Shown here piece by piece: positions 1 to 64,000 of a stretch of 64,000 nt of DNA; the stretch's first letter is position 1, and every line of letters starts with the position of its first letter. The translations under genes and the position numbers were made by a program. The DNA is from Oscillospiraceae bacterium (GTDB taxonomy: Bacteria > Bacillota > Clostridia > Oscillospirales > Ruminococcaceae): NCBI GenBank assembly GCA_021203065.1, contig JAJQBX010000032.1:496001-560000 (forward strand), in the 5' to 3' direction. The notes below the pieces were generated by a model. The model made no database searches. It was not told the origin of the DNA and saw only the letters and a list, made by a program, of their open reading frames with translations.

Positions 1-1
1 A

Positions 2-958
2 GGAAGTCTTGAAAACTTCGTTGAAATGATGAACGACAAGGCAGAAGAGCTCGGATGTGAGAATACACACTTCACAAACGCTCATGGGCTTTTTGTCGAC
101 GATCACTATACGACAGCACACGATATGGCTATCATCACGCAGTATGCGATGACGCTTCCTATGTTCACCGAAATAGCCTGCACAGAAAGCTATACTATGG
201 AAGCGACTGCTTATCACACGTCTGAGCGCACCATCACTCACACCAACTACATGATGTCAAAGACCAATGGCGGCGATTATTACTACGAATACGTCAAAGG
301 AATCAAAACGGGTACACTCGACGAAGCCGGCAGATGCCTCGTTTCGCTTGCATATAAGGATGGCTACAGCTATCTTCTGGTCACATTGGGAGCTCCACAG
401 TATGACGACAACGGAAACACCGTTTACTACAACTTCATCGACCACAAGAACATCTATGAATGGGCTTTTTCCAATCTTGTCTACACTGAGATAATTGCTG
501 GAACAGAGGAGAAAGCAGAGGTTGCTGTTGAGTATGGCGACGGACAGGATTATGTCATAGTAGTACCTGCTGAGTCGTTCTCGATGATGTGGAATTCTAA
601 CATACTGACAAGCTCCATCCACGAGGTGATTACTCTTAGCACCGATGTCGTTGCCCCGGTAAGTGCCGGGGACGTTCTGGGAACACTTGAACTGCAATAT
701 GGCGGCGAAACACTTGCGGTGATAGATCTTGTCGCTGCTACTGACCTTGCACGCTCAGAGAGTGCAGAAACTCTTGCTATCATGCAGAGCTTCATCGGGT
801 CGGATCAGTTCTACAGAGCAGTAATGTACAGTGCTATATTTTTTCTTGTCTATACTGTTCTGATTATCGTTCTGAAAATTGTCTTCCACAGAATAAACAA
901 GAAGCGTGTCAAGGTATATGCCACTCCAAAGCGGCAGTCTTCAAAAAAGAAATGGTAA
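2..958 (+). CDS. D-alanyl-D-alanine carboxypeptidase (peptidase S11), C-terminal part
   Basis: This is the 3' part of a DacA/DacF-type penicillin-binding protein that trims the terminal D-Ala of peptidoglycan stem peptides outside the cell. The frame is open from base 2, so the signal peptide, the SxxK serine and probably the SxN motif lie upstream of the window. Visible family marks are a Met-Asn-rich helix followed by LG..HTxFxNAHGL, and the KTG triad at GIKTGTLDEAG near the middle. A beta-rich PBP5 C-terminal domain follows. A hydrophobic helix near the C-terminus (FFLVYTVLIIVLKIVF) and a Lys/Arg-rich tail would anchor it to the membrane. A strong hairpin terminator follows the stop, so it ends its transcription unit. 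Confidence 0.9.
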   Translation, partial: GSLENFVEMMNDKAEELGCENTHFTNAHGLFVDDHYTTAHDMAIITQYAMTLPMFTEIACTESYTMEATAYHTSERTITHTNYMMSKTNGGDYYYEYVKGIKTGTLDEAGRCLVSLAYKDGYSYLLVTLGAPQYDDNGNTVYYNFIDHKNIYEWAFSNLVYTEIIAGTEEKAEVAVEYGDGQDYVIVVPAESFSMMWNSNILTSSIHEVITLSTDVVAPVSAGDVLGTLELQYGGETLAVIDLVAATDLARSESAETLAIMQSFIGSDQFYRAVMYSAIFFLVYTVLIIVLKIVFHRINKKRVKVYATPKRQSSKKKW

Positions 959-964
959 TAAGCA

Positions 965-997
965 CGGCTGAGCATCAGACGCTCAGCCGCTTTTTTA
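965..997 (+). terminator. Rho-independent terminator of the carboxypeptidase gene
   Basis: A perfect 9-bp stem (CGGCTGAGC / GCTCAGCCG, 965-973 with 981-989), 7-nt loop, is followed by a run of six T. The converging minus-strand gene ends inside the T run. Confidence 0.9.
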
Positions 998-3900
998 TTG
1001 CTTGTCAAATTCAATCTCAGCGTCAATAAGGGGCTTTTTTCTTATGAGCTTGCCGTTCTTAAGCCTGAGACCAAGTATATCCTCTGTCAGTGCACGGTAG
1101 TACCACGCCGCAGAGCCAGTGTAGATTGACCAGCCTCCACGGGAATAGCAGTTCTTATTTGAATAGACATCGCCGCAGATATAGTACGGCTCGGTTTTAT
1201 AACGGGTGTAGCCACCGTCTTTCGAGCGAAGAATAGGGTTGAGAGATTTGAGGATACCAAAGCCCTCTTCGGTGAGTCCTGCCTCGATACAAGCCATTCC
1301 AAGCCAGATTGCGGCATGGGTGTACTGACCTCCGTTTTCACGGATACCGTCAGGATAGCTTGCGATATAGCCAATTTCTGCCCTTGCGTTATCTGCGAAA
1401 GGCGGATAAAAGAGCCTGACAACGCCGTTTTCAGTGTCGGCGAGCCTTGAGCAGGTTTCCTTAAGCGCAGATTTCGTGAATTCTCTATCGGGCAGGTCGG
1501 CGAACTGAGCGAATGACTGAGTAATTGAATCGAGCTTGCAGGAAACGGAGCTTTCTGAGCCTAAAACAGCTCCGGTATCTGTATAAGCTCTCAGATACCA
1601 CTTCTCTCCTCTGCCACTTCGAAGTATTGCTGATTCTATTGCTTTTGCTTTTTCTGACAGATCATTGTCAGTGCTACGAAGCTTTGAAAATCGCTTCCAA
1701 ACCATGAGATAGAATTCGCTCAGCCAGACCGACTCGCCAATCCCCTTTTCGCCTAAGCTTGAAAAGCCGTCGTTCCAGTCGCCTGTACCGATGAGAAGCA
1801 AGCCGTGCTTGCCGGTTCTTGATCCGACATATTTAAGAGCACGGATACAGTGTTCATAGATGCTTTCCCTGAGAAATGTTCTGTAGACTTCGCCGCATCT
1901 GTCCCGCTCCGATTCGGAAAGGGTGATTCCGGCAGAATATGCGACTTTTACGTCGAGAATGCTCCGGTCGCCTGTCTTTTCGACATACTCACAGACGGCG
2001 TAGACAAGCCAAAGTGGGTCATCGGAGATTCTTGTCCGGATTCCGGTTGTCTTTATGAGCGGGAGCTCATGCCACCAATGCATCACGTCGCCCTCTGTAA
2101 ACTGTGCTCCTGCCGCACGGATGATGTGAGTCCGGCACTCATGGGGGTTCTCAAGGATTATTCCGACTGCGTCCTGAAGCTGGTCACGGAAGCCGTATGC
2201 CCCTGAGGACTGATAGAACCCGGTTCTCGCCCACATCCGGGCATGAAGTGCCTGATACCTGAGCCAATCATCGGAGAGAATCCTTAGTCCACTCTCTTCT
2301 GATTTTACCGTCAGCTTATTCTCACGGGTATCTGTCTGAATTCTGAAATACTTTGGCATCAGGATTGCGGCTTTTTCGGTGTGTGCATAGGACATGTAGA
2401 AATCTACGATGCACTTCCCACCAATATCCACCGTTGCAGCCGCTATGGTGTCCTCACTCACGGCGATGTTTTCCTCCCAATTTCCGCTCATGAATGCTTC
2501 CCTGTCTGTCTGGAATCTGCACTCAAGCGACGATGTTATCGCCATAAACCCGGTTACGGGAGAGGCACAGTTTGAGATAAGAAGAGTATTAGCTTTCTTT
2601 TCTGGTTTCAGAAGATGTGAACCTGAACGGTCACGTCCAAGGCATGGCTCGGTGTAGTATGAAATCTCTGCATGCTGGTCCACGGATAAATTTATGCGAA
2701 TCCGCTTGCACATGCCTTTTTCAGAAACCCCGACACTGACGCAACCCCGGAAATGCTTTTCCTTGAAATGATATTCTGCAATATAGGGCGCAAAGACAGC
2801 AGCTGAGCCACGAATGAGGTCGAAATAGTCATCTCCGATGCGGAGAATTAGACGTTCGCCGAGGTTGTCACGGCTTGTGTCGTTGTCCCAAGGAGTAAGC
2901 CTTAGCTCTCTTGAATTATGTGCATAGGTGAAGCCGAGAGAGCCCTCCGAGAGAAGCGTTCCGAACTGCCTTGAGGAAAGAACATGACACCACGGAAGAG
3001 GCGGATTTTCATTGATGACATACTTGCACTGACTGAAGCCGCCGCAGGCGATTTCTTCTTCGACATGCTGCTTTTTGGGATGAACTGGCTTAATTTCAAT
3101 CTGATTGAAAGGCTTCGGGCTTGCTATAGTCTGAATCTCGCCATGAGAGATATGACAGGAGTAAGCTTTGAGAAGAGTTATCAGCTCTTCTCTGACTGCC
3201 GAGCGGTCGACAGGATATATGCCGCCATCAGAGTATAGAAGTCCTTCGCAGGAAAGCTCTTTTGCGGCTTTGACGAGTGAAGTGTAGTGTTCCCTCTCAT
3301 ATCCTCCGGCGTCGTCGAAGAGGACCGCCATCTGAGCCTTTATTCCGGAAAGTCTGAGGTCACGGAAAGCGTGAATGTAGACAGAAAGCTTATCAGCATC
3401 AGATATATCATCGAAGCTATAGAGAATCAGCGGCAGGTCGGTTGAAATTGAAAGCTCCCAGAGAGCGTTCAGAGGCAGATTATTCGACATTACAGCGTCT
3501 ACCCTCTCAGGAAGATCGCACTGAGAGAATAACACGTTTCCTGCCATGATTTCGAGAAGCCTTGATGAAGCGGAGCTGTAGCCTTTACACGCTTCAAGCC
3601 GCCTTGTTTTCAGCTCACTTGTCATGTTTATGAGGTCATTCATGCTGTCAGCGGCGAGAATGAACATTGTAAGCGTCGTTTCTCCCGATGGAGGAAGCAT
3701 AACGGGAGTTTTTATAAAGATGCAAGGGTCAGGCTCGGAGATGAGACTGCTTGAAACGACCCCGGCTCTTTCAAGGAATCTGCCTGCTCCATCAGGACGT
3801 GACAGCACGTCTTCCCTGTCGAATGAAACCAAGCCCAAGGTGTAATCCGTGAAGCCTACAGCCATATATGGCTTCTCTGAATTTTCGCAGTCACTTCTTG

Positions 3901-6900
3901 TTGCAGTGATGATATTGAGGCTTGGGTCGACATCAAGCCTTAAGAACATATTAGAGTACGCAGGATGCGGACGCTCCTGCTCATCGGGAAGCAGTGATGG
4001 TTCGATATAGGTGCAAAGATAAACCTCTTTTTCAGTGTCAGAGCTGTTCTTTATGGTGAAAGTTCTCAGCTCACACGGGAACGACTTGTGGAGGGTTACA
4101 CGCATTTCGGCATCTATACTACGGTATACTGCGAAGCCGTCTCCGAATTCGCAGGTGTCGCCGGTAAAGTAAGATTTCTCGTCGCCTGAAATGATACCGA
4201 AAAATGCGCCTTTCGGGCGACTTACAATGTCATGAGATGCGCTGTAGACGTTTCTTCCCCGGTAAATCGGGACTGAAATTCCGCCATCGGTAAGAATCAG
4301 TGTATACTCGCCGTTGCGAAGGAGCTTGATTCGGGGACTGAACGGCGAAGCGACAGCGAAATATTCGGAGGTCGGTGCTATCGCCTCCTCTTCTTTCTGA
4401 TGCTTTGGCTTTAAGACGGTATCCTCATAGATATTGCGCTCGAGCCTTACCCGCTCGTCTATAAGCTCGCTTGCGCCCATGACGTTTCTGTCACGCATGA
4501 ATCTTTGCTGGAAGATGCCGTTCTCAAGGACATTCACGGCAGAGATTATACTCATCCCGACATGGTGGGACATGTAGCTTTTGACTACTGCGTAGCTGAC
4601 ATCAGGCGCAGTGAAGTCCAGTGCTTCATAGAAGCCGTAGTGGGAGTACATGCTGTACTTTCTGATGCGACCTAAGTTTTCCATGCCGCTGTCTCCAGAA
4701 TAGCCAAGAGACAGATAAGTCGAATATGGCGAGACTACATAGTCCTGCTCCAGTCCTCTTCGAAGACCTGTTTTCGGAACGCCGTGCGCCATATAGCGAT
4801 ACGTTAGACTGCTGTCAAAGCTGTAGTAGCCGCTTTCGGAGATGCCATAGGGTCTTCCTGACGCTTTTGCGTATCTCTTCTGACACCAGAGGGCATAGCG
4901 CAGGCTTTCACCAAGAAGCGAGCCGTCAGGACTTTCCAATAGCATTTCCGGCATGAAGTACTCAAACATTGTACCGCTGTAGGATGCTGTTCCGGCGTAG
5001 AAGCCACAGCTGAGAGTGGTTCTTGAAAGGCTGTACCAGTGACTTTTAGGCACTTGATGTGAGGCAATTGCATAATAAGAACCAAGGCGGGCTTCACTCA
5101 TGAGATAGTCGTAACGGGAGCTGTCAAGCTGACCGGTTTCGGGGTTTATTCCTATCGCCATTAGACCACGGACGTCGTCAAAGAAGATTGAGAGGTCGCA
5201 GTCACTTATCAGCTTTTCAATTCTCGTAATAGTTTCCTTAAGCTCCGGACAGTGGGAAGCGTACTCCCTTAAGCCCTCTTTGAGTGCAACCAAGGAGCAG
5301 ATGAAATTGCCGCTGTCGACACTTGAGACATAGGGATTCGGACAGAGTTTGAGGGTTTTGGTATCGTACCAGTTGTAGAGATTGCCGCTGTATTTCTCCA
5401 TCCGCTCAACTGAGTCGAGCGTGCCGCCTATGCGCTTGTACATAGTCTCCGGGCTTATTAGACGGCGGTCGCATGCTGCCAAGACCGAAAGAAGATACAT
5501 TCCGATATTGGTTGGTGATGTCCTGTGGCAAATCCTATAGACCGGCGAAAACTGGACATTGTCGGGAGGAAGGCAATTCTCCGACTCGTTGACATAATCA
5601 GAGAAGAAGCCCCACATGTCTGCTATCTGCGAGGAAAGCTCACGCTGATTTCTTTCTGAAAGGGTCTTGCCTGATGAGCCGGTTCTGCGTGTTCCGAATA
5701 CTAAAAGCAATGGCATAAGTGCAAATATAATGCCGAAAAATCGCACGATATAGCTTTGAGAGAAGACGAGCAGAGTGCCTATAATCCATGACGGGAAGAA
5801 GAACGAAAAGCTATCGAAGCCTGTTCTGTCATACGTTGACGATACCGTCCACTCCAAGAGATTTCTTCTGGTTATCATTCTGATTATTGCTGTAAGCATT
5901 GCCCGTGCGGACTTGAGGGCAAGCGCAGGAAGAAGAATCAGCGAGTAGACAAGTGAAGAGATGTTAAGTGCCACACCGCTTACCATTGCTGAATAGAAGC
6001 GGCGTGAGCCTATGCCCTGATTCAGTAGCGTACCGATGAGTCCCAGAAACTGCGAGACTAAATACATGATGACTGCGGAAAGTGCAATTTTGCCGGAAGC
6101 TTCGGGATAGAGGAAAAGCCCTAAAAATAGCGTTGCGAAAACGTCTATCGGCAGAAATGAACGTCTTAGGTTCTCCCAGAGCTTAAGCTTTGAAAGGAGG
6201 TCGAACTTTTTCGAGAAGATAAACCGAAGATTCTGTATATCCCCTCTTATCCAGCGATCAAGGCGTCTGAAATAGCTGACTGGATTTTTCGGGAAGCCCT
6301 CGGTGAAGATGACGTCGTGGGCATAGGCGGTGTTCATCAACTCACCCTCAAGTATGTCATGGGACAGGACACGTTCATGCGGAAGAAATGCTGTCTTCTC
6401 CAAAAGAGATGAGATTTTCATAAGCCCCTTGCCACAGAAAGTGCCTCTGCCATAGACATCCTGCCAGAAGTCCATGCTTTCAAGGTCATAGCCGGAAATT
6501 GAGCCTATTCCGCCCATTGCTCTTGAGAAGCCGGTCGCCAGAGAGTCACCAAGACGGGTGACCATCCGAGGAGAGATTATGCCATAGCTACTGTTCGCCG
6601 GGTGAAGAGCTATTGATAAGAGTTCGGTTACTGAATCCATATAGGGCTCAGTGTCGCTGTCGACGCAGATGATATATTTTGTACCAACAAGCTTTTCGGC
6701 TGAGCCAGACACAGAATAGAAGTCCTGCTCGCCGGTTTTCATGAACCTTGCAAGCTCTACTATTGCGCCACGCTTTCTTTCGAAGCCCATGTATTCGTCC
6801 TGAGTTTCAGAATAGGTGCGCTTTCTTATAATGCAGGAGAAAATATTGCCGTTTTCACGGTTGAGACGGTCGATCATCTCACGCAGGCTCTCTGCTATGG

Positions 6901-7858
6901 CATTATCGTCGCCTGTGACGGGAGTCCGGGAAGCAGAAAAATCCGCTAAAAGGCAGACTGAAATATTCGGCTGAGGGTTTGACGCATGGAGCTTGAGGAG
7001 CTTCTGATATAAACCGTCAGCATCATTGACACTGGTCACTACAGCAGAGAGGACAACTGTGCAGGGAGTGCTTCTTACATCATCAGAATTTATGTCAAGG
7101 CGTGGGAGGCGGTTTCTTTTTGCATGACGAATTAGAATATCGTTTACTATAGCTTTTACTGCGGCATATGCTGGGCAGATAAGAAACAGTGTCGTCCACG
7201 GCTCACCGATCCAAATGGTGAGAGCAAGCGTGAACATGAAAGCTATTGTCACTTCCAATAGCTCAACAGTTAAGTCGGTTGCGATTCTTGATTTCGGGCA
7301 TCTGTCAGGGAAATCGGGCGATTTTGAAGAATAGACTGCTTCACGGTACTGCTTCTTTGTTTTGCGGTCGCACTTGGAATAATATTCGTCTTTTGATAGC
7401 TCTATTGCGACGGGGTTGACCGTTTCGTTGATACGGTATTCGTCAAGTGAGCTTACGCCGATGAGCATGAAAACGGATTCCCTGAGGTTATGGCTCATGT
7501 TTTCTAAAAGAAGATAAATAAGCTCGAACCTGAGATACTCGATGTCACACGGGTTGATTACGTTTTCAGCGGCGTAGCTGCTTATAAGAAATATGATTTC
7601 GTCGGTCGGAGGAATTTTTCCTGAAAAATGAGATATTAAGTCCTTGGCAAGTGGAAAATCTGCGGTCAGCTCAGCCCTTGGATCACAGCCTAAAAGATAG
7701 CCAATGGCATCATGAATGATGCGGTAGTTATCCGCAAAGAAGATTTCATCTTCGGTTTTACAGCCATCTAGACAGAGTGACTTATATCGTCCTTGAAAAG
7801 AGGAGCGCATTCTTCTTATCTTTCCGAAATACTTGCTCAGTCTTATACGTTCTTTCAT
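995..7858 (-). CDS. GT84-GH94 membrane glucan synthase (cyclic beta-1,2-glucan synthase-like, NdvB/Cgs family)
   Basis: A 2287-residue multidomain membrane protein. An N-terminal region with a membrane segment near residues 200-240 is followed by a glycosyltransferase domain. Its motifs are DxD (CVDSDTEP, about residue 400), GRGTFCGKG (about 470), HDxxEG (about 490) and RxxRW (RRLDRWIRGD, about 533). Two hydrophobic stretches follow (about 565-610 and 690-730). Then comes a glycoamylase-like domain (about 740-1100) and a C-terminal GH94 phosphorylase-like half with GDWNDG (about 2027) and GGQYTHAAIW (about 2178). In Brucella and rhizobia this order builds and cyclises beta-1,2-glucan from UDP-glucose on a protein primer, and those proteins are about 2800 residues. 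This one is shorter, so the product is not certain. It is monocistronic, with a weak AAAGG ribosome site before ATG, and faces apgM divergently. Confidence 0.85.
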   Translation of the reverse strand: MKERIRLSKYFGKIRRMRSSFQGRYKSLCLDGCKTEDEIFFADNYRIIHDAIGYLLGCDPRAELTADFPLAKDLISHFSGKIPPTDEIIFLISSYAAENVINPCDIEYLRFELIYLLLENMSHNLRESVFMLIGVSSLDEYRINETVNPVAIELSKDEYYSKCDRKTKKQYREAVYSSKSPDFPDRCPKSRIATDLTVELLEVTIAFMFTLALTIWIGEPWTTLFLICPAYAAVKAIVNDILIRHAKRNRLPRLDINSDDVRSTPCTVVLSAVVTSVNDADGLYQKLLKLHASNPQPNISVCLLADFSASRTPVTGDDNAIAESLREMIDRLNRENGNIFSCIIRKRTYSETQDEYMGFERKRGAIVELARFMKTGEQDFYSVSGSAEKLVGTKYIICVDSDTEPYMDSVTELLSIALHPANSSYGIISPRMVTRLGDSLATGFSRAMGGIGSISGYDLESMDFWQDVYGRGTFCGKGLMKISSLLEKTAFLPHERVLSHDILEGELMNTAYAHDVIFTEGFPKNPVSYFRRLDRWIRGDIQNLRFIFSKKFDLLSKLKLWENLRRSFLPIDVFATLFLGLFLYPEASGKIALSAVIMYLVSQFLGLIGTLLNQGIGSRRFYSAMVSGVALNISSLVYSLILLPALALKSARAMLTAIIRMITRRNLLEWTVSSTYDRTGFDSFSFFFPSWIIGTLLVFSQSYIVRFFGIIFALMPLLLVFGTRRTGSSGKTLSERNQRELSSQIADMWGFFSDYVNESENCLPPDNVQFSPVYRICHRTSPTNIGMYLLSVLAACDRRLISPETMYKRIGGTLDSVERMEKYSGNLYNWYDTKTLKLCPNPYVSSVDSGNFICSLVALKEGLREYASHCPELKETITRIEKLISDCDLSIFFDDVRGLMAIGINPETGQLDSSRYDYLMSEARLGSYYAIASHQVPKSHWYSLSRTTLSCGFYAGTASYSGTMFEYFMPEMLLESPDGSLLGESLRYALWCQKRYAKASGRPYGISESGYYSFDSSLTYRYMAHGVPKTGLRRGLEQDYVVSPYSTYLSLGYSGDSGMENLGRIRKYSMYSHYGFYEALDFTAPDVSYAVVKSYMSHHVGMSIISAVNVLENGIFQQRFMRDRNVMGASELIDERVRLERNIYEDTVLKPKHQKEEEAIAPTSEYFAVASPFSPRIKLLRNGEYTLILTDGGISVPIYRGRNVYSASHDIVSRPKGAFFGIISGDEKSYFTGDTCEFGDGFAVYRSIDAEMRVTLHKSFPCELRTFTIKNSSDTEKEVYLCTYIEPSLLPDEQERPHPAYSNMFLRLDVDPSLNIITATRSDCENSEKPYMAVGFTDYTLGLVSFDREDVLSRPDGAGRFLERAGVVSSSLISEPDPCIFIKTPVMLPPSGETTLTMFILAADSMNDLINMTSELKTRRLEACKGYSSASSRLLEIMAGNVLFSQCDLPERVDAVMSNNLPLNALWELSISTDLPLILYSFDDISDADKLSVYIHAFRDLRLSGIKAQMAVLFDDAGGYEREHYTSLVKAAKELSCEGLLYSDGGIYPVDRSAVREELITLLKAYSCHISHGEIQTIASPKPFNQIEIKPVHPKKQHVEEEIACGGFSQCKYVINENPPLPWCHVLSSRQFGTLLSEGSLGFTYAHNSRELRLTPWDNDTSRDNLGERLILRIGDDYFDLIRGSAAVFAPYIAEYHFKEKHFRGCVSVGVSEKGMCKRIRINLSVDQHAEISYYTEPCLGRDRSGSHLLKPEKKANTLLISNCASPVTGFMAITSSLECRFQTDREAFMSGNWEENIAVSEDTIAAATVDIGGKCIVDFYMSYAHTEKAAILMPKYFRIQTDTRENKLTVKSEESGLRILSDDWLRYQALHARMWARTGFYQSSGAYGFRDQLQDAVGIILENPHECRTHIIRAAGAQFTEGDVMHWWHELPLIKTTGIRTRISDDPLWLVYAVCEYVEKTGDRSILDVKVAYSAGITLSESERDRCGEVYRTFLRESIYEHCIRALKYVGSRTGKHGLLLIGTGDWNDGFSSLGEKGIGESVWLSEFYLMVWKRFSKLRSTDNDLSEKAKAIESAILRSGRGEKWYLRAYTDTGAVLGSESSVSCKLDSITQSFAQFADLPDREFTKSALKETCSRLADTENGVVRLFYPPFADNARAEIGYIASYPDGIRENGGQYTHAAIWLGMACIEAGLTEEGFGILKSLNPILRSKDGGYTRYKTEPYYICGDVYSNKNCYSRGGWSIYTGSAAWYYRALTEDILGLRLKNGKLIRKKPLIDAEIEFDKQ

Positions 7859-7930
7859 ATCCGTCGCCTTTCAAACAGTATTTTGAGCTATTATTTGCCG
7901 ATGTTCGGAAAATATACCCAACTTCGGGTA

Positions 7931-7959
7931 TTGCAATTTTCGAAGAAATATGGTATACT
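7931..7959 (+). promoter_or_regulatory. Sigma-A promoter of apgM
   Basis: TTGCAA (7931-7936), 17-bp spacer, TATACT (7954-7959) preceded by TGG. A small inverted repeat ATACCC-N6-GGGTAT (7914-7931) abuts the -35 and could be an operator. Confidence 0.7.
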
Positions 7960-8000
7960 GAGTACGCTTTATTGAATCACAACTCCAAGGAGACGATAAT

Positions 8001-9212
8001 ATGAAATATCTTGTTTTACTCTGTGACGGCATGGCTGACTATCCCGTCGATGAACTCGGCGTCGTTACGCCTATGGCAAAAGCGTATAAGCCGAACATGG
8101 ATAAACTTGCGAAGACCTCGGAAGTGGGTCTTGTAAAGACTGTTGCGGACGGCTTGAAGCCGGGATCTGACGTTGCTAATCTTTCCGTTTTAGGGTATGA
8201 TCCGGCTATATACTATTCGGGGCGTTCACCTCTTGAGGCTGGTTCCATTGGAATCGACATGCTCCCTACCGATGTTTCTTTCAGATGCAATCTTGTCACT
8301 CTTTCTGAGGAAGAGAACTACGAGGACAAGACCATGGTCGACTACTGTTCGGGGGATATTTCCACCGCCGACGCAAAAATCTTAGTCGACTTCCTGAAAG
8401 AGAACTTCGACGATGAGGAGTTTACTCTTTATGCAGGCGTAAGCTACCGCCACTGCCTTATTCAGAAGAACGGCACTCTCGATGTCGGAACTCTCACTCC
8501 TCCTCATGACATTTCAGGAAGAGTTATCGGGGAGTATCTTTCAACAAGCCCGAATGCAACCAAACTTATCAACATGATGAAGAAGAGCTATGAACTGCTC
8601 AAGAATCATCCTCTTAACCTTGAAAGAGTCAGACAAGGCAAGAACCCCGCAAACTCGATGTGGTTCTGGGGCGAGGGCGTGAGAAAGCCGCTTGCTCAGT
8701 TCAAAGACAGGTATGGGCTCAAAGCCTCCATGATCTCAGCCGTCGACCTTCTCAAAGGCATTGGCAAGTTCAGTAGCATGAATGTTGTAAATGTCGAGGG
8801 CGCAACCGGCTATATCGACACCAACTTCGAGGGCAAGGCTCAGGCTTGCATCGACGAGTTTGCCTCGGGACAGGACTTCGTCTATATCCACGTTGAAGCT
8901 CCCGATGAGTGCGGACACAGGCACGAAATAGAGAACAAAGTAAAGGCTATTGAGCTTATCGACAAGAAGATCTTAGGTCCGGTTCTTGAAGCTCTTGAAG
9001 AGTATGACGACTACAAGATTCTCATCATGCCCGACCACGCAACTCCCCTCGCACTCAAAACCCACACCAATGACCCGATTCCCTATCTTATCTATCACAA
9101 GAATTCCCCTAAACCCGGCGTTGACTGCCTCTGCGAGAAAACTGCCGAAGAAACAGGAAGATTTATTCCTGTGGGGCATACCATTATGGACAGGTTTATC
9201 AAGGAAGACTGA
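8001..9212 (+). CDS. apgM: Cofactor-independent phosphoglycerate mutase, archaeal ApgM type
   Basis: This protein belongs to the ApgM branch of the alkaline-phosphatase superfamily and interconverts 3- and 2-phosphoglycerate in glycolysis. Some bacterial members have been annotated as candidate homoserine kinases. The N-terminus LVLLCDGMADYPVDELG carries the metal-binding Asp. GSDVANLSVLGYDP and YSGRSPLEA are characteristic. EAPDECGHRHE and MPDHATPLALKTHT near the C-terminus hold the remaining metal ligands. At 403 residues it has the usual length. ATG is preceded by AAGGAG at good spacing. It stands alone between its own promoter and a bidirectional terminator. Confidence 0.92.
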   Translation: MKYLVLLCDGMADYPVDELGVVTPMAKAYKPNMDKLAKTSEVGLVKTVADGLKPGSDVANLSVLGYDPAIYYSGRSPLEAGSIGIDMLPTDVSFRCNLVTLSEEENYEDKTMVDYCSGDISTADAKILVDFLKENFDDEEFTLYAGVSYRHCLIQKNGTLDVGTLTPPHDISGRVIGEYLSTSPNATKLINMMKKSYELLKNHPLNLERVRQGKNPANSMWFWGEGVRKPLAQFKDRYGLKASMISAVDLLKGIGKFSSMNVVNVEGATGYIDTNFEGKAQACIDEFASGQDFVYIHVEAPDECGHRHEIENKVKAIELIDKKILGPVLEALEEYDDYKILIMPDHATPLALKTHTNDPIPYLIYHKNSPKPGVDCLCEKTAEETGRFIPVGHTIMDRFIKED

Positions 9213-9229
9213 GGATTTACACAAAAAAG

Positions 9230-9255
9230 AAGCACCGCCTTGTGACGGTGCTTTT
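9230..9255. terminator. Bidirectional terminator between apgM and the CE2 esterase
   Basis: Stem AAGCACCG / CGGTGCTT (9230-9237 with 9246-9253). A T run follows on the plus strand and an A run precedes it, so it can serve both converging genes. Confidence 0.85.
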
Positions 9256-9267
9256 ACTATGTCAGAA

Positions 9268-10308
9268 TCAGTCTGCCCATGTATCCTCAGGAAGCGAATT
9301 CAGGAACGCTGTGAGTTCATGAGCCATTTCTTCCTGTTCAGGAATTCTTGGATGTCCGGGAGTGGCTTTGCCGCATCTTGTATAAACAAAGTGGTATACC
9401 CGGTTGGCTTCGCCACCGAGGCGGTTTTTGATCTCCTCCAAGGCATCATCCCATGCAGGGTCGTGCATGAGGACGGTGAGGGCGAGGATTACGGTTGCGT
9501 TGTTTGTGTGAGAACGAGTGTCCTCGATAATTTCGATGTAACGCTTCATCCACTTTTCACGGTACTCGGAATCATGAATACAGCCGTTGTGCGGGTGGTC
9601 GTCGTTCTGACCGACGGCGAAGACAATGACGTGAGGGACAAATTTCGAGAAGTCCCACTCGGTTCTCGGAGGCATTGAACAATAACGGATCTTGTCGTAG
9701 CAGGATTCAAGACCTAAGGCTGGGTCTTCAAAATATCCGGTGCCGTCGAAGATGGCGATGCCGCCCTGAGCGGTGTTATAAACCTCTGCAGGAAGAAGAC
9801 GGGCAGTCATAAGGGAGTAGCTATGCCATGAATTATCATAAACGCCATCGTGATTCTCTGGGTCGAGCTGTCCGACATTGTCGAGGGCGTCGACAACAGA
9901 ACCGGCGGTTACTGAATCGCCATAGAATTCTATGCGCTTATGAGGCTTGGGGACGGGTTCAAGAATCTCGCCGTCATCAGGAATTACGAAGCCTTTAAGC
10001 TTGAAGTAATGACCCTCCATACGCTTGTAGATGACACAGTCGTGACGGGTGTCAGAGAGTCCGGAGGCAAGCAGAACTTCTGCCTCGCCGTCGGGAATCG
10101 GGATGCACTTCTCTTCCCCGTCGATTACAAAGCCGATGAATCTGCCGTACCAGTATTTCAGATTTTCGATTACTGCTGAAATCTCAGTGCCCTTGAACGA
10201 GAAGCTTAAGTAGCTTCCAGTCCAGCAGAAAACTGCACTATCCGGTTCAGAAAAGTCAATTCTGCCGGAATAGTTGAAATTATCGCCTATGGGTTTTACA
10301 TACTTCAT
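9268..10308 (-). CDS. CE2-type SGNH carbohydrate esterase
   Basis: A 346-residue esterase expected to remove acetyl groups from plant polysaccharides. The N-terminal 110 residues look like the jelly-roll domain of family CE2. The SGNH hydrolase domain starts with GDSVTAG (Ser132 nucleophile), then QGG, the oxyanion block GQNDDHP (about 234-239) and GHP (His319). No signal peptide is visible, so as translated it is cytosolic, which is odd beside a secreted partner. The ATG overlaps the stop of the GH5 gene in ATGA and its ribosome site GGAGG lies in the GH5 coding end, so the two are translationally coupled. In Clostridium thermocellum a GH5 and a CE2 are fused in one protein; here they are separate genes. 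Confidence 0.85.
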   Translation of the reverse strand: MKYVKPIGDNFNYSGRIDFSEPDSAVFCWTGSYLSFSFKGTEISAVIENLKYWYGRFIGFVIDGEEKCIPIPDGEAEVLLASGLSDTRHDCVIYKRMEGHYFKLKGFVIPDDGEILEPVPKPHKRIEFYGDSVTAGSVVDALDNVGQLDPENHDGVYDNSWHSYSLMTARLLPAEVYNTAQGGIAIFDGTGYFEDPALGLESCYDKIRYCSMPPRTEWDFSKFVPHVIVFAVGQNDDHPHNGCIHDSEYREKWMKRYIEIIEDTRSHTNNATVILALTVLMHDPAWDDALEEIKNRLGGEANRVYHFVYTRCGKATPGHPRIPEQEEMAHELTAFLNSLPEDTWAD

Positions 10309-11489
10309 GCCGCTTCCTCCGTATCAGTTGTGCTCTCGACCAGACGGTCGAGGGTCTTTATCTCTTCGAATTCCTCTATAATCTCCATGTCGTAGAACTC
10401 GCATGTAGATCTGTCATAGTGAGTGCCGGTAGTGTCCCAAAGAATCGGGCACATACCTCTTACGTATGCCGCTTCACAGACAGCTGTGATATACTCCCTT
10501 ATCTGGTCGGGGAGCTTATTTGAAGTGGTGCAGCCGTACTCGCCGATTATGACGGGAATGCCGTTGGCGACGTAGGTGTCGTATAGAAGATCCATGATGG
10601 AATCGAGATATGCATAGTCATCATCAGTCCCCCATGTGGTTTCAGCCTTGCCCCATGAAGCGTCCTCGTCGATTACTGCAAACGTTGATGGTGCGTAATA
10701 GTGAACAGAGATTGCATATCTGTTGGACGGGTCGTCAGGGAGGACGAACAGCTCATCACAGGTGAGCTCGGGGTCGGTGGCGTAACCGGCTATGAGAAGA
10801 TGCCGGAGCTCGTTATTGCCGCCGGAAGCTCTGACTATGTCTACAAACGTCTGATTGATTTCTCCAAGAAGCTCGAAGGCTTCGGCTTTTCCCTCAGTTG
10901 AACTGCCGTAGCGGTTCCAGATGTCGTCCCAGCAGCCCTCTTCATTCAAGGATTCAAACATCAGATCCAAAGAGTAGTCCTTGAACGCTTCCGAAAGCTG
11001 AGTCCAGATGCTTTCGTACTTTTCCATGCAGGTTTCTTTATCGGTAGAGAAGTCCTCCCACCAGCCGCCGTCCCAGTGGATATTGACGATGGCTTTCATT
11101 CCTGCGTCAAGAACCCAATCGACAATCTCCTGAACTCTGGCTAAGTATTCCTCATTGATTGTATAATCCTCAGCCATCATGTTTGACCATGCTACAGGGA
11201 TACGGATTACTCCGAAGCCAAGGTCGGCATAGCCCTGAATGATTCTCTCTGTGATTTCGGGGCTTCCCCATGCCGTTTCATACTCACGGACAGTTTCTTT
11301 TGTGAAGCCGGAGCACTCCATCGTGTTACCTAGGTTGATTCCCAAGCCCATACTCAGGACAAAATCCATCGTGCTCATGTCTTCGGATGTTGCGCTTGTT
11401 GAGCTGTTCGAACTGCTCGAGCATCCGGCGAAAATTGTCATAGCCATAACAAATGCCGTGAGCACACATATTAGTTTTTTAAACCTCAC
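10305..11489 (-). CDS. GH5 family endo-beta-glucanase-type lipoprotein
   Basis: A secreted cell-anchored glycosidase. From the chosen GTG start, the first 22 residues are a lipoprotein signal ending in FAGC (Cys23), followed by a Ser/Thr linker. The catalytic domain shows GINLGNTMEC, VIRIPVAW, VNIHW, the acid/base in FESLNEE (Glu183), VHYY, and the nucleophile in IIGEYG (Glu317). This is the retaining clan A GH5 pattern used on cellulose, mannan or xyloglucan; the substrate cannot be read here. No dockerin or CBM follows. GTG at 11489 is preferred over the GTG at 11504 because GGAGG at 11499-11503 sits 9 nt before it and would otherwise be inside the gene. Co-transcribed with the downstream CE2 esterase. 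Confidence 0.9.
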   Translation of the reverse strand: MRFKKLICVLTAFVMAMTIFAGCSSSSNSSTSATSEDMSTMDFVLSMGLGINLGNTMECSGFTKETVREYETAWGSPEITERIIQGYADLGFGVIRIPVAWSNMMAEDYTINEEYLARVQEIVDWVLDAGMKAIVNIHWDGGWWEDFSTDKETCMEKYESIWTQLSEAFKDYSLDLMFESLNEEGCWDDIWNRYGSSTEGKAEAFELLGEINQTFVDIVRASGGNNELRHLLIAGYATDPELTCDELFVLPDDPSNRYAISVHYYAPSTFAVIDEDASWGKAETTWGTDDDYAYLDSIMDLLYDTYVANGIPVIIGEYGCTTSNKLPDQIREYITAVCEAAYVRGMCPILWDTTGTHYDRSTCEFYDMEIIEEFEEIKTLDRLVESTTDTEEAA

Positions 11490-11594
11490 CTTTAATACCT
11501 CCACATAGTGTTTAACGCAGACTAAAGCCTGACTTCCATACCATCAAGTATACAGCATATGGCACTCTTTTTCAAGAATTTCTGAAAATTTTAT

Positions 11595-11623
11595 TTGCAT
11601 TTTTAGGGACATTGTGATATACT
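11595..11623 (+). promoter_or_regulatory. Sigma-A promoter of the HAD phosphatase gene
   Basis: TTGCAT (11595-11600), 17-bp spacer, TATACT (11618-11623). An in-frame GTG at 11614 lies inside this promoter, which rules it out as a start. Confidence 0.75.
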
Positions 11624-11655
11624 ATCGTGATAACTTTACGAAGGAGGAAATTTTA

Positions 11656-12420
11656 ATGAAGTTACTATTATTTGATTTGGACGGCACACTACTTCACCAT
11701 GACAAAACCTTGTCGGAAAGAACCATAAAAACTCTTGAACGCTGCCGTGAACATGGTTACATACTTGGAATCGCCACCGCCAGAGGCGAATACAGCATCG
11801 GTAGGTTCATCGACGCATTCAAGCCGCAGGTCATCATCTCGAACAGCGGCGCACAGGTCAGAGCTTACGGCGAGAAAGTCTACACAGCGTCTTTCCCCGT
11901 CTCTGAGACGAGGCGAATCTTAGGGCTCATCAAAGAAATCTGCGGCGACAACCGCATCATGGTCGACACCGACGGCAGAGAGTACCGCAATTTCATCTAC
12001 GACGGCGATCGCCTCGGCTGGGATTGGGGCGAAATAGTCATCGACGACTTCAGTGATTTCAATGTCGAAGCCCTCAAAATCTGCACCGAAATCCCCGACC
12101 CCGAGGTTGCAAGCCGCATGATAGCCGCCATCCCCGAATACTACTGCGGCAGATACTCCGACGGCTTCTGGCACGAAATCGGTAAAAAAGAAGTCACCAA
12201 AGCCTACGGCGTTGAAAAACTCTGCGAAACCGGGCTTTTCAGTCTTCAAGATATAACAGCTTTCGGCGATGAATTCACCGACATAGGCATGCTCAAGCTA
12301 TGCGGAACAGGGGTTGCTATGGGGAATGCGATTCCTGAGACCAAAGAAGCGGCGGATATTGTCATTGGGACGAATGAAGAGGATGGGGTTGCTGAATATC
12401 TTGAGAGGCTTTTAGAGTGA
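11656..12420 (+). CDS. HAD-superfamily phosphatase, Cof type (class IIB)
   Basis: A 254-residue soluble haloacid-dehalogenase hydrolase of the Cof/YbiV group, which dephosphorylates sugar phosphates or similar metabolites. HAD motif I is LLFDLDGTLL with the Asp nucleophile. Motif II lies near VIISNSGAQ, motif III is a Lys in the C-terminal half, and motif IV is ITAFGDEFTDIGMLKL. The cap domain sits between motifs II and III, as expected for class IIB. ATG 11656 is chosen because AGGAGG precedes it at 8 nt. It is monocistronic between its own promoter and terminator. The substrate is unknown. Confidence 0.88.
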   Translation: MKLLLFDLDGTLLHHDKTLSERTIKTLERCREHGYILGIATARGEYSIGRFIDAFKPQVIISNSGAQVRAYGEKVYTASFPVSETRRILGLIKEICGDNRIMVDTDGREYRNFIYDGDRLGWDWGEIVIDDFSDFNVEALKICTEIPDPEVASRMIAAIPEYYCGRYSDGFWHEIGKKEVTKAYGVEKLCETGLFSLQDITAFGDEFTDIGMLKLCGTGVAMGNAIPETKEAADIVIGTNEEDGVAEYLERLLE

Positions 12421-12427
12421 ACATAAG

Positions 12428-12457
12428 AAAGCGGGCAGTTCAAATCTGTCCGCTTTT
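12428..12457 (+). terminator. Terminator of the HAD gene
   Basis: AAAGCGGGCAG / CTGTCCGCTTT stem (12428-12438 with 12446-12456, one G-U pair), T-rich end. Confidence 0.8.
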
Positions 12458-12481
12458 GTATATGTACATATTGACACTAGG

Positions 12482-14122
12482 TCAGTTTTTGCTTAAAACT
12501 GCGTCGGCAAAATACAAAATTCCCGAGTTAAATGAACCGGCATTATCAGTAACAATTTTCATCGTCGTAGCATTTGTCACGTCAATGGAAATGGTAAATG
12601 GCATCGACTCCTCAGTAATAGAATCTTTGTAGTAAACCAAGGAATCATCGACATAGATCGCTATTGACATGTTCTTGCCGCTTGTTGCCTCTGTAGAAAC
12701 AAAAACTGTGGCTGTAAATTCAGTATAGGAATCATTCAAATTGTACAATGCAAACGCATCATAGGATGCATCATACTTGACTGCGCCATCATAGTAATTT
12801 CCCCAACGATCAGTAATAGCTGATGAAACTGTTTCTACACGACTCGAATTGACTATTATCAGATCTGACAAGTCAACAGGTTTTTGTTCCTCGGTCTTAG
12901 TCTTAAGTTCTTTAAGTACAGTATTGCCCGGAACAAGCTTTAGTGCCCGTGAGATAAGATTTAACGCTCCATCATAATCATCATTCGATATCAAGACATT
13001 AACCTGTGATGTGATATATGACTCATATTGAGAGATTGTTGTATCCTCAAGTTCTTGCAAGGCTGTACTATCAGGAAGAAGATCAAGAGCATCATCAATA
13101 GCGTCAAAGGCATCCTCGTACTCAGATTCTGAAACAAAGTTAGCAACTTGAGCTGAAACATATTCCTCATATTGACTTTCAGCTGAGCTTGTCAACGACA
13201 AGAGATCGGTATCGTCGGGAGCATATGTAAGTGCATCTTCCAACACTTCAAACGCTTGCTCATAGTTGTTTGACGCAATGGCTTCTGTTGCATCAGTTAT
13301 CGCATTGGACTTTACCGTTTCAACCAATTCGGATTTGCAGGTTTCAAGCAAAGCAGTTAGTTCTTCATCATTAGGCAACACCGAAAGTGCTGAGGTCAGA
13401 AAACTTATTGCAGTTTCATACTCAGAAACCGTGGATGGAGAACCCACCTTTTCTATAATATCAGCACGATAATTATCTTTGGATTGTTCAATCTTACTCT
13501 GGGCATCTTCATAGTACGCTGTGTCTGATTCGTCAACCTTTTGGTAGGCATCCATAGCAGCTTCGTAATCTCCTGCATCATAGTATGATTCTGCCAACTC
13601 GTATGCTGTCTTTGAATTGTACAAAATTTCAAGATTTTCAATCTGCAGATCAGCATCTTCGGAAACGTCTAGGTCAGTCATTACACTTACTGTCATTAGG
13701 TATGCAAGTGCTTCTTCATAGCTAATGTCCTCATTGCTGTAATCATCAATGACGTCTGATGCTACTCCTGATAGTAACCAATTTGTCAGGAGTATTTGCA
13801 ATGAATTGTCCTTGACATCCGAGTTATAGGTCGACACGGCTTCACCATAATCTCCGTCTTTCAAGCTCTTGGAAAGGCTGTAAGCAGAAGAGTTAATGAA
13901 TGCCACCACAGATAAGATAACAACAAGAATCACCGCAAACACAACAGCAATAAGAATAAACTTTAGCTTAAAATTCTTCTTTTTGTTTTGCTTCGGTTTA
14001 ATAACTGACATAGCTGGTGCTTCAGTAACTTTCTCAGCATCAAGAATACCAACTGGACTCCCGCAATGAGGACAGAAGCGACCGTTATCATTGACTTTCT
14101 TACCACAATTTGGACAAAACAT
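12482..14122 (-). CDS. Zinc-ribbon, TPR-like membrane protein with C-terminal NPCBM-like domain
   Basis: A 546-residue protein of unknown function. It opens with a zinc ribbon (CPNCG at residue 3, CPHCG at about 17), then a basic stretch and one transmembrane helix (about residues 52-75). About 300 residues of acidic alpha-helical repeats follow (units of the type YxxAxxxxxxALxxxPxDxxL), a TPR-like solenoid that would lie outside. The last 130 residues (RWGNYYDGAVKYDASYDAF to ILYFADAVL) resemble NPCBM-type carbohydrate-binding domains. The zinc ribbon would remain cytosolic. The coding region is visibly more AT-rich than its neighbours. GGGAGG precedes ATG. A similar zinc-ribbon start is seen in the gene at 42473-43336. 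Confidence 0.75.
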   Translation of the reverse strand: MFCPNCGKKVNDNGRFCPHCGSPVGILDAEKVTEAPAMSVIKPKQNKKKNFKLKFILIAVVFAVILVVILSVVAFINSSAYSLSKSLKDGDYGEAVSTYNSDVKDNSLQILLTNWLLSGVASDVIDDYSNEDISYEEALAYLMTVSVMTDLDVSEDADLQIENLEILYNSKTAYELAESYYDAGDYEAAMDAYQKVDESDTAYYEDAQSKIEQSKDNYRADIIEKVGSPSTVSEYETAISFLTSALSVLPNDEELTALLETCKSELVETVKSNAITDATEAIASNNYEQAFEVLEDALTYAPDDTDLLSLTSSAESQYEEYVSAQVANFVSESEYEDAFDAIDDALDLLPDSTALQELEDTTISQYESYITSQVNVLISNDDYDGALNLISRALKLVPGNTVLKELKTKTEEQKPVDLSDLIIVNSSRVETVSSAITDRWGNYYDGAVKYDASYDAFALYNLNDSYTEFTATVFVSTEATSGKNMSIAIYVDDSLVYYKDSITEESMPFTISIDVTNATTMKIVTDNAGSFNSGILYFADAVLSKN

Positions 14123-14239
14123 TGTTTTTCCTCCCAGAATTAATTTTTAAAAGTAGCAGGTTTTAAACTACTATTGGTATCATAACATCTTCATCGCTAT
14201 ATCTGTAATTTGAATTTTACGTAGTATCATATGCGCAAT

Positions 14240-14394
14240 AAAAAATGCGCCCCAATAAGAGACGCACGAAAAAGTGAATCCCTCATTGTTGCCACACAAT
14301 CTCAGTTTCACAAGCGGAAAAGAGCAAGAGAAAAACACCTTTTACCAAGAAAAGGGTATCCACTTGTGAATAAAATATTTGATTATGTGGCACT
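14240..14394 (-). ncRNA. Candidate structured small RNA with 6S-like long-hairpin architecture
   Basis: No coding frame fits this stretch, yet it has its own promoter (14398-14426) and ends in a Rho-independent terminator (stem 14246-14253 with 14259-14266, then six U at 14240-14245). The predicted transcript is about 155 nt. Its 5' end, GUGCCACAUAAUC (14381-14393), pairs with 14288-14301. After an asymmetric 10/5-nt internal bubble, an 11-bp stem (14360-14370 with 14307-14317) follows. A small terminal hairpin comes next (14350-14355 with 14338-14343). Closing stem, central bubble and terminal stem is the layout of 6S RNA, which mimics open promoters on RNA polymerase. The structure is seen by hand only; the family assignment is inference. 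Confidence 0.5.
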
Positions 14395-14397
14395 TGT

Positions 14398-14426
14398 ATT
14401 GTAGCATACTTTTTCGGCTTTGTAAA
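14398..14426 (-). promoter_or_regulatory. Promoter of the candidate small RNA
   Basis: On the minus strand TTTACA (14421-14426), 17-bp spacer ending TGC, TACAAT (14398-14403), an extended -10. Nearly the same arrangement precedes the PAS gene. Confidence 0.75.
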
Positions 14427-14439
14427 GGGCTTTTAATGC

Positions 14440-14465
14440 AAAAAAAACGGTTTTGAAGCCGTTCT
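14440..14465 (-). terminator. Terminator of the PAS gene
   Basis: Minus-strand stem AACGG / CCGTT with 8-nt loop followed by a run of T. It separates the PAS gene from the small RNA promoter. Confidence 0.75.
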
Positions 14466-14477
14466 TTTGATTTTGGT

Positions 14478-14840
14478 TTATGCTCCTTGCTTCTCATGAA
14501 TCCTGCTCTCGTGCTTTTCGTAGTAGCCGAGGAGGTTGCCTTGGGCGTTTCTGAGGGCGACTATGTAGACGTCGGAGTCTTCGCCGTTCCAGTTTTTGGT
14601 GTAGGTGTAGACTTTGCTCAAGGTGGGATCAGCAAGGAAGCGGTTGAAGACCGAGAGGATTATCGCCTTCGAGTGCTCGTTGTGGCAGTCGAAGATTGAA
14701 TTGCCGATGAGATTGGCTCCACCTCGCTTTTCGTAGCGTTTCACGGCTGTGGGGTTCATGTAGATGATTATGTGGTTCACGTCGCAGATGACGATTGGGG
14801 CGTCGTCGGCGTCGACTACGGCTTTGAAATATTCGGTCAT
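14478..14840 (-). CDS. Stand-alone PAS-domain protein
   Basis: A 120-residue protein that is almost entirely one PAS fold: FKAVVDADDAPIVICDVNHIIIYMNPTAVKRY at the start, then LIGNSIFDCHN and a C-terminal beta-hairpin VYIVALRNAQGNLLGYYEKHE. PAS domains bind small ligands or cofactors, or mediate dimerisation. No output domain (kinase, GGDEF, HTH) is attached, so it would have to act through a partner that is not evident here. It has its own promoter and terminator. The ligand is unknown. Confidence 0.8.
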   Translation of the reverse strand: MTEYFKAVVDADDAPIVICDVNHIIIYMNPTAVKRYEKRGGANLIGNSIFDCHNEHSKAIILSVFNRFLADPTLSKVYTYTKNWNGEDSDVYIVALRNAQGNLLGYYEKHESRIHEKQGA

Positions 14841-14870
14841 GGTGAGTCCTCCATTGTTTATTGTTAAGCT

Positions 14871-14899
14871 ATTGTAGCATATTATCGCAGGATTGTAAA
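14871..14899 (-). promoter_or_regulatory. Promoter of the PAS gene
   Basis: TTTACA (14894-14899), 17-bp spacer ending TGC, TACAAT (14871-14876) on the minus strand. Confidence 0.75.
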
Positions 14900-14911
14900 G
14901 GCTTTTAACGC

Positions 14912-14938
14912 AAAAAGAACGGGTTTGACGCCGTTCTT
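14912..14938 (-). terminator. Terminator of the beta-helix lipoprotein gene
   Basis: Minus-strand stem AGAACGG / CCGTTCT (14931-14937 with 14916-14922) followed by TTTTTG. Confidence 0.75.
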
Positions 14939-14963
14939 CTCGCTTTCAGGAAGGTATTATATA

Positions 14964-16982
14964 TTAGAAGGGATTTTCTACGGAATAATCCTCGAAGCTG
15001 ACAAGCTCGCTTGCACCGGAGGTGTCGGCTGTGGTCGAATAGGATTCAACCGTGATGGTGTAGGTGCTGTCGCCGGTGACATAGACTGTGCCGTCAGTTC
15101 CGATTATTGAGACGGAATTGCCATCCTCGTCGGTGATGGTGCCTTCGCAGTAAAGATTGGTGACAGTGCTGTAGTTCGTCACAATCCATGTGGAAGTGGA
15201 GTCGATATAGACGTTGCATTCGCCATTGCCGCCGCTACCGGCGTTCGATTCGTCGTCAACGAAGTAGCCGGTGAGGGTGCTGCCCTCAAGCATGTAAAAA
15301 TCAAGATAGCTGATGCTGTCGTAGATGACTGCGCCCTCCATTGCCTGATCGATGGCGGTGAAGCTGCAGTCGGCACCATTCGAACCAGTCGAGCCCCAGC
15401 CACGCTGGTTCGAGTTGCCGGTGCACTTGAGGAAGAATTCACTATCAGAGGCGTAGGTGATGTCAACGCCGCTAATAAGGAAAGTGCTTTCAGTGTTGGT
15501 GGTGTAGAACATGCCGCCGTTATTTGCGGTGAGAGAACCGCCGATCATCGTGAAGCTGCCGTTGCCGACCTCAGAGTCACCGGACATGCTCTGATATACG
15601 ATTACGTTCCATGTGCAGTCGTTCTGGGAGCTGTCCTGCATATTGCCTGATAAATCACAGTCGAAAAGCCTGATGGAGTTGAGACCCTCAATGCAGATGG
15701 CTTCGGAGGAATTCGCAGTGAGAGTGGCATCGTTTACTGTGATGTCTGCGGTGCTGTAGACAGCCGGAGAGCCGGTGCCGTTGGAAGTGTATGTTCCGCC
15801 GTCGACGACCATTGTACCGCTTCCACGGTCACTTCTTATAGCTGCAGAGGACTCGCCGGATGTACTGACAATGAGATTCCATGCGTATAGCGTGCCGCCG
15901 CCTGCGACGTGGATGCCACCGGAGGTGTCCTGCTCGGTGGTGATTGTGGTGTCGCTGACATAGGCAACGCCGTCGCCATACGCAAATACTCCTGCGCCGC
16001 CTGCCGAGTCGGAGGAGATAGTTGAATTAGTGATTCTTAAAGTGCCGCTGGTTACAAGGGCACTTGCACCGACGCCGTAGAAGCTGGAATTATCGCCGCC
16101 TGTGGAGTCGGAAGAGATTCTTGAAATGGTGCTGTCTGAGATGGTGACATCACCAGAGGTGACCAAGATTGCGTTCTCATCAGAACCGGTCGAAGTGTAG
16201 TCAACAGATGAATATGTGCCGTCTTCGGTATAGGTTACGACTGCGTCGTAGCTGTCAACGCCGGAGGATGAGCCGCCGCCCATGCCGCCTCCATTAGAGA
16301 GATTTCCCATGTCGGTTGATTCGCCGCCGACAACTATAGAAGTTATGACCCCGCTGTCGTCAACTGTAAATGTCAGGGTGTCACCTGCTTCTATGTCAGA
16401 GAGAGCAAGGCTGTTGCCGTCAGTGTCGGTGATGATAGATTCATCCATGACTATCAGGGAGACCGTGAAAGTGTTGTCTGTGGATTCTGTGGGCTCTTCT
16501 GTCACATCGGCAAGAAGCTCTATCTCATAGTCGCCGGTTGAAGACATGGGTTCAGGCTCGCCATTGCCCTCGCCTCCTCCTTCTCCGTCAGGCTTTTCGG
16601 GGACGTCTTCCCCACCGCCGTCTCCTCCGCCCTGACCATTATCGGACGGGACATCGTCGGGAACATCGGACGGAACATCTCCGCCGTTACCACCGCCCAT
16701 GTCTCCCATGTCTCCTGCGTCGCCCATCTGCATTTCTCCGCCCATTTCCATGCCGCCGGAATTGCCGGATGAAAGAGCTACAGTAAGGGTTATCTCATAG
16801 CCTGAGACTTCTGTAACAGTTCCCGAAAGAGTGGAAGAAACGAGGAATGCCGCTCCTACTGCTGTGTCGGTGACTGCTTCACTGTCACTGTCGCTGTCGC
16901 TTACGGATTCCGCACAGCCTGCGAGCATGAGTGTCATGCTGAGGACTAATATTACTGAAAGAATTCTTTTGAGTGTGTTCAA
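14964..16982 (-). CDS. Secreted lipoprotein with Gly-rich linker and parallel beta-helix domain
   Basis: A 672-residue surface lipoprotein of unknown function. It starts with a lipoprotein signal (VLSMTLMLAGC, Cys at about 23) and a Ser-Asp spacer. Residues about 75-145 are a low-complexity Gly/Asp/Met/Glu-rich segment. A domain rich in VTSGDVTISDSTISR-like units follows, typical of right-handed beta-helix proteins that display many Ser/Thr turns. The start codon is TTG with AAAGGA about 11 nt upstream; an ATG between them is out of frame. No catalytic motif is recognised, so an adhesin or glycan-binding role is only inferred. It is probably monocistronic, given the terminator just downstream. 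Confidence 0.75.
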   Translation of the reverse strand: MNTLKRILSVILVLSMTLMLAGCAESVSDSDSDSEAVTDTAVGAAFLVSSTLSGTVTEVSGYEITLTVALSSGNSGGMEMGGEMQMGDAGDMGDMGGGNGGDVPSDVPDDVPSDNGQGGGDGGGEDVPEKPDGEGGGEGNGEPEPMSSTGDYEIELLADVTEEPTESTDNTFTVSLIVMDESIITDTDGNSLALSDIEAGDTLTFTVDDSGVITSIVVGGESTDMGNLSNGGGMGGGSSSGVDSYDAVVTYTEDGTYSSVDYTSTGSDENAILVTSGDVTISDSTISRISSDSTGGDNSSFYGVGASALVTSGTLRITNSTISSDSAGGAGVFAYGDGVAYVSDTTITTEQDTSGGIHVAGGGTLYAWNLIVSTSGESSAAIRSDRGSGTMVVDGGTYTSNGTGSPAVYSTADITVNDATLTANSSEAICIEGLNSIRLFDCDLSGNMQDSSQNDCTWNVIVYQSMSGDSEVGNGSFTMIGGSLTANNGGMFYTTNTESTFLISGVDITYASDSEFFLKCTGNSNQRGWGSTGSNGADCSFTAIDQAMEGAVIYDSISYLDFYMLEGSTLTGYFVDDESNAGSGGNGECNVYIDSTSTWIVTNYSTVTNLYCEGTITDEDGNSVSIIGTDGTVYVTGDSTYTITVESYSTTADTSGASELVSFEDYSVENPF

Positions 16983-17126
16983 AATGATACATTTCCTTTC
17001 TTGGTAGGCTTTCTATCAGGTATCATAAAACACGAAGCTTAAATGAACCTAAAAGTTTTTGTGAAAATTCATTGATAGCTTAAAATCGACAAATTCAGAA
17101 TTTATGACGATTTCAGCTGAAACAGC

Positions 17127-17155
17127 TTGACCGGATGACGACTATATGGTACAAT
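17127..17155 (+). promoter_or_regulatory. Promoter of the SDR gene with adjacent palindrome
   Basis: TTGACC (17127-17132), 17-bp spacer ending TGG, TACAAT (17150-17155). A perfect 12-bp palindrome TTTCAGCTGAAA (17111-17122) lies just upstream of the -35 and could be an operator. Confidence 0.75.
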
Positions 17156-17221
17156 CTCTCTGCAAAAGAGATTGCGCTATGGGCGCAAGTTTGCAAATAT
17201 ATTTGAAAGGATTTGATCAGC

Positions 17222-17980
17222 ATGAATCGTCTTGAAGGAAAGGTCGCCGTTATCACCGGTGCAAATTCAGGAGTCGGAGCAGAGACCGCAAAGCTCTTCG
17301 CCGCCGAGGGCGCAACCGTTGTTATCTCAGCAAGAAGACTCGAACCGCTCAATGCAGTTGCGGAGGAGATTAAAAACGCAGGAGGAACTGTAGAGGTTGT
17401 CAAGACCGACATTTCCGACAACGAGTCCTGCAAGGCACTCATCAATACCGCCGTTGAGAAGTTCGGCAAGCTCGACATTCTCGTCAACAATGCTGGAGTT
17501 CTTGAGGAGGGTCTCAAGCCTATCGACAGATTCACAGATGAGGATTACGACTTTGTCACCTCCATCAACGAAAAGGGCACCATGAACTGCATAAGAGCAG
17601 CCACCAACGTTATGGGCGAATGGGCTTCTATCGTAAATGTTGCTTCCATTGCTGGTGCTTTTGGATGTGGCGGAGCAGTTTATGTTGCCTCAAAGGCTGC
17701 TATTATCGGCATCACAAAGCACACTGCTATGAGATTTGCAGACGCTCACATCAGATGCAACGCTGTTTGCCCCGGAACTATCCTCACCCCGATGATTGCC
17801 GGAATGGGTCAGGGCAATATGGATGTCGATATGATCACCCAGATGAGCAAGCACACCGACATCAGAGCTACTCCCTGCACTCCCAAGGACGTTGCAAACG
17901 TTATTTTATTCCTTGCAAGCGATGAGGCTAAGCCGATTACCGGACAGGCTATCGTCACTGACTACGGTTCTACCGTCTGA
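17222..17980 (+). CDS. Short-chain dehydrogenase/reductase (SDR)
   Basis: A 252-residue NAD(P)-dependent oxidoreductase with the classical SDR Rossmann fold. GANSGVGAET is the TGxxxGxG nucleotide-binding loop, NNAGV follows at about 85, the catalytic Ser is in VNVASIAG, and YVASK gives the YxxxK pair. The C-terminal PGTILTPM and GQAIVTDYG are family features. The substrate cannot be deduced. ATG 17222 is chosen over an upstream in-frame TTG (17213) because the GAAAGGA ribosome site fits only the ATG. It is monocistronic with its own promoter and a strong terminator shared with the converging aquaporin gene. Confidence 0.88.
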   Translation: MNRLEGKVAVITGANSGVGAETAKLFAAEGATVVISARRLEPLNAVAEEIKNAGGTVEVVKTDISDNESCKALINTAVEKFGKLDILVNNAGVLEEGLKPIDRFTDEDYDFVTSINEKGTMNCIRAATNVMGEWASIVNVASIAGAFGCGGAVYVASKAAIIGITKHTAMRFADAHIRCNAVCPGTILTPMIAGMGQGNMDVDMITQMSKHTDIRATPCTPKDVANVILFLASDEAKPITGQAIVTDYGSTV

Positions 17981-17992
17981 ATCTTCAAAAGA

Positions 17993-18020
17993 AAATCCCC
18001 CGAAGCTTTTCGGGGGATTT
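17993..18020. terminator. Bidirectional terminator between SDR and aquaporin genes
   Basis: Perfect 12-bp stem AAATCCCCCGAA / TTCGGGGGATTT with a 4-nt loop and T runs on both strands. Confidence 0.9.
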
Positions 18021-18038
18021 TTTATGCCTGAATGGGAT

Positions 18039-18737
18039 TTACTTTGATTCCTTTGCGGAAGCCAGAGCCTTGTAGCAAAGCCCTGCAAGTGCTCCACCAA
18101 CGAGAGGACCTACGATGAAGATCCAAAGCTGAGATATTGGTTCAGTGTTGCCGGAGAATGCTGCAATGAGAGCAGGACCGAAGCTTCTTGCGGGGTTGAC
18201 GGAGGTACCGGTAAGTCCAATACCAAGGATGTGGACGAATGTCAGAGTCAAGCCGATAACGATTCCGGAAACAGCGTTGTTCTCGGTCTTGCTGGTGACT
18301 CCATGGATGGCTAAAACGAATACGAATGTGAGAACGATTTCGACCAAGAGAGCCGCAACTACGCTTCCATCTACGCCATTTGTGCTGTTAGAACCAAATG
18401 CTTCGGTCATATCGGTGACTCCGCCCAAGTTCCAGATAAGGCACAAGAGAGCCGAGCCAAAGGTTGCGCCCAGAACCTGAGCTACAACATAGCCGACAAA
18501 GTCTTTGACGGTCATCTTTCCGGTGACCAACATCGAGAGCGAAACAGCAGGGTTTACGTGACAACCGGAAATGTTGCCGATGCTGTATGCCATTGCAACG
18601 ATTGCAAGACCGAATGCAAGTGCTGTCAGGATATAGCCGCAGCCGTTTGTGCTGTCACAGCCGACAAGCATTGCAGTGCCGCATCCGAAAACTACCAACA
18701 CGCATGTGCCGATAAATTCGGCGATATACTTCTTCAT
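18039..18737 (-). CDS. aqpZ: Aquaporin, MIP family (AqpZ-like)
   Basis: A 232-residue six-helix channel with both Asn-Pro-Ala half-helices: HVNPAVS (NPA 62-64) and SVNPARS (NPA 181-183, with the selectivity-filter Arg just after). A His in helix 5 (FVHILGI) is typical of water-selective AqpZ rather than glycerol facilitators, so it is expected to conduct water across the cytoplasmic membrane. GGAGG lies before ATG. It sits just downstream of the GH26 gene (67-bp gap) and may be read through from that operon; no separate promoter was convincing. Confidence 0.92.
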   Translation of the reverse strand: MKKYIAEFIGTCVLVVFGCGTAMLVGCDSTNGCGYILTALAFGLAIVAMAYSIGNISGCHVNPAVSLSMLVTGKMTVKDFVGYVVAQVLGATFGSALLCLIWNLGGVTDMTEAFGSNSTNGVDGSVVAALLVEIVLTFVFVLAIHGVTSKTENNAVSGIVIGLTLTFVHILGIGLTGTSVNPARSFGPALIAAFSGNTEPISQLWIFIVGPLVGGALAGLCYKALASAKESK

Positions 18738-18804
18738 TATAAGTACCTCCTACTAATTAAAATATAATCCCGTAATTCTGCAAATATGCTTTTCAGAGAT
18801 TACT

Positions 18805-19704
18805 TTAATTATATAGCTGTTTTGGAAGCTTGTCAAGTGTTATAACTGATGGATTATTATAAATTTCTCTGAGAATTTCAGAATTATTGTCGGCTATATA
18901 CCTTGTATGCCAGTTCATGAACCAGAGCCAGTTGCAGCCGTCACGCCTGAAATCATCAAAATGAGGTAGATTGCCGATTTCATGATAGCACAACGGTTTG
19001 TCACAGACCTTTACGAGTCTGTCCCAGCCAAATTTGTTGGTCGTCCCGTCATAGGTGTCAGAGCCGACGATGTCGCAGTATTCGTCTCCCACGTACCAGC
19101 CGGGCTTGACCTCGCCCGAGTAGCCTAATGTCCAGATGAGGTTGTTGAGCCCATGATAATTGGTGTAGCGGTCATACATCATCCTCCAGAGCCTTATGAA
19201 CGGCTCAGCACCGCCCTTGCCCCACCAGAACCACTGACCGTCGAATTCATGGAACGGTCTCCAGATAACGGGGACATGCTCGGATTGAAGAATTTTCAAT
19301 GCCTCAGCACCCAAGTCCCAGTTTCTGAGCATGAGCTCGTTTTCGGGAGTACCCATTGTAAGGATTTTATCAAAGTCGGGATTATCAGCCTGACTGTCGG
19401 GATATGCCCCGCCATTTACTCCTGTATGCCAGCAGATTGTGACGATTCCGCCACGCATGTGCCAGTCGATTGCACGGTTTATAACGCCTCTGAAATCGGC
19501 GTGCATGAAGTCAAGTCCTCTGATTGCAGGATACTTCCCTGTCTTCTCCAAGACATAGTTCATTTCCCACTCGGTCGTTGTTCTTTTTGGGTATTCCTGC
19601 TGACCGGAAAGCATGAGACGACTTTGATAGCACTCACAAAGGTACTGAAAAAGCTTCTTTGCCTCAGGAGTGGCGTTCTTATTTACAAGTGAATAGGGCT
19701 GCAT
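18805..19704 (-). CDS. GH26 beta-mannanase-type glycosidase, cytosolic
   Basis: A 299-residue clan A retaining glycosidase of family GH26, mostly endo- or exo-beta-mannanases. The acid/base is Glu153 in WRPFHEFDGQWFWWG and the nucleophile Glu242 in CYHEIG; VTICWHTG and DIVGSDTYDG also match the family. There is no signal peptide, so it should act inside the cell on imported manno-oligosaccharides. AGGAGG precedes ATG. It is the last gene of the GH95, phosphohexomutase, GH26 operon, 12 bp after the mutase gene. That position fits a mannose-handling pathway. Confidence 0.9.
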   Translation of the reverse strand: MQPYSLVNKNATPEAKKLFQYLCECYQSRLMLSGQQEYPKRTTTEWEMNYVLEKTGKYPAIRGLDFMHADFRGVINRAIDWHMRGGIVTICWHTGVNGGAYPDSQADNPDFDKILTMGTPENELMLRNWDLGAEALKILQSEHVPVIWRPFHEFDGQWFWWGKGGAEPFIRLWRMMYDRYTNYHGLNNLIWTLGYSGEVKPGWYVGDEYCDIVGSDTYDGTTNKFGWDRLVKVCDKPLCYHEIGNLPHFDDFRRDGCNWLWFMNWHTRYIADNNSEILREIYNNPSVITLDKLPKQLYN

Positions 19705-19716
19705 GTTTGCCTCCTG

Positions 19717-21231
19717 TTATTTTGCATATTCTGTGAGCTTTGAAGTGTCGAGCTTCTCGTAGTTTGCGAGGAAGCCGCAGAGCTCATTTGCAATTACCTT
19801 GACTCCGCCAACGCTGTCCGACTCGATATTAAGGGGCATGAGCGGCTCATGAAGCGACATTCTCAGTAAGAACCAGCCGTTGCCATGGCTCTCATCAAGA
19901 TTGATTCTTATGCCCTCATAGTTGCTATCAGCAGGTGTCCAGCCGGGTTGGGTCTTGGAATACTCTTTCAAAGCTGCAATTATATCGTTGCCATATGGTT
20001 TGAAATCCTCAAGAGCGATATTCATTCTGAATTCCATGCTCTCTGCGGGCTCTCTCAAGCCTTCGATGAGAGAATGGAGAGTATAGCCCTCTTTTACACC
20101 TTTCGAAAGCTCGATTATGAGTCTGGTTACGATATATGCGCCGTCATCGAGGAAATAGTTGTCCTTGAATGCACCGTGACCAGAGGTTTCAATTGCAAGC
20201 TGGCTGTCTATGCCCTCTTTGTTGAGACGGATTGATTCGTTGATGACGTTGCGGTAGCCTCTGCGGAATCTGTGATGGACTCCGCCCTTGGAGCGGATAA
20301 AATCGCCAAGACCTGACGAAGTAACGCTGTCGGTGACAATCGTCGTATGAGGATGGTCTCTTAGAAGCATTGCAGAGAGCATTGCGATAAGACGGTTTCT
20401 GTTGAGCTCACTGCCGTCAGAGAGAACAGCCCCTGCTCTGTCGACATCGGTGTCAAAGATGATGCCAAGGTCTGCATGAGATTCTTTTACGGCTTCTGTT
20501 ATTGAAGCCATAGCCTCTTTATTCTCAGGGTTCGGAATATGGTTCGGAAAGCTTCCGTCAGGATCTAAGAAGCGTGAGCCGGTAGTGTCTGCGCCGAGAG
20601 GCTTCAAAACCTTTTCTGCATAGAAGCCGCCTGCACCGTTTCCTGCGTCTACTACAATCTTCAAACCGGTAAGAGGCGTTTCGTTTCCGCAGCTCGACCT
20701 TATCATATCGGCAAGACGCTTGGAATAGACGTCCATGAACCCATCATGAGTGACCGTTGCTGGCTTGATTCCGGTGTGTAAATCTGTCTCGGCAAGCTCT
20801 ATCATTTCCTTTATGTCGCTCGCCTCGACGCCACCGTCAGGGGTGAAGAACTTGTAGCCGTTGCGGTTATACGGAAGATGGCTTGCCGTTACCATCACTG
20901 CGCCGTCAAACATATAGCCATCGGTCTTTGTGGTCATGAACATTGCGGGGGTGCTGGCAAGACCCATGTCGGTGACTGCTATTCCCTCTTTTGCAAGCTC
21001 TTCTGCCATCCAACCGAGAAGCATCTCACCCGAAAGACGGGAGTCTCTTCCTATAGCTACACGAAGACTTGTTTTTTTTGTTCTTCTCACAAGCCAGAGT
21101 GCGAAGCCTCTTGCTATGTCACGGCAAGCCTGCTCGGTCAGGTTTACATCCTGACCGGGTACTCCTGCTATGGCTATTCCCCTTATGTCGCTTTCGTTAC
21201 GAAGCTTTGAGTAATCCTTGGTTGTCGTCAT
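19717..21231 (-). CDS. Phosphomannomutase/phosphoglucomutase
   Basis: A 504-residue alpha-D-phosphohexomutase that interconverts hexose 6- and 1-phosphates in the cytosol. The active-site phosphoserine is Ser117 in TASHLPYNRNG. The Mg-binding loop is DTDVDRAG (Asp260, 262, 264), the sugar-specificity loop is ETSGHGAF (about 350), and a C-terminal phosphate-binding domain is present. Mannose or glucose preference cannot be settled by eye, but its place between a GH95 and a GH26 gene suggests mannose phosphates. The gap to GH95 upstream is 18 bp and to GH26 downstream 12 bp, so all three are one operon. Confidence 0.92.
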   Translation of the reverse strand: MTTTKDYSKLRNESDIRGIAIAGVPGQDVNLTEQACRDIARGFALWLVRRTKKTSLRVAIGRDSRLSGEMLLGWMAEELAKEGIAVTDMGLASTPAMFMTTKTDGYMFDGAVMVTASHLPYNRNGYKFFTPDGGVEASDIKEMIELAETDLHTGIKPATVTHDGFMDVYSKRLADMIRSSCGNETPLTGLKIVVDAGNGAGGFYAEKVLKPLGADTTGSRFLDPDGSFPNHIPNPENKEAMASITEAVKESHADLGIIFDTDVDRAGAVLSDGSELNRNRLIAMLSAMLLRDHPHTTIVTDSVTSSGLGDFIRSKGGVHHRFRRGYRNVINESIRLNKEGIDSQLAIETSGHGAFKDNYFLDDGAYIVTRLIIELSKGVKEGYTLHSLIEGLREPAESMEFRMNIALEDFKPYGNDIIAALKEYSKTQPGWTPADSNYEGIRINLDESHGNGWFLLRMSLHEPLMPLNIESDSVGGVKVIANELCGFLANYEKLDTSKLTEYAK

Positions 21232-21249
21232 AATAAAGCACCTGTTTCT

Positions 21250-23532
21250 TTAGAGATTTTTAAGTTCTATATTGTTGTTCTCAAGAACAATGCGATACGG
21301 TTTTTCTTGGTCGAATGTGAATGTTTCGCTGTCAATCTGAAGATTTACCTTTACTCCCTGATTGACGATAAGCTCGGCACTCTCGACCTTGCAGTCTTTC
21401 CAAGTCATGTTGACGGTTACGTCTCCTCTTGCTTTCAAGCCCCTGACTGAGCCGCTCTTCCAGTGGTCGGGGATTGCGGGAAGAAGCCTTATCAAGCCGT
21501 CGTGAGACTGCATAAGCATTTCTGCGATTCCTGCCGTTCCGCCAAAGTTTCCGTCAATCTGGAACGGCGAATGCTTGTCAAAGCAGTTAGGATAGGTTGA
21601 GCCGAAGAAGAGGTGGTCAACGTGCTTCCCTGCTTCGTTGCCGTTTTGGAGTCTTGCCCACATGTTTATTATCCATGCTCGGCTCCAGCCGGTGTGACCG
21701 CCGCCGTGGCTGAGGCGTCTTTCTATCGTCGCCTGTGCGGCTTTCATGAGCTCGGGAGTCTTTTCGTATGTCAGCTGAGAGGACGGATATAGACCATATA
21801 GCTGGGAAATGTGGCGATGACCGATTTCGACTTCATCATAGTCCTCCGTCCACTCCATTATCTGCCCGTGCTTGCCTATTTTATTTTCGGGAAGCTTCGG
21901 GAGGAGTTCACGGAGCGTATCTGTCAGTTCATCCTCATCACCAAGAACTTCGGAAGCTTTGATGCAGTCGGTGAAGAGGTCTCTTACAACCATTGTGTCC
22001 ATTGTCGGTCCTACGCATATCTGTCCCTGCTCTCCGGAGGAATGAATGTAGGTGTTTTCGGGAGAAAGCGACGGTCCGGTCATTAATTTACCGTCATGCT
22101 CGAAGAGGTAATTCTTCATGAAGACGCATGCACGCTTCATTATCGGGAGATATTCACGAAGGAATTTCTTATCGAGAGTGAATTCGTAGTGCGTCCAGAT
22201 GTGGGTGCAGAGCCATGCGGCTCCTGATGCCCAGATTGTGGCGGAGATCCAGTTGTCCTGAGGTGCACAGTCTCCGAACAAATCGGTGTTATGGTGAGCT
22301 ACAAACCCCTCAATGCCGTACATATCACGGGCGACTTTTTCGCCATTTGGGAGCATTACTTTCAGATGCTCCAAAAGTGCCATATGACAGTCGGATAGGT
22401 TGCAGGATTCGGCGCACCAGTAGTTCATCTCAGTATTGATATTGATTGTGTATCTTGAGCCCCATGCGGGGAAGTAATCCTTGTTCCAGATGCCCTGAAG
22501 ATTTGCGGGCTTTGTTCCCTGACGGGAGCAGGAAATCATCAGATAGCGTCCGAAGTCGAAATAAAGCCCAACAAGATTGTTATCCGGTGCTCCCCAGCAG
22601 GCGTTAAGGCGAGTGTCGGTAGGCGTGCCGCTATGGTCGACATCATCGTCGATTGTGAGGCTTACTCTGTCGAAATAGGTCTTATAGTCGGCGATATGGC
22701 GGGCTTTCACTGCCTGATAGCCAAGGCTTGCGGCGTTTTCAAGAACGGATGAGCACCATGCGTGAATATCTTCACCATGGAAGTCGGTTCTTATCGTCAG
22801 ATACATCGTTGCTTCGTCGGCATCATAGACATTAAGCTCAGTTTCGGTCAGCTTGGACATTCCGCCGACATTTTCGCAGGTGATTGCTATGATATAATCA
22901 CAGCCATTGTCCTTTTCTCTATAGTGGAGGTAAACGCAGTTTTCATCAAGGGTACTGTCTATAAAATCGCCTGCAGTGAGGCAGGAAAAGTCGATTTTAA
23001 GTGAGGTTTTGCCACCATCCTGTGAAGCTTCGTGCATACATAGAACATTGTCCGGTGCACTGACGAAGTATTCACGTGTGAATGCGTGGCTTTCAGAGCT
23101 GAAAGTCACCGTGCAGATGGCTTCTTCCAAATCTAAAACTCGCTTATAGTCGGAATAGCCATTGTGGCTGAAATCAATCATCAGAAAGCCTGCTGTGTCA
23201 TAATGGCTTTCGTCCTGCGGATGGGGGTACATGTCGGAGATTTCAAGCTCTGTTGCTTCGGCTATTTTTCCCTCCAAAAGAAGCTCACGGATTTTCTTAT
23301 AAGAACCAACCGATTTTGGATTATAACGCTCTATTACGCCCTTGCGGTTCCAGATTGTCTCCTCGTTCAGCTGGATTATGTCGGACTCCGGATCGCCATA
23401 CACCATTCCGCCGATGCGGCTGTTTCCTATTGGGTATGCCTCGTTCCAGCCCTCGCCGTTATAGTCTTTTTCGTCTTTGGTTGGTGCGGGATGGTCAAGC
23501 CATATCTGCTTCTTTTCATATTTGTGATTCAT
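21250..23532 (-). CDS. GH95 alpha-L-fucosidase/galactosidase, cytosolic
   Basis: A 760-residue inverting glycosidase of family GH95. These enzymes remove terminal alpha-1,2-linked L-fucose or L-galactose from xyloglucan, mucin or milk glycans. The N-terminal beta-sandwich contains WNEAYPIGNSRIGGMVYG and QLNEETIWN. The (alpha/alpha)6 barrel contains PANLQGIWN, TININTEMNYW and AESCNLSDCH, and GGHTGWSRAW and NFGGTAGIAEMLMQSH lie near the C-terminus. No signal peptide is present, so it acts on imported oligosaccharides. It is the first gene of its operon, with a sigma-A promoter 24-52 bp upstream. Confidence 0.93.
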   Translation of the reverse strand: MNHKYEKKQIWLDHPAPTKDEKDYNGEGWNEAYPIGNSRIGGMVYGDPESDIIQLNEETIWNRKGVIERYNPKSVGSYKKIRELLLEGKIAEATELEISDMYPHPQDESHYDTAGFLMIDFSHNGYSDYKRVLDLEEAICTVTFSSESHAFTREYFVSAPDNVLCMHEASQDGGKTSLKIDFSCLTAGDFIDSTLDENCVYLHYREKDNGCDYIIAITCENVGGMSKLTETELNVYDADEATMYLTIRTDFHGEDIHAWCSSVLENAASLGYQAVKARHIADYKTYFDRVSLTIDDDVDHSGTPTDTRLNACWGAPDNNLVGLYFDFGRYLMISCSRQGTKPANLQGIWNKDYFPAWGSRYTININTEMNYWCAESCNLSDCHMALLEHLKVMLPNGEKVARDMYGIEGFVAHHNTDLFGDCAPQDNWISATIWASGAAWLCTHIWTHYEFTLDKKFLREYLPIMKRACVFMKNYLFEHDGKLMTGPSLSPENTYIHSSGEQGQICVGPTMDTMVVRDLFTDCIKASEVLGDEDELTDTLRELLPKLPENKIGKHGQIMEWTEDYDEVEIGHRHISQLYGLYPSSQLTYEKTPELMKAAQATIERRLSHGGGHTGWSRAWIINMWARLQNGNEAGKHVDHLFFGSTYPNCFDKHSPFQIDGNFGGTAGIAEMLMQSHDGLIRLLPAIPDHWKSGSVRGLKARGDVTVNMTWKDCKVESAELIVNQGVKVNLQIDSETFTFDQEKPYRIVLENNNIELKNL

Positions 23533-23555
23533 ATGTGATCACTCCTTTCGGGACT

Positions 23556-23584
23556 ATTTTACTGTATTCCCGCAGTCGTTTCAA
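23556..23584 (-). promoter_or_regulatory. Promoter of the GH95-mutase-GH26 operon
   Basis: Minus strand TTGAAA (23579-23584), 17-bp spacer, TAAAAT (23556-23561). Confidence 0.7.
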
Positions 23585-23636
23585 TAGGAACTTACGAAAT
23601 CATAAAATATTAATCGCTTCAAAATAGTAAAGTTAA

Positions 23637-23668
23637 GGCTCTCTTTCCGTTCGACAAGAAAGAGAGCC
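23637..23668 (-). terminator. Hairpin at the end of the aldo/keto reductase gene
   Basis: Perfect 11-bp stem GGCTCTCTTTC / GAAAGAGAGCC (23637-23647 with 23658-23668). The following T run is short, so termination may be partial. Confidence 0.6.
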
Positions 23669-23678
23669 GAAATAGCAC

Positions 23679-24788
23679 TTACTCAAGCTCTGTTACACAT
23701 TCGCTCATGAGTGTCGGGATGTCAAGGTTCTGAGGGCAATGCTCGGTGCACTGGTGACAGGAAATGCAGTCGCTTGCCTTACCGGTGTTTTTGACCGTCT
23801 CGGCATATTTGGCTTTTACCTCCCAAAGTTTGTGCATGTCACGCTTATATTCGTTATAGTGTGCGAACAAATCGGGAATCGGGATGTTCATCGGGCATCC
23901 GTCGGTGCAGTAGCGGCAGGCTGTGCACGGGATTGCGAATTTGAGATTTTCGCTGACCTTGGCAATTACCTCGTAATCCTTATCGGAAAGCGGCTCGAAG
24001 TTCTGCATGTAGGAAGTGTTGTCCTCAAGCTGTGCCATGTCGCTCATTCCGCTTAGTACCATCATAACATTCGGAAGCGAAGCGCAATATCTTACTGCCC
24101 ACGAAGCGTAGGATTTCGAAGAGTCATACTCGTCGAAAATTCTTGCTGCTGTCTTAGGAAGTCTTGCCAGAGCTCCGCCCTTGACCGGCTCCATTACGAT
24201 TACAGGCTTGCCAAATGAAGTTGCCACTTCATAGCAGCGGCGGCTTCTGACCCATGCGTCCTCCCAGTCGAGATAGTTGATCTGGAGCTGGACATATTCA
24301 ACCTCAGGATGCTCGGTGAGAATCTTCTCGAGAGTTTCCGGGCTGTCGTGGAATGAGAAACCGATATGTCTGATTTTGCCCTCATCACGCTTTCTTGCGA
24401 TATAGCCGAAAGCGTCGGTCTTCTCAATATACTCATAAAGATCCTTATTAAGAGCATGAAGCCAGTAGTAGTCGAGATAATCCACTCCAAGGCGGGTCAT
24501 AGACTCGTTGAAAATGTTCTCACGCTCGTCGTCGTTCGGCTTTGAGAAAAGCGGAAGCTTTGTCGTTATGGTGAAGCTGTCACGGGGATGACGCTTGACA
24601 ACCGCTTCTCTGAATGCAACCTCGCTCTTGCCACTATGATAAACATAGGCGGTGTCGAAGTATGTAAAGCCCCTCTCAAGGAACTTGTCTGCCATCGCCT
24701 TGAACTGCTCCATGTCGATATTCGAACGGTCATCGCCGATAACCGGCAATCTCATCAGTCCGAAACCCAATTTCTTGATGTTTTCCAT
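23679..24788 (-). CDS. Aldo/keto reductase fused to a 2x[4Fe-4S] ferredoxin domain
   Basis: A 369-residue protein: an N-terminal aldo/keto reductase barrel followed by a C-terminal ferredoxin-like domain. In the barrel FDTAYVYHSGKSE supplies the Asp and Tyr, TTKLPL the Lys and YWLHAL the His of the catalytic set. The C-terminal domain carries CTACRYCTDGCP and CISCHQCTEHCP, eight cysteines for two clusters. The fusion is common in anaerobic clostridia and suggests electron exchange with ferredoxin rather than only NADPH. ATG 24788 is chosen because GGGGAG precedes it; an upstream in-frame ATG (24812) has none. Its own promoter overlaps the end of the upstream FliB-like gene. Confidence 0.9.
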   Translation of the reverse strand: MENIKKLGFGLMRLPVIGDDRSNIDMEQFKAMADKFLERGFTYFDTAYVYHSGKSEVAFREAVVKRHPRDSFTITTKLPLFSKPNDDERENIFNESMTRLGVDYLDYYWLHALNKDLYEYIEKTDAFGYIARKRDEGKIRHIGFSFHDSPETLEKILTEHPEVEYVQLQINYLDWEDAWVRSRRCYEVATSFGKPVIVMEPVKGGALARLPKTAARIFDEYDSSKSYASWAVRYCASLPNVMMVLSGMSDMAQLEDNTSYMQNFEPLSDKDYEVIAKVSENLKFAIPCTACRYCTDGCPMNIPIPDLFAHYNEYKRDMHKLWEVKAKYAETVKNTGKASDCISCHQCTEHCPQNLDIPTLMSECVTELE

Positions 24789-24824
24789 TGTAAAACTCCC
24801 CTTAATACACATTTCTTACCTACA

Positions 24825-24852
24825 ATTATATTACTTTTCGTGAAAAAGTCAA
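24825..24852 (-). promoter_or_regulatory. Promoter of the aldo/keto reductase gene
   Basis: TTGACT (24847-24852), 16-bp spacer, TATAAT (24825-24830) on the minus strand; the -35 overlaps the last codons of the upstream gene. Confidence 0.7.
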
Positions 24853-25754
24853 GAATCTGCGAGGAAATCCCGTAACAAATCGAGATTAAAATCGTTATGC
24901 TCGAGCTCTTTTGACACGAGTCGGACAGTTTCTGTAAAGTCGTCGCCCAAAGTGCACAGCTCATACAGAGCGACGATGAGCTTACACTCGGTCAGTATGT
25001 CCTCGGTGTTTACTGCTTTCAGGAAGAAGCGGAATATGAGATAGCATAGAAGAGACTGGCTTTCATGATTATGGCTTCCCTTTTCGCAGTTTTCAAGAAG
25101 CTCTCGCCACTCGGAAGTAAGAATTTCAGTTTTTTCTGAAATAAACCCGCAAAGGCTCAGGAGATCTATAGGCTCACTATCTGGAAGCTCACAATCAGGA
25201 AGTTCCAATGTGCCGAAGTCGATTTCTTCCTGTAAAAGCTCACCGTAAGCAATGAGGTGCATTGGCGTCAAATCGAATGCTTTCGCTCTTGCTGACAACA
25301 GGAAATTTAAAAGCTCATCTTCCGTTTGTCCGTCAAAAAGAGAATCATAATCGGATTTGGTTGCAGAGAGCACTATCCTCGCCGCTTCGGGACAAGATAC
25401 AGAGATTCCGGCTTCTGTGAAAGCTATCTCATCGCCTGTGTAGTACTCCTCAAAAAATCTTGGGTGTTTTGCGCAGACGTCGCCCATCATACCTGACTCG
25501 AGATACATTTCGCACAGTCCATCGTGTGTCAGATAGGGGCAGATTCCGCAATGATTCGTCTTAAGAACTACGTCTCCGTCAGTTCCTGATTTGATATTCC
25601 TATCTATTTCAAGCGTCGGGTAGGCTCGAAGCTTTTCAATCGTTTCGTCGTCAATCGGTATCTCCCAGCCGGCTTTGCAGCAGCTGTCGGGACAGGAGCC
25701 CATCAGGCAGTGGAAGCTATCAAAATAGGTGGGCGTGAAAAGGTTGTCTTTCAT
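24849..25754 (-). CDS. FliB-family (flagellin lysine-N-methylase-like) cysteine-rich protein
   Basis: A 301-residue soluble protein of the family annotated from Salmonella FliB, which methylates flagellin lysines. The conserved cysteine signature is clear: CLMGSCPDSCCKAGW near residue 17, CGICPYL and CEMY near 70-80, VCAKHPRF, and SCPEAAR. The cysteines suggest a metal or Fe-S site. No flagellar gene occurs in the window, so the substrate here may be another protein. ATG 25754 (8 nt after GGAGA) is preferred to the ATG six bases earlier. It has its own promoter. Confidence 0.75.
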   Translation of the reverse strand: MKDNLFTPTYFDSFHCLMGSCPDSCCKAGWEIPIDDETIEKLRAYPTLEIDRNIKSGTDGDVVLKTNHCGICPYLTHDGLCEMYLESGMMGDVCAKHPRFFEEYYTGDEIAFTEAGISVSCPEAARIVLSATKSDYDSLFDGQTEDELLNFLLSARAKAFDLTPMHLIAYGELLQEEIDFGTLELPDCELPDSEPIDLLSLCGFISEKTEILTSEWRELLENCEKGSHNHESQSLLCYLIFRFFLKAVNTEDILTECKLIVALYELCTLGDDFTETVRLVSKELEHNDFNLDLLRDFLADS

Positions 25755-25830
25755 ATGCATTTCTCCATAAAATCTCAGGATAAATCAATAAAGTTGTGAA
25801 GAAGCGTCATTGCATTTTGCGCTTACGTAT

Positions 25831-25859
25831 ATTATAATATAATTGTCAAGAAAAGTCAT
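25831..25859 (-). promoter_or_regulatory. Promoter of the FliB-like gene
   Basis: Minus strand ATGACT (25854-25859), 17-bp spacer, TATAAT (25831-25836). The -35 matches the consensus in 4 of 6 positions. Confidence 0.6.
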
Positions 25860-25907
25860 CTGCTTGGAAGATTAAATTATGCGAGTACCTCAAGATATTT
25901 TTGCAGG

Positions 25908-25945
25908 TGAAACGGCACAGGAGCTATCCCCTGTGCCGTTTTGCT
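25908..25945. terminator. Terminator after the acyl-CoA ligase gene
   Basis: Perfect 11-bp stem AACGGCACAGG / CCTGTGCCGTT (25911-25921 with 25930-25940). T-rich on the plus strand; weaker T run on the minus strand. Confidence 0.7.
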
Positions 25946-25950
25946 TTTTA

Positions 25951-27699
25951 TCAGACTTTTACCATTTCTTTTTCGGCTTCCGGAGTGGCGATACCAAGCT
26001 TTTCATACTCCTCCTGCTCGAGGATTCGATATGCAACCTTTCCGACAAGGGTCTTCGGGAGAGTCTCCCTGAATTCTATGTCGTAAGGAAGAGCGTACTT
26101 GGCGATATTTTTCTTGCAATACGCCATTATCAAGCCCTTGGTGGTCTCGTTCGGCTCATAGCCGGGTTTGAGCATGATGAAAGCCTTGATTTTCTGCATC
26201 TTGTAGTCATCGGGAACACCGATAACACAGCTCATCTGAACCGCTTCGTAGCCGTCGAGGACGTTTTCAAGCTGAGACGGATAGACATTGTAGCCACTTG
26301 TGATGATCATTCGCTTGATTCTTTGCTTAAAGTAGATGAAGCCGTCCTCGTCCATATAGCCAAGGTCACCGGTGTGAAGCCAGATTCTGCCGTCGCCGTG
26401 AAGCCTTAACGTATTGGCGGTCTCCTCAGGCTGGTCGAGATAGCCAAGCATTACAGTAGGACCGGAAATGCATATCTCGCCGTCAGTGCCATATGGAACT
26501 TCGATATTCGTTCCGACATCTACTATCTTGTAGTAGTTATCTGGCAAAGGCTGACCTATTGAGCCCTCCTTGTGGAGGTGAACAGGCGTCAAGCAGCTTG
26601 CTGTTACGCACTCGGTTGTGCCGTAGCCCTCGCGGATGCATACAGAGCAGTTATGATCTGCCAAGAACTTATCAAAACGCTTCTTGAGCTCTATCGAAAG
26701 GGAATCTCCGCCGGAGAAAACGCCTTTAAGGCAGCTGAGGTCTGCGCCGTCCATCGAGGGCTGTCTTAAGAGTGCCTCAAAAAGGGTCGGAACGCCGGCG
26801 ATGAAGTTGCAGCGGTGCTTGACAATGTCCTTAGCGTAGCTTTCGGCGGTGAACCGGGGCACTAAGATACAGTTGCAGCCATTTGAGAGCATTGCATGAA
26901 TGCTGACTCCCAAACCGAAGCCGTGGAAGATAGGCATTACTGAGAGCATTCTGTCGCCGACCTCTGCCATCGGGTTGGTTTCCATAAGCTGCTTGGAAAG
27001 CGCATTGAAGTTGAGATTTGAAAGGAGGATTCCTTTTGTTGTGCCGGTTGTGCCGCCGCTGTAGAGGATTACTGCGGGATCTTCCTTTCTCACGTGAGCG
27101 ATATATTCGCCGACATAGGATTTGCCCATCTTAAGAAAGTCGTTCCAGAGGATTACGGGTGCATCCTTCGGAATCTTCTTTATCTTCTTCGCCTCTGTCA
27201 GGTCGTATCCAAGTGTTACCGGGAATGAAAGAGCATCACGTGTGCTGGCGATGATGAGGTTTTTGACATCGGTGTGCTTCATTATCTCCTCAAACTTCGG
27301 GTAGAACATGTCAAGAGTCAGTGTGCACACGCTCTTTGAATGATTGATGAAGAATGCAATTTCGTTCTCACTTGAAAGCGGATGAATCATGTTGGAAATT
27401 GCGCCGACAACGTTGATGGCGTAGAACATGATGACTGCCTGAGGGCAGTTGGGCATGCAGATTGTCACCCTCTGCCCCGGCTTGATGCCGATTGCTTTCA
27501 AGCCCTTTGCGCATATGTAGACCTGCTTCTCGAAATCACGGTACTTTACTTTCGAGCCCATGAACTGGTATGCTATCAGGTCAGGGTATCTGTGCGATGC
27601 GTCACGGACCATCTCCCACATTGAGCCCTCATAGTATGAGAGATGGAAATTTACATTTCCGTAGTTATTCAACCACGGTGCTTTTACTTCTGATGCCAT
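25951..27699 (-). CDS. AMP-forming acyl-CoA synthetase/ligase
   Basis: A 582-residue adenylate-forming enzyme of the ANL superfamily, of the long-chain fatty-acid CoA ligase type. The phosphate loop is YSGGTTGTTKG (about 215-225). YGTTE, the hinge region LHTGDLGYMDEDG and the C-terminal KRMIITSGYNVYPSQLENVL are standard, and the catalytic Lys lies in PKTLVGKVAYR. It activates a carboxylic acid as an acyl-adenylate and passes it to CoA. It is soluble or peripherally bound. It is co-transcribed with the acyltransferase-fold gene 11 bp upstream, so the two may act in one acyl-transfer pathway. Confidence 0.9.
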   Translation of the reverse strand: MASEVKAPWLNNYGNVNFHLSYYEGSMWEMVRDASHRYPDLIAYQFMGSKVKYRDFEKQVYICAKGLKAIGIKPGQRVTICMPNCPQAVIMFYAINVVGAISNMIHPLSSENEIAFFINHSKSVCTLTLDMFYPKFEEIMKHTDVKNLIIASTRDALSFPVTLGYDLTEAKKIKKIPKDAPVILWNDFLKMGKSYVGEYIAHVRKEDPAVILYSGGTTGTTKGILLSNLNFNALSKQLMETNPMAEVGDRMLSVMPIFHGFGLGVSIHAMLSNGCNCILVPRFTAESYAKDIVKHRCNFIAGVPTLFEALLRQPSMDGADLSCLKGVFSGGDSLSIELKKRFDKFLADHNCSVCIREGYGTTECVTASCLTPVHLHKEGSIGQPLPDNYYKIVDVGTNIEVPYGTDGEICISGPTVMLGYLDQPEETANTLRLHGDGRIWLHTGDLGYMDEDGFIYFKQRIKRMIITSGYNVYPSQLENVLDGYEAVQMSCVIGVPDDYKMQKIKAFIMLKPGYEPNETTKGLIMAYCKKNIAKYALPYDIEFRETLPKTLVGKVAYRILEQEEYEKLGIATPEAEKEMVKV

Positions 27700-27710
27700 A
27701 TTTTTCCTCC

Positions 27711-28601
27711 TTAAAGTTCCACCGGGGTTTCGATGGGAAGATCCAAAAGCTCGGGATGAGCCAAAAGATGTCTTATAATTTTTATAGACTGCGAATAGTA
27801 GTAGCCGTCGGCAATTCTCTCGTCGATAGTGACGCCGAGTTCGATTCCGTTTCTGACTTCGACAGTGCCATCAGGATTAGCGAAAACCGTGGGCTTCTTC
27901 TCGCCGATAACCAAAAACAGTGAATTTGTTCCCCATTCAGCAAGATGATGATAGGATGCATGGAGCTTGATGCTTCCAAGGTTCGTGATGAAACAGCTTG
28001 AATAATAGGGGTCGCCGTTCATTAAGACTGTCGGATAGCAACCGTGATATTCCATCCAGTTGAGTGCGGCAATGACTATCTTGAAAATAAATCTCGGGAG
28101 CTTCTGGAGGGTGTCCATGATGTCTCCGATTTCGTTATTCTTGCCCTCGGTTCTTATATGGGTGACGAACTTCTGGATTTCGTCGTGGACATAATCGACA
28201 GGGATGGTCCCCTCTCTCTGGAACTTGACGGTTGCAAGTGCTTCTCCGCCGTCGTCAGCGAACTTCTTCTTTGCGGTGAACGAAATGCTGACGTCCTTCT
28301 TCTCCCAGAGCCGATGCCCTGAGAAGAAATAGTTGAGCTTCGGGCGCAAAACTATTGTCTTTGCGATAGCCGCAGTTATGACGTGGAAGAAGGTGTATTT
28401 GAACTCAATCCCCTCATAATTCTTCTTTGCAAGATATTCCTCAATCGGGGTAATATCGATGGTTTCGTTCAGAACAGCCTCGTTTGCGGTTCTTCCGGGG
28501 ATATTATAAGGCATGATGAAATGAATCGAATCGACATCCCTTACAAGCCAAGCGTCCTTTCGGTCTCCCCTGCGCTTTTTTTCTTTTTTGACTTCTGCCA
28601 C
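27711..28601 (-). CDS. CoA-dependent acyltransferase-fold protein (E2/CAT-like) lacking the catalytic His
   Basis: A 296-residue protein resembling the catalytic domain of 2-oxoacid dehydrogenase E2 subunits and chloramphenicol acetyltransferase, without lipoyl or peripheral-subunit domains. Recognisable blocks are FFHVITAAIAKTIVLRPKLNYF, VSISFTAKK, FITNLGSIKLHASYHH and TIDERIADGYYYSQ. In active E2 and CAT the last block is DHRxxDG with catalytic His; here it reads DERIADG, with Glu261 in place of His. The protein may thus be non-catalytic, or use other chemistry. The start is GTG with AAAGGG upstream. It is the first gene of a two-gene operon with the acyl-CoA ligase. Confidence 0.8.
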   Translation of the reverse strand: MAEVKKEKKRRGDRKDAWLVRDVDSIHFIMPYNIPGRTANEAVLNETIDITPIEEYLAKKNYEGIEFKYTFFHVITAAIAKTIVLRPKLNYFFSGHRLWEKKDVSISFTAKKKFADDGGEALATVKFQREGTIPVDYVHDEIQKFVTHIRTEGKNNEIGDIMDTLQKLPRFIFKIVIAALNWMEYHGCYPTVLMNGDPYYSSCFITNLGSIKLHASYHHLAEWGTNSLFLVIGEKKPTVFANPDGTVEVRNGIELGVTIDERIADGYYYSQSIKIIRHLLAHPELLDLPIETPVEL

Positions 28602-28628
28602 GGCACACAGCCCTTTCTATTTGTTTTC

Positions 28629-28653
28629 TGTGAGAACACAATGTGAACACACA
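28629..28653. promoter_or_regulatory. Tandem TGTG-CACA operator-like repeats downstream of the promoter
   Basis: Two adjacent short hyphenated palindromes, TGTGAGAACACA (28629-28640) and TGTGAACACA (28642-28651). They cover the likely early transcribed region of the acyltransferase/ligase operon, where a repressor would block transcription. Confidence 0.5.
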
Positions 28654-28661
28654 ACGTATAA

Positions 28662-28690
28662 AGTATACTACATTTTTTAAGCCGTGTCAA
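28662..28690 (-). promoter_or_regulatory. Promoter of the acyltransferase-fold/acyl-CoA ligase operon
   Basis: Minus strand TTGACA (28685-28690), 17-bp spacer, TATACT (28662-28667). Confidence 0.8.
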
Positions 28691-28740
28691 CGAAAATTGT
28701 CGGGTTGTCGGACGATTAATCGAAATTTAAGGCAAGTAAA

Positions 28741-28767
28741 ATCCCCGCAAGATTTCCGTGCGGGGAT
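28741..28767 (-). terminator. Terminator of cassette A
   Basis: Perfect 9-bp stem ATCCCCGCA / TGCGGGGAT with TTTTAC after it on the minus strand, directly downstream of the Myb-like gene. Confidence 0.75.
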
Positions 28768-28778
28768 CTGACATATAA

Positions 28779-29033
28779 TTATTCGCCTTTTTCAGCCTCC
28801 GCATTTTTCAGCCGTCGGCGTTTTTCTTGGATGCCTTTCAACGACCTGCCTATCTTCTCCGACAATTCGCTGTCAGGGATGGAGTGCTCCATAACAAGCC
28901 GTTCTTCCTCCTCTGTCCAAGCATGCCTCGGATATAGGTTAGCAGTCTTGCCGTAATACCTCTTGTGCGACATGCGCTTCTGACGGCGGTAATTCTCGGC
29001 TTTTACTTCTGGTGGTAGTTTTTTACGTCCCAT
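28779..29033 (-). CDS. Small Myb/SANT-like DNA-binding protein, cassette A
   Basis: An 84-residue basic protein. After a Lys/Arg-rich N-terminus it carries WTEEEERLVMEHSIPDSELSEKIGRSLKGIQEKRRRL. This has the spacing of a Myb/SANT-like three-helix domain, the last helix being the likely DNA reader. The start is ATG 29033 with AAAGGA upstream. The frame stays open further upstream to 29171, but the second copy (47670-47930) begins exactly at this Met, and similarity to a possible upstream extension is not needed. It is the last gene of cassette A. It may regulate the cassette or another locus; the function is unknown. Confidence 0.7.
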   Translation of the reverse strand: MGRKKLPPEVKAENYRRQKRMSHKRYYGKTANLYPRHAWTEEEERLVMEHSIPDSELSEKIGRSLKGIQEKRRRLKNAEAEKGE

Positions 29034-29170
29034 TTTATTTCCTTTAAGTACAACGAAACAGCGGTGGGTCGTCTTTGCCATACGTATCAGTGACACGTTG
29101 TGGAAGGGAGGCTCAGACTGAGCCACCGCCGGGTCGTTCTGGGTTATGCCGCCATGCGGCGATTCTGTCA
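29034..29170 (-). other. Conserved structured spacer between lipoprotein and Myb-like gene, cassette A
   Basis: This 137-bp spacer is closely matched by 47931-48067 in cassette B. On the minus strand it can form GCCGC-ATG-GCGGC, GGCTCAG-TC-TGAGCC and a GCGGTGG / CCACCGC pairing around it. No reading frame of note is supported. It may be an untranslated structured RNA segment. Confidence 0.45.
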
Positions 29171-29791
29171 TTATGTAATCGGAACTGCCGGCAGCTCATA
29201 GCTTCCATCCGCATTCTGTGTTGGAGAGTCGGAGCTCGAAGAGCTTCCGCTGTCAGAACTGCTCCCTGACGAACTGCTGTCTGTGCTATCCGTATTAGTG
29301 TCGATTTCCGTCTCAATCCACACATACGACGTGGTGATACTCGGATAGTAGTAATAGTAACTCGTAGTAGTACTGCTTGCGCTTGCAGTAGCCGCCGTAG
29401 TCACCGCCGCTTCTTCTTCCTCATCGAGCACTACCTCGTCCTCTTCGTCCAGAATCACAACATCTTCCTCATCGGCAGTAGTTGTCGTGACGGTAGTATT
29501 CGCCTTTGTGGTTGTCGTCGTAGCCGTGGTTGTAGCTTTCGTTGTAGTCGTCGCCTCAGTTGTAGTCGTCGCAACTGTAGTCGTCTCAACCGTCGTAACC
29601 TCCGTAGTTGCCGGCGCAGTAGTTGTGACCGGCTCTGTAGTGGTTTCCGGTACTGTGGTAACCTCCGCTGTAGTCGTCGTAGCTTCGGTGGTCGTTGTTG
29701 CTGGCTCGGAAACTTCAACATTCTCTACATTTGAGCAACCGCAAAGCAAAACCGCCGCCATAAGTGCCGCTGTAATTATTTTAGTTTTCAT
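29171..29791 (-). CDS. Thr-rich, mucin-like lipoprotein, cassette A
   Basis: A 206-residue surface lipoprotein. The signal ends in LLCGC (Cys19). Residues about 30-110 are almost only Thr with Ala, Val, Glu and Pro, a mucin-like extended stalk that could be glycosylated. Then come an acidic block (DEEDVVILDEEDE), a Tyr run (YYYYY), a short ETEIDTNTDST segment, a Ser/Asp-rich stretch and the end GSYELPAVPIT. No enzyme motif is present. The cassette B copy (48068-48688) has the same length and is nearly identical outside the signal. A terminator-like hairpin precedes it, so it may be expressed at a lower level than the upstream genes. Confidence 0.8.
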   Translation of the reverse strand: MKTKIITAALMAAVLLCGCSNVENVEVSEPATTTTEATTTTAEVTTVPETTTEPVTTTAPATTEVTTVETTTVATTTTEATTTTKATTTATTTTTKANTTVTTTTADEEDVVILDEEDEVVLDEEEEAAVTTAATASASSTTTSYYYYYPSITTSYVWIETEIDTNTDSTDSSSSGSSSDSGSSSSSDSPTQNADGSYELPAVPIT

Positions 29792-29810
29792 GCTTGTCCC
29801 CCTATAAAAG

Positions 29811-29834
29811 CCGGGCGAGCTTGTGCCCGCCCGG
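29811..29834 (-). terminator. Intercistronic attenuator-like hairpin, cassette A
   Basis: Minus-strand stem CCGGGCGGGC / GCTCGCCCGG with a 4-nt loop, followed by CTTTTAT just before the lipoprotein ribosome site. It is identical in cassette B, suggesting partial termination between peptide and lipoprotein genes. Confidence 0.6.
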
Positions 29835-29844
29835 GATGGGATTT

Positions 29845-29967
29845 TTAATCAAATTCTTCCAAAGGTGTTTCAGGTTCGTCATCACCGGAAGCGGCGACAA
29901 CCATGTTGAAAGCATCTTTCTCCTCAAAGGAGATAATTACCATTTTATATTCCTCATAGTTCTTCAT
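29845..29967 (-). CDS. 40-residue acidic micro-peptide, cassette A
   Basis: A short gene with ATG preceded by GAGAGGAG at 8 nt and 14 bp downstream of the surface-protein stop. The peptide begins MKNYEEYKMVIISFEEKDAF and ends in PLEEFD. It is acidic at its C-terminus and has no signal sequence. The same position in cassette B encodes a 42-residue peptide beginning MKDYISHELELVIFSDCDTF. Length, start context, position and the MK-D/N-Y...LV-I-F/S pattern are shared although the sequence has diverged, which supports real translation. The function is unknown. A leader-type or secreted peptide precursor is conceivable. Confidence 0.65.
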   Translation of the reverse strand: MKNYEEYKMVIISFEEKDAFNMVVAASGDDEPETPLEEFD

Positions 29968-29981
29968 TTCAAAATCTCCTC

Positions 29982-32204
29982 TCATAAGTTATCCAGATAA
30001 GCCTCAGCCGCACGGTTATAGTTGTACATAGCCTTGACCAGATTCTGAAGATTCTCGTCAGAACTACTATCAGACAAAACGCTATATACATAACTCAAAA
30101 CGCTGAATTTCAAAGTGTACACAGCCTCATCATCTTCATAGATAGTCAGATTAACCGGCGAATCCCAGTTCTGAACAAGGATCGTTCCTGAAGACGCTGA
30201 AGTTACACCAGTGCCTGCATCAGTGCCATTAACCGTTACTGTATAACCGGTCTTTGAGGTTGAAATTGTGAATTTAATTTCGCAAGACTCGGTTGTACTG
30301 ATTGCGATGGAAGCATTAACTGTATAATCGTCTGAATCGAGTGTTATGTTGTAAACGTAGCTACTCACATCATCAGCAGTCACACTTGTTACAGCCGTTG
30401 TGGACAAGCCATTATTGGCAAGAGAATCAGTATTCTGATTGACATAAGTCTGCCCATATCCACCATAGTTGAGAAGTGCCAAGAGGAGATCATTCAGATA
30501 AGTTGATGTCGTTGATTTAGCACTTATGCTGTTATAGTACGACCTGATAGAGCCGCCGCCATATGTTCCTACAAGTTCATCACTTCCGTTGTACAGATTT
30601 ATGCTGACATTCTCAGCCATCTGATAGAAGTAAACCCTGCACGTTGCGACATAGTATGTATTTCCACCAGAAACTTTCGCCGTAAGAGTAGTCGATTCGC
30701 TATCTTCTTCGCCGTCAATGACAAACTTGACATAATATCCGGTTGCCGAAGTGTTACTGGTTTCGCTGAAATCGAAGTAATAGTTTATGCCAATCTGAGT
30801 GCCAAGACTAAGCGAACGACCGTAGAGGGTAGGAATAACGTCAGTCGAAGTCTTTGCGGCAATCAGTGCATACGACGATCCTGTAAGGGTATTGGTCACA
30901 TCAACAGTCGAAGTCACATTAGAAGTTGCATCAAATCTGCTACCGGATGCATCAGTGTACCAAGAATAGCCAGTAAAGCTCTGTCCCTGTGCGATCATAT
31001 CACTTGCGGCTAACAAAGTTGCAGTTGAACTTGAACCAGCCATAAATATATCTGCACCAGAAGCAGTTGCTGTGTTGCCATAGATAGCCCCGCCGGTCAT
31101 AGTCAAGCTTGCTCCATTATAAAGATACACTCCACCGCCACCATAGCTACTACTTGTTGCAGTATTTCCGGTAATCGTACCACCAGTCATATATACTTCA
31201 GCAGAAGCAGCGTACATACAAATTCCAGCACCGTACGTTGCGGTATTATTAGAAATTGAACCGCCATTCATGTAGAATGTAGAGTTTGCTTTCATGTAAA
31301 CTCCGCCACCAGCAGTACCCGTTGACTTGTTATTAGTGATACTTCCACCATTCATGATGAAAGTAGCATTATTTAAAAGCACCCCACAATATTTAGAACT
31401 TCCACCTACGCTATTGCTTGTAATACTACCGCCATTCATAATAAATGTTGATCTATTACTATTGCCTGATCCTTTTACAAAAACATATCCTTTGTTGCTA
31501 GAGATAGTTCCGCCATTCATAGTAAAGGTAATGCCATCATAAGAGGAATTACCATTTACATAAATAACATAAGTTCCTGTGTTTTCAGAAATAGAGCCGC
31601 CATTCATGGTGAAGCTGGAACCGCCGCAAAGATATACTCCATAATTGCTCTCTGTGATAGTTCCCCCATTCATAATAAAAGTAGCATTGTAGTAAACATA
31701 CACTGCTCCGGTTGTGCTTCCATTAGTGATTTTACCTGTGCCACTTTCACTGCTATCCTCTAAGGTGAGTTTTCCGTTGACAGTAATTACTTTTCCTGCA
31801 TCTGAAACAGTCAGAGTATGACCTGCAAGATCGAGGATAATATCATCATCACTTGCTATCGTAATAGCTCCGGTTACATCCGCTGACAGTTGAATCGTTT
31901 CACCTGTACTTGCACCGGTTATTGCATCCGAAAGCGATTCATAAGAAGTACCAGTGTCTACATTCTTTGCCACATAGTCTGTTTCATCCGCTGTAAGAGA
32001 AATACCTTCTTCCTCTGCAGCAACAGCAATACCAGAATCTATTTCTCCTTTTATTGTAGTCACGCCTACCGTTTGAGACTGCTCTCCGTCTGTTTCATCT
32101 GCTAAAGATGTGGCGTCCACATTCGCATCTGCAATGACCCCCGTCGGCAAAACTGTCATTATCATGAGCACGCTCAGGACAATGCACATAAGCCTTTTTG
32201 CCAT
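29982..32204 (-). CDS. Secreted beta-helix surface protein, cassette A
   Basis: A 740-residue exported protein. It begins with a signal peptide (MAKRLMCIVLSVLMIMTVLP, cleavage near GVIADA). Residues about 100-390 are tandem units of about 25 residues built on FxMNGGxIxxN, a right-handed parallel beta-helix. The C-terminal 340 residues hold LYGRSLSLGTQIGINYYFDF, VATCRVYFYQMAENV, ILVQNWDSPVNLTIY and YVYSVLSD...NLVKAMYNYNRAAEAYL, blocks also present in cassette B. No LPxTG, SLH, dockerin or catalytic motif is seen, so attachment and role are unknown; adhesion or glycan binding is inferred. ATG follows AAGGAGG in a structured leader. It is the first gene of cassette A. Confidence 0.8.
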   Translation of the reverse strand: MAKRLMCIVLSVLMIMTVLPTGVIADANVDATSLADETDGEQSQTVGVTTIKGEIDSGIAVAAEEEGISLTADETDYVAKNVDTGTSYESLSDAITGASTGETIQLSADVTGAITIASDDDIILDLAGHTLTVSDAGKVITVNGKLTLEDSSESGTGKITNGSTTGAVYVYYNATFIMNGGTITESNYGVYLCGGSSFTMNGGSISENTGTYVIYVNGNSSYDGITFTMNGGTISSNKGYVFVKGSGNSNRSTFIMNGGSITSNSVGGSSKYCGVLLNNATFIMNGGSITNNKSTGTAGGGVYMKANSTFYMNGGSISNNTATYGAGICMYAASAEVYMTGGTITGNTATSSSYGGGGVYLYNGASLTMTGGAIYGNTATASGADIFMAGSSSTATLLAASDMIAQGQSFTGYSWYTDASGSRFDATSNVTSTVDVTNTLTGSSYALIAAKTSTDVIPTLYGRSLSLGTQIGINYYFDFSETSNTSATGYYVKFVIDGEEDSESTTLTAKVSGGNTYYVATCRVYFYQMAENVSINLYNGSDELVGTYGGGSIRSYYNSISAKSTTSTYLNDLLLALLNYGGYGQTYVNQNTDSLANNGLSTTAVTSVTADDVSSYVYNITLDSDDYTVNASIAISTTESCEIKFTISTSKTGYTVTVNGTDAGTGVTSASSGTILVQNWDSPVNLTIYEDDEAVYTLKFSVLSYVYSVLSDSSSDENLQNLVKAMYNYNRAAEAYLDNL

Positions 32205-32421
32205 AAAAAATTCCTCCTTAGTTTTGCACTTGGAGGAAAAATTGATATTAAAAATCCTCCGTGCACTTTGTTAAAATAGTGTCGGAGGTTTGGTATGGGT
32301 ACATGGTGCCGACTGGACTGAGTTTTCAGGAAAAAATTCCCTGAAAAATTTATCCACCAGAGGTTGTACCCCCCCGCATAGTTAAAAGTGGTAAAGACTT
32401 GTTTAGCCCTTCCATAACCAC
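32205..32421 (-). promoter_or_regulatory. Structured RNA leader with bistable switch, cassette A
   Basis: About 217 nt of untranslated leader starting at the predicted transcription start. In order on the minus strand: a 5' hairpin GTGGT / ACCAC (32417-32421 with 32388-32392) with conserved GGAAGGGCT in its loop; a G7 tract; and a domain closed by GGGTAC / GTACCC (32366-32371 with 32297-32302). That domain encloses hairpin TTTTCAGG / CCTGAAAA. Next come four alternating segments: CCTCCG (32283-32288), CGGAGGA (32255-32261), TCCTCC (32232-32237) and the ribosome site GGAGGAA (32211-32217). Pairing 2-3 (11 bp with flanks) frees the ribosome site; pairing 1-2 with 3-4 hides it. The last 90 nt are identical in cassette B. 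Confidence 0.7.
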
Positions 32422-32427
32422 GTTCCA

Positions 32428-32456
32428 ATTATATAACATCGTGGGGAGGTTGTCAA
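32428..32456 (-). promoter_or_regulatory. Perfect-consensus promoter of cassette A
   Basis: Minus strand TTGACA (32451-32456), 17-bp spacer, TATAAT (32428-32433). Confidence 0.9.
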
Positions 32457-32494
32457 GCGGTTTTTCGTATTTTTTTAAAAATTTTTCGCACACC

Positions 32495-32523
32495 TTGCAA
32501 TGCCTCCCGAAATCGTTTATAAT
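32495..32523 (+). promoter_or_regulatory. Promoter of the GH27 gene
   Basis: TTGCAA (32495-32500), 17-bp spacer, TATAAT (32518-32523). It diverges from the cassette A promoter with only 38 bp between the two -35 elements. Confidence 0.8.
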
Positions 32524-32555
32524 GGCTCATAGAAAAATTTGCTTGGAGGCATGTT

Positions 32556-33815
32556 ATGATTACTGCTAAATATCCGCCTATGGGGTGGAACAGTTGGGAC
32601 TGCTATGGGGCGGCGGTGGATGAGAAGACCGTTCGGGCTAATGCGGACTATATGGCGAAGAATCTTAAGGAGTTTGGCTGGGAGTATATCGTTGTTGACA
32701 TCGAATGGTATCAGCCGACCGTTAAGACGCACGAATATCTGCCGTTTGCGGAGCTTACGATGGATGAATACGGTCGGCTTATGCCGGCGGAGAACAGGTT
32801 CCCCTCTACAAAGGGCGGAAAGGGCTTTAAGCCGCTGGCGGAGTATGTCCATGGGCTTGGGCTCAAGTTCGGCATACATATTATGAGAGGAATCCCGAGG
32901 CAGGCGGTTTCAGAGAACTGCAAGATTCTCGGAAGCGAGTTCACTGCACGACAGGTGGCGGAATATAACGACGTCTGCGAGTGGAATCCGGATATGTATG
33001 GACTGAACTACGGCTGCAAGGGTGCCGCCGACTACTACAACAGCATTTTCAAGCTCTATGCCGAATGGGGAGTCGATTTTGTCAAGGTCGACGACATCTG
33101 CCGCAATAACGATAACGAGGGCGAAATCGTGCTCATTGCGAATGCTATCAAAAACAGCGGTCGGGAGATGGTGCTGAGCCTCTCCCCCGGTCCTGCAAAG
33201 GTTTCGCAGGCGGAATTTCTCAAAGAGTACGCCAACATGTGGCGGATTACCGACGACTTCTGGGACAAGTGGGAGCTTCTTTACGCAATGTTTGAGCGTG
33301 CTGAGGCTTGGTGTAACCATGCCGGTCCCGGGCACTTCCCCGACTGCGACATGCTGCCGATCGGTCCCATAAATCAGGTCTACTCAAAAGACAACCGCAC
33401 AAACTTCACCCATGACGAGCAGAAGACGATGATGTCGCTATGGTGCATGGTGCGCTCTCCCCTGATGATCGGCGGCGAGATGAACGGGTTTGACGATTTC
33501 ACGCTGTCGCTCGTCACAAACAAGGAGCTCCTTGAGATTGAGAAGCAAAGCTTCTGCGCCCATATGCTCGAGAGAAAGGATGTTGACGGGTGCGAAACAA
33601 TAACATGGTTTGCGCCAAGGGTTGACGGATGTGGGTATTATCTCGCCATGTTCAATGCCGGTGAGAAGCCGGTGGAGATAAGCGTTTCTCTTGAAGAGAT
33701 CGGCATCAGCGCAAGCAAGGCTTATGACATCTGGGATAAGACAACCGCCGATGTCAATGACAGCATTTCGGCAACGGTCAATCCGCATGGAGTTATGCTA
33801 TTCAGACTTTGCTGA
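32556..33815 (+). CDS. GH27 alpha-galactosidase-type glycosidase, cytosolic
   Basis: A 419-residue clan D glycosidase that removes terminal alpha-galactose (or beta-arabinopyranose in some members) from oligosaccharides. PPMGWNSWDCYG opens the barrel. The nucleophile is Asp179 in DFVKVDD and the acid/base Asp is in MWRITDDFWD (233/234). GPGHFPDCDML and SLWCMVRSPLMIGGEM match the family. A small C-terminal beta domain ends the protein. No signal peptide is present, so it acts on imported galactosides. GGAGG precedes ATG 32556. It is monocistronic, divergent from cassette A. Confidence 0.92.
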   Translation: MITAKYPPMGWNSWDCYGAAVDEKTVRANADYMAKNLKEFGWEYIVVDIEWYQPTVKTHEYLPFAELTMDEYGRLMPAENRFPSTKGGKGFKPLAEYVHGLGLKFGIHIMRGIPRQAVSENCKILGSEFTARQVAEYNDVCEWNPDMYGLNYGCKGAADYYNSIFKLYAEWGVDFVKVDDICRNNDNEGEIVLIANAIKNSGREMVLSLSPGPAKVSQAEFLKEYANMWRITDDFWDKWELLYAMFERAEAWCNHAGPGHFPDCDMLPIGPINQVYSKDNRTNFTHDEQKTMMSLWCMVRSPLMIGGEMNGFDDFTLSLVTNKELLEIEKQSFCAHMLERKDVDGCETITWFAPRVDGCGYYLAMFNAGEKPVEISVSLEEIGISASKAYDIWDKTTADVNDSISATVNPHGVMLFRLC

Positions 33816-33819
33816 TAAT

Positions 33820-33849
33820 AAAATCCCGTCCAACTGCTGGGCGGGATTT
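33820..33849. terminator. Bidirectional terminator between GH27 and FtsX-type permease genes
   Basis: Stem AAATCCCG / CGGGATTT extended by CC/GG (33821-33828 with 33842-33849), A and T runs on the flanks. Confidence 0.75.
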
Positions 33850-33855
33850 GTTATG

Positions 33856-36486
33856 TTATCTGTCTTCACGGAGCATTTCCATGAGGGTGTACTTGTTTAT
33901 ACCCAGCTTCGACCCGAAGCAGATGGCGAATGTGATTAAGAACACTCCTGCAAGAATTCCAAGCAGTATCGGAGCAGTCAGCCCATAGCCCGCAAGTGTT
34001 GTGAACATAGTGCTGAGTACTGCAACAGGACTTGTTCCGGATGTTATAACCGTAATATTCATGAGTAAGTAGTAAGCAAGATAGCTCGCCACAGCCGCAG
34101 TAATCGCAATGACGCTTCTGACAACCGCACGCCGGGCAAGTTCAAGATTTCTCTGCCGCTTTGACATGCCGATTGCTTGCAGGATGCCGTAGCGTTTCTT
34201 CTCGCTTTCGGTTTCGAGGCGGAGGGTGCTGACGAGGATCAGGAGGACAACCAATGCTATGCACACTCCGCTGACGATTATCATTATGAGGGATTGCTGA
34301 TAAATCTGGGCGTTAGTCTGGTTTATTTCACGGACGTTGTACAGCTCGTTATATGTAAATCCCTGAGTAAATCCGACAAGGTCACGATAATACAGAATCT
34401 GATCCAATATCATCGATACTGCCGTATCTGCTCCAAGGTCACCGGCATTCATACTGGTGTAAATAAACGCCTGATTGTAGCCGACCTCCTGCTGACCACG
34501 CAAGAAGCTTGTATCTTCAATCCACCACTGCGTACCTTCCGGAATCTGGTCAACTATATTCTGAAGAACCGGCAAAGAGCAGATTACATAGTATGTATAA
34601 TCCTCCAAAGAATACCTTCCGGCTTGATCATATTGAAGCAACGATACAAGAGTCTCGTCCTGTTCTACCAGTTGAACAGAAGCGGCACTGACATCAACGC
34701 TTACCAAAGCAGAGCTTGATAAATCGCTTGACGAAAGAACCGGGCTGTGGTAGCTATCCATGCTTTCAAAATGCTCATAGTTGATTGTGATTGTTATATC
34801 TGAGTTTTCGGATGGTGCATAATTTGCATTCTTGCTGTTTGAAACAATCTGTACGATGACGCTTTCACCGCTTTCGAAAGCTTCCTTGTCGACTCCGGAT
34901 GTATCGGCGTATTTCTGAACATCTTCCCATTGCATTGTGATGACTACCGCTGAGCGGGCAGTTTCGTCATCAGAGGTGGTAACAAGGGAATAGAATCTGT
35001 TTAGTCCCACAAAGTCCGTAACACCCGGTACTGACAGAAATTCGCTTTCATAATCGGAATAATCAGCTAATATAAAATCAGAGGTCATGAATGTCGTGCT
35101 CTCCATTTCGCACATGAAATAGGACCAACATGAGTTCCAATAATTAAATTCGGTCAGTGGTTCGGCTACATTTATGCAGGTAAACACCGCAGAAACGCAG
35201 AGCAGCGTTGCCATAAGCATAATAAGAGCCCTGCGAAATCCAACGACAATCCGATTCTTGCTTCTTTGAATTCCCATTCTGCCTGTCAAGGGCGTTGCAA
35301 GTGCGACTTGGAAAGTAATCATCCTGACAACTAAAATACCGACAATCCAGAAAGCAAGTGCCATCGTAAGATAGCTCCAAGGGATGCTGACAACTATATT
35401 AACCGAACCGGAATATACGCTCACACCGAGAAGCAACTTTGTTCCCAAGAACCCTAAGAGTATTCCAAAGATAACAGCCGGAATGGCAAGCATGAGCGTC
35501 TCAACTAATATGAGAAGCCGAAGCTGACCCTTTGAGCCGCCGATGCTACGGAATCTGACTATTCTCCTGACTTCTGTCTGCATCTGTAGCATATATATCA
35601 TAACAACGGCTAATATCGTTATCGCCAGTATGATCCACAGATAGAACATGTTGGTCTGAGTTGCTTCGCTTTCCATATCGAAGACCGAATTTATGGAGAC
35701 GGTTTTTATGGTGTAACTTTCACGGTTCTTATAAAGATAGCTGTTGACTTCTTTCTCAACACTTTCTTCCATTCCCGACTTGACAGTGAAGAAATAAGAG
35801 ATTTCGTAACCGGTGATTTCATCTGCGCTCAGATTAGATTTCGCTTCTGCAATAATTTCTGACATGGCTTCTTCAGAAATGATTGCGGTGTTCAAGGTAC
35901 AATCAACATCCCAAAGACCTGTATATTCGCTTACAGCTCCGACTATTTTAAAATCTCTTTGCACCATTGTATAGTAGCCGAGGTCATTATAAAAATCAAA
36001 CTGTACAGTTATTGTCTGACCGATGCTGAAGCCGAGCTCGGAGAGTGTCGCCGATTCTATTGCAATCTCATCCACATTCTCAGGCAGACTGCCGTCATCC
36101 GTTGTAATTCCCATATCTATGAGCGCATCATCGACTGAACCTATATCAATAGTTCCAACAATGGTATAGGATGTGGTATCATCATTGGTGTTGCTTCTGG
36201 CTTCAAGTAATGTGACTGAACAATTGATGCTTGTTCCTATTTCTTTAACCCAGTCGGTGCTTTCGAGGTATTCCTTGGTGGCTTCATTTGTATCGCCGAT
36301 AGCACCGTACCATGTGCCATAGGCGTCAAGCCTCAGCTGAGAATTCGTTTCCGAGATACTCGAAGTGTAGCTCAGAAGTATTATTGCAAAAGTGAACGAA
36401 ATGAGCAGGACAAAGAATATAAGAAGCGATTGCCTTTTTCTTCTTTTGATGCCTTGAAAGGCAAGGGAAAATACTGTTTTTAGCAT
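33856..36486 (-). CDS. FtsX/MacB-type ABC transporter permease, orphan
   Basis: An 876-residue membrane protein with two FtsX-type halves. The N-terminal helix (about 18-42) is followed by a large extracellular domain (about 45-265). Three helices lie at about 275-395 with the cytoplasmic loop VRRIVRFRSIGGSKGQLR between the first two. A second extracellular domain spans about 440-720, and the last helices lie at about 730-860 with KKRYGILQAIGMSKRQRN. This layout is that of mechanotransmission permeases for lipoproteins, antimicrobial peptides or cell-wall signals. The matching ATP-binding subunit is normally adjacent, but neither neighbour encodes one here. ATG is preceded by AAGGAG at a longish 11-nt distance. 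Confidence 0.85.
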   Translation of the reverse strand: MLKTVFSLAFQGIKRRKRQSLLIFFVLLISFTFAIILLSYTSSISETNSQLRLDAYGTWYGAIGDTNEATKEYLESTDWVKEIGTSINCSVTLLEARSNTNDDTTSYTIVGTIDIGSVDDALIDMGITTDDGSLPENVDEIAIESATLSELGFSIGQTITVQFDFYNDLGYYTMVQRDFKIVGAVSEYTGLWDVDCTLNTAIISEEAMSEIIAEAKSNLSADEITGYEISYFFTVKSGMEESVEKEVNSYLYKNRESYTIKTVSINSVFDMESEATQTNMFYLWIILAITILAVVMIYMLQMQTEVRRIVRFRSIGGSKGQLRLLILVETLMLAIPAVIFGILLGFLGTKLLLGVSVYSGSVNIVVSIPWSYLTMALAFWIVGILVVRMITFQVALATPLTGRMGIQRSKNRIVVGFRRALIMLMATLLCVSAVFTCINVAEPLTEFNYWNSCWSYFMCEMESTTFMTSDFILADYSDYESEFLSVPGVTDFVGLNRFYSLVTTSDDETARSAVVITMQWEDVQKYADTSGVDKEAFESGESVIVQIVSNSKNANYAPSENSDITITINYEHFESMDSYHSPVLSSSDLSSSALVSVDVSAASVQLVEQDETLVSLLQYDQAGRYSLEDYTYYVICSLPVLQNIVDQIPEGTQWWIEDTSFLRGQQEVGYNQAFIYTSMNAGDLGADTAVSMILDQILYYRDLVGFTQGFTYNELYNVREINQTNAQIYQQSLIMIIVSGVCIALVVLLILVSTLRLETESEKKRYGILQAIGMSKRQRNLELARRAVVRSVIAITAAVASYLAYYLLMNITVITSGTSPVAVLSTMFTTLAGYGLTAPILLGILAGVFLITFAICFGSKLGINKYTLMEMLREDR

Positions 36487-36556
36487 AAGCTGGTTTCTCC
36501 TTAAACTAATCTTATAAAGATTATAACATGTAACGGAGATTATTGCAAGTAAGATA

Positions 36557-36585
36557 TAAAAAAAGCCCGACTTTGAATCGGGCTT
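36557..36585 (-). terminator. Terminator of the MBL-surE-queH operon
   Basis: Minus-strand stem AAGCCCGA / TCGGGCTT (36578-36585 with 36563-36570) followed by TTTTTT. Confidence 0.85.
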
Positions 36586-36589
36586 CTAC

Positions 36590-37129
36590 TTATTTCTTCT
36601 TTTTGCTTAAATACCGCTCTTCTTCGCTGAAGATACAGCCGCAATATTTTTGCATGTAGTAGCCAGCTTCACGGGCACGCCTTTGTCCCTCACGGAAATA
36701 GGGGCGGAAATCACGATAGAGAAAGCTCAGGTTATACTTTGCGGCTTTTCTCTCGGCGACTTCACGGATGAGGTCGTGCTTCTGATAGGGGCTGATGAGG
36801 AGCGAAGTTGTAAAGCTGTCGAAACCGTTTTCCGAGGCATATTTTGCCGCTCTGTCGAGGCGAATATCATAGCACTTTTCGCACCTGTCCTCAAGGTCGG
36901 GATAGACGAGGCGGACGAATTCACGAAGACCATAGTCGTCAATCGTGATTAGTGGCATATTGACATTCTGAGCGTGCAGAATCAGGGTGTCACGGCGAGC
37001 CTTGTATTCGGTGTAGGGATGGATATTCGGGTTGTACCAGAAGCCGGTGACGTCGATGCTCTCGGAGCGCAGGGTTTCAATGCACATGAGCGAACAGGGC
37101 GCACAGCAGATATGAAGAAGTGTGTTCAT
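36590..37129 (-). CDS. queH: Epoxyqueuosine reductase QueH
   Basis: A 179-residue enzyme that performs the last step of queuosine tRNA modification, reducing epoxyqueuosine in the wobble position of GUN tRNAs. The QueH marks are LLHICCAPCS at residues 4-13 (CC and Cys12), RCEKCYDIRL (CxxC, about 83-86), and YCGCIFSEEER near the end. Together these bind a [4Fe-4S] cluster and an iron. The ATG overlaps the stop of surE in ATGA, so translation is coupled. The basic KKKK tail is unusual but follows a complete domain. Confidence 0.93.
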   Translation of the reverse strand: MNTLLHICCAPCSLMCIETLRSESIDVTGFWYNPNIHPYTEYKARRDTLILHAQNVNMPLITIDDYGLREFVRLVYPDLEDRCEKCYDIRLDRAAKYASENGFDSFTTSLLISPYQKHDLIREVAERKAAKYNLSFLYRDFRPYFREGQRRAREAGYYMQKYCGCIFSEEERYLSKKKK

Positions 37130-37863
37130 TCGAAAACGCCATCCTCTAAAACACCGGAGCGAACCTTACCGATAGAGATGTAGTTATTGACAACTGCAAG
37201 GGTATCGCTCCCCTCACCTGCTTTTAGAACGGGATCGCCTGTTACGGCGAGGGTAATTGTGCCGTCGGGGTTTTCAGTCGGGACATACTCGGTTTCATAG
37301 TAGGATCTCCCCTCGGGGCGTCTGTCCTCCAAGATGCCTTTAAGCTCGCCGGGGGCGCATCCCGGGAAGTTGACGTTCCAGAGAGCATACTTCTCGATCG
37401 GGCGTGTCAGCAGGTCTTTTGCGATGTCGGCAAGCTTTTCACGGATAATATCGAAGCTGCCGTTCATGGTGTTCGAGAATGCGATTGCCGGGATTCCACG
37501 CACAAGAGCTTCCTTGGCAGCTCCTATCGTGCCGGAATACATGATGTCGATTCCGACATTGTAGCCGTTGTTGATTCCGGAGAATACGACATCGGGTGCT
37601 TCGGGCATGACATTCATAATAGCCACTTTTACGCAGTCGGCAGGAGTGCCGGTGATGGAATATGCCCTGACTCCCTCTACAGGGAAATCAGTTTCACGCT
37701 TAAGGATGATTTCGCCGAAAACGCTTATCCTCTGGGACATGGCACTGCACTGAGTTGCGGGAGCAACTACCCAGACCTCGCCCATGTCTTTTACCGCTTT
37801 TGCAAGCTCGATAAGTCCGACAGAGCTGATTCCGTCATCGTTTGTAACTAAAATTCTCATCAT
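37126..37863 (-). CDS. surE: 5'-nucleotidase SurE
   Basis: A 245-residue metal-dependent nucleoside 5'/3'-monophosphate phosphatase. It opens with the diagnostic ILVTNDDGISSVGL (metal-binding Asp-Asp). VVAPATQCSAMSQRI, SGINNGYNVGIDIMYSGTIGAAKEA and NVNFPG are further family blocks. It is soluble. It overlaps the upstream MBL gene and the downstream queH gene by 4 nt each, so the three are one tightly coupled operon. RNA or nucleotide turnover is a possible common theme. Confidence 0.94.
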   Translation of the reverse strand: MMRILVTNDDGISSVGLIELAKAVKDMGEVWVVAPATQCSAMSQRISVFGEIILKRETDFPVEGVRAYSITGTPADCVKVAIMNVMPEAPDVVFSGINNGYNVGIDIMYSGTIGAAKEALVRGIPAIAFSNTMNGSFDIIREKLADIAKDLLTRPIEKYALWNVNFPGCAPGELKGILEDRRPEGRSYYETEYVPTENPDGTITLAVTGDPVLKAGEGSDTLAVVNNYISIGKVRSGVLEDGVFE

Positions 37864-39194
37864 AGAAGAATCTCCTTTTTGTCAAGAAAGATGGTCTGTC
37901 CCTCGGTGGGGAGTATGCGGAAGCCGATATTTTCGGCAATGACATTCTCGGGACGCTGGCTGTGGATGGGTATAAGGCACTTGGGCGAAGCGGTGTCAAT
38001 CATGTGGCGGAGGCAATATGGGCTTGCATGTCCGCCTAAGCCGAGTCTCACATACTGGATGCCGGCTTTTTCAAGTAGCGACTGCATCTTCGGATATGAC
38101 GGGTCATAATCTCCAAGAGGACAACCGTCCATATGGAGGTAGAGCTCAGCCGCAGTTCCGATGTCAAGTAGCTCGTAGGAATTCTTGTAGGGCATCTGGA
38201 GCATATAGCTCTTGGGATCGGCAAGAATTTCTTCTCTTGAAACGAGCTCTGCGTCGTCAGGAACAGGTCTCTCACCGACGGTTTCTGAATAGACATAAAG
38301 CTTGTCTTCCGGGTAGAATTCGCCCAGATAGTCAGCCTGTGCGTTGTCGAGAATGAGCTTTCTTTGATGCTTGACGCAAAGATTATATAGATTGTGAACC
38401 CTTGCGACGTTTCTTTCATAAGGATTTATCAGAATCAGGCTGTGGGAGTCTGAGAGAATCTCGTTAACCTCCGAGATAAGAGTATATTCGGTTCTTGGCT
38501 CCTCTTCCGGCTTTTCAAGAGCGAGCATATCGAACTCTTCCCAGCTGGCGTTGGTGCCCTCGGTGAGCATTATGTCAATTCCCGCTTCGTGGCAGGCTTC
38601 GCCGAAGCCTTCGGTGTATTCAGGGTTAAGACCGTGGAAGCGATAGTCACCGGTATAGGCTATGTTGCCGTCGGGAGTTTCTATGATGAAGCCTGTTGCA
38701 CCGGTGCAGTCATGGTCAATCGGGAGGACGTTGATTTTCAGATCCTCCACTGAGAAGCTTTTGCCATATGGGATTCCAATGCAGTTTTTATGGGCACGAT
38801 ATGTGAATTCGCCCTGATTGCAGAGCTTATGATATAGTCTTAAGGAATCCTCGCTCATATAGACGGGGATTTCAGGGTCGAGCATGTCAAGACCACCCAT
38901 GTGGTCGATGTGCATATGGGAAATGATGAAGAAGTGAGGCTTTTCTGTTCTGCCGTATGGCACACATCCAATTTTTTTGGCAACAGTCTCCTCATAAATA
39001 CCGTCAGCGGCAGGAAGACGTCCTATTCTTACAAAGTCCTCCGGGATATGTCCCTCACGGAGTCTGACATTCGAATCAATATCTTTCATGACAGTAAAGC
39101 CGAAATCGAACATCATTACAGCCTTTTCGGTCTCTACTTTTATAAATGTGCCGCCTATTACGTTTAATCCTTTATAAAATGTTATCTTAGTCAT
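37860..39194 (-). CDS. Beta-CASP metallo-beta-lactamase-fold hydrolase (RNase J-like)
   Basis: A 444-residue MBL-fold enzyme. SHMHIDHMGG gives the HxHxDH zinc motif. PIDHDCTGATGFIIETPDGNIAYTGDYRFHG supplies further ligands, and the C-terminal GLGGHASPYCLRH and CLIPIHSQRPENV resemble the beta-CASP motifs of RNase J and CPSF-type nucleases. It lacks the long C-terminal domain of RNase J, so it is better called an RNase J-like exonuclease or MBL exonuclease fold, function inferred. It is the first gene of the operon with surE and queH; no promoter stood out in the short upstream gap. Confidence 0.8.
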   Translation of the reverse strand: MTKITFYKGLNVIGGTFIKVETEKAVMMFDFGFTVMKDIDSNVRLREGHIPEDFVRIGRLPAADGIYEETVAKKIGCVPYGRTEKPHFFIISHMHIDHMGGLDMLDPEIPVYMSEDSLRLYHKLCNQGEFTYRAHKNCIGIPYGKSFSVEDLKINVLPIDHDCTGATGFIIETPDGNIAYTGDYRFHGLNPEYTEGFGEACHEAGIDIMLTEGTNASWEEFDMLALEKPEEEPRTEYTLISEVNEILSDSHSLILINPYERNVARVHNLYNLCVKHQRKLILDNAQADYLGEFYPEDKLYVYSETVGERPVPDDAELVSREEILADPKSYMLQMPYKNSYELLDIGTAAELYLHMDGCPLGDYDPSYPKMQSLLEKAGIQYVRLGLGGHASPYCLRHMIDTASPKCLIPIHSQRPENVIAENIGFRILPTEGQTIFLDKKEILL

Positions 39195-39235
39195 AGTATC
39201 AATATATCTTTCGTTGAAATTTGCGTTTTTTCAGA

Positions 39236-39267
39236 AAAGGGACTCGCCTTTTGCGGCAAGTCCCTTT
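39236..39267 (-). terminator. Terminator of the sugar ABC operon
   Basis: 13-bp stem AAAGGGACTTGCC / GGCGAGTCCCTTT on the minus strand (39255-39267 with 39236-39248, one G-U) followed by TTCTGAAAAAA; T run short. Confidence 0.7.
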
Positions 39268-39297
39268 GTCATTAACTACTGTAGACGATTACAGAAA

Positions 39298-40584
39298 CTA
39301 CTGCAAAATTCCGTTCACAAGAGCGACAAGTTCATCAAGAGCGGTCTGTCCATCTGCTTCTGCGAGAACCAACTCCTCGAACTTGGAACCGATGTCAGTA
39401 CGGACATCATAGCTTCCGTCGAAGTTGAGGGACGAGAAGTAAGCATCCTGCTGAGCGTAGCAAGCCTGAGCGGCTTCACTACCAGCCATGTATTCCTGAT
39501 ATTCCTCAGACTCGAAGCCAGAGGTACGGACAGGCATGTAGCCGGTCTGCATTGCCCAGTAAACAGTGTTCTCAGTGTTGGTGAGGAACTTGAGGTATTC
39601 CCAAGCAGCAGCCTGCTTGTTAAGGTCGGTGGTGAACATCATTACGTTGGTACCAGCAGTGTTGGCAGCCTTTGTAACGTTGCCGGGAAGAGTGGAAACT
39701 CCGAGCTCATAGCCGTCAATCATAGAGATGTAGGAAACACCAGTGGAAGAACCTACGTAAGCACCGACAAGACCGTTACCAAGAGGTCCGGAGAAGTAGG
39801 AATCCTCACCTACAAGACGAGCATAGCCGTTGTTGTAGAGGTCCATGAGGTAAGTGATAGCCTCGAGTCCTTCTTCGGTGTCGAACTCTGCTCCGTCTTC
39901 GCTGATGTACTCAGCACCGTTCTGGAGGAGGGTTGCTTCGATAAGACCAGCAAGGTCATCATAGCCTAAAGATACCATTCCGAGCTCGCTCTGGAAAGTC
40001 TCACCGATGGTGATGAGGTCGTCCCAAGTCTCAGGAGCGGAAAGTCCGAGCTGATCAAAGAGGGTCTTGTTGTAGAAGTAAAGATAGGTGGACTTGTTGA
40101 ATGCAACGCCACTGATGAAGCCGAACTCGCTGTTCTCATCACGGTAGGATTCAAGAATGTCCTCGTAATCCATCTCGTCATAGCCTCTCTCAACATAAGC
40201 ATCAAGATGAACAACCTTGTCAAGGTAGGATGTAACGTAGTTGTTGTAAGCCTGTGAGAGGTCAGGAAGAGTATCGGATGCTGCGTTTGCAGTGAGTTTG
40301 GTGGAAAGGTCACTATACGTACCCTGATTTACGAGGGTAACAGTGATTCCCCACTCATTGGTTGCGTTGAACTCTTCAGTGATTGCAGTGAGAGCCTCTT
40401 CCTGAGCATTGCTCATTGCGTGCCAGAATACGATTTCGCAAGCCTCGATGTCGGCACTGTCAACAATCTCATCAATTGTCGGAGTGGTGGTGCCGCCTTC
40501 AGATGCAGTGCTACCACATGCAGTAAAGACACTGAGAAGCATCATTGCAGAGAGAAGCACGCAAAGAATTCTTTTCATTTTCAT
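39298..40584 (-). CDS. Sugar ABC transporter substrate-binding lipoprotein (family 1)
   Basis: A 428-residue extracellular solute-binding protein that delivers oligosaccharides to the adjacent permeases. The lipoprotein signal ends in LLSVFTAC (Cys22), followed by a Ser/Gly/Thr linker. IVFWHAMSNAQEEAL, ITEEFNATNEWGITV, LPDLSQAYNN, YFYNKTLFDQLGL, and the C-terminal AAAWEYLKFLTN and YMPVRTSG are typical of the UgpB/MalE-like CUT1 group. AGGAGA precedes ATG. It is last in the operon, 90 bp after the second permease gene. An intercistronic hairpin in the gap may raise its mRNA level. Confidence 0.93.
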   Translation of the reverse strand: MKMKRILCVLLSAMMLLSVFTACGSTASEGGTTTPTIDEIVDSADIEACEIVFWHAMSNAQEEALTAITEEFNATNEWGITVTLVNQGTYSDLSTKLTANAASDTLPDLSQAYNNYVTSYLDKVVHLDAYVERGYDEMDYEDILESYRDENSEFGFISGVAFNKSTYLYFYNKTLFDQLGLSAPETWDDLITIGETFQSELGMVSLGYDDLAGLIEATLLQNGAEYISEDGAEFDTEEGLEAITYLMDLYNNGYARLVGEDSYFSGPLGNGLVGAYVGSSTGVSYISMIDGYELGVSTLPGNVTKAANTAGTNVMMFTTDLNKQAAAWEYLKFLTNTENTVYWAMQTGYMPVRTSGFESEEYQEYMAGSEAAQACYAQQDAYFSSLNFDGSYDVRTDIGSKFEELVLAEADGQTALDELVALVNGILQ

Positions 40585-40621
40585 GTGATTTTTTCTCCTA
40601 ACTTAAAGAATTTTTCCTGCC

Positions 40622-40640
40622 CACGGCATAGGAAGCCGTG
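40622..40640 (-). other. Intercistronic hairpin upstream of the binding-protein gene
   Basis: Stem CACGGC / GCCGTG with 7-nt loop, no T run. Such hairpins often protect the abundant binding-protein mRNA from decay. Confidence 0.5.
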
Positions 40641-40674
40641 AACATCGGTTTATATCGTCAACGAGGAATTGCCG

Positions 40675-41556
40675 TCAGCCCTTAACGCCGCTGAAAGCAA
40701 CGCCCTCGAGAACGTACTTACGGAGAACCAAGAACAGGATTACAACAGGCATTACGAGCATGCAGGATGCCGCCATTGTCAGCTGATAATATGCCCCAGA
40801 TTCAGTCTGGAATCTTACGAGTCCGATTGAGAGGACACGCATATTCTGGTCGTTTGTAACGAGCAAAGGCCATAGGAACGCATTCCATGAACTGATGAAG
40901 TTCAGTATTGCGATCGAAGCGAGGCAACTCTTGTTCATCGGAACCATAATCTTCGTCATGAACTTGAAGTCACTGCACTTGTCAACCTTTGCCGCCAAGT
41001 AAAGCTCGTTAGGCACCTGTTCAAAGAACTGGCTTAATAGATAGATGTAGAATACGCTTGAGATGTACGGAACGATCATTGCGGCGTAAGAATCTATCCA
41101 GCCTAAGTAACTCACTGTCTGATAGTTTGTGATGATGAGCATTTCGCCGGGAATCATAAGTGTTGCCATAAATATGGAGAAAACAAGATTCTTTCCGGGA
41201 AAGTTCAGTCTTGAGAATGCGAACGCTGAGAGTGTCGAGGTTATCAGAACTCCGACTGTTGTGCAACATGCAACAATGATTGTATTAAGCAGGTATCTCG
41301 CAAATGGTGCAGAGTTCCATGCTTCAACGTAGTTTGACCACTGCGGAATCGACGGGAAGAACACTGGCGGGATCGCATTCAGTTCCTGATACGTTTTGAG
41401 ACTCGAGAGAATCATGTAAAGGAACGGAAGCAGTGTCATTGCGGCTCCAAGAATCAGTACAACATACTCGATAATCTTAGTGATGATCGCAGACGGCTTC
41501 ATCTTGACATGCTGAACATGCTTTTTAGTTTTTGGGGAAGATTTAGTCAATGTCAT
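40675..41556 (-). CDS. Sugar ABC transporter permease (MalG/UgpE type)
   Basis: A 293-residue inner-membrane subunit with six predicted helices and the CUT1 EAA loop (ELYLAAKVDKCSDFKFMTKIMVPMNKSC), which docks to the ATPase. A basic N-terminal tail precedes the first helix (about 25-50). ATG overlaps the stop of the partner permease in ATGA, with AAGGAG upstream. It forms a heterodimeric channel with the product of 41553-42476. Confidence 0.93.
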   Translation of the reverse strand: MTLTKSSPKTKKHVQHVKMKPSAIITKIIEYVVLILGAAMTLLPFLYMILSSLKTYQELNAIPPVFFPSIPQWSNYVEAWNSAPFARYLLNTIIVACCTTVGVLITSTLSAFAFSRLNFPGKNLVFSIFMATLMIPGEMLIITNYQTVSYLGWIDSYAAMIVPYISSVFYIYLLSQFFEQVPNELYLAAKVDKCSDFKFMTKIMVPMNKSCLASIAILNFISSWNAFLWPLLVTNDQNMRVLSIGLVRFQTESGAYYQLTMAASCMLVMPVVILFLVLRKYVLEGVAFSGVKG

Positions 41557-42476
41557 TTGCTCTTCTCCTTATCCCTGTCCCTTGTGACATATCTTTCAAT
41601 CATAGTGAATACAAAGATAATCACGAACAGAACGACAGCGGCTGCTGACGCAAGACCGTATTTGTGATTGTTGTAGAACTTGGCGTAGATGTAGTAAACA
41701 ACCGTGATTGCTCTATTTGCCGGTCCCGCATCTGTTCCTCCGAACAGAGAATAGACCTCGTTGTAGACCTTGAACGCACTTATGAAGCCCATCATGAAAG
41801 CATATACGATAATCGGCTTCATCTGGGGAACGGTGATTCTGAAGAATACACGCATTTTTGGGGTTGAATCTATTCTTGCGGCTCTGTAGACGTCCTGAGG
41901 GATTGTCTGGAGTCCCGAGAGGAAAATCAGGATATTGAACGCTAAGCTCTTCCATATACTGAATATGATCAAAGCCGGCATGGCATACTTCGGCAAGTTC
42001 AGCCACTCTATCGATTCAAAACAAAAAAGATTCAGAAAACTGTTGATAAGACCATAATTGGAATTAAACATCCATCTCCATACCAAGCCGATAGCTATAA
42101 CGCTCGTTACATATGGCAAGAAGTAAAGAGTCTGGAAAAGTGCCTTTCCTCTTACAACATCATTGATAAAAACAGCAATAATCAGCGAAAGAACAACCGA
42201 TATTGGAACTACAAACACTACATAGATTCCTGTGTTCTTGAGAGCTAACACGAATTTCTCATCAGAGAAAAGTTCTTGGTAGTTTGCAAGATTAATTCCT
42301 GTATATGTACCATAGATGAGGTTGTAATCCTCCATGAAGCTCATCATAAATGTCTTTACAAGAGGATAAATTGTGAATACACACAATATAACGATTGACG
42401 GGAGAAGATATAAGAAGCCTTTGTAGGGTCTCAATTTACTTCTGACCGTATAGATGGGAGACGAGTAATCTTTCAT
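41553..42476 (-). CDS. Sugar ABC transporter permease (MalF/UgpA type)
   Basis: A 307-residue membrane subunit of the CUT1 importer with six predicted helices (first at about 20-45) and the EAA motif DVYRAARIDSTPKMRVFFRITVPQMKP. GGAGG precedes ATG, which overlaps the stop of the zinc-ribbon gene by 4 nt, so translation is coupled to that gene. It pairs with the MalG-type permease downstream. Confidence 0.93.
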   Translation of the reverse strand: MKDYSSPIYTVRSKLRPYKGFLYLLPSIVILCVFTIYPLVKTFMMSFMEDYNLIYGTYTGINLANYQELFSDEKFVLALKNTGIYVVFVVPISVVLSLIIAVFINDVVRGKALFQTLYFLPYVTSVIAIGLVWRWMFNSNYGLINSFLNLFCFESIEWLNLPKYAMPALIIFSIWKSLAFNILIFLSGLQTIPQDVYRAARIDSTPKMRVFFRITVPQMKPIIVYAFMMGFISAFKVYNEVYSLFGGTDAGPANRAITVVYYIYAKFYNNHKYGLASAAAVVLFVIIFVFTMIERYVTRDRDKEKSK

Positions 42477-43336
42477 ATGTATTCCTCCTTCTCAGCTTTA
42501 TATTGCACTATGCTGCCGACAAAGGCAACCGCAAAGGCAATCATGGAGAATATCCAGCCCCATAAGAACTCAACAGTCAGCTCATCATCGAGGTCATAGT
42601 ACCCTTTGAATGTCACCCGGAAAAGCAGGAGTCCGGCTATTGCAATGGTAGCGAAAACAGCCGTGACCTTGAGTCTGCCGGTGGTATCAGAGGCAAATGA
42701 GCACAGAAAACCTATGATGCCCGCGCCAAATGCTACTAGCAGGAACGGGTTGACAGGAACGTCATCAACATATTCTTCTGCATCCGGCAGATAGCCTACG
42801 GCAAATTCTGCACCGTTTCCATCGACAACCGTTGTTCCATCGCAGGAAACAAGGGCAAAGGGACAGAAGAACAGGACAATTCCGACAAGCAGGCAAATCT
42901 TTATGATCACTTGCCACGGAATACCTACTGAGGAGCTTGTCGCCGGATAGCTTGTCCGGGAAGCTTCAGTCTGGGACTGACTCGTCTTCGAGGACCTTGC
43001 AGCTGCATAGCTTGCGACAGTAGGTCTTTCGGAAGAGTAGCCGGACGATGAATAGCTTGTCTGAACCGGCTTTGGCGTGCTGACGCTTTCGACAGGTTTT
43101 ACATCCTCAACAGGAGCGACACTTTCAACGGGGGTGATATTTTCAACTGGGGTGATGATTTCTGCAGGGCTGACGCTTTCTACGGGGTTAATGCTTTCTG
43201 TGGGTGAGGTCTGTGAAACAGTCTCAGTAGCACCGTTATCGATAACAGGTGTTGCATTCAAAGCGGCACCGCAGTTCTGGCAGAATCTGCTGCTATCGCT
43301 GACCTTGGTTCCGCAATTCGGACAAAACACAGGCAT
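42473..43336 (-). CDS. Zinc-ribbon membrane protein inserted in the sugar ABC operon
   Basis: A 287-residue protein of unknown function. The first 27 residues are a zinc ribbon (CPNCG, CQNCG). Residues about 45-95 are hexapeptide-like repeats of the form xPVExV. After a Ser-rich spacer there are about four hydrophobic helices (about 145-280) and an acidic end. It lies between the ATPase and the first permease, 8 bp after the ATPase stop and overlapping the permease by 4 nt, so it is made in step with the transporter. It might assist assembly or sense the transporter state, but this is inference. The zinc ribbon matches that of the gene at 12482-14122. Confidence 0.75.
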   Translation of the reverse strand: MPVFCPNCGTKVSDSSRFCQNCGAALNATPVIDNGATETVSQTSPTESINPVESVSPAEIITPVENITPVESVAPVEDVKPVESVSTPKPVQTSYSSSGYSSERPTVASYAAARSSKTSQSQTEASRTSYPATSSSVGIPWQVIIKICLLVGIVLFFCPFALVSCDGTTVVDGNGAEFAVGYLPDAEEYVDDVPVNPFLLVAFGAGIIGFLCSFASDTTGRLKVTAVFATIAIAGLLLFRVTFKGYYDLDDELTVEFLWGWIFSMIAFAVAFVGSIVQYKAEKEEYI

Positions 43337-43344
43337 CCCCCTTC

Positions 43345-44409
43345 CTATACCTTGGCGAGCGTCAGGCTGTCCTCGCCGAAGATCATAAGCTGAGATTTTC
43401 TTACTCTTAAGCAGAACTTACTGCCCTCGTAAAGTCTCTGGTCGGAATGAGTGAGAAGTCTGAACGGGGTCTCTCCCAAGTGGAAGAATACCTGAAGCTC
43501 ACGACCGGTCATGAGGACTCTGTCGGCTTCAGCGGGAACACCTTCGTCGCAGAGCTCAAAGTGCTCGGGACGGATGCCCATCTTATATGTACCGTTCGGG
43601 ATTTCAACAGACTTGTCCGCAAAATCAGCTCTTGCTCTTACGAGCCTGTCGCCGAGGAATATGCCCTCATCGGTGACTTCGCCGTCGAACATGTTGATCT
43701 GGGGAGTGCCGAGGAAGTTGGCTACAAATGTATTCACAGGATTAAGATACATATCCTGAGGCTTTTCAAACTGCTGTAAAACTCCGGCATCCATAACCGC
43801 TATACGATCGGAGATACTCATTGCCTCTTCCTGATCGTGGGTTACGAAGATTGTTGTGATTTTGACCTCCTGCTGGATACGGCGGATTTCCTCACGGGTC
43901 TCCACTCTCAGCTTGGCGTCGAGGTTCGACAAAGGTTCATCCAATAAAAGAACCTGAGGCTCCTTGACCAAGGCACGGGCAATTGCAACTCTCTGCTGCT
44001 GACCGCCGGAAAGAGCCTTTGGCTTACGCCCAAGAAGACCTTCGAGGTGGACAATTTCAGCCATTGCCTCTGCACGTTCCTTCGCCACTTTCTTAGGAAC
44101 CTTTCGGTTGATGAGTGGGAACATTATGTTGTCTAAGACGCTCATATGGGGATAGAGAGCGTAGTTCTGGAACACGAGACCGATTTCTCTGTCCTCTGGG
44201 GGGATTCTCGTTACGTCGGTATCGCCAAACAGGATGGTACCCTCCGTGGGATCGGTAAGACCGGAGAGCATAAACAGTGTTGTTGACTTTCCGCAACCTG
44301 ATGGTCCTAAAAGACCCACCAGCTCGCCGCTCTCAATATCGAGAGTGAGACTGTCAACAGCTTTAAAATCACCGTACATTTTGGTTAAACCTTGGATTGA
44401 AATTTTCAT
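43345..44409 (-). CDS. Sugar ABC transporter ATP-binding protein (MsmK/UgpC type)
   Basis: A 354-residue cytosolic ATPase of the CUT1 family. Walker A is GPSGCGKST (about 34-42), the Q-loop FQNYALYPHM, the signature LSGGQQQR, Walker B LLLDEPLSNLD, and the H-loop VTHD. The C-terminal 120 residues form the OB-fold regulatory domain (MGIRPEHFEL). It is the first gene of the sugar transporter operon. A long leader from a perfect-consensus promoter precedes it. Confidence 0.94.
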   Translation of the reverse strand: MKISIQGLTKMYGDFKAVDSLTLDIESGELVGLLGPSGCGKSTTLFMLSGLTDPTEGTILFGDTDVTRIPPEDREIGLVFQNYALYPHMSVLDNIMFPLINRKVPKKVAKERAEAMAEIVHLEGLLGRKPKALSGGQQQRVAIARALVKEPQVLLLDEPLSNLDAKLRVETREEIRRIQQEVKITTIFVTHDQEEAMSISDRIAVMDAGVLQQFEKPQDMYLNPVNTFVANFLGTPQINMFDGEVTDEGIFLGDRLVRARADFADKSVEIPNGTYKMGIRPEHFELCDEGVPAEADRVLMTGRELQVFFHLGETPFRLLTHSDQRLYEGSKFCLRVRKSQLMIFGEDSLTLAKV

Positions 44410-44652
44410 TCAAGCACCTCTTATACACCGCTGGATTTTATCAGATGCCGGAAAGACCGGTCATTGACACAATAATAATACTCTTCGTAGGAGTTAAATC
44501 TCAACTGCAGTCAGTTTAAGATTCTGTTAAATCTTAACGGCTGCAAAGACTGCTTCCCTCTACAACTCTTATATCTTCTGATGATATATATTATGTTCTG
44601 AAGAATTTCTTCAAACCATGATGAAATTTAAATGTCGATTCGGTGACTCAAT
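44410..44652 (-). promoter_or_regulatory. Long structured leader of the sugar ABC operon
   Basis: About 240 nt without a supported gene. It contains a nested hairpin: GCAGTC / GACTGC (44548-44553 with 44507-44512) enclosing a perfect 8-bp stem TTAAGATT / AATCTTAA (44530-44537 with 44516-44523). This could be a regulatory or stability element. Confidence 0.45.
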
Positions 44653-44658
44653 AGATAT

Positions 44659-44687
44659 ATTATAGACCTTATTTTGTCACTTGTCAA
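44659..44687 (-). promoter_or_regulatory. Perfect-consensus promoter of the sugar ABC operon
   Basis: Minus strand TTGACA (44682-44687), 17-bp spacer, TATAAT (44659-44664). Confidence 0.9.
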
Positions 44688-44741
44688 CCACTGAATCCTC
44701 ATTAAATTTTAAAATTCGATTTTTCGTGGAAAAGAAGAAAA

Positions 44742-44773
44742 ATGCACAGCACTTAAGCTCAAGTACTGTGCAT
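44742..44773 (-). terminator. Terminator of pnp
   Basis: 13-bp stem ATGCACAGTACTT / AAGTGCTGTGCAT on the minus strand (44761-44773 with 44742-44754), one G-U pair, followed by TTTTTC. Confidence 0.85.
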
Positions 44774-44783
44774 AATTTTAATA

Positions 44784-46925
44784 TCAGTCTTTCTTCTGGG
44801 CTCTCTTTGCAGCGAGTTCGACCAATGCGTCCTTGCGGCTGAGGTTGAGTCTGCCCTGATCATCGATTTCGATGACCTTGACCAAGATCTCATCGCCAAT
44901 AGACACTACGTCCTCGACCTTGTTGACTCTCTGCATATCAAGCTTCGAAATGTGAACGAGTCCGTCCTTGCCGGGAGCGATTTCTACAAATGCGCCGAAG
45001 TTCATGATTCTTACGACCTTGCCCTTGTAGATAGAGCCGATCTCAGGATCAAACGCAATGGTATTGATGACGGAGATAGCAGCCTTAGCCTTTTCGAGGT
45101 CAAGACCGGATACGAATACATTTCCATCATCATTGATGTCGACCTTGACGTCGTAGTCAGCAGAAATCTTCTGGATGACCTTTCCGCCAGAGCCGATGAC
45201 TTCACGGATCTTGTCGGTAGGAACCTTGGTGGTGAGCATCTTCGGAGCCCACTTCGAAACCTGAGGTCTCGGAGCGTCGATAGCCTTAGCCATGATCTCA
45301 TCAAGAATATAGTCTCTTGCCTTGTGAGTCTTGGCGAATGCTTCTTCGATTATCTCGTAAGTAAGACCATCAACCTTGATGTCTACCTGAATTGCAGTGA
45401 TACCCTTGTGAGTGCCGCCGACCTTGAAGTCCATATCCCCGAAGAAGTCCTCAAGACCCTGAATATCGACCATGGTAGCGAACGAACCGTCTTCCTTGGT
45501 GATAAGACCACAGGAGATACCGGCAACGGGTGCCTTTATCGGAACACCGGCATCCATAAGTGCCAATGTTGAACCGCAGATTGAGCCCTGAGAGGTCGAA
45601 CCGTTCGAGGAAAGAACCTCGGAGACAACTCTTATTGCATACGGGAATTCTTCGATTGAAGGAAGAACCGGAATGAGAGCTTTCTCAGCAAGTGCACCGT
45701 GACCTATCTCACGGCGTCCGGGTCCACGGGAAGCCTTGGTCTCGCCTACTGAGTAGGACGGGAAATTATACTGGTGCATATATCTCTTCTCGGTCTCTTC
45801 GTCAAGACCGTCAAGCTTCTGGCACTCGCTCACGGGTGCTAAGGTTGCGATAGAGAGAACCTGAGTCTGTCCACGGGTGAAGAGTCCTGAACCGTGAACT
45901 CTCGGGAGAAGTCCTACCTCTGCTGCCAAAGGACGGATCTGGTCGAGCGTTCTTCCATCGACACGCTTGCCCTCATAGAGCCAGTTGCGGACAATCTTCT
46001 TCTGGAGCTTATAGATGCACTCGTCGATCATTGCGATCTGCTCGGGATACTGCTCGTCATACTTCTCGTGGATTGCGTCCTTGATGGGCTGGAGTCTTGC
46101 TTCACGGACATTCTTGTCGTCGGTGTCGAGAGCAGCCTTGACGTCCTCAGAAGCCATCTCCTCGATAGCGTCGAAGAGGTCGTGGTCAACCTCCATCGAT
46201 TCGAATTCGAACTTCGGCTTGCCGATTTCAGCCTTGATGTCGTTGATGAATGCTACCATCTTCTGGATCTCTTTATGACCGGTCTTGATGGCGTTGAGCA
46301 TCGTCTCATCGTCGACCTCGTCTGCGCCGGCTTCGATCATGACGATCTTGTCCATTGTTCCGGCAACGGTGAGGTTGAGGTGGTTCTTTGAACGCTGTTC
46401 GAGAGTCGGGTTGAGGACAATCTCGCCGTCAACGAGACCAACGCTTATTCCTGCAATCGGTCCTGCCCACGGAATATCCGAAATAGAAATGGCGATTGAG
46501 GTTGCGAGCATACCTGTGATTTCAGGCGAGCAGTCGGGGTCAACGGACATAACGGTCATTACTACTGTTACGTCGTTGCGCATGTCCTTTGGGAAGAGAG
46601 GTCTTATAGGACGGTCAACCATTCTCGAGGTGAGAATTGCCTTGTCGGAGGGCTTGCCCTCACGCTTGGTGAACGAGCCCGGGATTTTTCCTACTGAATA
46701 GAGCTTCTCCTCATAATCAACCGAAAGCGGGAAGAAGTCAATACCGTCTCTCGGCTTTACCGATGCGGTTACGTTTGCCATGACGACAGTCTCGCCATAT
46801 GTGACCCAGCAGGAGCCGTTAGCGAGCTCGCTGGTCTTGCCGGTTTCAACGGTAAGCGGACGTCCGGCGAATGTTGTTTCATACTTTCTGTACTTGTCAA
46901 ACTTCTTGAGTTCTGACATTGCCAT
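44784..46925 (-). CDS. pnp: Polynucleotide phosphorylase
   Basis: A 713-residue 3'-to-5' phosphorolytic exoribonuclease of RNA decay. It has two RNase PH domains (about 15-235 and 315-550), the second with GRREIGHGALAEKAL and the catalytic DFFGDMDFKVGGT. A KH domain follows (VIGSGGKVIQKI, about 575) and a C-terminal S1 domain (GKVVRIMNFGAFVEIAPGKDGLVHIS, about 635-700). The length is standard. AAGGAGG precedes ATG. It lies downstream of rpsO, the conserved order in many bacteria, and its 5' leader holds a very long hairpin. Confidence 0.97.
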   Translation of the reverse strand: MAMSELKKFDKYRKYETTFAGRPLTVETGKTSELANGSCWVTYGETVVMANVTASVKPRDGIDFFPLSVDYEEKLYSVGKIPGSFTKREGKPSDKAILTSRMVDRPIRPLFPKDMRNDVTVVMTVMSVDPDCSPEITGMLATSIAISISDIPWAGPIAGISVGLVDGEIVLNPTLEQRSKNHLNLTVAGTMDKIVMIEAGADEVDDETMLNAIKTGHKEIQKMVAFINDIKAEIGKPKFEFESMEVDHDLFDAIEEMASEDVKAALDTDDKNVREARLQPIKDAIHEKYDEQYPEQIAMIDECIYKLQKKIVRNWLYEGKRVDGRTLDQIRPLAAEVGLLPRVHGSGLFTRGQTQVLSIATLAPVSECQKLDGLDEETEKRYMHQYNFPSYSVGETKASRGPGRREIGHGALAEKALIPVLPSIEEFPYAIRVVSEVLSSNGSTSQGSICGSTLALMDAGVPIKAPVAGISCGLITKEDGSFATMVDIQGLEDFFGDMDFKVGGTHKGITAIQVDIKVDGLTYEIIEEAFAKTHKARDYILDEIMAKAIDAPRPQVSKWAPKMLTTKVPTDKIREVIGSGGKVIQKISADYDVKVDINDDGNVFVSGLDLEKAKAAISVINTIAFDPEIGSIYKGKVVRIMNFGAFVEIAPGKDGLVHISKLDMQRVNKVEDVVSIGDEILVKVIEIDDQGRLNLSRKDALVELAAKRAQKKD

Positions 46926-46969
46926 AGTGTAATATCCTCCTTAAAAATAAGTTTTTATATTTTCAAGCG

Positions 46970-47033
46970 GATGTTTTAGCAATAAGTTAAGGCTTTTGCT
47001 CCCAAAGGGCTTAACTTATTACTAAAAAACATC
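46970..47033 (-). promoter_or_regulatory. Long hairpin in the pnp leader
   Basis: Arms 47010-47033 and 46970-46991 pair over about 22 bp with a 2-nt bulge, loop 18 nt. In E. coli a comparable pnp leader stem is cut by RNase III and then used by PNPase for autoregulation; the same role here is inferred. Confidence 0.6.
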
Positions 47034-47077
47034 GCCTGACAATACAATTCGATTTCGGGGACTATCCCCTGTCCCTA

Positions 47078-47126
47078 ATCAAAGGGCAGTAAGCCGCTCG
47101 TGAAAGCCGCTACTGCCCCATTTGAT
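47078..47126 (-). other. Stem-loop after rpsO
   Basis: Arms around GGGCAGTA / TACTGCCC with flanking ATCAAA / TTTGAT pair over about 20 bp. No T run follows, so this looks like a processing or stabilising stem rather than a full terminator. Confidence 0.5.
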
Positions 47127-47132
47127 CAAAGT

Positions 47133-47399
47133 TTACTTTCTCAAGCCGAGCTTTTCAACAATTTCACGGTAGCGGTTGACGTCCTTCTTCTTGAGATAGT
47201 TGAGAAGATTACGTCTTTTACCTACCATCTTGAGAAGTCCTCTTCTTGAATGATGGTCGTTCTTGTTGGACTTGAGATGCTCGGTGAGGTCGGCGATTCT
47301 CTTGGTGAGAATTGCAATCTGGACCTCGGGTGAGCCGGTGTCGTTCTCGGACAGTCTGTTAGCCTCAATAATTGCGGCTTTTTCTTCTTTTCTGAGCAT
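47133..47399 (-). CDS. rpsO: 30S ribosomal protein S15
   Basis: An 88-residue primary 16S rRNA-binding protein of the small subunit. [51 protein letters not shown] is unmistakable. ATG 47399 follows GAGG and gives the usual length; upstream in-frame codons would add 12 atypical residues. Its promoter lies about 135 bp upstream, leaving a leader that can fold, as in other S15 genes with autoregulation. Confidence 0.97.
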
Positions 47400-47532
47400 T
47401 TTAATACCTCTTTCAAAAATTTCTTCCGTCAGCAAGGACAGCGGCAGGTATTTCTCCCATCAGGGCTGAATCCGCTACCCGAGTCTGCGGTATCGTCATG
47501 GCATGACAACGAAGTCCTGCACAGACTGATAT

Positions 47533-47561
47533 ATGTTAACACAATTTTTGCGATTTGTAAA
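47533..47561 (-). promoter_or_regulatory. Promoter of rpsO(-pnp)
   Basis: Minus strand TTTACA (47556-47561), 17-bp spacer, TAACAT (47533-47538). The approx. 127-nt leader to ATG contains TCATG-GC-CATGA-like and other short stems, possibly an S15 autoregulatory leader (inference). Confidence 0.65.
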
Positions 47562-47654
47562 GGGGTTTGGGGCGGGTTTTGAAAAAAATTTTTGAAACCC
47601 AGCCACAGAAACCTCTCAGTCGCCTGCGGCGACATAGCTTTAGAAGCACAAAAT

Positions 47655-47676
47655 AGCCTAAGATTTCTCTCAGGCT
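47655..47676 (-). terminator. Terminator of cassette B
   Basis: Stem AGCCTGAGA / TCTTAGGCT (one mismatch-tolerant G-U) overlapping the stop of the Myb-like gene, followed by ATTTTGTG. Confidence 0.6.
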
Positions 47677-47930
47677 TCTTTTGAATTATCTGCCTCCGCA
47701 TTTTTCAGGCGTCGGCGTTTTTCCTGAATTGACTTGAGGGAGCGACCGATTTTTACCGACAGCTCGCTGTCGGGGATGGAGTGCTCCAGAACCATCCTGA
47801 TTTCCTCCTCCGACCAAGCCCTTTTCGGATAAAGATTCGCCGTCTTGGCATAGTATCTCTTCCGGTCAATCTTCTTCTGCCGCCGCTCGTGCTCAGCTTT
47901 CACCTCAGGATCAATTTTTCTGCGTCCCAT
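47670..47930 (-). CDS. Small Myb/SANT-like DNA-binding protein, cassette B
   Basis: An 86-residue basic protein, paralogue of 28779-29033. It reads MGRRKIDPEVKAEHERRQ, then WSEEEIRMVLEHSIPDSELSVKIGRSLKSIQEKRRRL, the Myb/SANT-like three-helix region, with the last helix basic. Differences from copy A concentrate in the N-terminal basic segment and the C-terminal tail. The putative recognition helix is almost unchanged, so both copies may bind the same DNA. AGGAAAT precedes ATG. It is the last gene of cassette B and ends in a terminator before the rpsO promoter. Confidence 0.72.
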   Translation of the reverse strand: MGRRKIDPEVKAEHERRQKKIDRKRYYAKTANLYPKRAWSEEEIRMVLEHSIPDSELSVKIGRSLKSIQEKRRRLKNAEADNSKEA

Positions 47931-48067
47931 TTTATTTCCTCTGAATATAACGAAACAGCGGTGGGTCAGTCTTTGCCGTACGTATCAGTGACACGTTGTG
48001 GAAGGAGGCTCAGGCTAAGCCACCGCCGGGTCGTTTTGAGTTATGCCGCCATGCGGCGATTCTGTCA
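47931..48067 (-). other. Conserved structured spacer, cassette B
   Basis: Counterpart of 29034-29170, same length, with the GCCGC-ATG-GCGGC hairpin and the GCGGTGG / CCACCGC pairing kept. Confidence 0.45.
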
Positions 48068-48688
48068 TTATGTAATCGGAACTGCCGGCAGCTCATAGCT
48101 TCCATCCGCATTCTGTGTTGGAGAGTCGGAGCTCGAAGAGCTCCCACTGTCAGAACTGCTCCCTGACGATGAACTGCTGTCTGTGCTATCCGTATTAGTG
48201 TCGATTTCCGTCTCAATCCATACGTACGACGTGGTGATACTCGGATAGTAGTAATAGTAGCTCGTCGTAGTGCTACTCGCACTTGCAGAAGCCGCCGTAG
48301 TCACAGCCGTCTCATCTTCCTCGTCAATAACTACCTCATCCTCTTCGTCTAGCACCACAACATCTTCCTCATCTGCGGTAGTTGTAGTAGCAGTTGTAGC
48401 CGCTTTGGTAGTCGTCGTGGTAGCTGTGGTTGTCGCTTTCGTAGTAGTCGTCGCCTCGGTTGTGGTCGTTACTGCTGTTGTAGTCTCCACTGTTGTTGCC
48501 TCTGTGGTTGCCGGCGCAGTGGTAGTGACCGGCTCTGTCGTAGTCACCGGAGCGGTGGTAACCTCAGCAGTGGTTGTAGTCACTTCCGAAGTCGTTGTTG
48601 CCGGCTCAGAGACCTCAACATTCTCTACATTCGAGCAACCGCTGAGCATAAAAAGCATCAGCATTGCAATTATTATCTTAGTTTTCAT
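48068..48688 (-). CDS. Thr-rich, mucin-like lipoprotein, cassette B
   Basis: A 206-residue lipoprotein, paralogue of 29171-29791. The signal (MKTKIIIAMLMLFMLSGC) differs from copy A, while the Thr-rich stalk, the acidic DEEDVVVLDEEDE block, the YYYYY run and the end GSYELPAVPIT are nearly identical, including at DNA level. It has no recognisable enzyme domain; a surface stalk, perhaps O-glycosylated, is inferred. The same hairpin as in cassette A precedes its ribosome site. Confidence 0.8.
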   Translation of the reverse strand: MKTKIIIAMLMLFMLSGCSNVENVEVSEPATTTSEVTTTTAEVTTAPVTTTEPVTTTAPATTEATTVETTTAVTTTTEATTTTKATTTATTTTTKAATTATTTTADEEDVVVLDEEDEVVIDEEDETAVTTAASASASSTTTSYYYYYPSITTSYVWIETEIDTNTDSTDSSSSSGSSSDSGSSSSSDSPTQNADGSYELPAVPIT

Positions 48689-48707
48689 GCTTGTCCCCCT
48701 ATAAAAG

Positions 48708-48731
48708 CCGGGCGAGCTTGTGCCCGCCCGG
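48708..48731 (-). terminator. Intercistronic attenuator-like hairpin, cassette B
   Basis: Identical to the cassette A hairpin (CCGGGCGGGC / GCTCGCCCGG, then CTTTTAT). Confidence 0.6.
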
Positions 48732-48738
48732 GATGGGA

Positions 48739-48867
48739 TTACATATCGCTACTGCCTACTCCCATGATTTCTGTCTCGATAATTTCAGTACTACTGTCAG
48801 AAACCACAAATGTATCGCAATCAGAGAATATGACCAGTTCTAATTCATGAGAAATATAATCTTTCAT
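48739..48867 (-). CDS. 42-residue micro-peptide, cassette B
   Basis: A short gene 14 bp after the surface-protein stop, with AGAAGG upstream of ATG. It begins MKDYISHELELVIFSDCDTF and continues through VVSDSSTEIIETEIMG to a Gly/Ser end. It shares position, start and the N-terminal pattern with the 40-residue peptide of cassette A but only weak identity after that. It contains one Cys. No signal peptide is present. The function is unknown. Confidence 0.62.
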   Translation of the reverse strand: MKDYISHELELVIFSDCDTFVVSDSSTEIIETEIMGVGSSDM

Positions 48868-48881
48868 TTTTCTACCTTCTC

Positions 48882-50745
48882 TCATTCGGTCGCTATATAA
48901 GCCTCAGCGGCAGTATAGTAAGCATACATGCCAACCAGAAGATCTTGAAGCGACTGTGTGCCTTCTCCTTCAGAAACCATATGATAAGCATAGCTCATAA
49001 CACTATAGCCTGTGATCTCATCGTATACAGTACTATCATCAGTCTTCACAACCTTGATAGAATGTGTATTGTCCCAGTTCTGAACTAAAATGTCCGTGAC
49101 TGAAACATAGTATTTGCCGCTATCACTTGTCGGCGTAACTTCTACATCATCCAAGTACACGGTATAATCACTAATATCGTCTACAGTGATAACAAACTTC
49201 AAATCGCAAGAATCATCAAGAACAAGCGTAGGTGCAATTGAAATTCCGTTATTCTCGCCTGAAACATTGGTAGTGTAGGCGAAATTGCTTGCACTTGACA
49301 AAGCCGTCTTATAAGTGCTGAAACTGAAACTATCCAAAAGCCAATAATAAAGATAACCCGCATCATTACTGCCACTATTGTCGTACGTAAGAACCCAATT
49401 TAAGCTTTTATATTCTGTTCCAACTGTTAAAACAGAATACTCAACATCCAAATTCTTCTCCGCCCAAACCTGACCGGTAATTCCGTAAATGCCAAGCCCA
49501 GCAACAAGGGTTTGAAGTTTAGTGCTTCCTTTATTCATAGCTGTCGACATATATGTATAAATCGAATACCCTGTATCCGTGCTTACGATATTTCCCTCAC
49601 CGTCATACAGCGTAGCCGTTATATCGTCAAGCATCTGATAGAAGTAGACCTTACAAGTAGCGACATAGTAATAACCGCCGTTACCATCCGATACTGTGCT
49701 CTGCGTCAGATAAATTTCGTCAGTACGTGTAGTACTTTCATTAGCGACAGTGAACACAACATAGTAATCCTCCGGATTCGTAACCCCGCTACAGTCGAAG
49801 TAATAATTAATACCAATCTTCCCGCCAAGGCTGAGGGAACGACCGTAGAGGGAGATGGAGGACTCTGATTTTTCAGCCGCCTTAAGGCACAGAGTGTCAT
49901 AACTTTCATTGATTTCCTCTTCAATGTAACTGCTCGACCCCACAGTATAACGGCTACCACTTGCATCGTTGAACCACAGGTAGTTAGTGAAATCTACATC
50001 ACAATAATCGCATCCCATTCCATCAGGAAAAATAATAGTACTCACGGAATACGTGCCACAGGCGTATATGTCATCAGCGGCAATATCCGCACTATTCCCG
50101 TATAGTACACCCTCCGCAAAATTAAATTCTGATCTGTTAGTGTTTCCGCTGAAACCAACACTTACGCCACCGCCATATCCGCTGGTGCTGTTATCTGTAA
50201 TCATTCCACCTATCAGCATAATCACCAACAAAAACACCACCGCCATAGCAAATCGTAGGGAAATCATCACTGCATGCACTGTTGCCAGTAATTGTTCCAC
50301 CATTCATAGTGAATGAAGCAGTGGCTATTTCGGCACCTACTTCGCCCATAACAAACACGCCACCGCCACAGATGTACATATAGGCTGCACCATAATAAAA
50401 ACATTTCCCAGAACCGCCTGTAATAATGCCGGTACCTTCAAAATCATCAGTGTCATCCAGTGTAAATACTCCGTAAACTGTAATGACACTATCCTGTCCT
50501 GTACCAGTAATAGAATAACCTTTTAAGTCGATAGTAACTTCCTCTCCCAATGGAATAACGATGTCATAATCTGTCAACACAAGATCTTCTTCAAGCCAAT
50601 AATAGCCTGAACTCAACTGACCATATACCTCATTAATGTAATCAACTGTAAGCGCCTGTTCATTATAATCTGCCACAACCCCCGTCGGCAAAACTGTCAT
50701 TATCATGAGAACGCTCAGGACAATGCACATAAGCCTTTTTGCCAT
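48882..50745 (-). pseudogene. Secreted beta-helix surface protein, cassette B, frameshifted
   Basis: Copy B of the surface protein, split over two frames. The first frame (50745 down to a stop at 50191) has the same signal peptide as copy A (MAKRLMCIVLSVLMIMTVLP) and beta-helix units such as SFTMNGGTITGN and CYGGGVFVGDYA. The second frame (open from before 50303 to 48882) resumes with IGGMITDNSTSGYGGG and carries the C-terminal blocks LYGRSLSLGGKIGINYYF, VATCKVYFYQM, ILVQNWDN and LQDLLVGMYAYYTAAEAYI. A one-base shift near 50200-50220 (GATTATGCTGATAGG) would join them into a protein of about 620 residues. It may be a real mutation, a phase-variable state or an assembly error. The leader and promoter are intact. 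Confidence 0.75.
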
Positions 50746-50940
50746 AAAAAATTCCTCCTTAGTTTTGCACTTGGAGGAAAAATTGATATTAAAAATCCTC
50801 CGTGCACTTTGTTAAAATAGTGTCGGAGGTTTGTAGTGGGTACGAGATTTTTTGGATCTCAGTCGATTTCGGGACGAAATCGAGTACCCCCCCCGCAGTC
50901 ATTCATGTGGTTCAGCTTTTTTCAGCCCTTCCACCACATG
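50746..50940 (-). promoter_or_regulatory. Structured RNA leader with bistable switch, cassette B
   Basis: About 195 nt. The 5' hairpin is CATGTGGT / ACCACATG (50933-50940 with 50904-50911), longer than in copy A but with the same GGAAGGGCT loop motif. A G8 tract follows. The closing stem GGGTAC / GTACCC (50884-50889 with 50838-50843) encloses TCGATTTCG / CGAAATCGA and GAGAT / ATCTC hairpins instead of the copy A ones. The final 90 nt with the four CCTCC/GGAGG segments are identical to copy A. Structure kept while sequence changed supports an RNA element. Confidence 0.7.
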
Positions 50941-50945
50941 TAAAC

Positions 50946-50974
50946 ATTATAATACTCTTCGTGGGGGATGTCAA
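50946..50974 (-). promoter_or_regulatory. Perfect-consensus promoter of cassette B
   Basis: Minus strand TTGACA (50969-50974), 17-bp spacer, TATAAT (50946-50951). Confidence 0.9.
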
Positions 50975-51038
50975 GGGGTTTTTGAAAATTTTTGTGGGGG
51001 AATTTTTCGGAGGCAAAAAAAGTTTTTCAAAAAAGGGG

Positions 51039-51067
51039 TTGACAAAGACGCCAAGTTGTGATATTAT
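51039..51067 (+). promoter_or_regulatory. Promoter of the tRNA gene
   Basis: TTGACA (51039-51044), 17-bp spacer, TATTAT (51062-51067). Confidence 0.85.
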
Positions 51068-51104
51068 AGTTGAGCATTCGGGGCAGATGCCCCTTATGAT
51101 ATAT

Positions 51105-51180
<76 letters not shown>

Positions 51181-51185
51181 GAAAA

Positions 51186-51220
51186 AGTCCTGAATCGGTT
51201 TTCCCGGTCCGGGATTTTTT
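51186..51220 (+). terminator. Terminator of the tRNA gene
   Basis: Imperfect 13-bp stem (AGTCCTGAATCGG with CCGGTCCGGGATT) followed by TTTTT. Confidence 0.7.
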
Positions 51221-51268
51221 ATTTGCCGTAATCTCAGGATAAGTCAATATCCGTCTCGTTATCGGTCA

Positions 51269-51297
51269 TTGAATTTGTGGCGAGGCTATTGTATAAT
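51269..51297 (+). promoter_or_regulatory. Promoter of the GH43 gene
   Basis: TTGAAT (51269-51274), 17-bp spacer, TATAAT (51292-51297). Confidence 0.8.
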
Positions 51298-51331
51298 AGT
51301 ACTATCTCTCCTCGAAAGGAACATAAAAATT

Positions 51332-52903
51332 ATGAAGAAAAGGATAATTTGCCTCATGACAATTGCAACGATACTCGGCACTCTGCTCACCGGCTGTGGC
51401 AGTGCGACGGCATCAGACTTCACTATTTCAAAGAACTTGGTTGACTCAGAGGACCTCGGCTACAGCGTCGGGGACACTCTTTCAGAAGCTTATAAGCTTG
51501 TCGGGGAGAACAGCCCGATTTCATCGGTCACTTTCTTTGCCGACCCGACTTCGGTTGAGTATAACGGCAGGCTCTATGTCTACGGAACGAACGACAGCGA
51601 GCAGTATGATGCCGGACTGGGAACTGATGAGAACACCTATGGTTCGATCGGCTCTTTGGTATGCTATTCCACTGACGACATGGTGAACTGGACCTATGAG
51701 TGCACTATTGAAGTCACGGAAATCGCAACTTGGGCTGGGTGCAGCTGGGCACCCTCCATCGTTTCAAGGGAGACCTCGAACGGCAAGACGGAATTCTATC
51801 TCTACTTTGCGAACGGCGCAAGCGGCATAGGAGTGCTCAAGTCTGACTCCCCTACCGGTCCTTGGGAAGACCCGATCGGCGAGGCACTTATAAGCCCGAG
51901 CACAGCTGAGCTTGCCGACGATCCAGTTTACTGGTGCTTCGACCCGGGCGTTGTTATCGACGATGACGGCGTGGGATGGCTCGTTTTCGGCGGCGGAAGC
52001 GAGATGCACGACGATGAGGACGGAATGTACACCGGAAACTGCAGAATCGTGAAGCTTGGCGACGACATGGTTTCCCTTGACAGCGAGATTGTGAAGATTC
52101 CTGCTGTATATCACTTCGAGGCGAACGAGCTGAACTATATAAATGGTACTTACGTACTCACCTACTGCTCGAACTATGAGGACAGATACAAGTGGTCGTC
52201 CTATGATTCTGACGAGGAAGCACCCACTACTTGCTCTATGGTCTATATGACCTCCACCGACCCGCTTGACCCGGACAGCTGGGTTTACGGAGGAGAATAT
52301 CTCTCGAATCCGTCGCACTATGGGTTCTCGTTCAGCAATAACCACTCCCACCTGCAGAAGTTCGGGGATACATACTATATTTTATACCAGACGGTAATGC
52401 TCCTCGACAACATGGGTTCATCTGCAAGCGGATACAGAAGCATCGGGGTGGACGTTATCGAGGTCGACGAGGAAACGGTCACCATCTCCCCTGCCACCAT
52501 GACAAGGGAGGGCGTAAGTCAGCTCAAAGACCTTGACGCTTTTGAAGTGAATCAGGCAGAGACTGCGGTCACGACTGCGGGAATTTCATATCACACAAGC
52601 GAGGACAGGACCTATATAACCAGCATTTCCGACGGCGACTGGTCGGCGGTTTCGTCGGTTGATTTCGGGAGCGGAGCGAACGCCTTTGCAGCTACCGTCA
52701 GAGGTAAGGGCATCATCGAAATAAGGCTTGACTCTGCCGATGGTACGGTTGTCGGAAGCGTGCAGTTCGAGACGGGAAGCGATTTTCAGACGATAGTGTG
52801 CACACTTGATAAGACCGTTTCGGGGATACATGATCTGTACTTCGTATTCGGAGGAAGCTTTGTGTTTGACGAATGGCAGTTTGCTTATATTGAGAGCGAA
52901 TGA
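51332..52903 (+). CDS. GH43 arabinanase/xylosidase-type lipoprotein with C-terminal CBM6-like domain
   Basis: A 523-residue secreted lipoprotein. The signal MKKRIICLMTIATILGTLLTGC ends at the lipid-anchored Cys. The five-bladed GH43 propeller shows FADPTSVEYNGRLYVYG (general base Asp), WAPSIV, FDPGVVIDDDGVGWLVFGGG (pKa-tuning Asp), FEANELNYINGTYVLTY (acid Glu) and NNHSHLQKFGDTYYILY. The last 110 residues (SDGDWSAVSSVDFGSGANAF to FVFDEWQF) look like a CBM6-type beta-sandwich. It likely debranches or hydrolyses arabinoxylan or arabinan at the cell surface. ATG 51332 follows AAAGGAAC. Earlier in-frame codons lie inside the promoter. Monocistronic. Confidence 0.9.
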   Translation: MKKRIICLMTIATILGTLLTGCGSATASDFTISKNLVDSEDLGYSVGDTLSEAYKLVGENSPISSVTFFADPTSVEYNGRLYVYGTNDSEQYDAGLGTDENTYGSIGSLVCYSTDDMVNWTYECTIEVTEIATWAGCSWAPSIVSRETSNGKTEFYLYFANGASGIGVLKSDSPTGPWEDPIGEALISPSTAELADDPVYWCFDPGVVIDDDGVGWLVFGGGSEMHDDEDGMYTGNCRIVKLGDDMVSLDSEIVKIPAVYHFEANELNYINGTYVLTYCSNYEDRYKWSSYDSDEEAPTTCSMVYMTSTDPLDPDSWVYGGEYLSNPSHYGFSFSNNHSHLQKFGDTYYILYQTVMLLDNMGSSASGYRSIGVDVIEVDEETVTISPATMTREGVSQLKDLDAFEVNQAETAVTTAGISYHTSEDRTYITSISDGDWSAVSSVDFGSGANAFAATVRGKGIIEIRLDSADGTVVGSVQFETGSDFQTIVCTLDKTVSGIHDLYFVFGGSFVFDEWQFAYIESE

Positions 52904-52916
52904 TGATAAAAATAAT

Positions 52917-52943
52917 TGGGACACCGCACATTGCGATGTCCCA
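52917..52943. terminator. Bidirectional terminator between GH43 and the membrane-protein gene
   Basis: Stem TGGGACA / TGTCCCA with inner CGC/GCG pairs and a T run on the plus strand. Confidence 0.8.
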
Positions 52944-52954
52944 TTTTTTATGGC

Positions 52955-53749
52955 TTACTTTTTCTTTTTGTCTTTTTTGTCCTTCTTGGGCTTCTTCTTT
53001 TTCTGATTCTGATAAGGATACGGGCTGAGCTGAGCCTTTTCACGCTGGTCTTCAAGGATGAAGCCGTATATGGTCAGGACTGTACATACCACAAATCCGA
53101 TTCCTGCAGGAACTGCCACGCACCAGTAAGGGATGGTGTCGGAGGCTTCGGGAAGTGCCTGAATCTTGAGCGTATAGCCAAGTGCTGTGCCGCTGATGCC
53201 CATAGCGGAAAGACCTTCGGTGAAGAGCTCCTCCTCAGAAGAGGTCATGGTCTTGAAGCGACCGGTTATGGAAACGATGCTTCCCTGATAGCCGGCATCG
53301 GGATCGGAGGCGTATTCAAGGTAGGCATCTATAACCTCCTGAATCTCGCTGTCTCCACGTTTATCTGCCTGAACGAGGGTTGCAACCTGCTCGCCGTTGA
53401 TGTCGAGATACATGACATAATAATAGTAGGTTGCGGCTTCCTCTGTTGCGGCGATATAGCCGATCTGAGCCAAGAATTTATAGGCACTGCCGGTGACGTA
53501 CTGGTCGGTAAGATCATATGTCAGCGTTACGTCGGACAGGGCGATGACGTTTTCCGCCGTGTCAACGTTGCGGTAGATAGTGACGATGGTGGCGACTGTC
53601 GGTGCGCATGCAACGAAGCATATTATTGCCGCAATCAGAAGTATATAGATTGTCTTTCCCTTGAGGAATCTTTTAAGCTTGGTGTCCTCGGTTGGGGCAA
53701 ACTCTTCTTTTACTTCGTAGATTTCGTTATTTCCGTCTAAAATACTCAT
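52955..53749 (-). CDS. Two-helix membrane protein with Lys-rich tail, unknown function
   Basis: A 264-residue protein. After about 35 mostly acidic residues there is a helix (KTIYILLIAAIICFVACAPTVATIV, about 32-56). An external domain of about 140 residues follows, with repeated Tyr (ATYYYYVMYLDINGEQVATLV), then a second helix (YWCVAVPAGIGFVVCTVLTIYGFIL, about 205-230) and a highly basic C-terminus (KKKKPKKDKKDKKKK). Both ends would be cytosolic. No family is recognised. ATG 53749 follows GGAGG. Its own promoter overlaps the end of the upstream ABC gene. Confidence 0.75.
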   Translation of the reverse strand: MSILDGNNEIYEVKEEFAPTEDTKLKRFLKGKTIYILLIAAIICFVACAPTVATIVTIYRNVDTAENVIALSDVTLTYDLTDQYVTGSAYKFLAQIGYIAATEEAATYYYYVMYLDINGEQVATLVQADKRGDSEIQEVIDAYLEYASDPDAGYQGSIVSITGRFKTMTSSEEELFTEGLSAMGISGTALGYTLKIQALPEASDTIPYWCVAVPAGIGFVVCTVLTIYGFILEDQREKAQLSPYPYQNQKKKKPKKDKKDKKKK

Positions 53750-53804
53750 TTTGTGTCCTCCATGACATGGGTTCTGCGGCAATATTGCCAGACTGCTACC
53801 TGAA

Positions 53805-53833
53805 ATTATAACACATTACTCCGCTCACGTCAA
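53805..53833 (-). promoter_or_regulatory. Promoter of the two-helix membrane protein gene
   Basis: Minus strand TTGACG (53828-53833), 17-bp spacer, TATAAT (53805-53810). The -35 overlaps the stop of the ABC gene. Confidence 0.8.
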
Positions 53834-55719
53834 TTATTTTGTAAGAGGTTTTCCTTTTCAAACTGCAGCATATAGAGCTCATAGTAGTGACCCTTGAGCT
53901 CAAGAAGCTCATCGTGGGTTCCGCTCTCCAGAATTTCGCCGTGGGAAAGGTATATAATTCTGTCAGCCTTTCTGATTGTGGAAAGCCTGTGGGCAACTAT
54001 CAGGAGCGTTCCGATATTCATCATTTTCTCGAGAGAATCCTGAATGAGAATTTCAGTCTCGGTGTCGATGTTTGCGGTTGCCTCATCAAGTATCATGACC
54101 TCAGGCTTGTGGATTATAGTTCTTGCGAACGAAAGAAGCTGACGCTGACCGGCAGAGAAGTTGTTTCCACGCTCTCTGACCTCTTCGTCAAGACCCTTGT
54201 CAAGCTTTTCTATGATCTTGTCTGCGTTGACATAGCGGCAGACGGACATTATTTCTTTGTCGGTGAAGCTGTCCTCACGGAGAACTATGTTGCTTCTTAT
54301 CGTTCCCGAGAAGAGGAATACGTCCTGAAGCATCTGACCGAAGTGGCGGCGGAGGCTTGAGACGGTGTAGTGCTTGATGTCGACGCCGTCGATAAGAATC
54401 TGACCTTTCTGGATGTCGTAATTGCGGCAGATAAGGGAGAGAATCGTTGTCTTGCCGGAGCCGGTCGCTCCTACAAATGCAACTGTTTCGCCGGCATTGA
54501 CCTTGAACGAAACGTCCTTGAGAACCCACTCGCCCTCGTTATAGGCAAACCAGACATTTTTGAACTCGATATTGCCCTCGCAGGTCTCGAGGTCTATGGC
54601 GTCCGGCTCGTCCTGAATCTCAGGAACCATGTCGAAGATGGTGAATATTTTCTCGGCGGAAGCAAGTGCCGACTGAAGCCAGTTGAACTGCTCGGCAAGG
54701 TTCTGGATGGGGTTATAGAACTTCGAAATATACATGTAGAATGATACTACTGTACCGCTGGTGATGGTCTGACCAAGGAAGACGGTTTCCTTGATGTATC
54801 CCCTGCCTCCAAGGTAGAACAGGCAAAGTATCGACGAAACATAGAGCATGTAAACGAGAGGACGGAAGATGGCAAATGTGAATATCTGCTGGGTCTGTGC
54901 TTTCTCGAGCTTTTTGTTTCTCTGCTGGAACTCGCCGAGCTTTCTGTCCTCACGGTTGAAAATCTGGATGATTTTCATACCGGAAAGGTGCTCGGAAATG
55001 AATGTATTTATGTCGGTTGTGCCGTCCTTGACACGTCTGTAGGCACGGCGGGAGAACTTTCTGAAAATTACCGTGAAGAGAAGTATGAACGGCACGAAGC
55101 AGAGAACCATCAGCGTGAGCTGGTAGTTCAGAGCGAGCATTGCACAGAGAACACCGACAATTACGAAGAAGTTCTTGATGAGGTTCACGAGGATATTCGT
55201 GAACATTACGGAAATTGCGTTGGTGTCGTTAGTGACACGTGTCACCAGCTTTCCTACAGGGATATTATTCAGCTGGGCATGAGAAAGGCTCTCGATGTGC
55301 TTCATGAGGTCTTCACGGAGAGCGGAGAGAATCTTCTGACCTATCTTCTGCAGAACTATCGCCTGTACATAGGTGCATATCATAGAGATGATGAGGATGC
55401 TGGCATAGACTGCGATGTAGGCAAGAATCTCGCTCATCTCGAAGTCTCCGACAATCATGTCCTCAATATCACCGATAATCAGGGGAGATATGATGTCATA
55501 GGCGACGGAGACAAGCATTATGAACAGAACGAAGATGAACTGTCCGACATAGGGCTTGGCATACTTGAGAAGCCTCTTGAGAATCTCACCGTCAGACATG
55601 TTGCGGTCGAAGCCCATCGCTTCTTTACGATCCTTGACGGAGAAGTAGGCTATGATGAAGACGATTGAGACGACGCCGATTACTGCACCGACCGACAAAA
55701 GAGGATAAAATTCATGCAT
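53830..55719 (-). CDS. ABC exporter half-transporter (catalytic partner of a heterodimer)
   Basis: A 629-residue type IV ABC exporter half with six N-terminal helices (about 10-350) and a C-terminal ATPase. Walker A is GATGSGKTT, Walker B MILDEATANID with the normal catalytic Glu, and the H-loop VAHRLST. The signature is FSAGQRQ, a degenerate form of LSGGQ. The partner (55719-57497) has the opposite defect, so the pair should have one active and one degenerate ATP site like BmrCD or TM287/288. The likely start is ATG 55719 in TGATG, coupled to the partner stop, with GGGGG 9 nt upstream. The substrate is unknown; drugs or peptides are typical. Confidence 0.9.
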   Translation of the reverse strand: MHEFYPLLSVGAVIGVVSIVFIIAYFSVKDRKEAMGFDRNMSDGEILKRLLKYAKPYVGQFIFVLFIMLVSVAYDIISPLIIGDIEDMIVGDFEMSEILAYIAVYASILIISMICTYVQAIVLQKIGQKILSALREDLMKHIESLSHAQLNNIPVGKLVTRVTNDTNAISVMFTNILVNLIKNFFVIVGVLCAMLALNYQLTLMVLCFVPFILLFTVIFRKFSRRAYRRVKDGTTDINTFISEHLSGMKIIQIFNREDRKLGEFQQRNKKLEKAQTQQIFTFAIFRPLVYMLYVSSILCLFYLGGRGYIKETVFLGQTITSGTVVSFYMYISKFYNPIQNLAEQFNWLQSALASAEKIFTIFDMVPEIQDEPDAIDLETCEGNIEFKNVWFAYNEGEWVLKDVSFKVNAGETVAFVGATGSGKTTILSLICRNYDIQKGQILIDGVDIKHYTVSSLRRHFGQMLQDVFLFSGTIRSNIVLREDSFTDKEIMSVCRYVNADKIIEKLDKGLDEEVRERGNNFSAGQRQLLSFARTIIHKPEVMILDEATANIDTETEILIQDSLEKMMNIGTLLIVAHRLSTIRKADRIIYLSHGEILESGTHDELLELKGHYYELYMLQFEKENLLQNN

Positions 55720-57497
55720 CAGAGGCACCCCCTTTCGCTTTCAAGACGTTGCAAATCAACCGTCAGCTTATACTGCGGACAGCTCTTATACAGTTCTTCA
55801 TGGTTTCCGACAGCCAAGATGTTTCCATCATCGATGAAAATAATCTTGTCCATATGCTCGATGGTGGTGACTCTGTGGGCTATGAGAATAGTAGTCTTGC
55901 CCTTACGTGAGGTCTTGAGACCGGAAAGGATCTCTTTCTCGGTTTCGATGTCAACTGCCGATACTGAGTCATCCAAGATGAGAATCGAAGCGTTTTTCAT
56001 GAGTGCTCGGGCTATCGAGATTCTCTGCTTCTGTCCGCCGGAGACGGTCACGCCACGCTCGCCAAGAACTGTTTCATATCCCTCGGCGAATTCGGAAATA
56101 TTGTCATCTACTGCGGAGAGCTTTGCCGCCTCGACAGCCTTTTCATGGCTGACATCATCGGTTGCGAATTCGATATTGTGCTCAATAGTGTCACTGAAAA
56201 GGAAGTTGTCCTGCGGGACATAGGCGCAGTATTTGCGAAGAGATGCTATTGTGATGGAATTTACATCCTTGCCATCGATGAAAATTTTTCCATCGGGGAC
56301 GTTGTAGATTCTAAGTATCAAATCAGCAAGAGTCGTCTTGCCTGCTCCGGTTCTGCCGATTACTCCGACGCTTTCACCGGCGTTTATCTTAAATGAGGCA
56401 TTCTTTAAAACATCATATTCGCCATCGGGGTATCTGAATGTGAGGTCTCTGAACTCAATATTACCCCTGACGTCTTCAATATCGGTGGCGTCAACGCTAT
56501 CCTTAACGTCAACCTCGGCATCAAGGAGCTCGCTGATTCTCTTAAGTGAGGCTGTGCCCTGAGAGCGCATATTGATGAGCTCTGCCACTGCCATTACAGG
56601 CCAGACTATTGAGTTGAAATAGCCAATGAATTCGACCAATTGTCCCGCATTAAAAGTGCCCTTGTAGACAAGATAGCTTCCGTAGCCCAAAATGACGCAG
56701 ATTACCGACTCAACCAAGAGGGTTACGAAGATTGTGAGAAGCGTTGAAAGGCGGGTATACTCAACGTTTGCGTCCTCATTTTCTTTATTGAGCTTTCTGA
56801 ACGCCATCAGCTCTTTGCCCTCTTTTACGAAAGCCTTGATGACGGCGATTCCGGAGAAGCTTTCCTGAGAGAAGTCGGAAAGACGAGAGAATGCTTCCTG
56901 TCTTACTTCCCACTTCTTTTCCATATACTGCATGAGAGTTATTCCCACTCCGAAGAGAAGTACAATCGGTATCATGCAAAGAAGCGACATCAGGACATTC
57001 ATCCGGAGCATCTTTATAAATGAGAGAACGCCCAAGAATGCGGCGTCGCAGGTCATTAAGATTCCGTTTGAATAGCAGTCACGGATGGTTTCAAGGTCGT
57101 TTGTGAAGAGCGACATCAGGTTGCCGACTTTGTTTTTCTGATAGTACTGCTGGGACAAATCCTTGCAGTGATCGAACATGCGGTATCTGAGGTCAGCTAC
57201 GACCTTGTTTCCGCTTCCGAAGAAACAGACACGCCAGAGGAATCTTCCGGAAACTATTCCTACGATGATTCCGATCATCGGCAGGCAGACCTTGTCCAGA
57301 AGAAAATCAATATCGAAAGCCGCATTCGTGCCGTCATCGAGGGTTATATAGCCATAATTGATGCCGTTGATGACGTTACGATAGAGCTCGGGGATTATTA
57401 GCTGGAGATAGTCTACCAAGATGAGCGCACCGATGCCTATCAGCAACAGATATGCGTACTTTATGTAATAGCGGTTTATGTGTTTTCCGAAAAGCAA
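55719..57497 (-). CDS. ABC exporter half-transporter (degenerate-site partner)
   Basis: A 592-residue ABC exporter half with six helices (about 12-310) and an ATPase domain. Walker A is GRTGAGKTT, the signature VSGGQKQR, and the H-loop IAHRVTT. Walker B reads ILDDSVSAVD, with Asp in place of the catalytic Glu, which is the degenerate-site signature of heterodimeric exporters. The start codon is TTG at 57497 with AGGGGG 7 nt upstream; no ATG fits. It is the first gene of a two-gene operon with its own promoter. Confidence 0.9.
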   Translation of the reverse strand: MLFGKHINRYYIKYAYLLLIGIGALILVDYLQLIIPELYRNVINGINYGYITLDDGTNAAFDIDFLLDKVCLPMIGIIVGIVSGRFLWRVCFFGSGNKVVADLRYRMFDHCKDLSQQYYQKNKVGNLMSLFTNDLETIRDCYSNGILMTCDAAFLGVLSFIKMLRMNVLMSLLCMIPIVLLFGVGITLMQYMEKKWEVRQEAFSRLSDFSQESFSGIAVIKAFVKEGKELMAFRKLNKENEDANVEYTRLSTLLTIFVTLLVESVICVILGYGSYLVYKGTFNAGQLVEFIGYFNSIVWPVMAVAELINMRSQGTASLKRISELLDAEVDVKDSVDATDIEDVRGNIEFRDLTFRYPDGEYDVLKNASFKINAGESVGVIGRTGAGKTTLADLILRIYNVPDGKIFIDGKDVNSITIASLRKYCAYVPQDNFLFSDTIEHNIEFATDDVSHEKAVEAAKLSAVDDNISEFAEGYETVLGERGVTVSGGQKQRISIARALMKNASILILDDSVSAVDIETEKEILSGLKTSRKGKTTILIAHRVTTIEHMDKIIFIDDGNILAVGNHEELYKSCPQYKLTVDLQRLESERGCL

Positions 57498-57530
57498 TAT
57501 AATGCCCCCTAAAATGCAAATTCAAAGGCG

Positions 57531-57559
57531 ATTATAGCACATTACGAGTCTGAAATCAA
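57531..57559 (-). promoter_or_regulatory. Promoter of the downstream ABC exporter pair
   Basis: Minus strand TTGATT (57554-57559), 17-bp spacer ending TGC, TATAAT (57531-57536). Confidence 0.8.
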
Positions 57560-57607
57560 GAGGCAATTTCGCTGTTTTGTAGTTTCACGGAGGACAAATT
57601 TCAGTAT

Positions 57608-57634
57608 GAAAACGCCTCCGGGTTTTCCAGAGGC
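57608..57634 (-). terminator. Terminator of the LytTR-linked ABC pair
   Basis: Minus-strand stem GCCTCTGG / CCGGAGGC (57627-57634 with 57614-57621) followed by GTTTTC. Confidence 0.75.
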
Positions 57635-57643
57635 ATTTCTGAA

Positions 57644-59521
57644 TTATTCTTCTTCGGTGTAATACTGAGCCTGTGCATTCCAGAGTTCACTGTACTTGCC
57701 ATCTTGCTCTATAAGCTCGTCGTGGCTTCCTTTCTGAACGATAGAACCATGGTCGAAGACGGCAATTTCATCGCAGAATCTGCAGCTCGAGAGACGGTGA
57801 CTGATATAGATGGCGGTCTTGTCGCCTACTATATCGTTGAACTTCGAGTAGATTTCCGCTTCCGCCATCGGATCAAGTGCGGCTGTCGGTTCGTCAAGGA
57901 CTATGAACGGCGAATCTTTATAGAGGGCTCTTGCAAGAGCTATCTTCTGAGCCTCGCCGCCGGAGACGTTCACACCGTTCTGGTCTACTTCTGTGTAGAG
58001 AGTGGTTTCAAGACCGCTTGAAAGCTCTTTCAGCCTGTCGCCGAAGCCGGTTTTTACGAGGCAGTCGGTGACTTTGTTGTTATCATAAGTCATGCTTGAA
58101 GCTACTACTTCGCCAAGCTTGAATGCGGGGAGCTTGAAGTCCTGAAATACTACTGAAAAGACATCGAGGTATTCTCGGTAATTGTACTTCGTGATATTGA
58201 TGCCGTTGAGGAGGATTTCGCCCTCGGTCGGGTCATAGAGCCTGCAAAGCAGGAGTATGAAAGTAGTCTTTCCTGAGCCGTTCTCGCCGACGACTGCAAG
58301 GCGTTCGCCAACTCTGAACTTGACGTTTACATGCCTTAGAGCGTAGTTATCGCTACCGGGATATTTGAAGGACACATCACGGAATTCTATCTCATAATCC
58401 CTGTCAAGTCTCTTTTCTACCGTCAGAGAGCCTTTATACATGCTGTGAGGGATGTCGAGGTATTCAAGGGACATTTCGAGGAACGGAGTGTTGGCTTTGA
58501 GCTGTCCGAGAGTTGAGAGGGTCTGGGTGAGACCTCCTGAAACATTGGTGATTGCGGCGACATACTGCGTGACATAGCCAATTCCGAATGCGCCGCCAAG
58601 AGCTTTCAGGCAGACATAGACATAGGCGAGTCCTGAGAACAATGTTCCAATTCCGCTGCCGAGTGAACTGAAAGCTCCCATTCCTCTTCGTGCAAAGTGA
58701 GCAAATATGCCATCTGATCCGAATATCCCCGTTTTGTCGCAGTTGTATTTCTCACTCATCTTGTGCTGATTGTACATTCTCACGTCGAGAGAATACTTAT
58801 CTTCAGTTACTAAGAAACCGTGATACGTGGCGAGTCTATTGGCGAAGTTGTGGTCACCGATATTTTTCGACCAATAGCTTGAAGCTTTGTTGGAACACAT
58901 CGGTGCTAAAAGTGTAACGCCGATCATTACTGCAACAACAAGAATTATGCAGATGGGATTATTGAGAAACGCAAGAGATGAGCCGTCGGGGACTCTTGTT
59001 GTGAAGAGAGTTACAGTCAGAGCAACACCGCCTATGATAGTGAAAACGCCTTTGATGAGGTCCTCAACCCAGCTGAGAAGAAACACAAGTCCCCAACCTG
59101 CGCTATTGACATTCTGAGTGATGGTTGAATAGGTGTCTTTTGTCTTCTGGCTGTCGGCATCGGCGAAATCCATATCGAGCTGCTTCTTGGTGTAGTTGCC
59201 CATTCCTCTGAAGAAGTTTGCCATACCGCCATAGGTATTTTTGTACTTACCTAAGAATGCACTTATAAGCGCAACTGCCGCCGCCAAAGCAAGCGTTACA
59301 AGAACAAGCATTGTGAGACGGTCTTTGTCCCTATTGCCGGAAAGCTCTGTTATGATGAGAGCCGACATATAGATTCCGATGTAGGGGTTAAGAGCAGTCC
59401 AGACGGAATAAACTATAGTCGAGATTATCATGTGGGGACTGTTTTTATAGAGGATTTTCAGCCCTTGAATCGTCTTGGATGCCATCCGGCGATAGGTAAT
59501 TTTGTCATTATTCTTACTCAT
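57644..59521 (-). CDS. ABC exporter half-transporter 2 of the LytTR-linked pair
   Basis: A 625-residue membrane ATPase. The N-terminal domain has about six helices. The ATPase domain carries Walker A GENGSGKTT, signature VSGGEAQK, Walker B FIVLDEPTAALDP and H-loop ISHRLSS. Both ATP-site motifs look functional. ATG 59521 overlaps the stop of the upstream half by 8 nt, with GGGAGG upstream, so the two are translated together and probably form a heterodimer. Such pairs beside GHKL/LytTR genes in gut clostridia are often assigned to peptide or antibiotic export, which is inference here. Confidence 0.88.
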   Translation of the reverse strand: MSKNNDKITYRRMASKTIQGLKILYKNSPHMIISTIVYSVWTALNPYIGIYMSALIITELSGNRDKDRLTMLVLVTLALAAAVALISAFLGKYKNTYGGMANFFRGMGNYTKKQLDMDFADADSQKTKDTYSTITQNVNSAGWGLVFLLSWVEDLIKGVFTIIGGVALTVTLFTTRVPDGSSLAFLNNPICIILVVAVMIGVTLLAPMCSNKASSYWSKNIGDHNFANRLATYHGFLVTEDKYSLDVRMYNQHKMSEKYNCDKTGIFGSDGIFAHFARRGMGAFSSLGSGIGTLFSGLAYVYVCLKALGGAFGIGYVTQYVAAITNVSGGLTQTLSTLGQLKANTPFLEMSLEYLDIPHSMYKGSLTVEKRLDRDYEIEFRDVSFKYPGSDNYALRHVNVKFRVGERLAVVGENGSGKTTFILLLCRLYDPTEGEILLNGINITKYNYREYLDVFSVVFQDFKLPAFKLGEVVASSMTYDNNKVTDCLVKTGFGDRLKELSSGLETTLYTEVDQNGVNVSGGEAQKIALARALYKDSPFIVLDEPTAALDPMAEAEIYSKFNDIVGDKTAIYISHRLSSCRFCDEIAVFDHGSIVQKGSHDELIEQDGKYSELWNAQAQYYTEEE

Positions 59522-61349
59522 TGATGTCACCCTCCCTGTAGTATTTGCTCTGAACTTCGAAGAGTTCGGCATATTTTCCGCCTTGTTTAAGTAACTGCTC
59601 GTGGGTTCCCTCTTCCAATATCTTATGGTCGCCTATCAGGATGATTCTGTCGCAGAACCTGGTCGAGGCGAGACGATGGGAGATATAAACGGACGAGCGC
59701 CCCATGGTCATGTCGTTATACTTGTTGTAAAGGTCGGCTTCGGCAATCGGGTCGAGAGCCGCTGTCGGCTCGTCAAGAACGATGACGGGAGCGTCTTTAT
59801 AGAGGGCTCTTGCGAGCATCAGCCTCTGTGTCTGACCGCCTGAGAGATTAACGGCGTCCTCATATACTTCACGGTTCAGCTTTTCCTCAAGACCGTCCTT
59901 GAAGCCTTTGACCATTTCAGTAAGTCCTGCCTTTTCGATGCAGGAATTAACCTTGTCATAGTCGATGTCGTGGTCGGTCTGGGCGACGTTTTCGGCGACT
60001 GAGCCCGCCCAGAGGATGCAGTTCTGGAATACTGCCGAGAAGACTTTGTAATATTCACGGCGGTTAAATTCTCGGATGTCAACGCCGTTGAGGAGCACTC
60101 TCCCCACTGTCGGGTCTTCCATGCCGGTGATGAGTTTGACAAGTGTCGTCTTTCCTGCGCCGTTAAGTCCGACTACTGCAAGCTTTTCGCCAGCGTGAAG
60201 TGTCAGATTGATGTCCTCAAGAGTGTAGCTGTCGGATGAGGGGTACTTGAACCATATATGGTCAAGAACTATCTCATACTTGCCGTCAGTGGGAATCGGG
60301 ACATCAGAGCCATCCTCAAACTTGAACTGCTCGGGGTAATTGATGATTTCGATGACGTTTGAAATCTCTAAGCGCTGCCTGTGCATGGTGGTGAGGTCTC
60401 CTAAAACTCCAGTTACCCAACCAGTGAATCCGCTGACAGTCGAGAAATAGAGGATGAACATTGAAACGTCGATTGAGCCGTCAAGAACGAGAGCTATGAA
60501 GTAGGCATATGCCACAGCATTTCTTAAGAAACTAAGAACAAGGTCGGCAACTCTGCCCCAGATATAGACGTTCTCGCACTTGCGATAGAACGCTTCAAGG
60601 AGAAGGCACTGCTTGTCGTAAAGCTCGGTGAACCAGCTCTTGATGCCGAAGATCCGGACATCCTTTGCAAAGCTCGTTTCGGAAGCTGTATGGCGTACAT
60701 AGTCCAGAGTCTTATTGATCTTCGCTTCTTCCTCACGGTGATTATAGCCGTAGCTGTTGAGCTTGTTTGTGACAAAATAGCCGACAAGAGCTGTCACCGT
60801 CACTATGAGGAGAATCCAGACGTTTGCGGTCGAGAGTATTGCTGCATAGATGATAAGCCCCAACAGGTTACTCAGGAATGAGCAAATTGTTTTCCAGATT
60901 GCCTCACAAGCCGCAGAGTTAGAATATGTAGTTGGCAAAGCTTTTTGGAGAATTGTCCGGAACTTTTCGTTGCCTAAATTTGGATAGGACGTTTCGGCAC
61001 ACTTTGTGTTGATGAGATTTATAATTTCCGAACGGGTTGTTATCCTGCCAAAGAGGATATTCGAGTCGATGTATTGCCTTGCCATAGCTAAGAACACGAG
61101 GATCAGCGTGAAGCCGATTATTGTCATGAGAAGCTCCCCTACTGTTCCGTTTCGCTCCAGCACTGCAATTATCGAGGGCGAGATATAGAGTCCCGCAACG
61201 CTCTGACCTGTTACTACGAGCGAGAAGAGAAGTCCTAAGAGTACAACCTTTTTCTCGCCGTGAGTCCACGCACACTTAATCATGAACCATACACAGCTTA
61301 AGATGCCGTACTTTGGTTTTTCTTTTATTTTGTCTTTTGTTTCGGTCAT
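59514..61349 (-). CDS. ABC exporter half-transporter 1 of the LytTR-linked pair
   Basis: A 611-residue ABC exporter half. Helices lie in residues about 30-320. The ATPase has Walker A GLNGAGKTT, signature LSGGQTQR, Walker B VIVLDEPTAALDP and H-loop ISHRLAS. It is preceded by a -10 element and the direct repeats proposed as the LytTR regulator site, so it is likely the controlled target of the adjacent two-component system. AAAGGCGG lies upstream of ATG. Confidence 0.9.
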   Translation of the reverse strand: MTETKDKIKEKPKYGILSCVWFMIKCAWTHGEKKVVLLGLLFSLVVTGQSVAGLYISPSIIAVLERNGTVGELLMTIIGFTLILVFLAMARQYIDSNILFGRITTRSEIINLINTKCAETSYPNLGNEKFRTILQKALPTTYSNSAACEAIWKTICSFLSNLLGLIIYAAILSTANVWILLIVTVTALVGYFVTNKLNSYGYNHREEEAKINKTLDYVRHTASETSFAKDVRIFGIKSWFTELYDKQCLLLEAFYRKCENVYIWGRVADLVLSFLRNAVAYAYFIALVLDGSIDVSMFILYFSTVSGFTGWVTGVLGDLTTMHRQRLEISNVIEIINYPEQFKFEDGSDVPIPTDGKYEIVLDHIWFKYPSSDSYTLEDINLTLHAGEKLAVVGLNGAGKTTLVKLITGMEDPTVGRVLLNGVDIREFNRREYYKVFSAVFQNCILWAGSVAENVAQTDHDIDYDKVNSCIEKAGLTEMVKGFKDGLEEKLNREVYEDAVNLSGGQTQRLMLARALYKDAPVIVLDEPTAALDPIAEADLYNKYNDMTMGRSSVYISHRLASTRFCDRIILIGDHKILEEGTHEQLLKQGGKYAELFEVQSKYYREGDINE

Positions 61350-61375
61350 TATTCAGCACCGCCTTTCATGATTCT

Positions 61376-61438
61376 ATTATAGCGGAAATTTTAAAGAGCG
61401 CACGTTTTGGGGACGAAACGCTCTTCTGAGGGGACGAA
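61376..61438 (-). promoter_or_regulatory. Proposed LytTR-regulated promoter with 21-bp-spaced direct repeats
   Basis: TATAAT (61376-61381, minus strand) without a recognisable -35. Upstream of it TTCGTCCCC occurs twice (61409-61417 and 61430-61438), separated by 12 bp, which is exactly two helical turns start to start, the usual layout of LytTR-domain operators. The nearer repeat covers about -41 to -49. The same stretch can also form a stem (AAGAGCG / CGCTCTT). Confidence 0.6.
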
Positions 61439-61451
61439 TTGCAATTTTCAG

Positions 61452-62099
61452 CTATTGCGGGAGGAGAATCTCGGTCGAAAATGCCCCATCCTCGCTGTTG
61501 CGGGAGATATAGCCGCCATACTTTCTGACCAAAGAATCAATGCGGGCAAGTCCCAAGCCGTGACCCTCGCCTTTGGTGGAGTCGAAAGCAAAACGCTTTT
61601 TGTCTGCGGTGAAGTTTGTAAACGATATGTAGAACTGACTGTCACGGATAGCCATATAGACACGGATCATCCGCTTATCTTCGGGGAGCTTTTTTGATGC
61701 CTCGATCGCATTGTCAAAGAGATTTCCGACGATTGAACAGAGATCTATATCGGAAACTGTCAGCTTTACGGGGATTTCGGCATCGGCTTTGACGGGGATT
61801 TTTGCTGCTTTTGCAAGGGAAATCTTGCTGTTTAAGATTGCGTCGCACATGGCGTTGCCGGAATGGATGACGGTGTCGACGGTGTCGAGGTCGGTTTCGA
61901 GCTCATTTAAGTACGCCATGACGGAATCCATATCGCCGGACATTACCCGGGTTTTGAGAATCTGGATGTGATTTCTGTAGTCATGCCGCCAGCCCCGGAT
62001 CTGCCTGTACATGTTGTCGACCTCGGCATAGTGGGTCTTTAGTAGCTCCTGCTGATAGGCATCAATACGCTTATTCATCTTCTTTGAAAGCTTCGGCAT
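61452..62099 (-). CDS. GHKL sensor histidine kinase core, lacking a membrane sensor
   Basis: A 215-residue AgrC/CitA-like (HPK10-type) kinase. The H-box is GWRHDYRNHI (His39), the N-box GNLFDNAIEA (Asn130), and the G-box GEGHGLGLARI (about 178). There is no N-terminal membrane domain; only about 30 residues precede the H-box. It must therefore sense a cytosolic signal or a partner protein, for example the ABC transporter. It lies 9 bp after the response regulator and phosphorylates it by inference. The gap to the ABC genes holds the proposed operator. Confidence 0.85.
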   Translation of the reverse strand: MPKLSKKMNKRIDAYQQELLKTHYAEVDNMYRQIRGWRHDYRNHIQILKTRVMSGDMDSVMAYLNELETDLDTVDTVIHSGNAMCDAILNSKISLAKAAKIPVKADAEIPVKLTVSDIDLCSIVGNLFDNAIEASKKLPEDKRMIRVYMAIRDSQFYISFTNFTADKKRFAFDSTKGEGHGLGLARIDSLVRKYGGYISRNSEDGAFSTEILLPQ

Positions 62100-62108
62100 C
62101 GCAGGTGT

Positions 62109-62813
62109 TCACTCCTTCCCTACTCTATGAATCAATGCTCTGTTGAGCGGCTCATATTGTCCTCGTGGCAACGGGATTACTATGTTATCTTTAAGATAGA
62201 TTTCGGTCTTGGTGACTTTCCGGACATAGCGGAGATTGACGATATAGGAGCGTCCGGTGCGGTAGAAGTTCTCGTCAAGAAGTGACTCGAATTCGCCCAA
62301 GGTTTTCTTGACGGTGTAATCCTCGTCGGCATGGACGGTGACATAGTTTTTGATAACTTCCAAGTACTTTATTTCTATGAGAGGGACTTTGACGGTCTCG
62401 TCTGTCAGTTCAAGTGTCAGCATACGCTCGCTTCTTGCAATCTTAACTACTGCCTTGTCGAGGACTTCGAAAAGCTTTTCTTCTTTCAAGGGCTTCATGA
62501 GGTAGTTGAGGGCATCGACATCGTAGCCGTCGGCTATATAATCAGAATAACCGGTGATGAATACTATCTGGACATAGCGGTTCTCCTGACGTAGCTTTTT
62601 GGCAAGGCTTACTCCGTCCATTCCGCCCATTTCTATATCCAGAAGAAGTATGTCGTAGTCCTTTGTCTCGGAATATGAGAAGAGAAAAGCTTCTGCTGAA
62701 TCAAAAACGTTTATTTCAGCGGTAATATCTCTGGCGGTAGCCCATTTATGAGTGAGCTCATTTACAAGTGATGTCATATCGTGAGAATCATCGCAGATAG
62801 CGAATTTATACAT
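62109..62813 (-). CDS. LytTR-family response regulator (AgrA/LytR type)
   Basis: A 234-residue regulator. The receiver domain (1-120) has FAICDDSHD, the phospho-acceptor Asp59 in ILLLDIEMGGMDG, FITGYSDY and the Lys in LMKPLKEE. The LytTR DNA-binding domain follows (about 130-230) with IKYLEVIKNYVTVH and FYRTGRSYIVNLRYVRKV. LytTR domains bind direct repeats about 21 bp apart, such as those found upstream of the ABC pair. ATG 62813 is chosen because GGAGG sits 7 nt upstream; an in-frame TTG at 62831 overlaps that site. Confidence 0.92.
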   Translation of the reverse strand: MYKFAICDDSHDMTSLVNELTHKWATARDITAEINVFDSAEAFLFSYSETKDYDILLLDIEMGGMDGVSLAKKLRQENRYVQIVFITGYSDYIADGYDVDALNYLMKPLKEEKLFEVLDKAVVKIARSERMLTLELTDETVKVPLIEIKYLEVIKNYVTVHADEDYTVKKTLGEFESLLDENFYRTGRSYIVNLRYVRKVTKTEIYLKDNIVIPLPRGQYEPLNRALIHRVGKE

Positions 62814-62845
62814 GGTGAAGCCTCCCTCCAAAATAGTCTATATCC

Positions 62846-62874
62846 AATTTATCACACTTAAGCTTAAAAGTCAA
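62846..62874 (-). promoter_or_regulatory. Promoter of the two-component operon
   Basis: Minus strand TTGACT (62869-62874), 17-bp spacer, TAAATT (62846-62851). The spacer contains the palindrome TTAAGCTTAA. Confidence 0.65.
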
Positions 62875-62880
62875 CAATAT

Positions 62881-62911
62881 AAAAAAGAGCCTGCCACTTG
62901 GGCAAGCTCTT
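62881..62911 (-). terminator. Terminator of the rpsB-tsf operon
   Basis: Minus-strand stem AAGAGCTTGCC / GGCAGGCTCTT (one G-U pair) followed by TTTTAT. Confidence 0.85.
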
Positions 62912-62924
62912 CATAAGCTCAAGA

Positions 62925-63836
62925 TTACTTGATCATGGAAGCGATTTCTTCAGCGAAGTTCTCTTCCTTCTTGGCGATACCCTCGCCTCTTTCGTAGCGG
63001 ACGTACTGAGAAACCTTGATTGAACCGCCGAGATCCTTGGCGCACTTCTCGACATACTTGCCGACAGTGTACTCGCCATCCTTGACGAACTCCTGCTCGA
63101 GGAGGCAGTTTTCAGTGTAGTACTTACCGAGCTTGCCCTCTGCGATCTTTGCAAGAACAGCCTCGGGCTTAGAAGCCATCTTCGGGTCTTCAGCCATCTG
63201 AGCCATTACGATCTTCTTCTCGCCATCCAAAACGTCAGCGGGAACGGAAGCTCTGTCGAGGTAGGAGGGGTTCATAGCGGCGATCTGCAAAGCGCAGTCC
63301 TTGCCGCAGGTATAAGCCTTGTCGCCGAGGTCGGTATCGAGCTGTACCAGAACGCCGATTCTGCCCTCACCGTGAACATAGGAAACGAGGTCGCCCTCGA
63401 GACGGACAAAGCGTCTTATCTGAATGTTCTCTCTGATCTTCAAGAACAGCTCCTGAAGCTCTTCCTGAACGGTCATATCTGAGCCGGAAGCCTTGCAAGC
63501 CTTGAGTGCTTCGACATCAGCAGGATTTGACTCTGCGATGGTCTTGGCAACAGTCTTAACGAAAGCCTTGAACTGATCGGTGTTTGCAACGAAGTCGGTT
63601 TCGGAGTTGACCTCTACGACTACGCCAACGCCATTCTCAACGAAAGCCTCAACCAAGCCCTCAGCGGCAACTCTGCCAGCCTTCTTAGCCTGTGTAGCGA
63701 GACCCTTTTCTCTTAAGATAACTACTGCCTGCTCGAAATCGCCGTCAGCCTCTACGAGTGCCTTTTTGCAATCCATCATGCCGACGCCGGTTCTCTCTCT
63801 GAGAGCGGCAACGTCCTTTGCGGTTATATTAGCCAT
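62925..63836 (-). CDS. tsf: Translation elongation factor Ts
   Basis: A 303-residue nucleotide-exchange factor for EF-Tu. The N-terminal UBA-like domain ITAKDVAALRERTGVGMMDCKKALVEADGD, the core motif NSETDFVAN (about 78-86), and the C-terminal subdomains are complete and of usual length. GGAA precedes ATG. It is 36 bp after rpsB, the conserved order, and is followed by a terminator. Confidence 0.97.
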   Translation of the reverse strand: MANITAKDVAALRERTGVGMMDCKKALVEADGDFEQAVVILREKGLATQAKKAGRVAAEGLVEAFVENGVGVVVEVNSETDFVANTDQFKAFVKTVAKTIAESNPADVEALKACKASGSDMTVQEELQELFLKIRENIQIRRFVRLEGDLVSYVHGEGRIGVLVQLDTDLGDKAYTCGKDCALQIAAMNPSYLDRASVPADVLDGEKKIVMAQMAEDPKMASKPEAVLAKIAEGKLGKYYTENCLLEQEFVKDGEYTVGKYVEKCAKDLGGSIKVSQYVRYERGEGIAKKEENFAEEIASMIK

Positions 63837-63872
63837 AGTAAAGATTCCTTTCTTGCTATCGTTATATCTGAA

Positions 63873-64000
63873 TTATTCCTCAGCGGGAGCTTCCTCTGCG
63901 GGAGTTTCTTCGGTCTCCTCTGCAGCGGCATTAGCCTCGCCCTGTCTGCCCTCGATGATGGCGTCTGCCATTGCGCCGGAAATGAGCTTGACAGCTCTTA
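63873..64000 (-). CDS. rpsB: 30S ribosomal protein S2, C-terminal end (partial)
   Basis: Only the last 42 codons are inside the window. RAVKLISGAMADAIIEGRQG is the S2 C-terminal helix, followed by an acidic Ala/Glu tail (EANAAAEETEETPAEEAP) longer than in most S2 proteins. The gene continues beyond base 64000. Position upstream of tsf confirms the call. Confidence 0.93.
   Translation of the reverse strand, partial: RAVKLISGAMADAIIEGRQGEANAAAEETEETPAEEAPAEE

Follow-up and report, generated by a model that had tools for sequence, protein, structure and literature searches.

The window, i.e. the whole 64,000-nucleotide stretch of DNA from an Oscillospiraceae bacterium that was analysed, carries two leaders, at positions 32202-32421 and 50743-50940, both on the minus strand. 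They had been proposed in a sequence-only reading, and sequence and predicted fold confirm that both exist as described. The genes 3' of the two leaders begin with the same signal peptide (Table 1); the 740-aa product of the first has no match in Pfam or NCBIfam, and the 184-aa frame behind the second has none in Pfam. As judged by sequence comparison, the last 91 nt of the two copies, including the ATG, are identical (90 nt had been claimed), and the 5' parts differ in sequence yet keep their stems, including the reported GTGGT/ACCAC and CATGTGGT/ACCACATG pairs in the 5' domain. The 5' ends formerly put at 32421 and 50940 agree to within 1 nt with the starts that the -10 boxes imply, and the earlier reading of four CCTCC/GGAGG segments is also correct. 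The motif GGAAGGGCT, by contrast, had been assigned to the loop of a simple hairpin, and the predicted folds place it in an internal loop and an inner stem.

From the 5' end, the leader consists of a hairpin at the start of the transcript (H1), a G-tract followed by UA (segment 0, usually G6-G9), a variable hairpin of up to ~80 nt located between the G-tract and segment 1 (P1), and the series CCUCC, GGAGG, CCUCC, GGAGG (segments 1 to 4). Helices between segments are designated 0:1, 1:2, 2:3 and 3:4.

Table 1. Positions of the leader elements, promoters and neighbouring genes in the window.
Feature	Position	Strand	Basis or remark
Copy 1 -35 box TTGACA	32451..32456	-	sequence
Copy 1 -10 box TATAAT	32428..32433	-	sequence
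Copy 1 transcription start	~32421	-	inferred from the -10 box, not mapped
Copy 1 H1, transcript 5'-end hairpin	32388..32421	-	fold; shape kept despite sequence changes in other copies
Copy 1 segment 0, GC + G7 tract	32369..32377	-	0:1 pairing from variants and truncated-transcript folding
Copy 1 P1 domain GGGTAC...GTACCC	32297..32371	-	fold; P1 pairs covary in short-hairpin copies; overlaps the final 3 G of segment 0
Copy 1 segment 1, AAACCTCCGACACT	32278..32291	-	sequence comparison
Copy 1 segment 2, AGTGCACGGAGG, then ATTTTT (terminator-like)	32256..32267	-	
Copy 1 segment 3, TTTCCTCCAAGTGCA	32225..32239	-	
Copy 1 segment 4, ribosome site AAGGAGGAA	32211..32219	-	
Copy 1 downstream gene, 740 aa	29982..32204	-	signal peptide; repetitive, extracellular-looking sequence
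Copy 2 -35 box TTGACA	50969..50974	-	sequence
Copy 2 -10 box TATAAT	50946..50951	-	read from sequence; another TATAAT further downstream
Copy 2 transcription start	~50939	-	inferred
Copy 2 H1	50904..50940	-	fold
Copy 2 segment 0, GC + G8 tract	50887..50896	-	sequence
Copy 2 P1 domain	50838..50889	-	fold
Copy 2 segment 1	50819..50832	-	
Copy 2 segment 2	50797..50808	-	
Copy 2 segment 3	50766..50780	-	
Copy 2 segment 4, ribosome site	50752..50760	-	
Copy 2 downstream open frame, 184 aa	50191..50745	-	signal peptide as in the copy 1 gene
tRNA gene	51105..51177	+	just upstream of the second leader

The RNA had been placed in the leaders of both surface cassettes, which stands, but its restriction to these two does not. 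A DNA search of the same genome gave 10 matches, which amount to nine leader copies, L005 and L010 being the same site, and inspection by eye raised the number in this genome to about 18. A covariance model built from only the last ~95 nt of the leader (R1) found matches in 12 of 60 relatives, of which 11 belong to the genus and one to the wider order; the match in the latter (L041), which has no G-tract, was dropped as a chance match, so that 90 of the 91 matches collected were retained. A second model, of the core (R2), matched 12 of the 31 genus genomes including G008, where the match (L141) is antisense of a gene start and was likewise dropped as due to chance. The 29 inspected sites added by R2 bring the total to 119 in 11 genomes; the ~18 sites of the own genome comprise 15 of these together with L109, L119 and L120.

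The 11 genomes are from uncultured Oscillospiraceae/Ruminococcus species that are related and make up a single clade; in the other 20 of the 31 genus genomes the search turned up no convincing member. In a tree built from a single-copy exonuclease (27 rows for 27 of the 31 genomes, leaving out the misframed G024, the partial G017, G021 with no match and the fragments of G022), they make up one side of a fully supported branch, and the enzyme is at least 96% identical to that of the own genome within the group and at most 93% outside it. Three of 394 genomes in a sample of the order were matched, two of them of the genus, and the match in G086 (L160) was rejected on inspection, the core being absent. 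Outside the genus this sample, searched with strict filters and 12 candidates scored per genome, held no convincing member; the same settings recovered only 8 of the 16 R2 matches of the own genome, and a few copies elsewhere could therefore be missed. An exact pattern matched 18 stretches in 84,980 species genomes, 16 of them in Oscillospiraceae/Ruminococcus MAGs that were largely among the genomes already searched. A match in Lewinella (L175) lies inside a coding sequence, and L185, from Clostridiales MAG U.9_7, is a genuine member; the isolate name suggests that this MAG comes from the same sample as U.9_1. Viral contigs gave no match to the exact pattern. We infer a gut habitat for these species from their family, the records seen being silent on habitat.

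The own genome has 35 occurrences of the string GGGGGGTA, only part of them leaders, as against one of the reversed string. GGGGGGTA is also in excess in other members of the genus, mostly outside leaders: among 99 sites in G010, G017 and G021, 30 were viewed and none had the full core, many lying in coding sequence, with a few in promoters or before genes for secreted proteins.

Conservation of sequence is confined to the G-tract, the UA, ACCC/GCCC and AA-CCUCC. An uninterrupted run of 6-9 G is found at the expected place in 86 of the 91 R1 matches, which is an independent check since the R1 model did not contain the G-tract; a run of at least 6 is present in 28 of the 29 sites added by R2, a model that itself contains the tract. 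A promoter was recognisable at 100 of 117 sites examined, and at 91 of these the first paired base of H1 is at +1 to +6 of the inferred start. Given that 5'-end hairpins commonly stabilise mRNA, H1 may do so here. Of 116 sites, 85 have four or more consecutive U after segment 2 and 31 do not; among random windows nearby, the count is 203 of 2340. The same core precedes both versions of the leader, copies that end in a ribosome site and copies followed by a terminator; L188-L190 have a U-run after the 1:2 hairpin, and no later terminator-like hairpin was seen by eye in the stretch shown. The multi-hairpin domain closed by GGGTAC/GTACCC, as reported, is present in the window but is not a general feature; it is unlikely to be an aptamer because many copies have a plain short hairpin in its place. 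No conserved aptamer is apparent in the family, and no ligand-binding domain was identified.

The folds of the two window leaders are stronger than those of dinucleotide shuffles (z -5.6 and -5.0), none of 200 shuffles being as good. The z-score is -7.0 for L008 and only -2.0 for L007, which is without the G-tract domain and for which 5 of 200 shuffles were as good. Homologues of the claimed RNA with compensatory changes were looked for and exist; as judged from the alignments, such changes occur in P1, H1, H2, 1:2 and 3:4. In the alignment fitted to the model (A3), 15 of the 17 pairs of 1:2 and 3:4 are changed on both sides somewhere, a count unaffected by removal of the chance row L041, and the share of paired cells, 91.6% as aligned, drops to at most 62.4% when the partner is slid by 1-3 columns. 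In the unfitted alignment (A5), the CCUCC/GGAGG of 1:2 is nearly invariant and has no change on both sides; the pairs with both-sided changes number 4 against 4.2 in shuffles, i.e. there is no excess, but changed cells and the covariation score do exceed the shuffles. P1 has both-sided changes in 4 of 8 pairs of A5. For H1/H2, one subgroup of 14 rows (A6, which omits L065, one of 15 distinct H1 rows) has such changes in 5 of 15 pairs and 20 changed cells, compared with 5.8 in shuffles. All the shuffle controls, like the swap controls below, take no account of the relatedness of the sites. At L109, segments 1 and 2 read by eye as CCCCG and CGGGG.

The sequence-only reading had set 2:3 against 1:2 plus 3:4 as mutually exclusive pairings, which is supported, more weakly so for 2:3. 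The flanks of segments 2 and 3 pair at -4.14 kcal/mol with their own partner and at -3.21 kcal/mol with swapped ones (0 of 2000 swaps as low), this pairing being absent in the subfamily of the L022/L070/L089 type. The four segments of that scheme thus hold, but a fifth partner had been missed, namely the G-tract, which pairs with the first CCUCC. Three natural variants support this 0:1 pairing: L025, L087 and L206 lack the G-tract, yet in each of them segment 0 has kept its complementarity to segment 1 of the same site. A fit as good arose in 250, 2 and 106 of 5000 shuffles, respectively, so that L025 and L206 are only moderately improbable by chance; the stretches compared were hand-picked.

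Ribosome-site copies precede, as seen by eye, mostly signal-peptide proteins with repetitive sequence and also short peptides, two of which stand beside larger frames resembling peptide-maturation genes. Downstream of terminator-type copies, Pfam identified a chain-length protein (Wzz) and an AAA ATPase (L050), pilin domains (L191 and L202), PP2C phosphatases (L105 and L106) together with a protein kinase (L105), a conjugation-type coupling ATPase (L095) and a dynamin-like GTPase (L021), and gave no match downstream of L188. These genes can be read as a cell-surface and secretion regulon.

In our assessment, the leader is probably a multi-copy five-segment relay attenuator that is OFF by default, with a trans-acting effector likely. 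The segments, most of the helices and the gene set emerge from sequence comparison, and the order of events and the OFF default are those predicted by folding. During transcription, segment 0 would pair with segment 1. Segment 2, on emerging, would invade from a CACU/AGUG toehold, form 1:2 and displace 0:1, and the 1:2 hairpin, followed by a U-run in most copies, may itself terminate transcription. Where transcription continues, 3:4 would hide the ribosome site in most copies, and the others have a separate terminator after the core. If 0:1 is held, segment 2 would pair with segment 3, the terminator would be lost and the ribosome site would become free (ON). The toehold route, the effector and the direction of ON are what we infer.

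In predicted folds of transcripts ending after segment 1, 0:1 exceeds 0.5 in 65 of 85 cases, the other 20 sites not favouring it even in the short transcript, and once segment 2 is included 1:2 exceeds 0.5 in all 85. Of the 76 full leaders, 74 have a ribosome site with a predicted pairing above 80%; OFF is the arrangement of the minimum-energy fold for 67 of them, and for 9 it is not. The ON arrangement is predicted to cost a mean of 9.4 kcal/mol (sd 4.3) over OFF in the 76 leaders and is lower than OFF in L097 and L099. Segments were located by pattern rules for these energies (76 sites), the truncated folds (85), the U-runs (116), the 2:3 flanks (62) and the distances from the inferred start (100 of 117), and their assignment is doubtful at some sites, e.g. 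L032, L048, L069 and L097. As the default looks OFF, protection of 0:1 has to come from an effector or from a kinetic delay. The likeliest trigger would be an effector that acts in trans, be it a small signal molecule or an RNA-binding protein; by stabilising the element formed by the G-tract, P1 and AA-CCUCC, it would switch the surface and secretion regulon together. Members of the family probably silence surface- and secreted-protein genes until some signal turns them on.

No Rfam 15 family reached the gathering score over the window or 20 loci, other than the tRNA in the window, which leaves the earlier proposal of a new candidate RNA standing. With permissive settings, the two window leaders and 16 loci gave sub-threshold matches only, the best being to RUF1 of Plasmodium at L191 (35.4 bits against 70 required, E 0.004). 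No description of this RNA was found in the literature, subscription papers and supplements being outside the search. Riboswitch and attenuator leaders with alternative terminator or ribosome-site hairpins are the general kind, and leaders that switch between hairpins are well known. The family shares with them mutually exclusive helices that, as found by sequence comparison and prediction, would control a terminator or a ribosome site, two outputs from one core, and copies before functionally related genes. It differs from them in the G-tract entry segment, the freely variable sequence of H1 and P1, the lack of an identifiable ligand-binding domain and the occurrence here in one clade only. 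The earlier comparison with translational riboswitches is apt as regards the exclusive helices, but many copies resemble transcription attenuators more than switches of translation alone. Classical attenuators such as trp have the hairpin chain 1:2, 2:3, 3:4, which is found here as well, with segment 0 as an extra upstream segment. Leader-peptide attenuation was set aside provisionally: some copies have long open frames across the leader, but the G-tract varies in length by single bases, so any leader reading frame would shift. In pyrG-type attenuation, G residues are added and the G-run pairs with the C/U-rich arm of a terminator-like hairpin; the present family has a like pairing, but its G-run is encoded, is found 27-77 nt into the transcript, counted from the inferred start, and not at the start itself in the 100 sites measured, and is replaced by a mixed-sequence segment 0 at three sites.

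The five-segment relay, the entry by a G-tract, the two outputs and the clade-wide use before surface genes appear to be new. One RNA element appears to stand before many otherwise unrelated surface and secretion genes of an uncultured clade, which offers a candidate regulon together with a switching logic and exact sites to test; the effector, once found, would reveal a bacterial signal or an RNA-binding regulator. The absence from Rfam and the apparent confinement to one clade indicate that lineage-specific RNA regulation can escape general surveys.

Adhesins, pili and polysaccharide are typical of c-di-GMP regulons, and the c-di-GMP-I riboswitch (RF01051) has targets of kinds similar to those seen here, but the family has no Rfam match. 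A GGDEF domain was found in none of the 11 leader genomes and in 18 of the other 20 of the genus (G024 and G027 also lack it), and c-di-GMP made by GGDEF proteins is thus an unlikely ligand. RF01051, the only c-di-GMP riboswitch model searched genus-wide, matched 2 of the 31 genomes, neither with the leader; the leaders have no match to it, and their genomes no GGDEF source. It is conceivable, if rather unlikely, that a new riboswitch-like signalling RNA with at most ~20 uses per genome has taken the place of c-di-GMP signalling in this clade as the global regulator of surface, pilus, capsule, secretion and peptide genes. The absence of GGDEF argues against GGDEF-made c-di-GMP as ligand and does not prove replacement; the 11 genomes being one clade, loss of GGDEF and gain of the leader may each be single events.

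A relay attenuator could also work kinetically and need no effector: whether 0:1 lasts until segment 3 has been made would then depend on the speed of transcription or on the supply of nucleotides, the latter including slippage on the G-tract of the kind seen in pyrG-type control. The predicted preference for 0:1 in the nascent transcript, its loss once segment 2 is made and the nearly always pure G of the tract are in keeping with this, and repeated-nucleotide addition at transcript starts is documented for pyrG and other genes (PMC4448216). However, the distance of the tract from the inferred start, the complementarity kept without a G-tract at three sites and the targets seen, which are surface genes and not nucleotide metabolism, make this explanation improbable.

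If the leader were structured without switching, H1 would protect the mRNA, the hairpins would insulate or terminate and 3:4 would merely lower translation. Such a role would fit the position of H1 at the inferred 5' end (91/100) and the strong preference for OFF at equilibrium, but would leave unexplained the 0/1 complementarity, the mutual fit of the 2:3 flanks and the presence of one core before both terminators and ribosome sites; we regard it as quite improbable. That the element acts at the level of DNA, with GCGGGGGGTA as an operator or a length-variable phase-variation tract and the hairpins incidental, is very improbable: TTGACA-N-GGGGGTAWAATG does occur in promoters 23 times in 13 of the 31 genus genomes (reversed control, 0) and tract length differs between near-identical copies, e.g. 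L016 and L052, but the RNA helices have compensatory changes, L022, L070, L079, L088 and L100 follow another gene with no promoter seen beside them, the promoter form is also found in 5 genomes without the leader, and tracts of 6-8 are short for phase variation.

As a separate observation, GCGGGGGGTA also forms the spacer and the start of the -10 box of sigma-70-like promoters at L108, L113, L114, L118, L123, L125 and 23 sites in the genus. Leader copies L001-L004 are mosaic, with near-identical 5' parts joined to different 3' parts or the reverse, which suggests gene conversion between paralogous leaders and signal peptides; the shared last 91 nt of the window copies, taken with mosaics such as L003, likewise point to recombination between paralogous leaders. 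The core variant L109 (G000:C2:17107) lies before a short peptide of the double-glycine type, which, by eye, is a possible bacteriocin precursor. In L006, L007, L059, L061 and similar copies, the leader promoters before MAKRL-type proteins contain CCCCCAC / TGGGGG boxes, often as inverted repeats around the -35 box (e.g. CCCCCATGA...TCATGGGGG), and these boxes are a possible shared operator.
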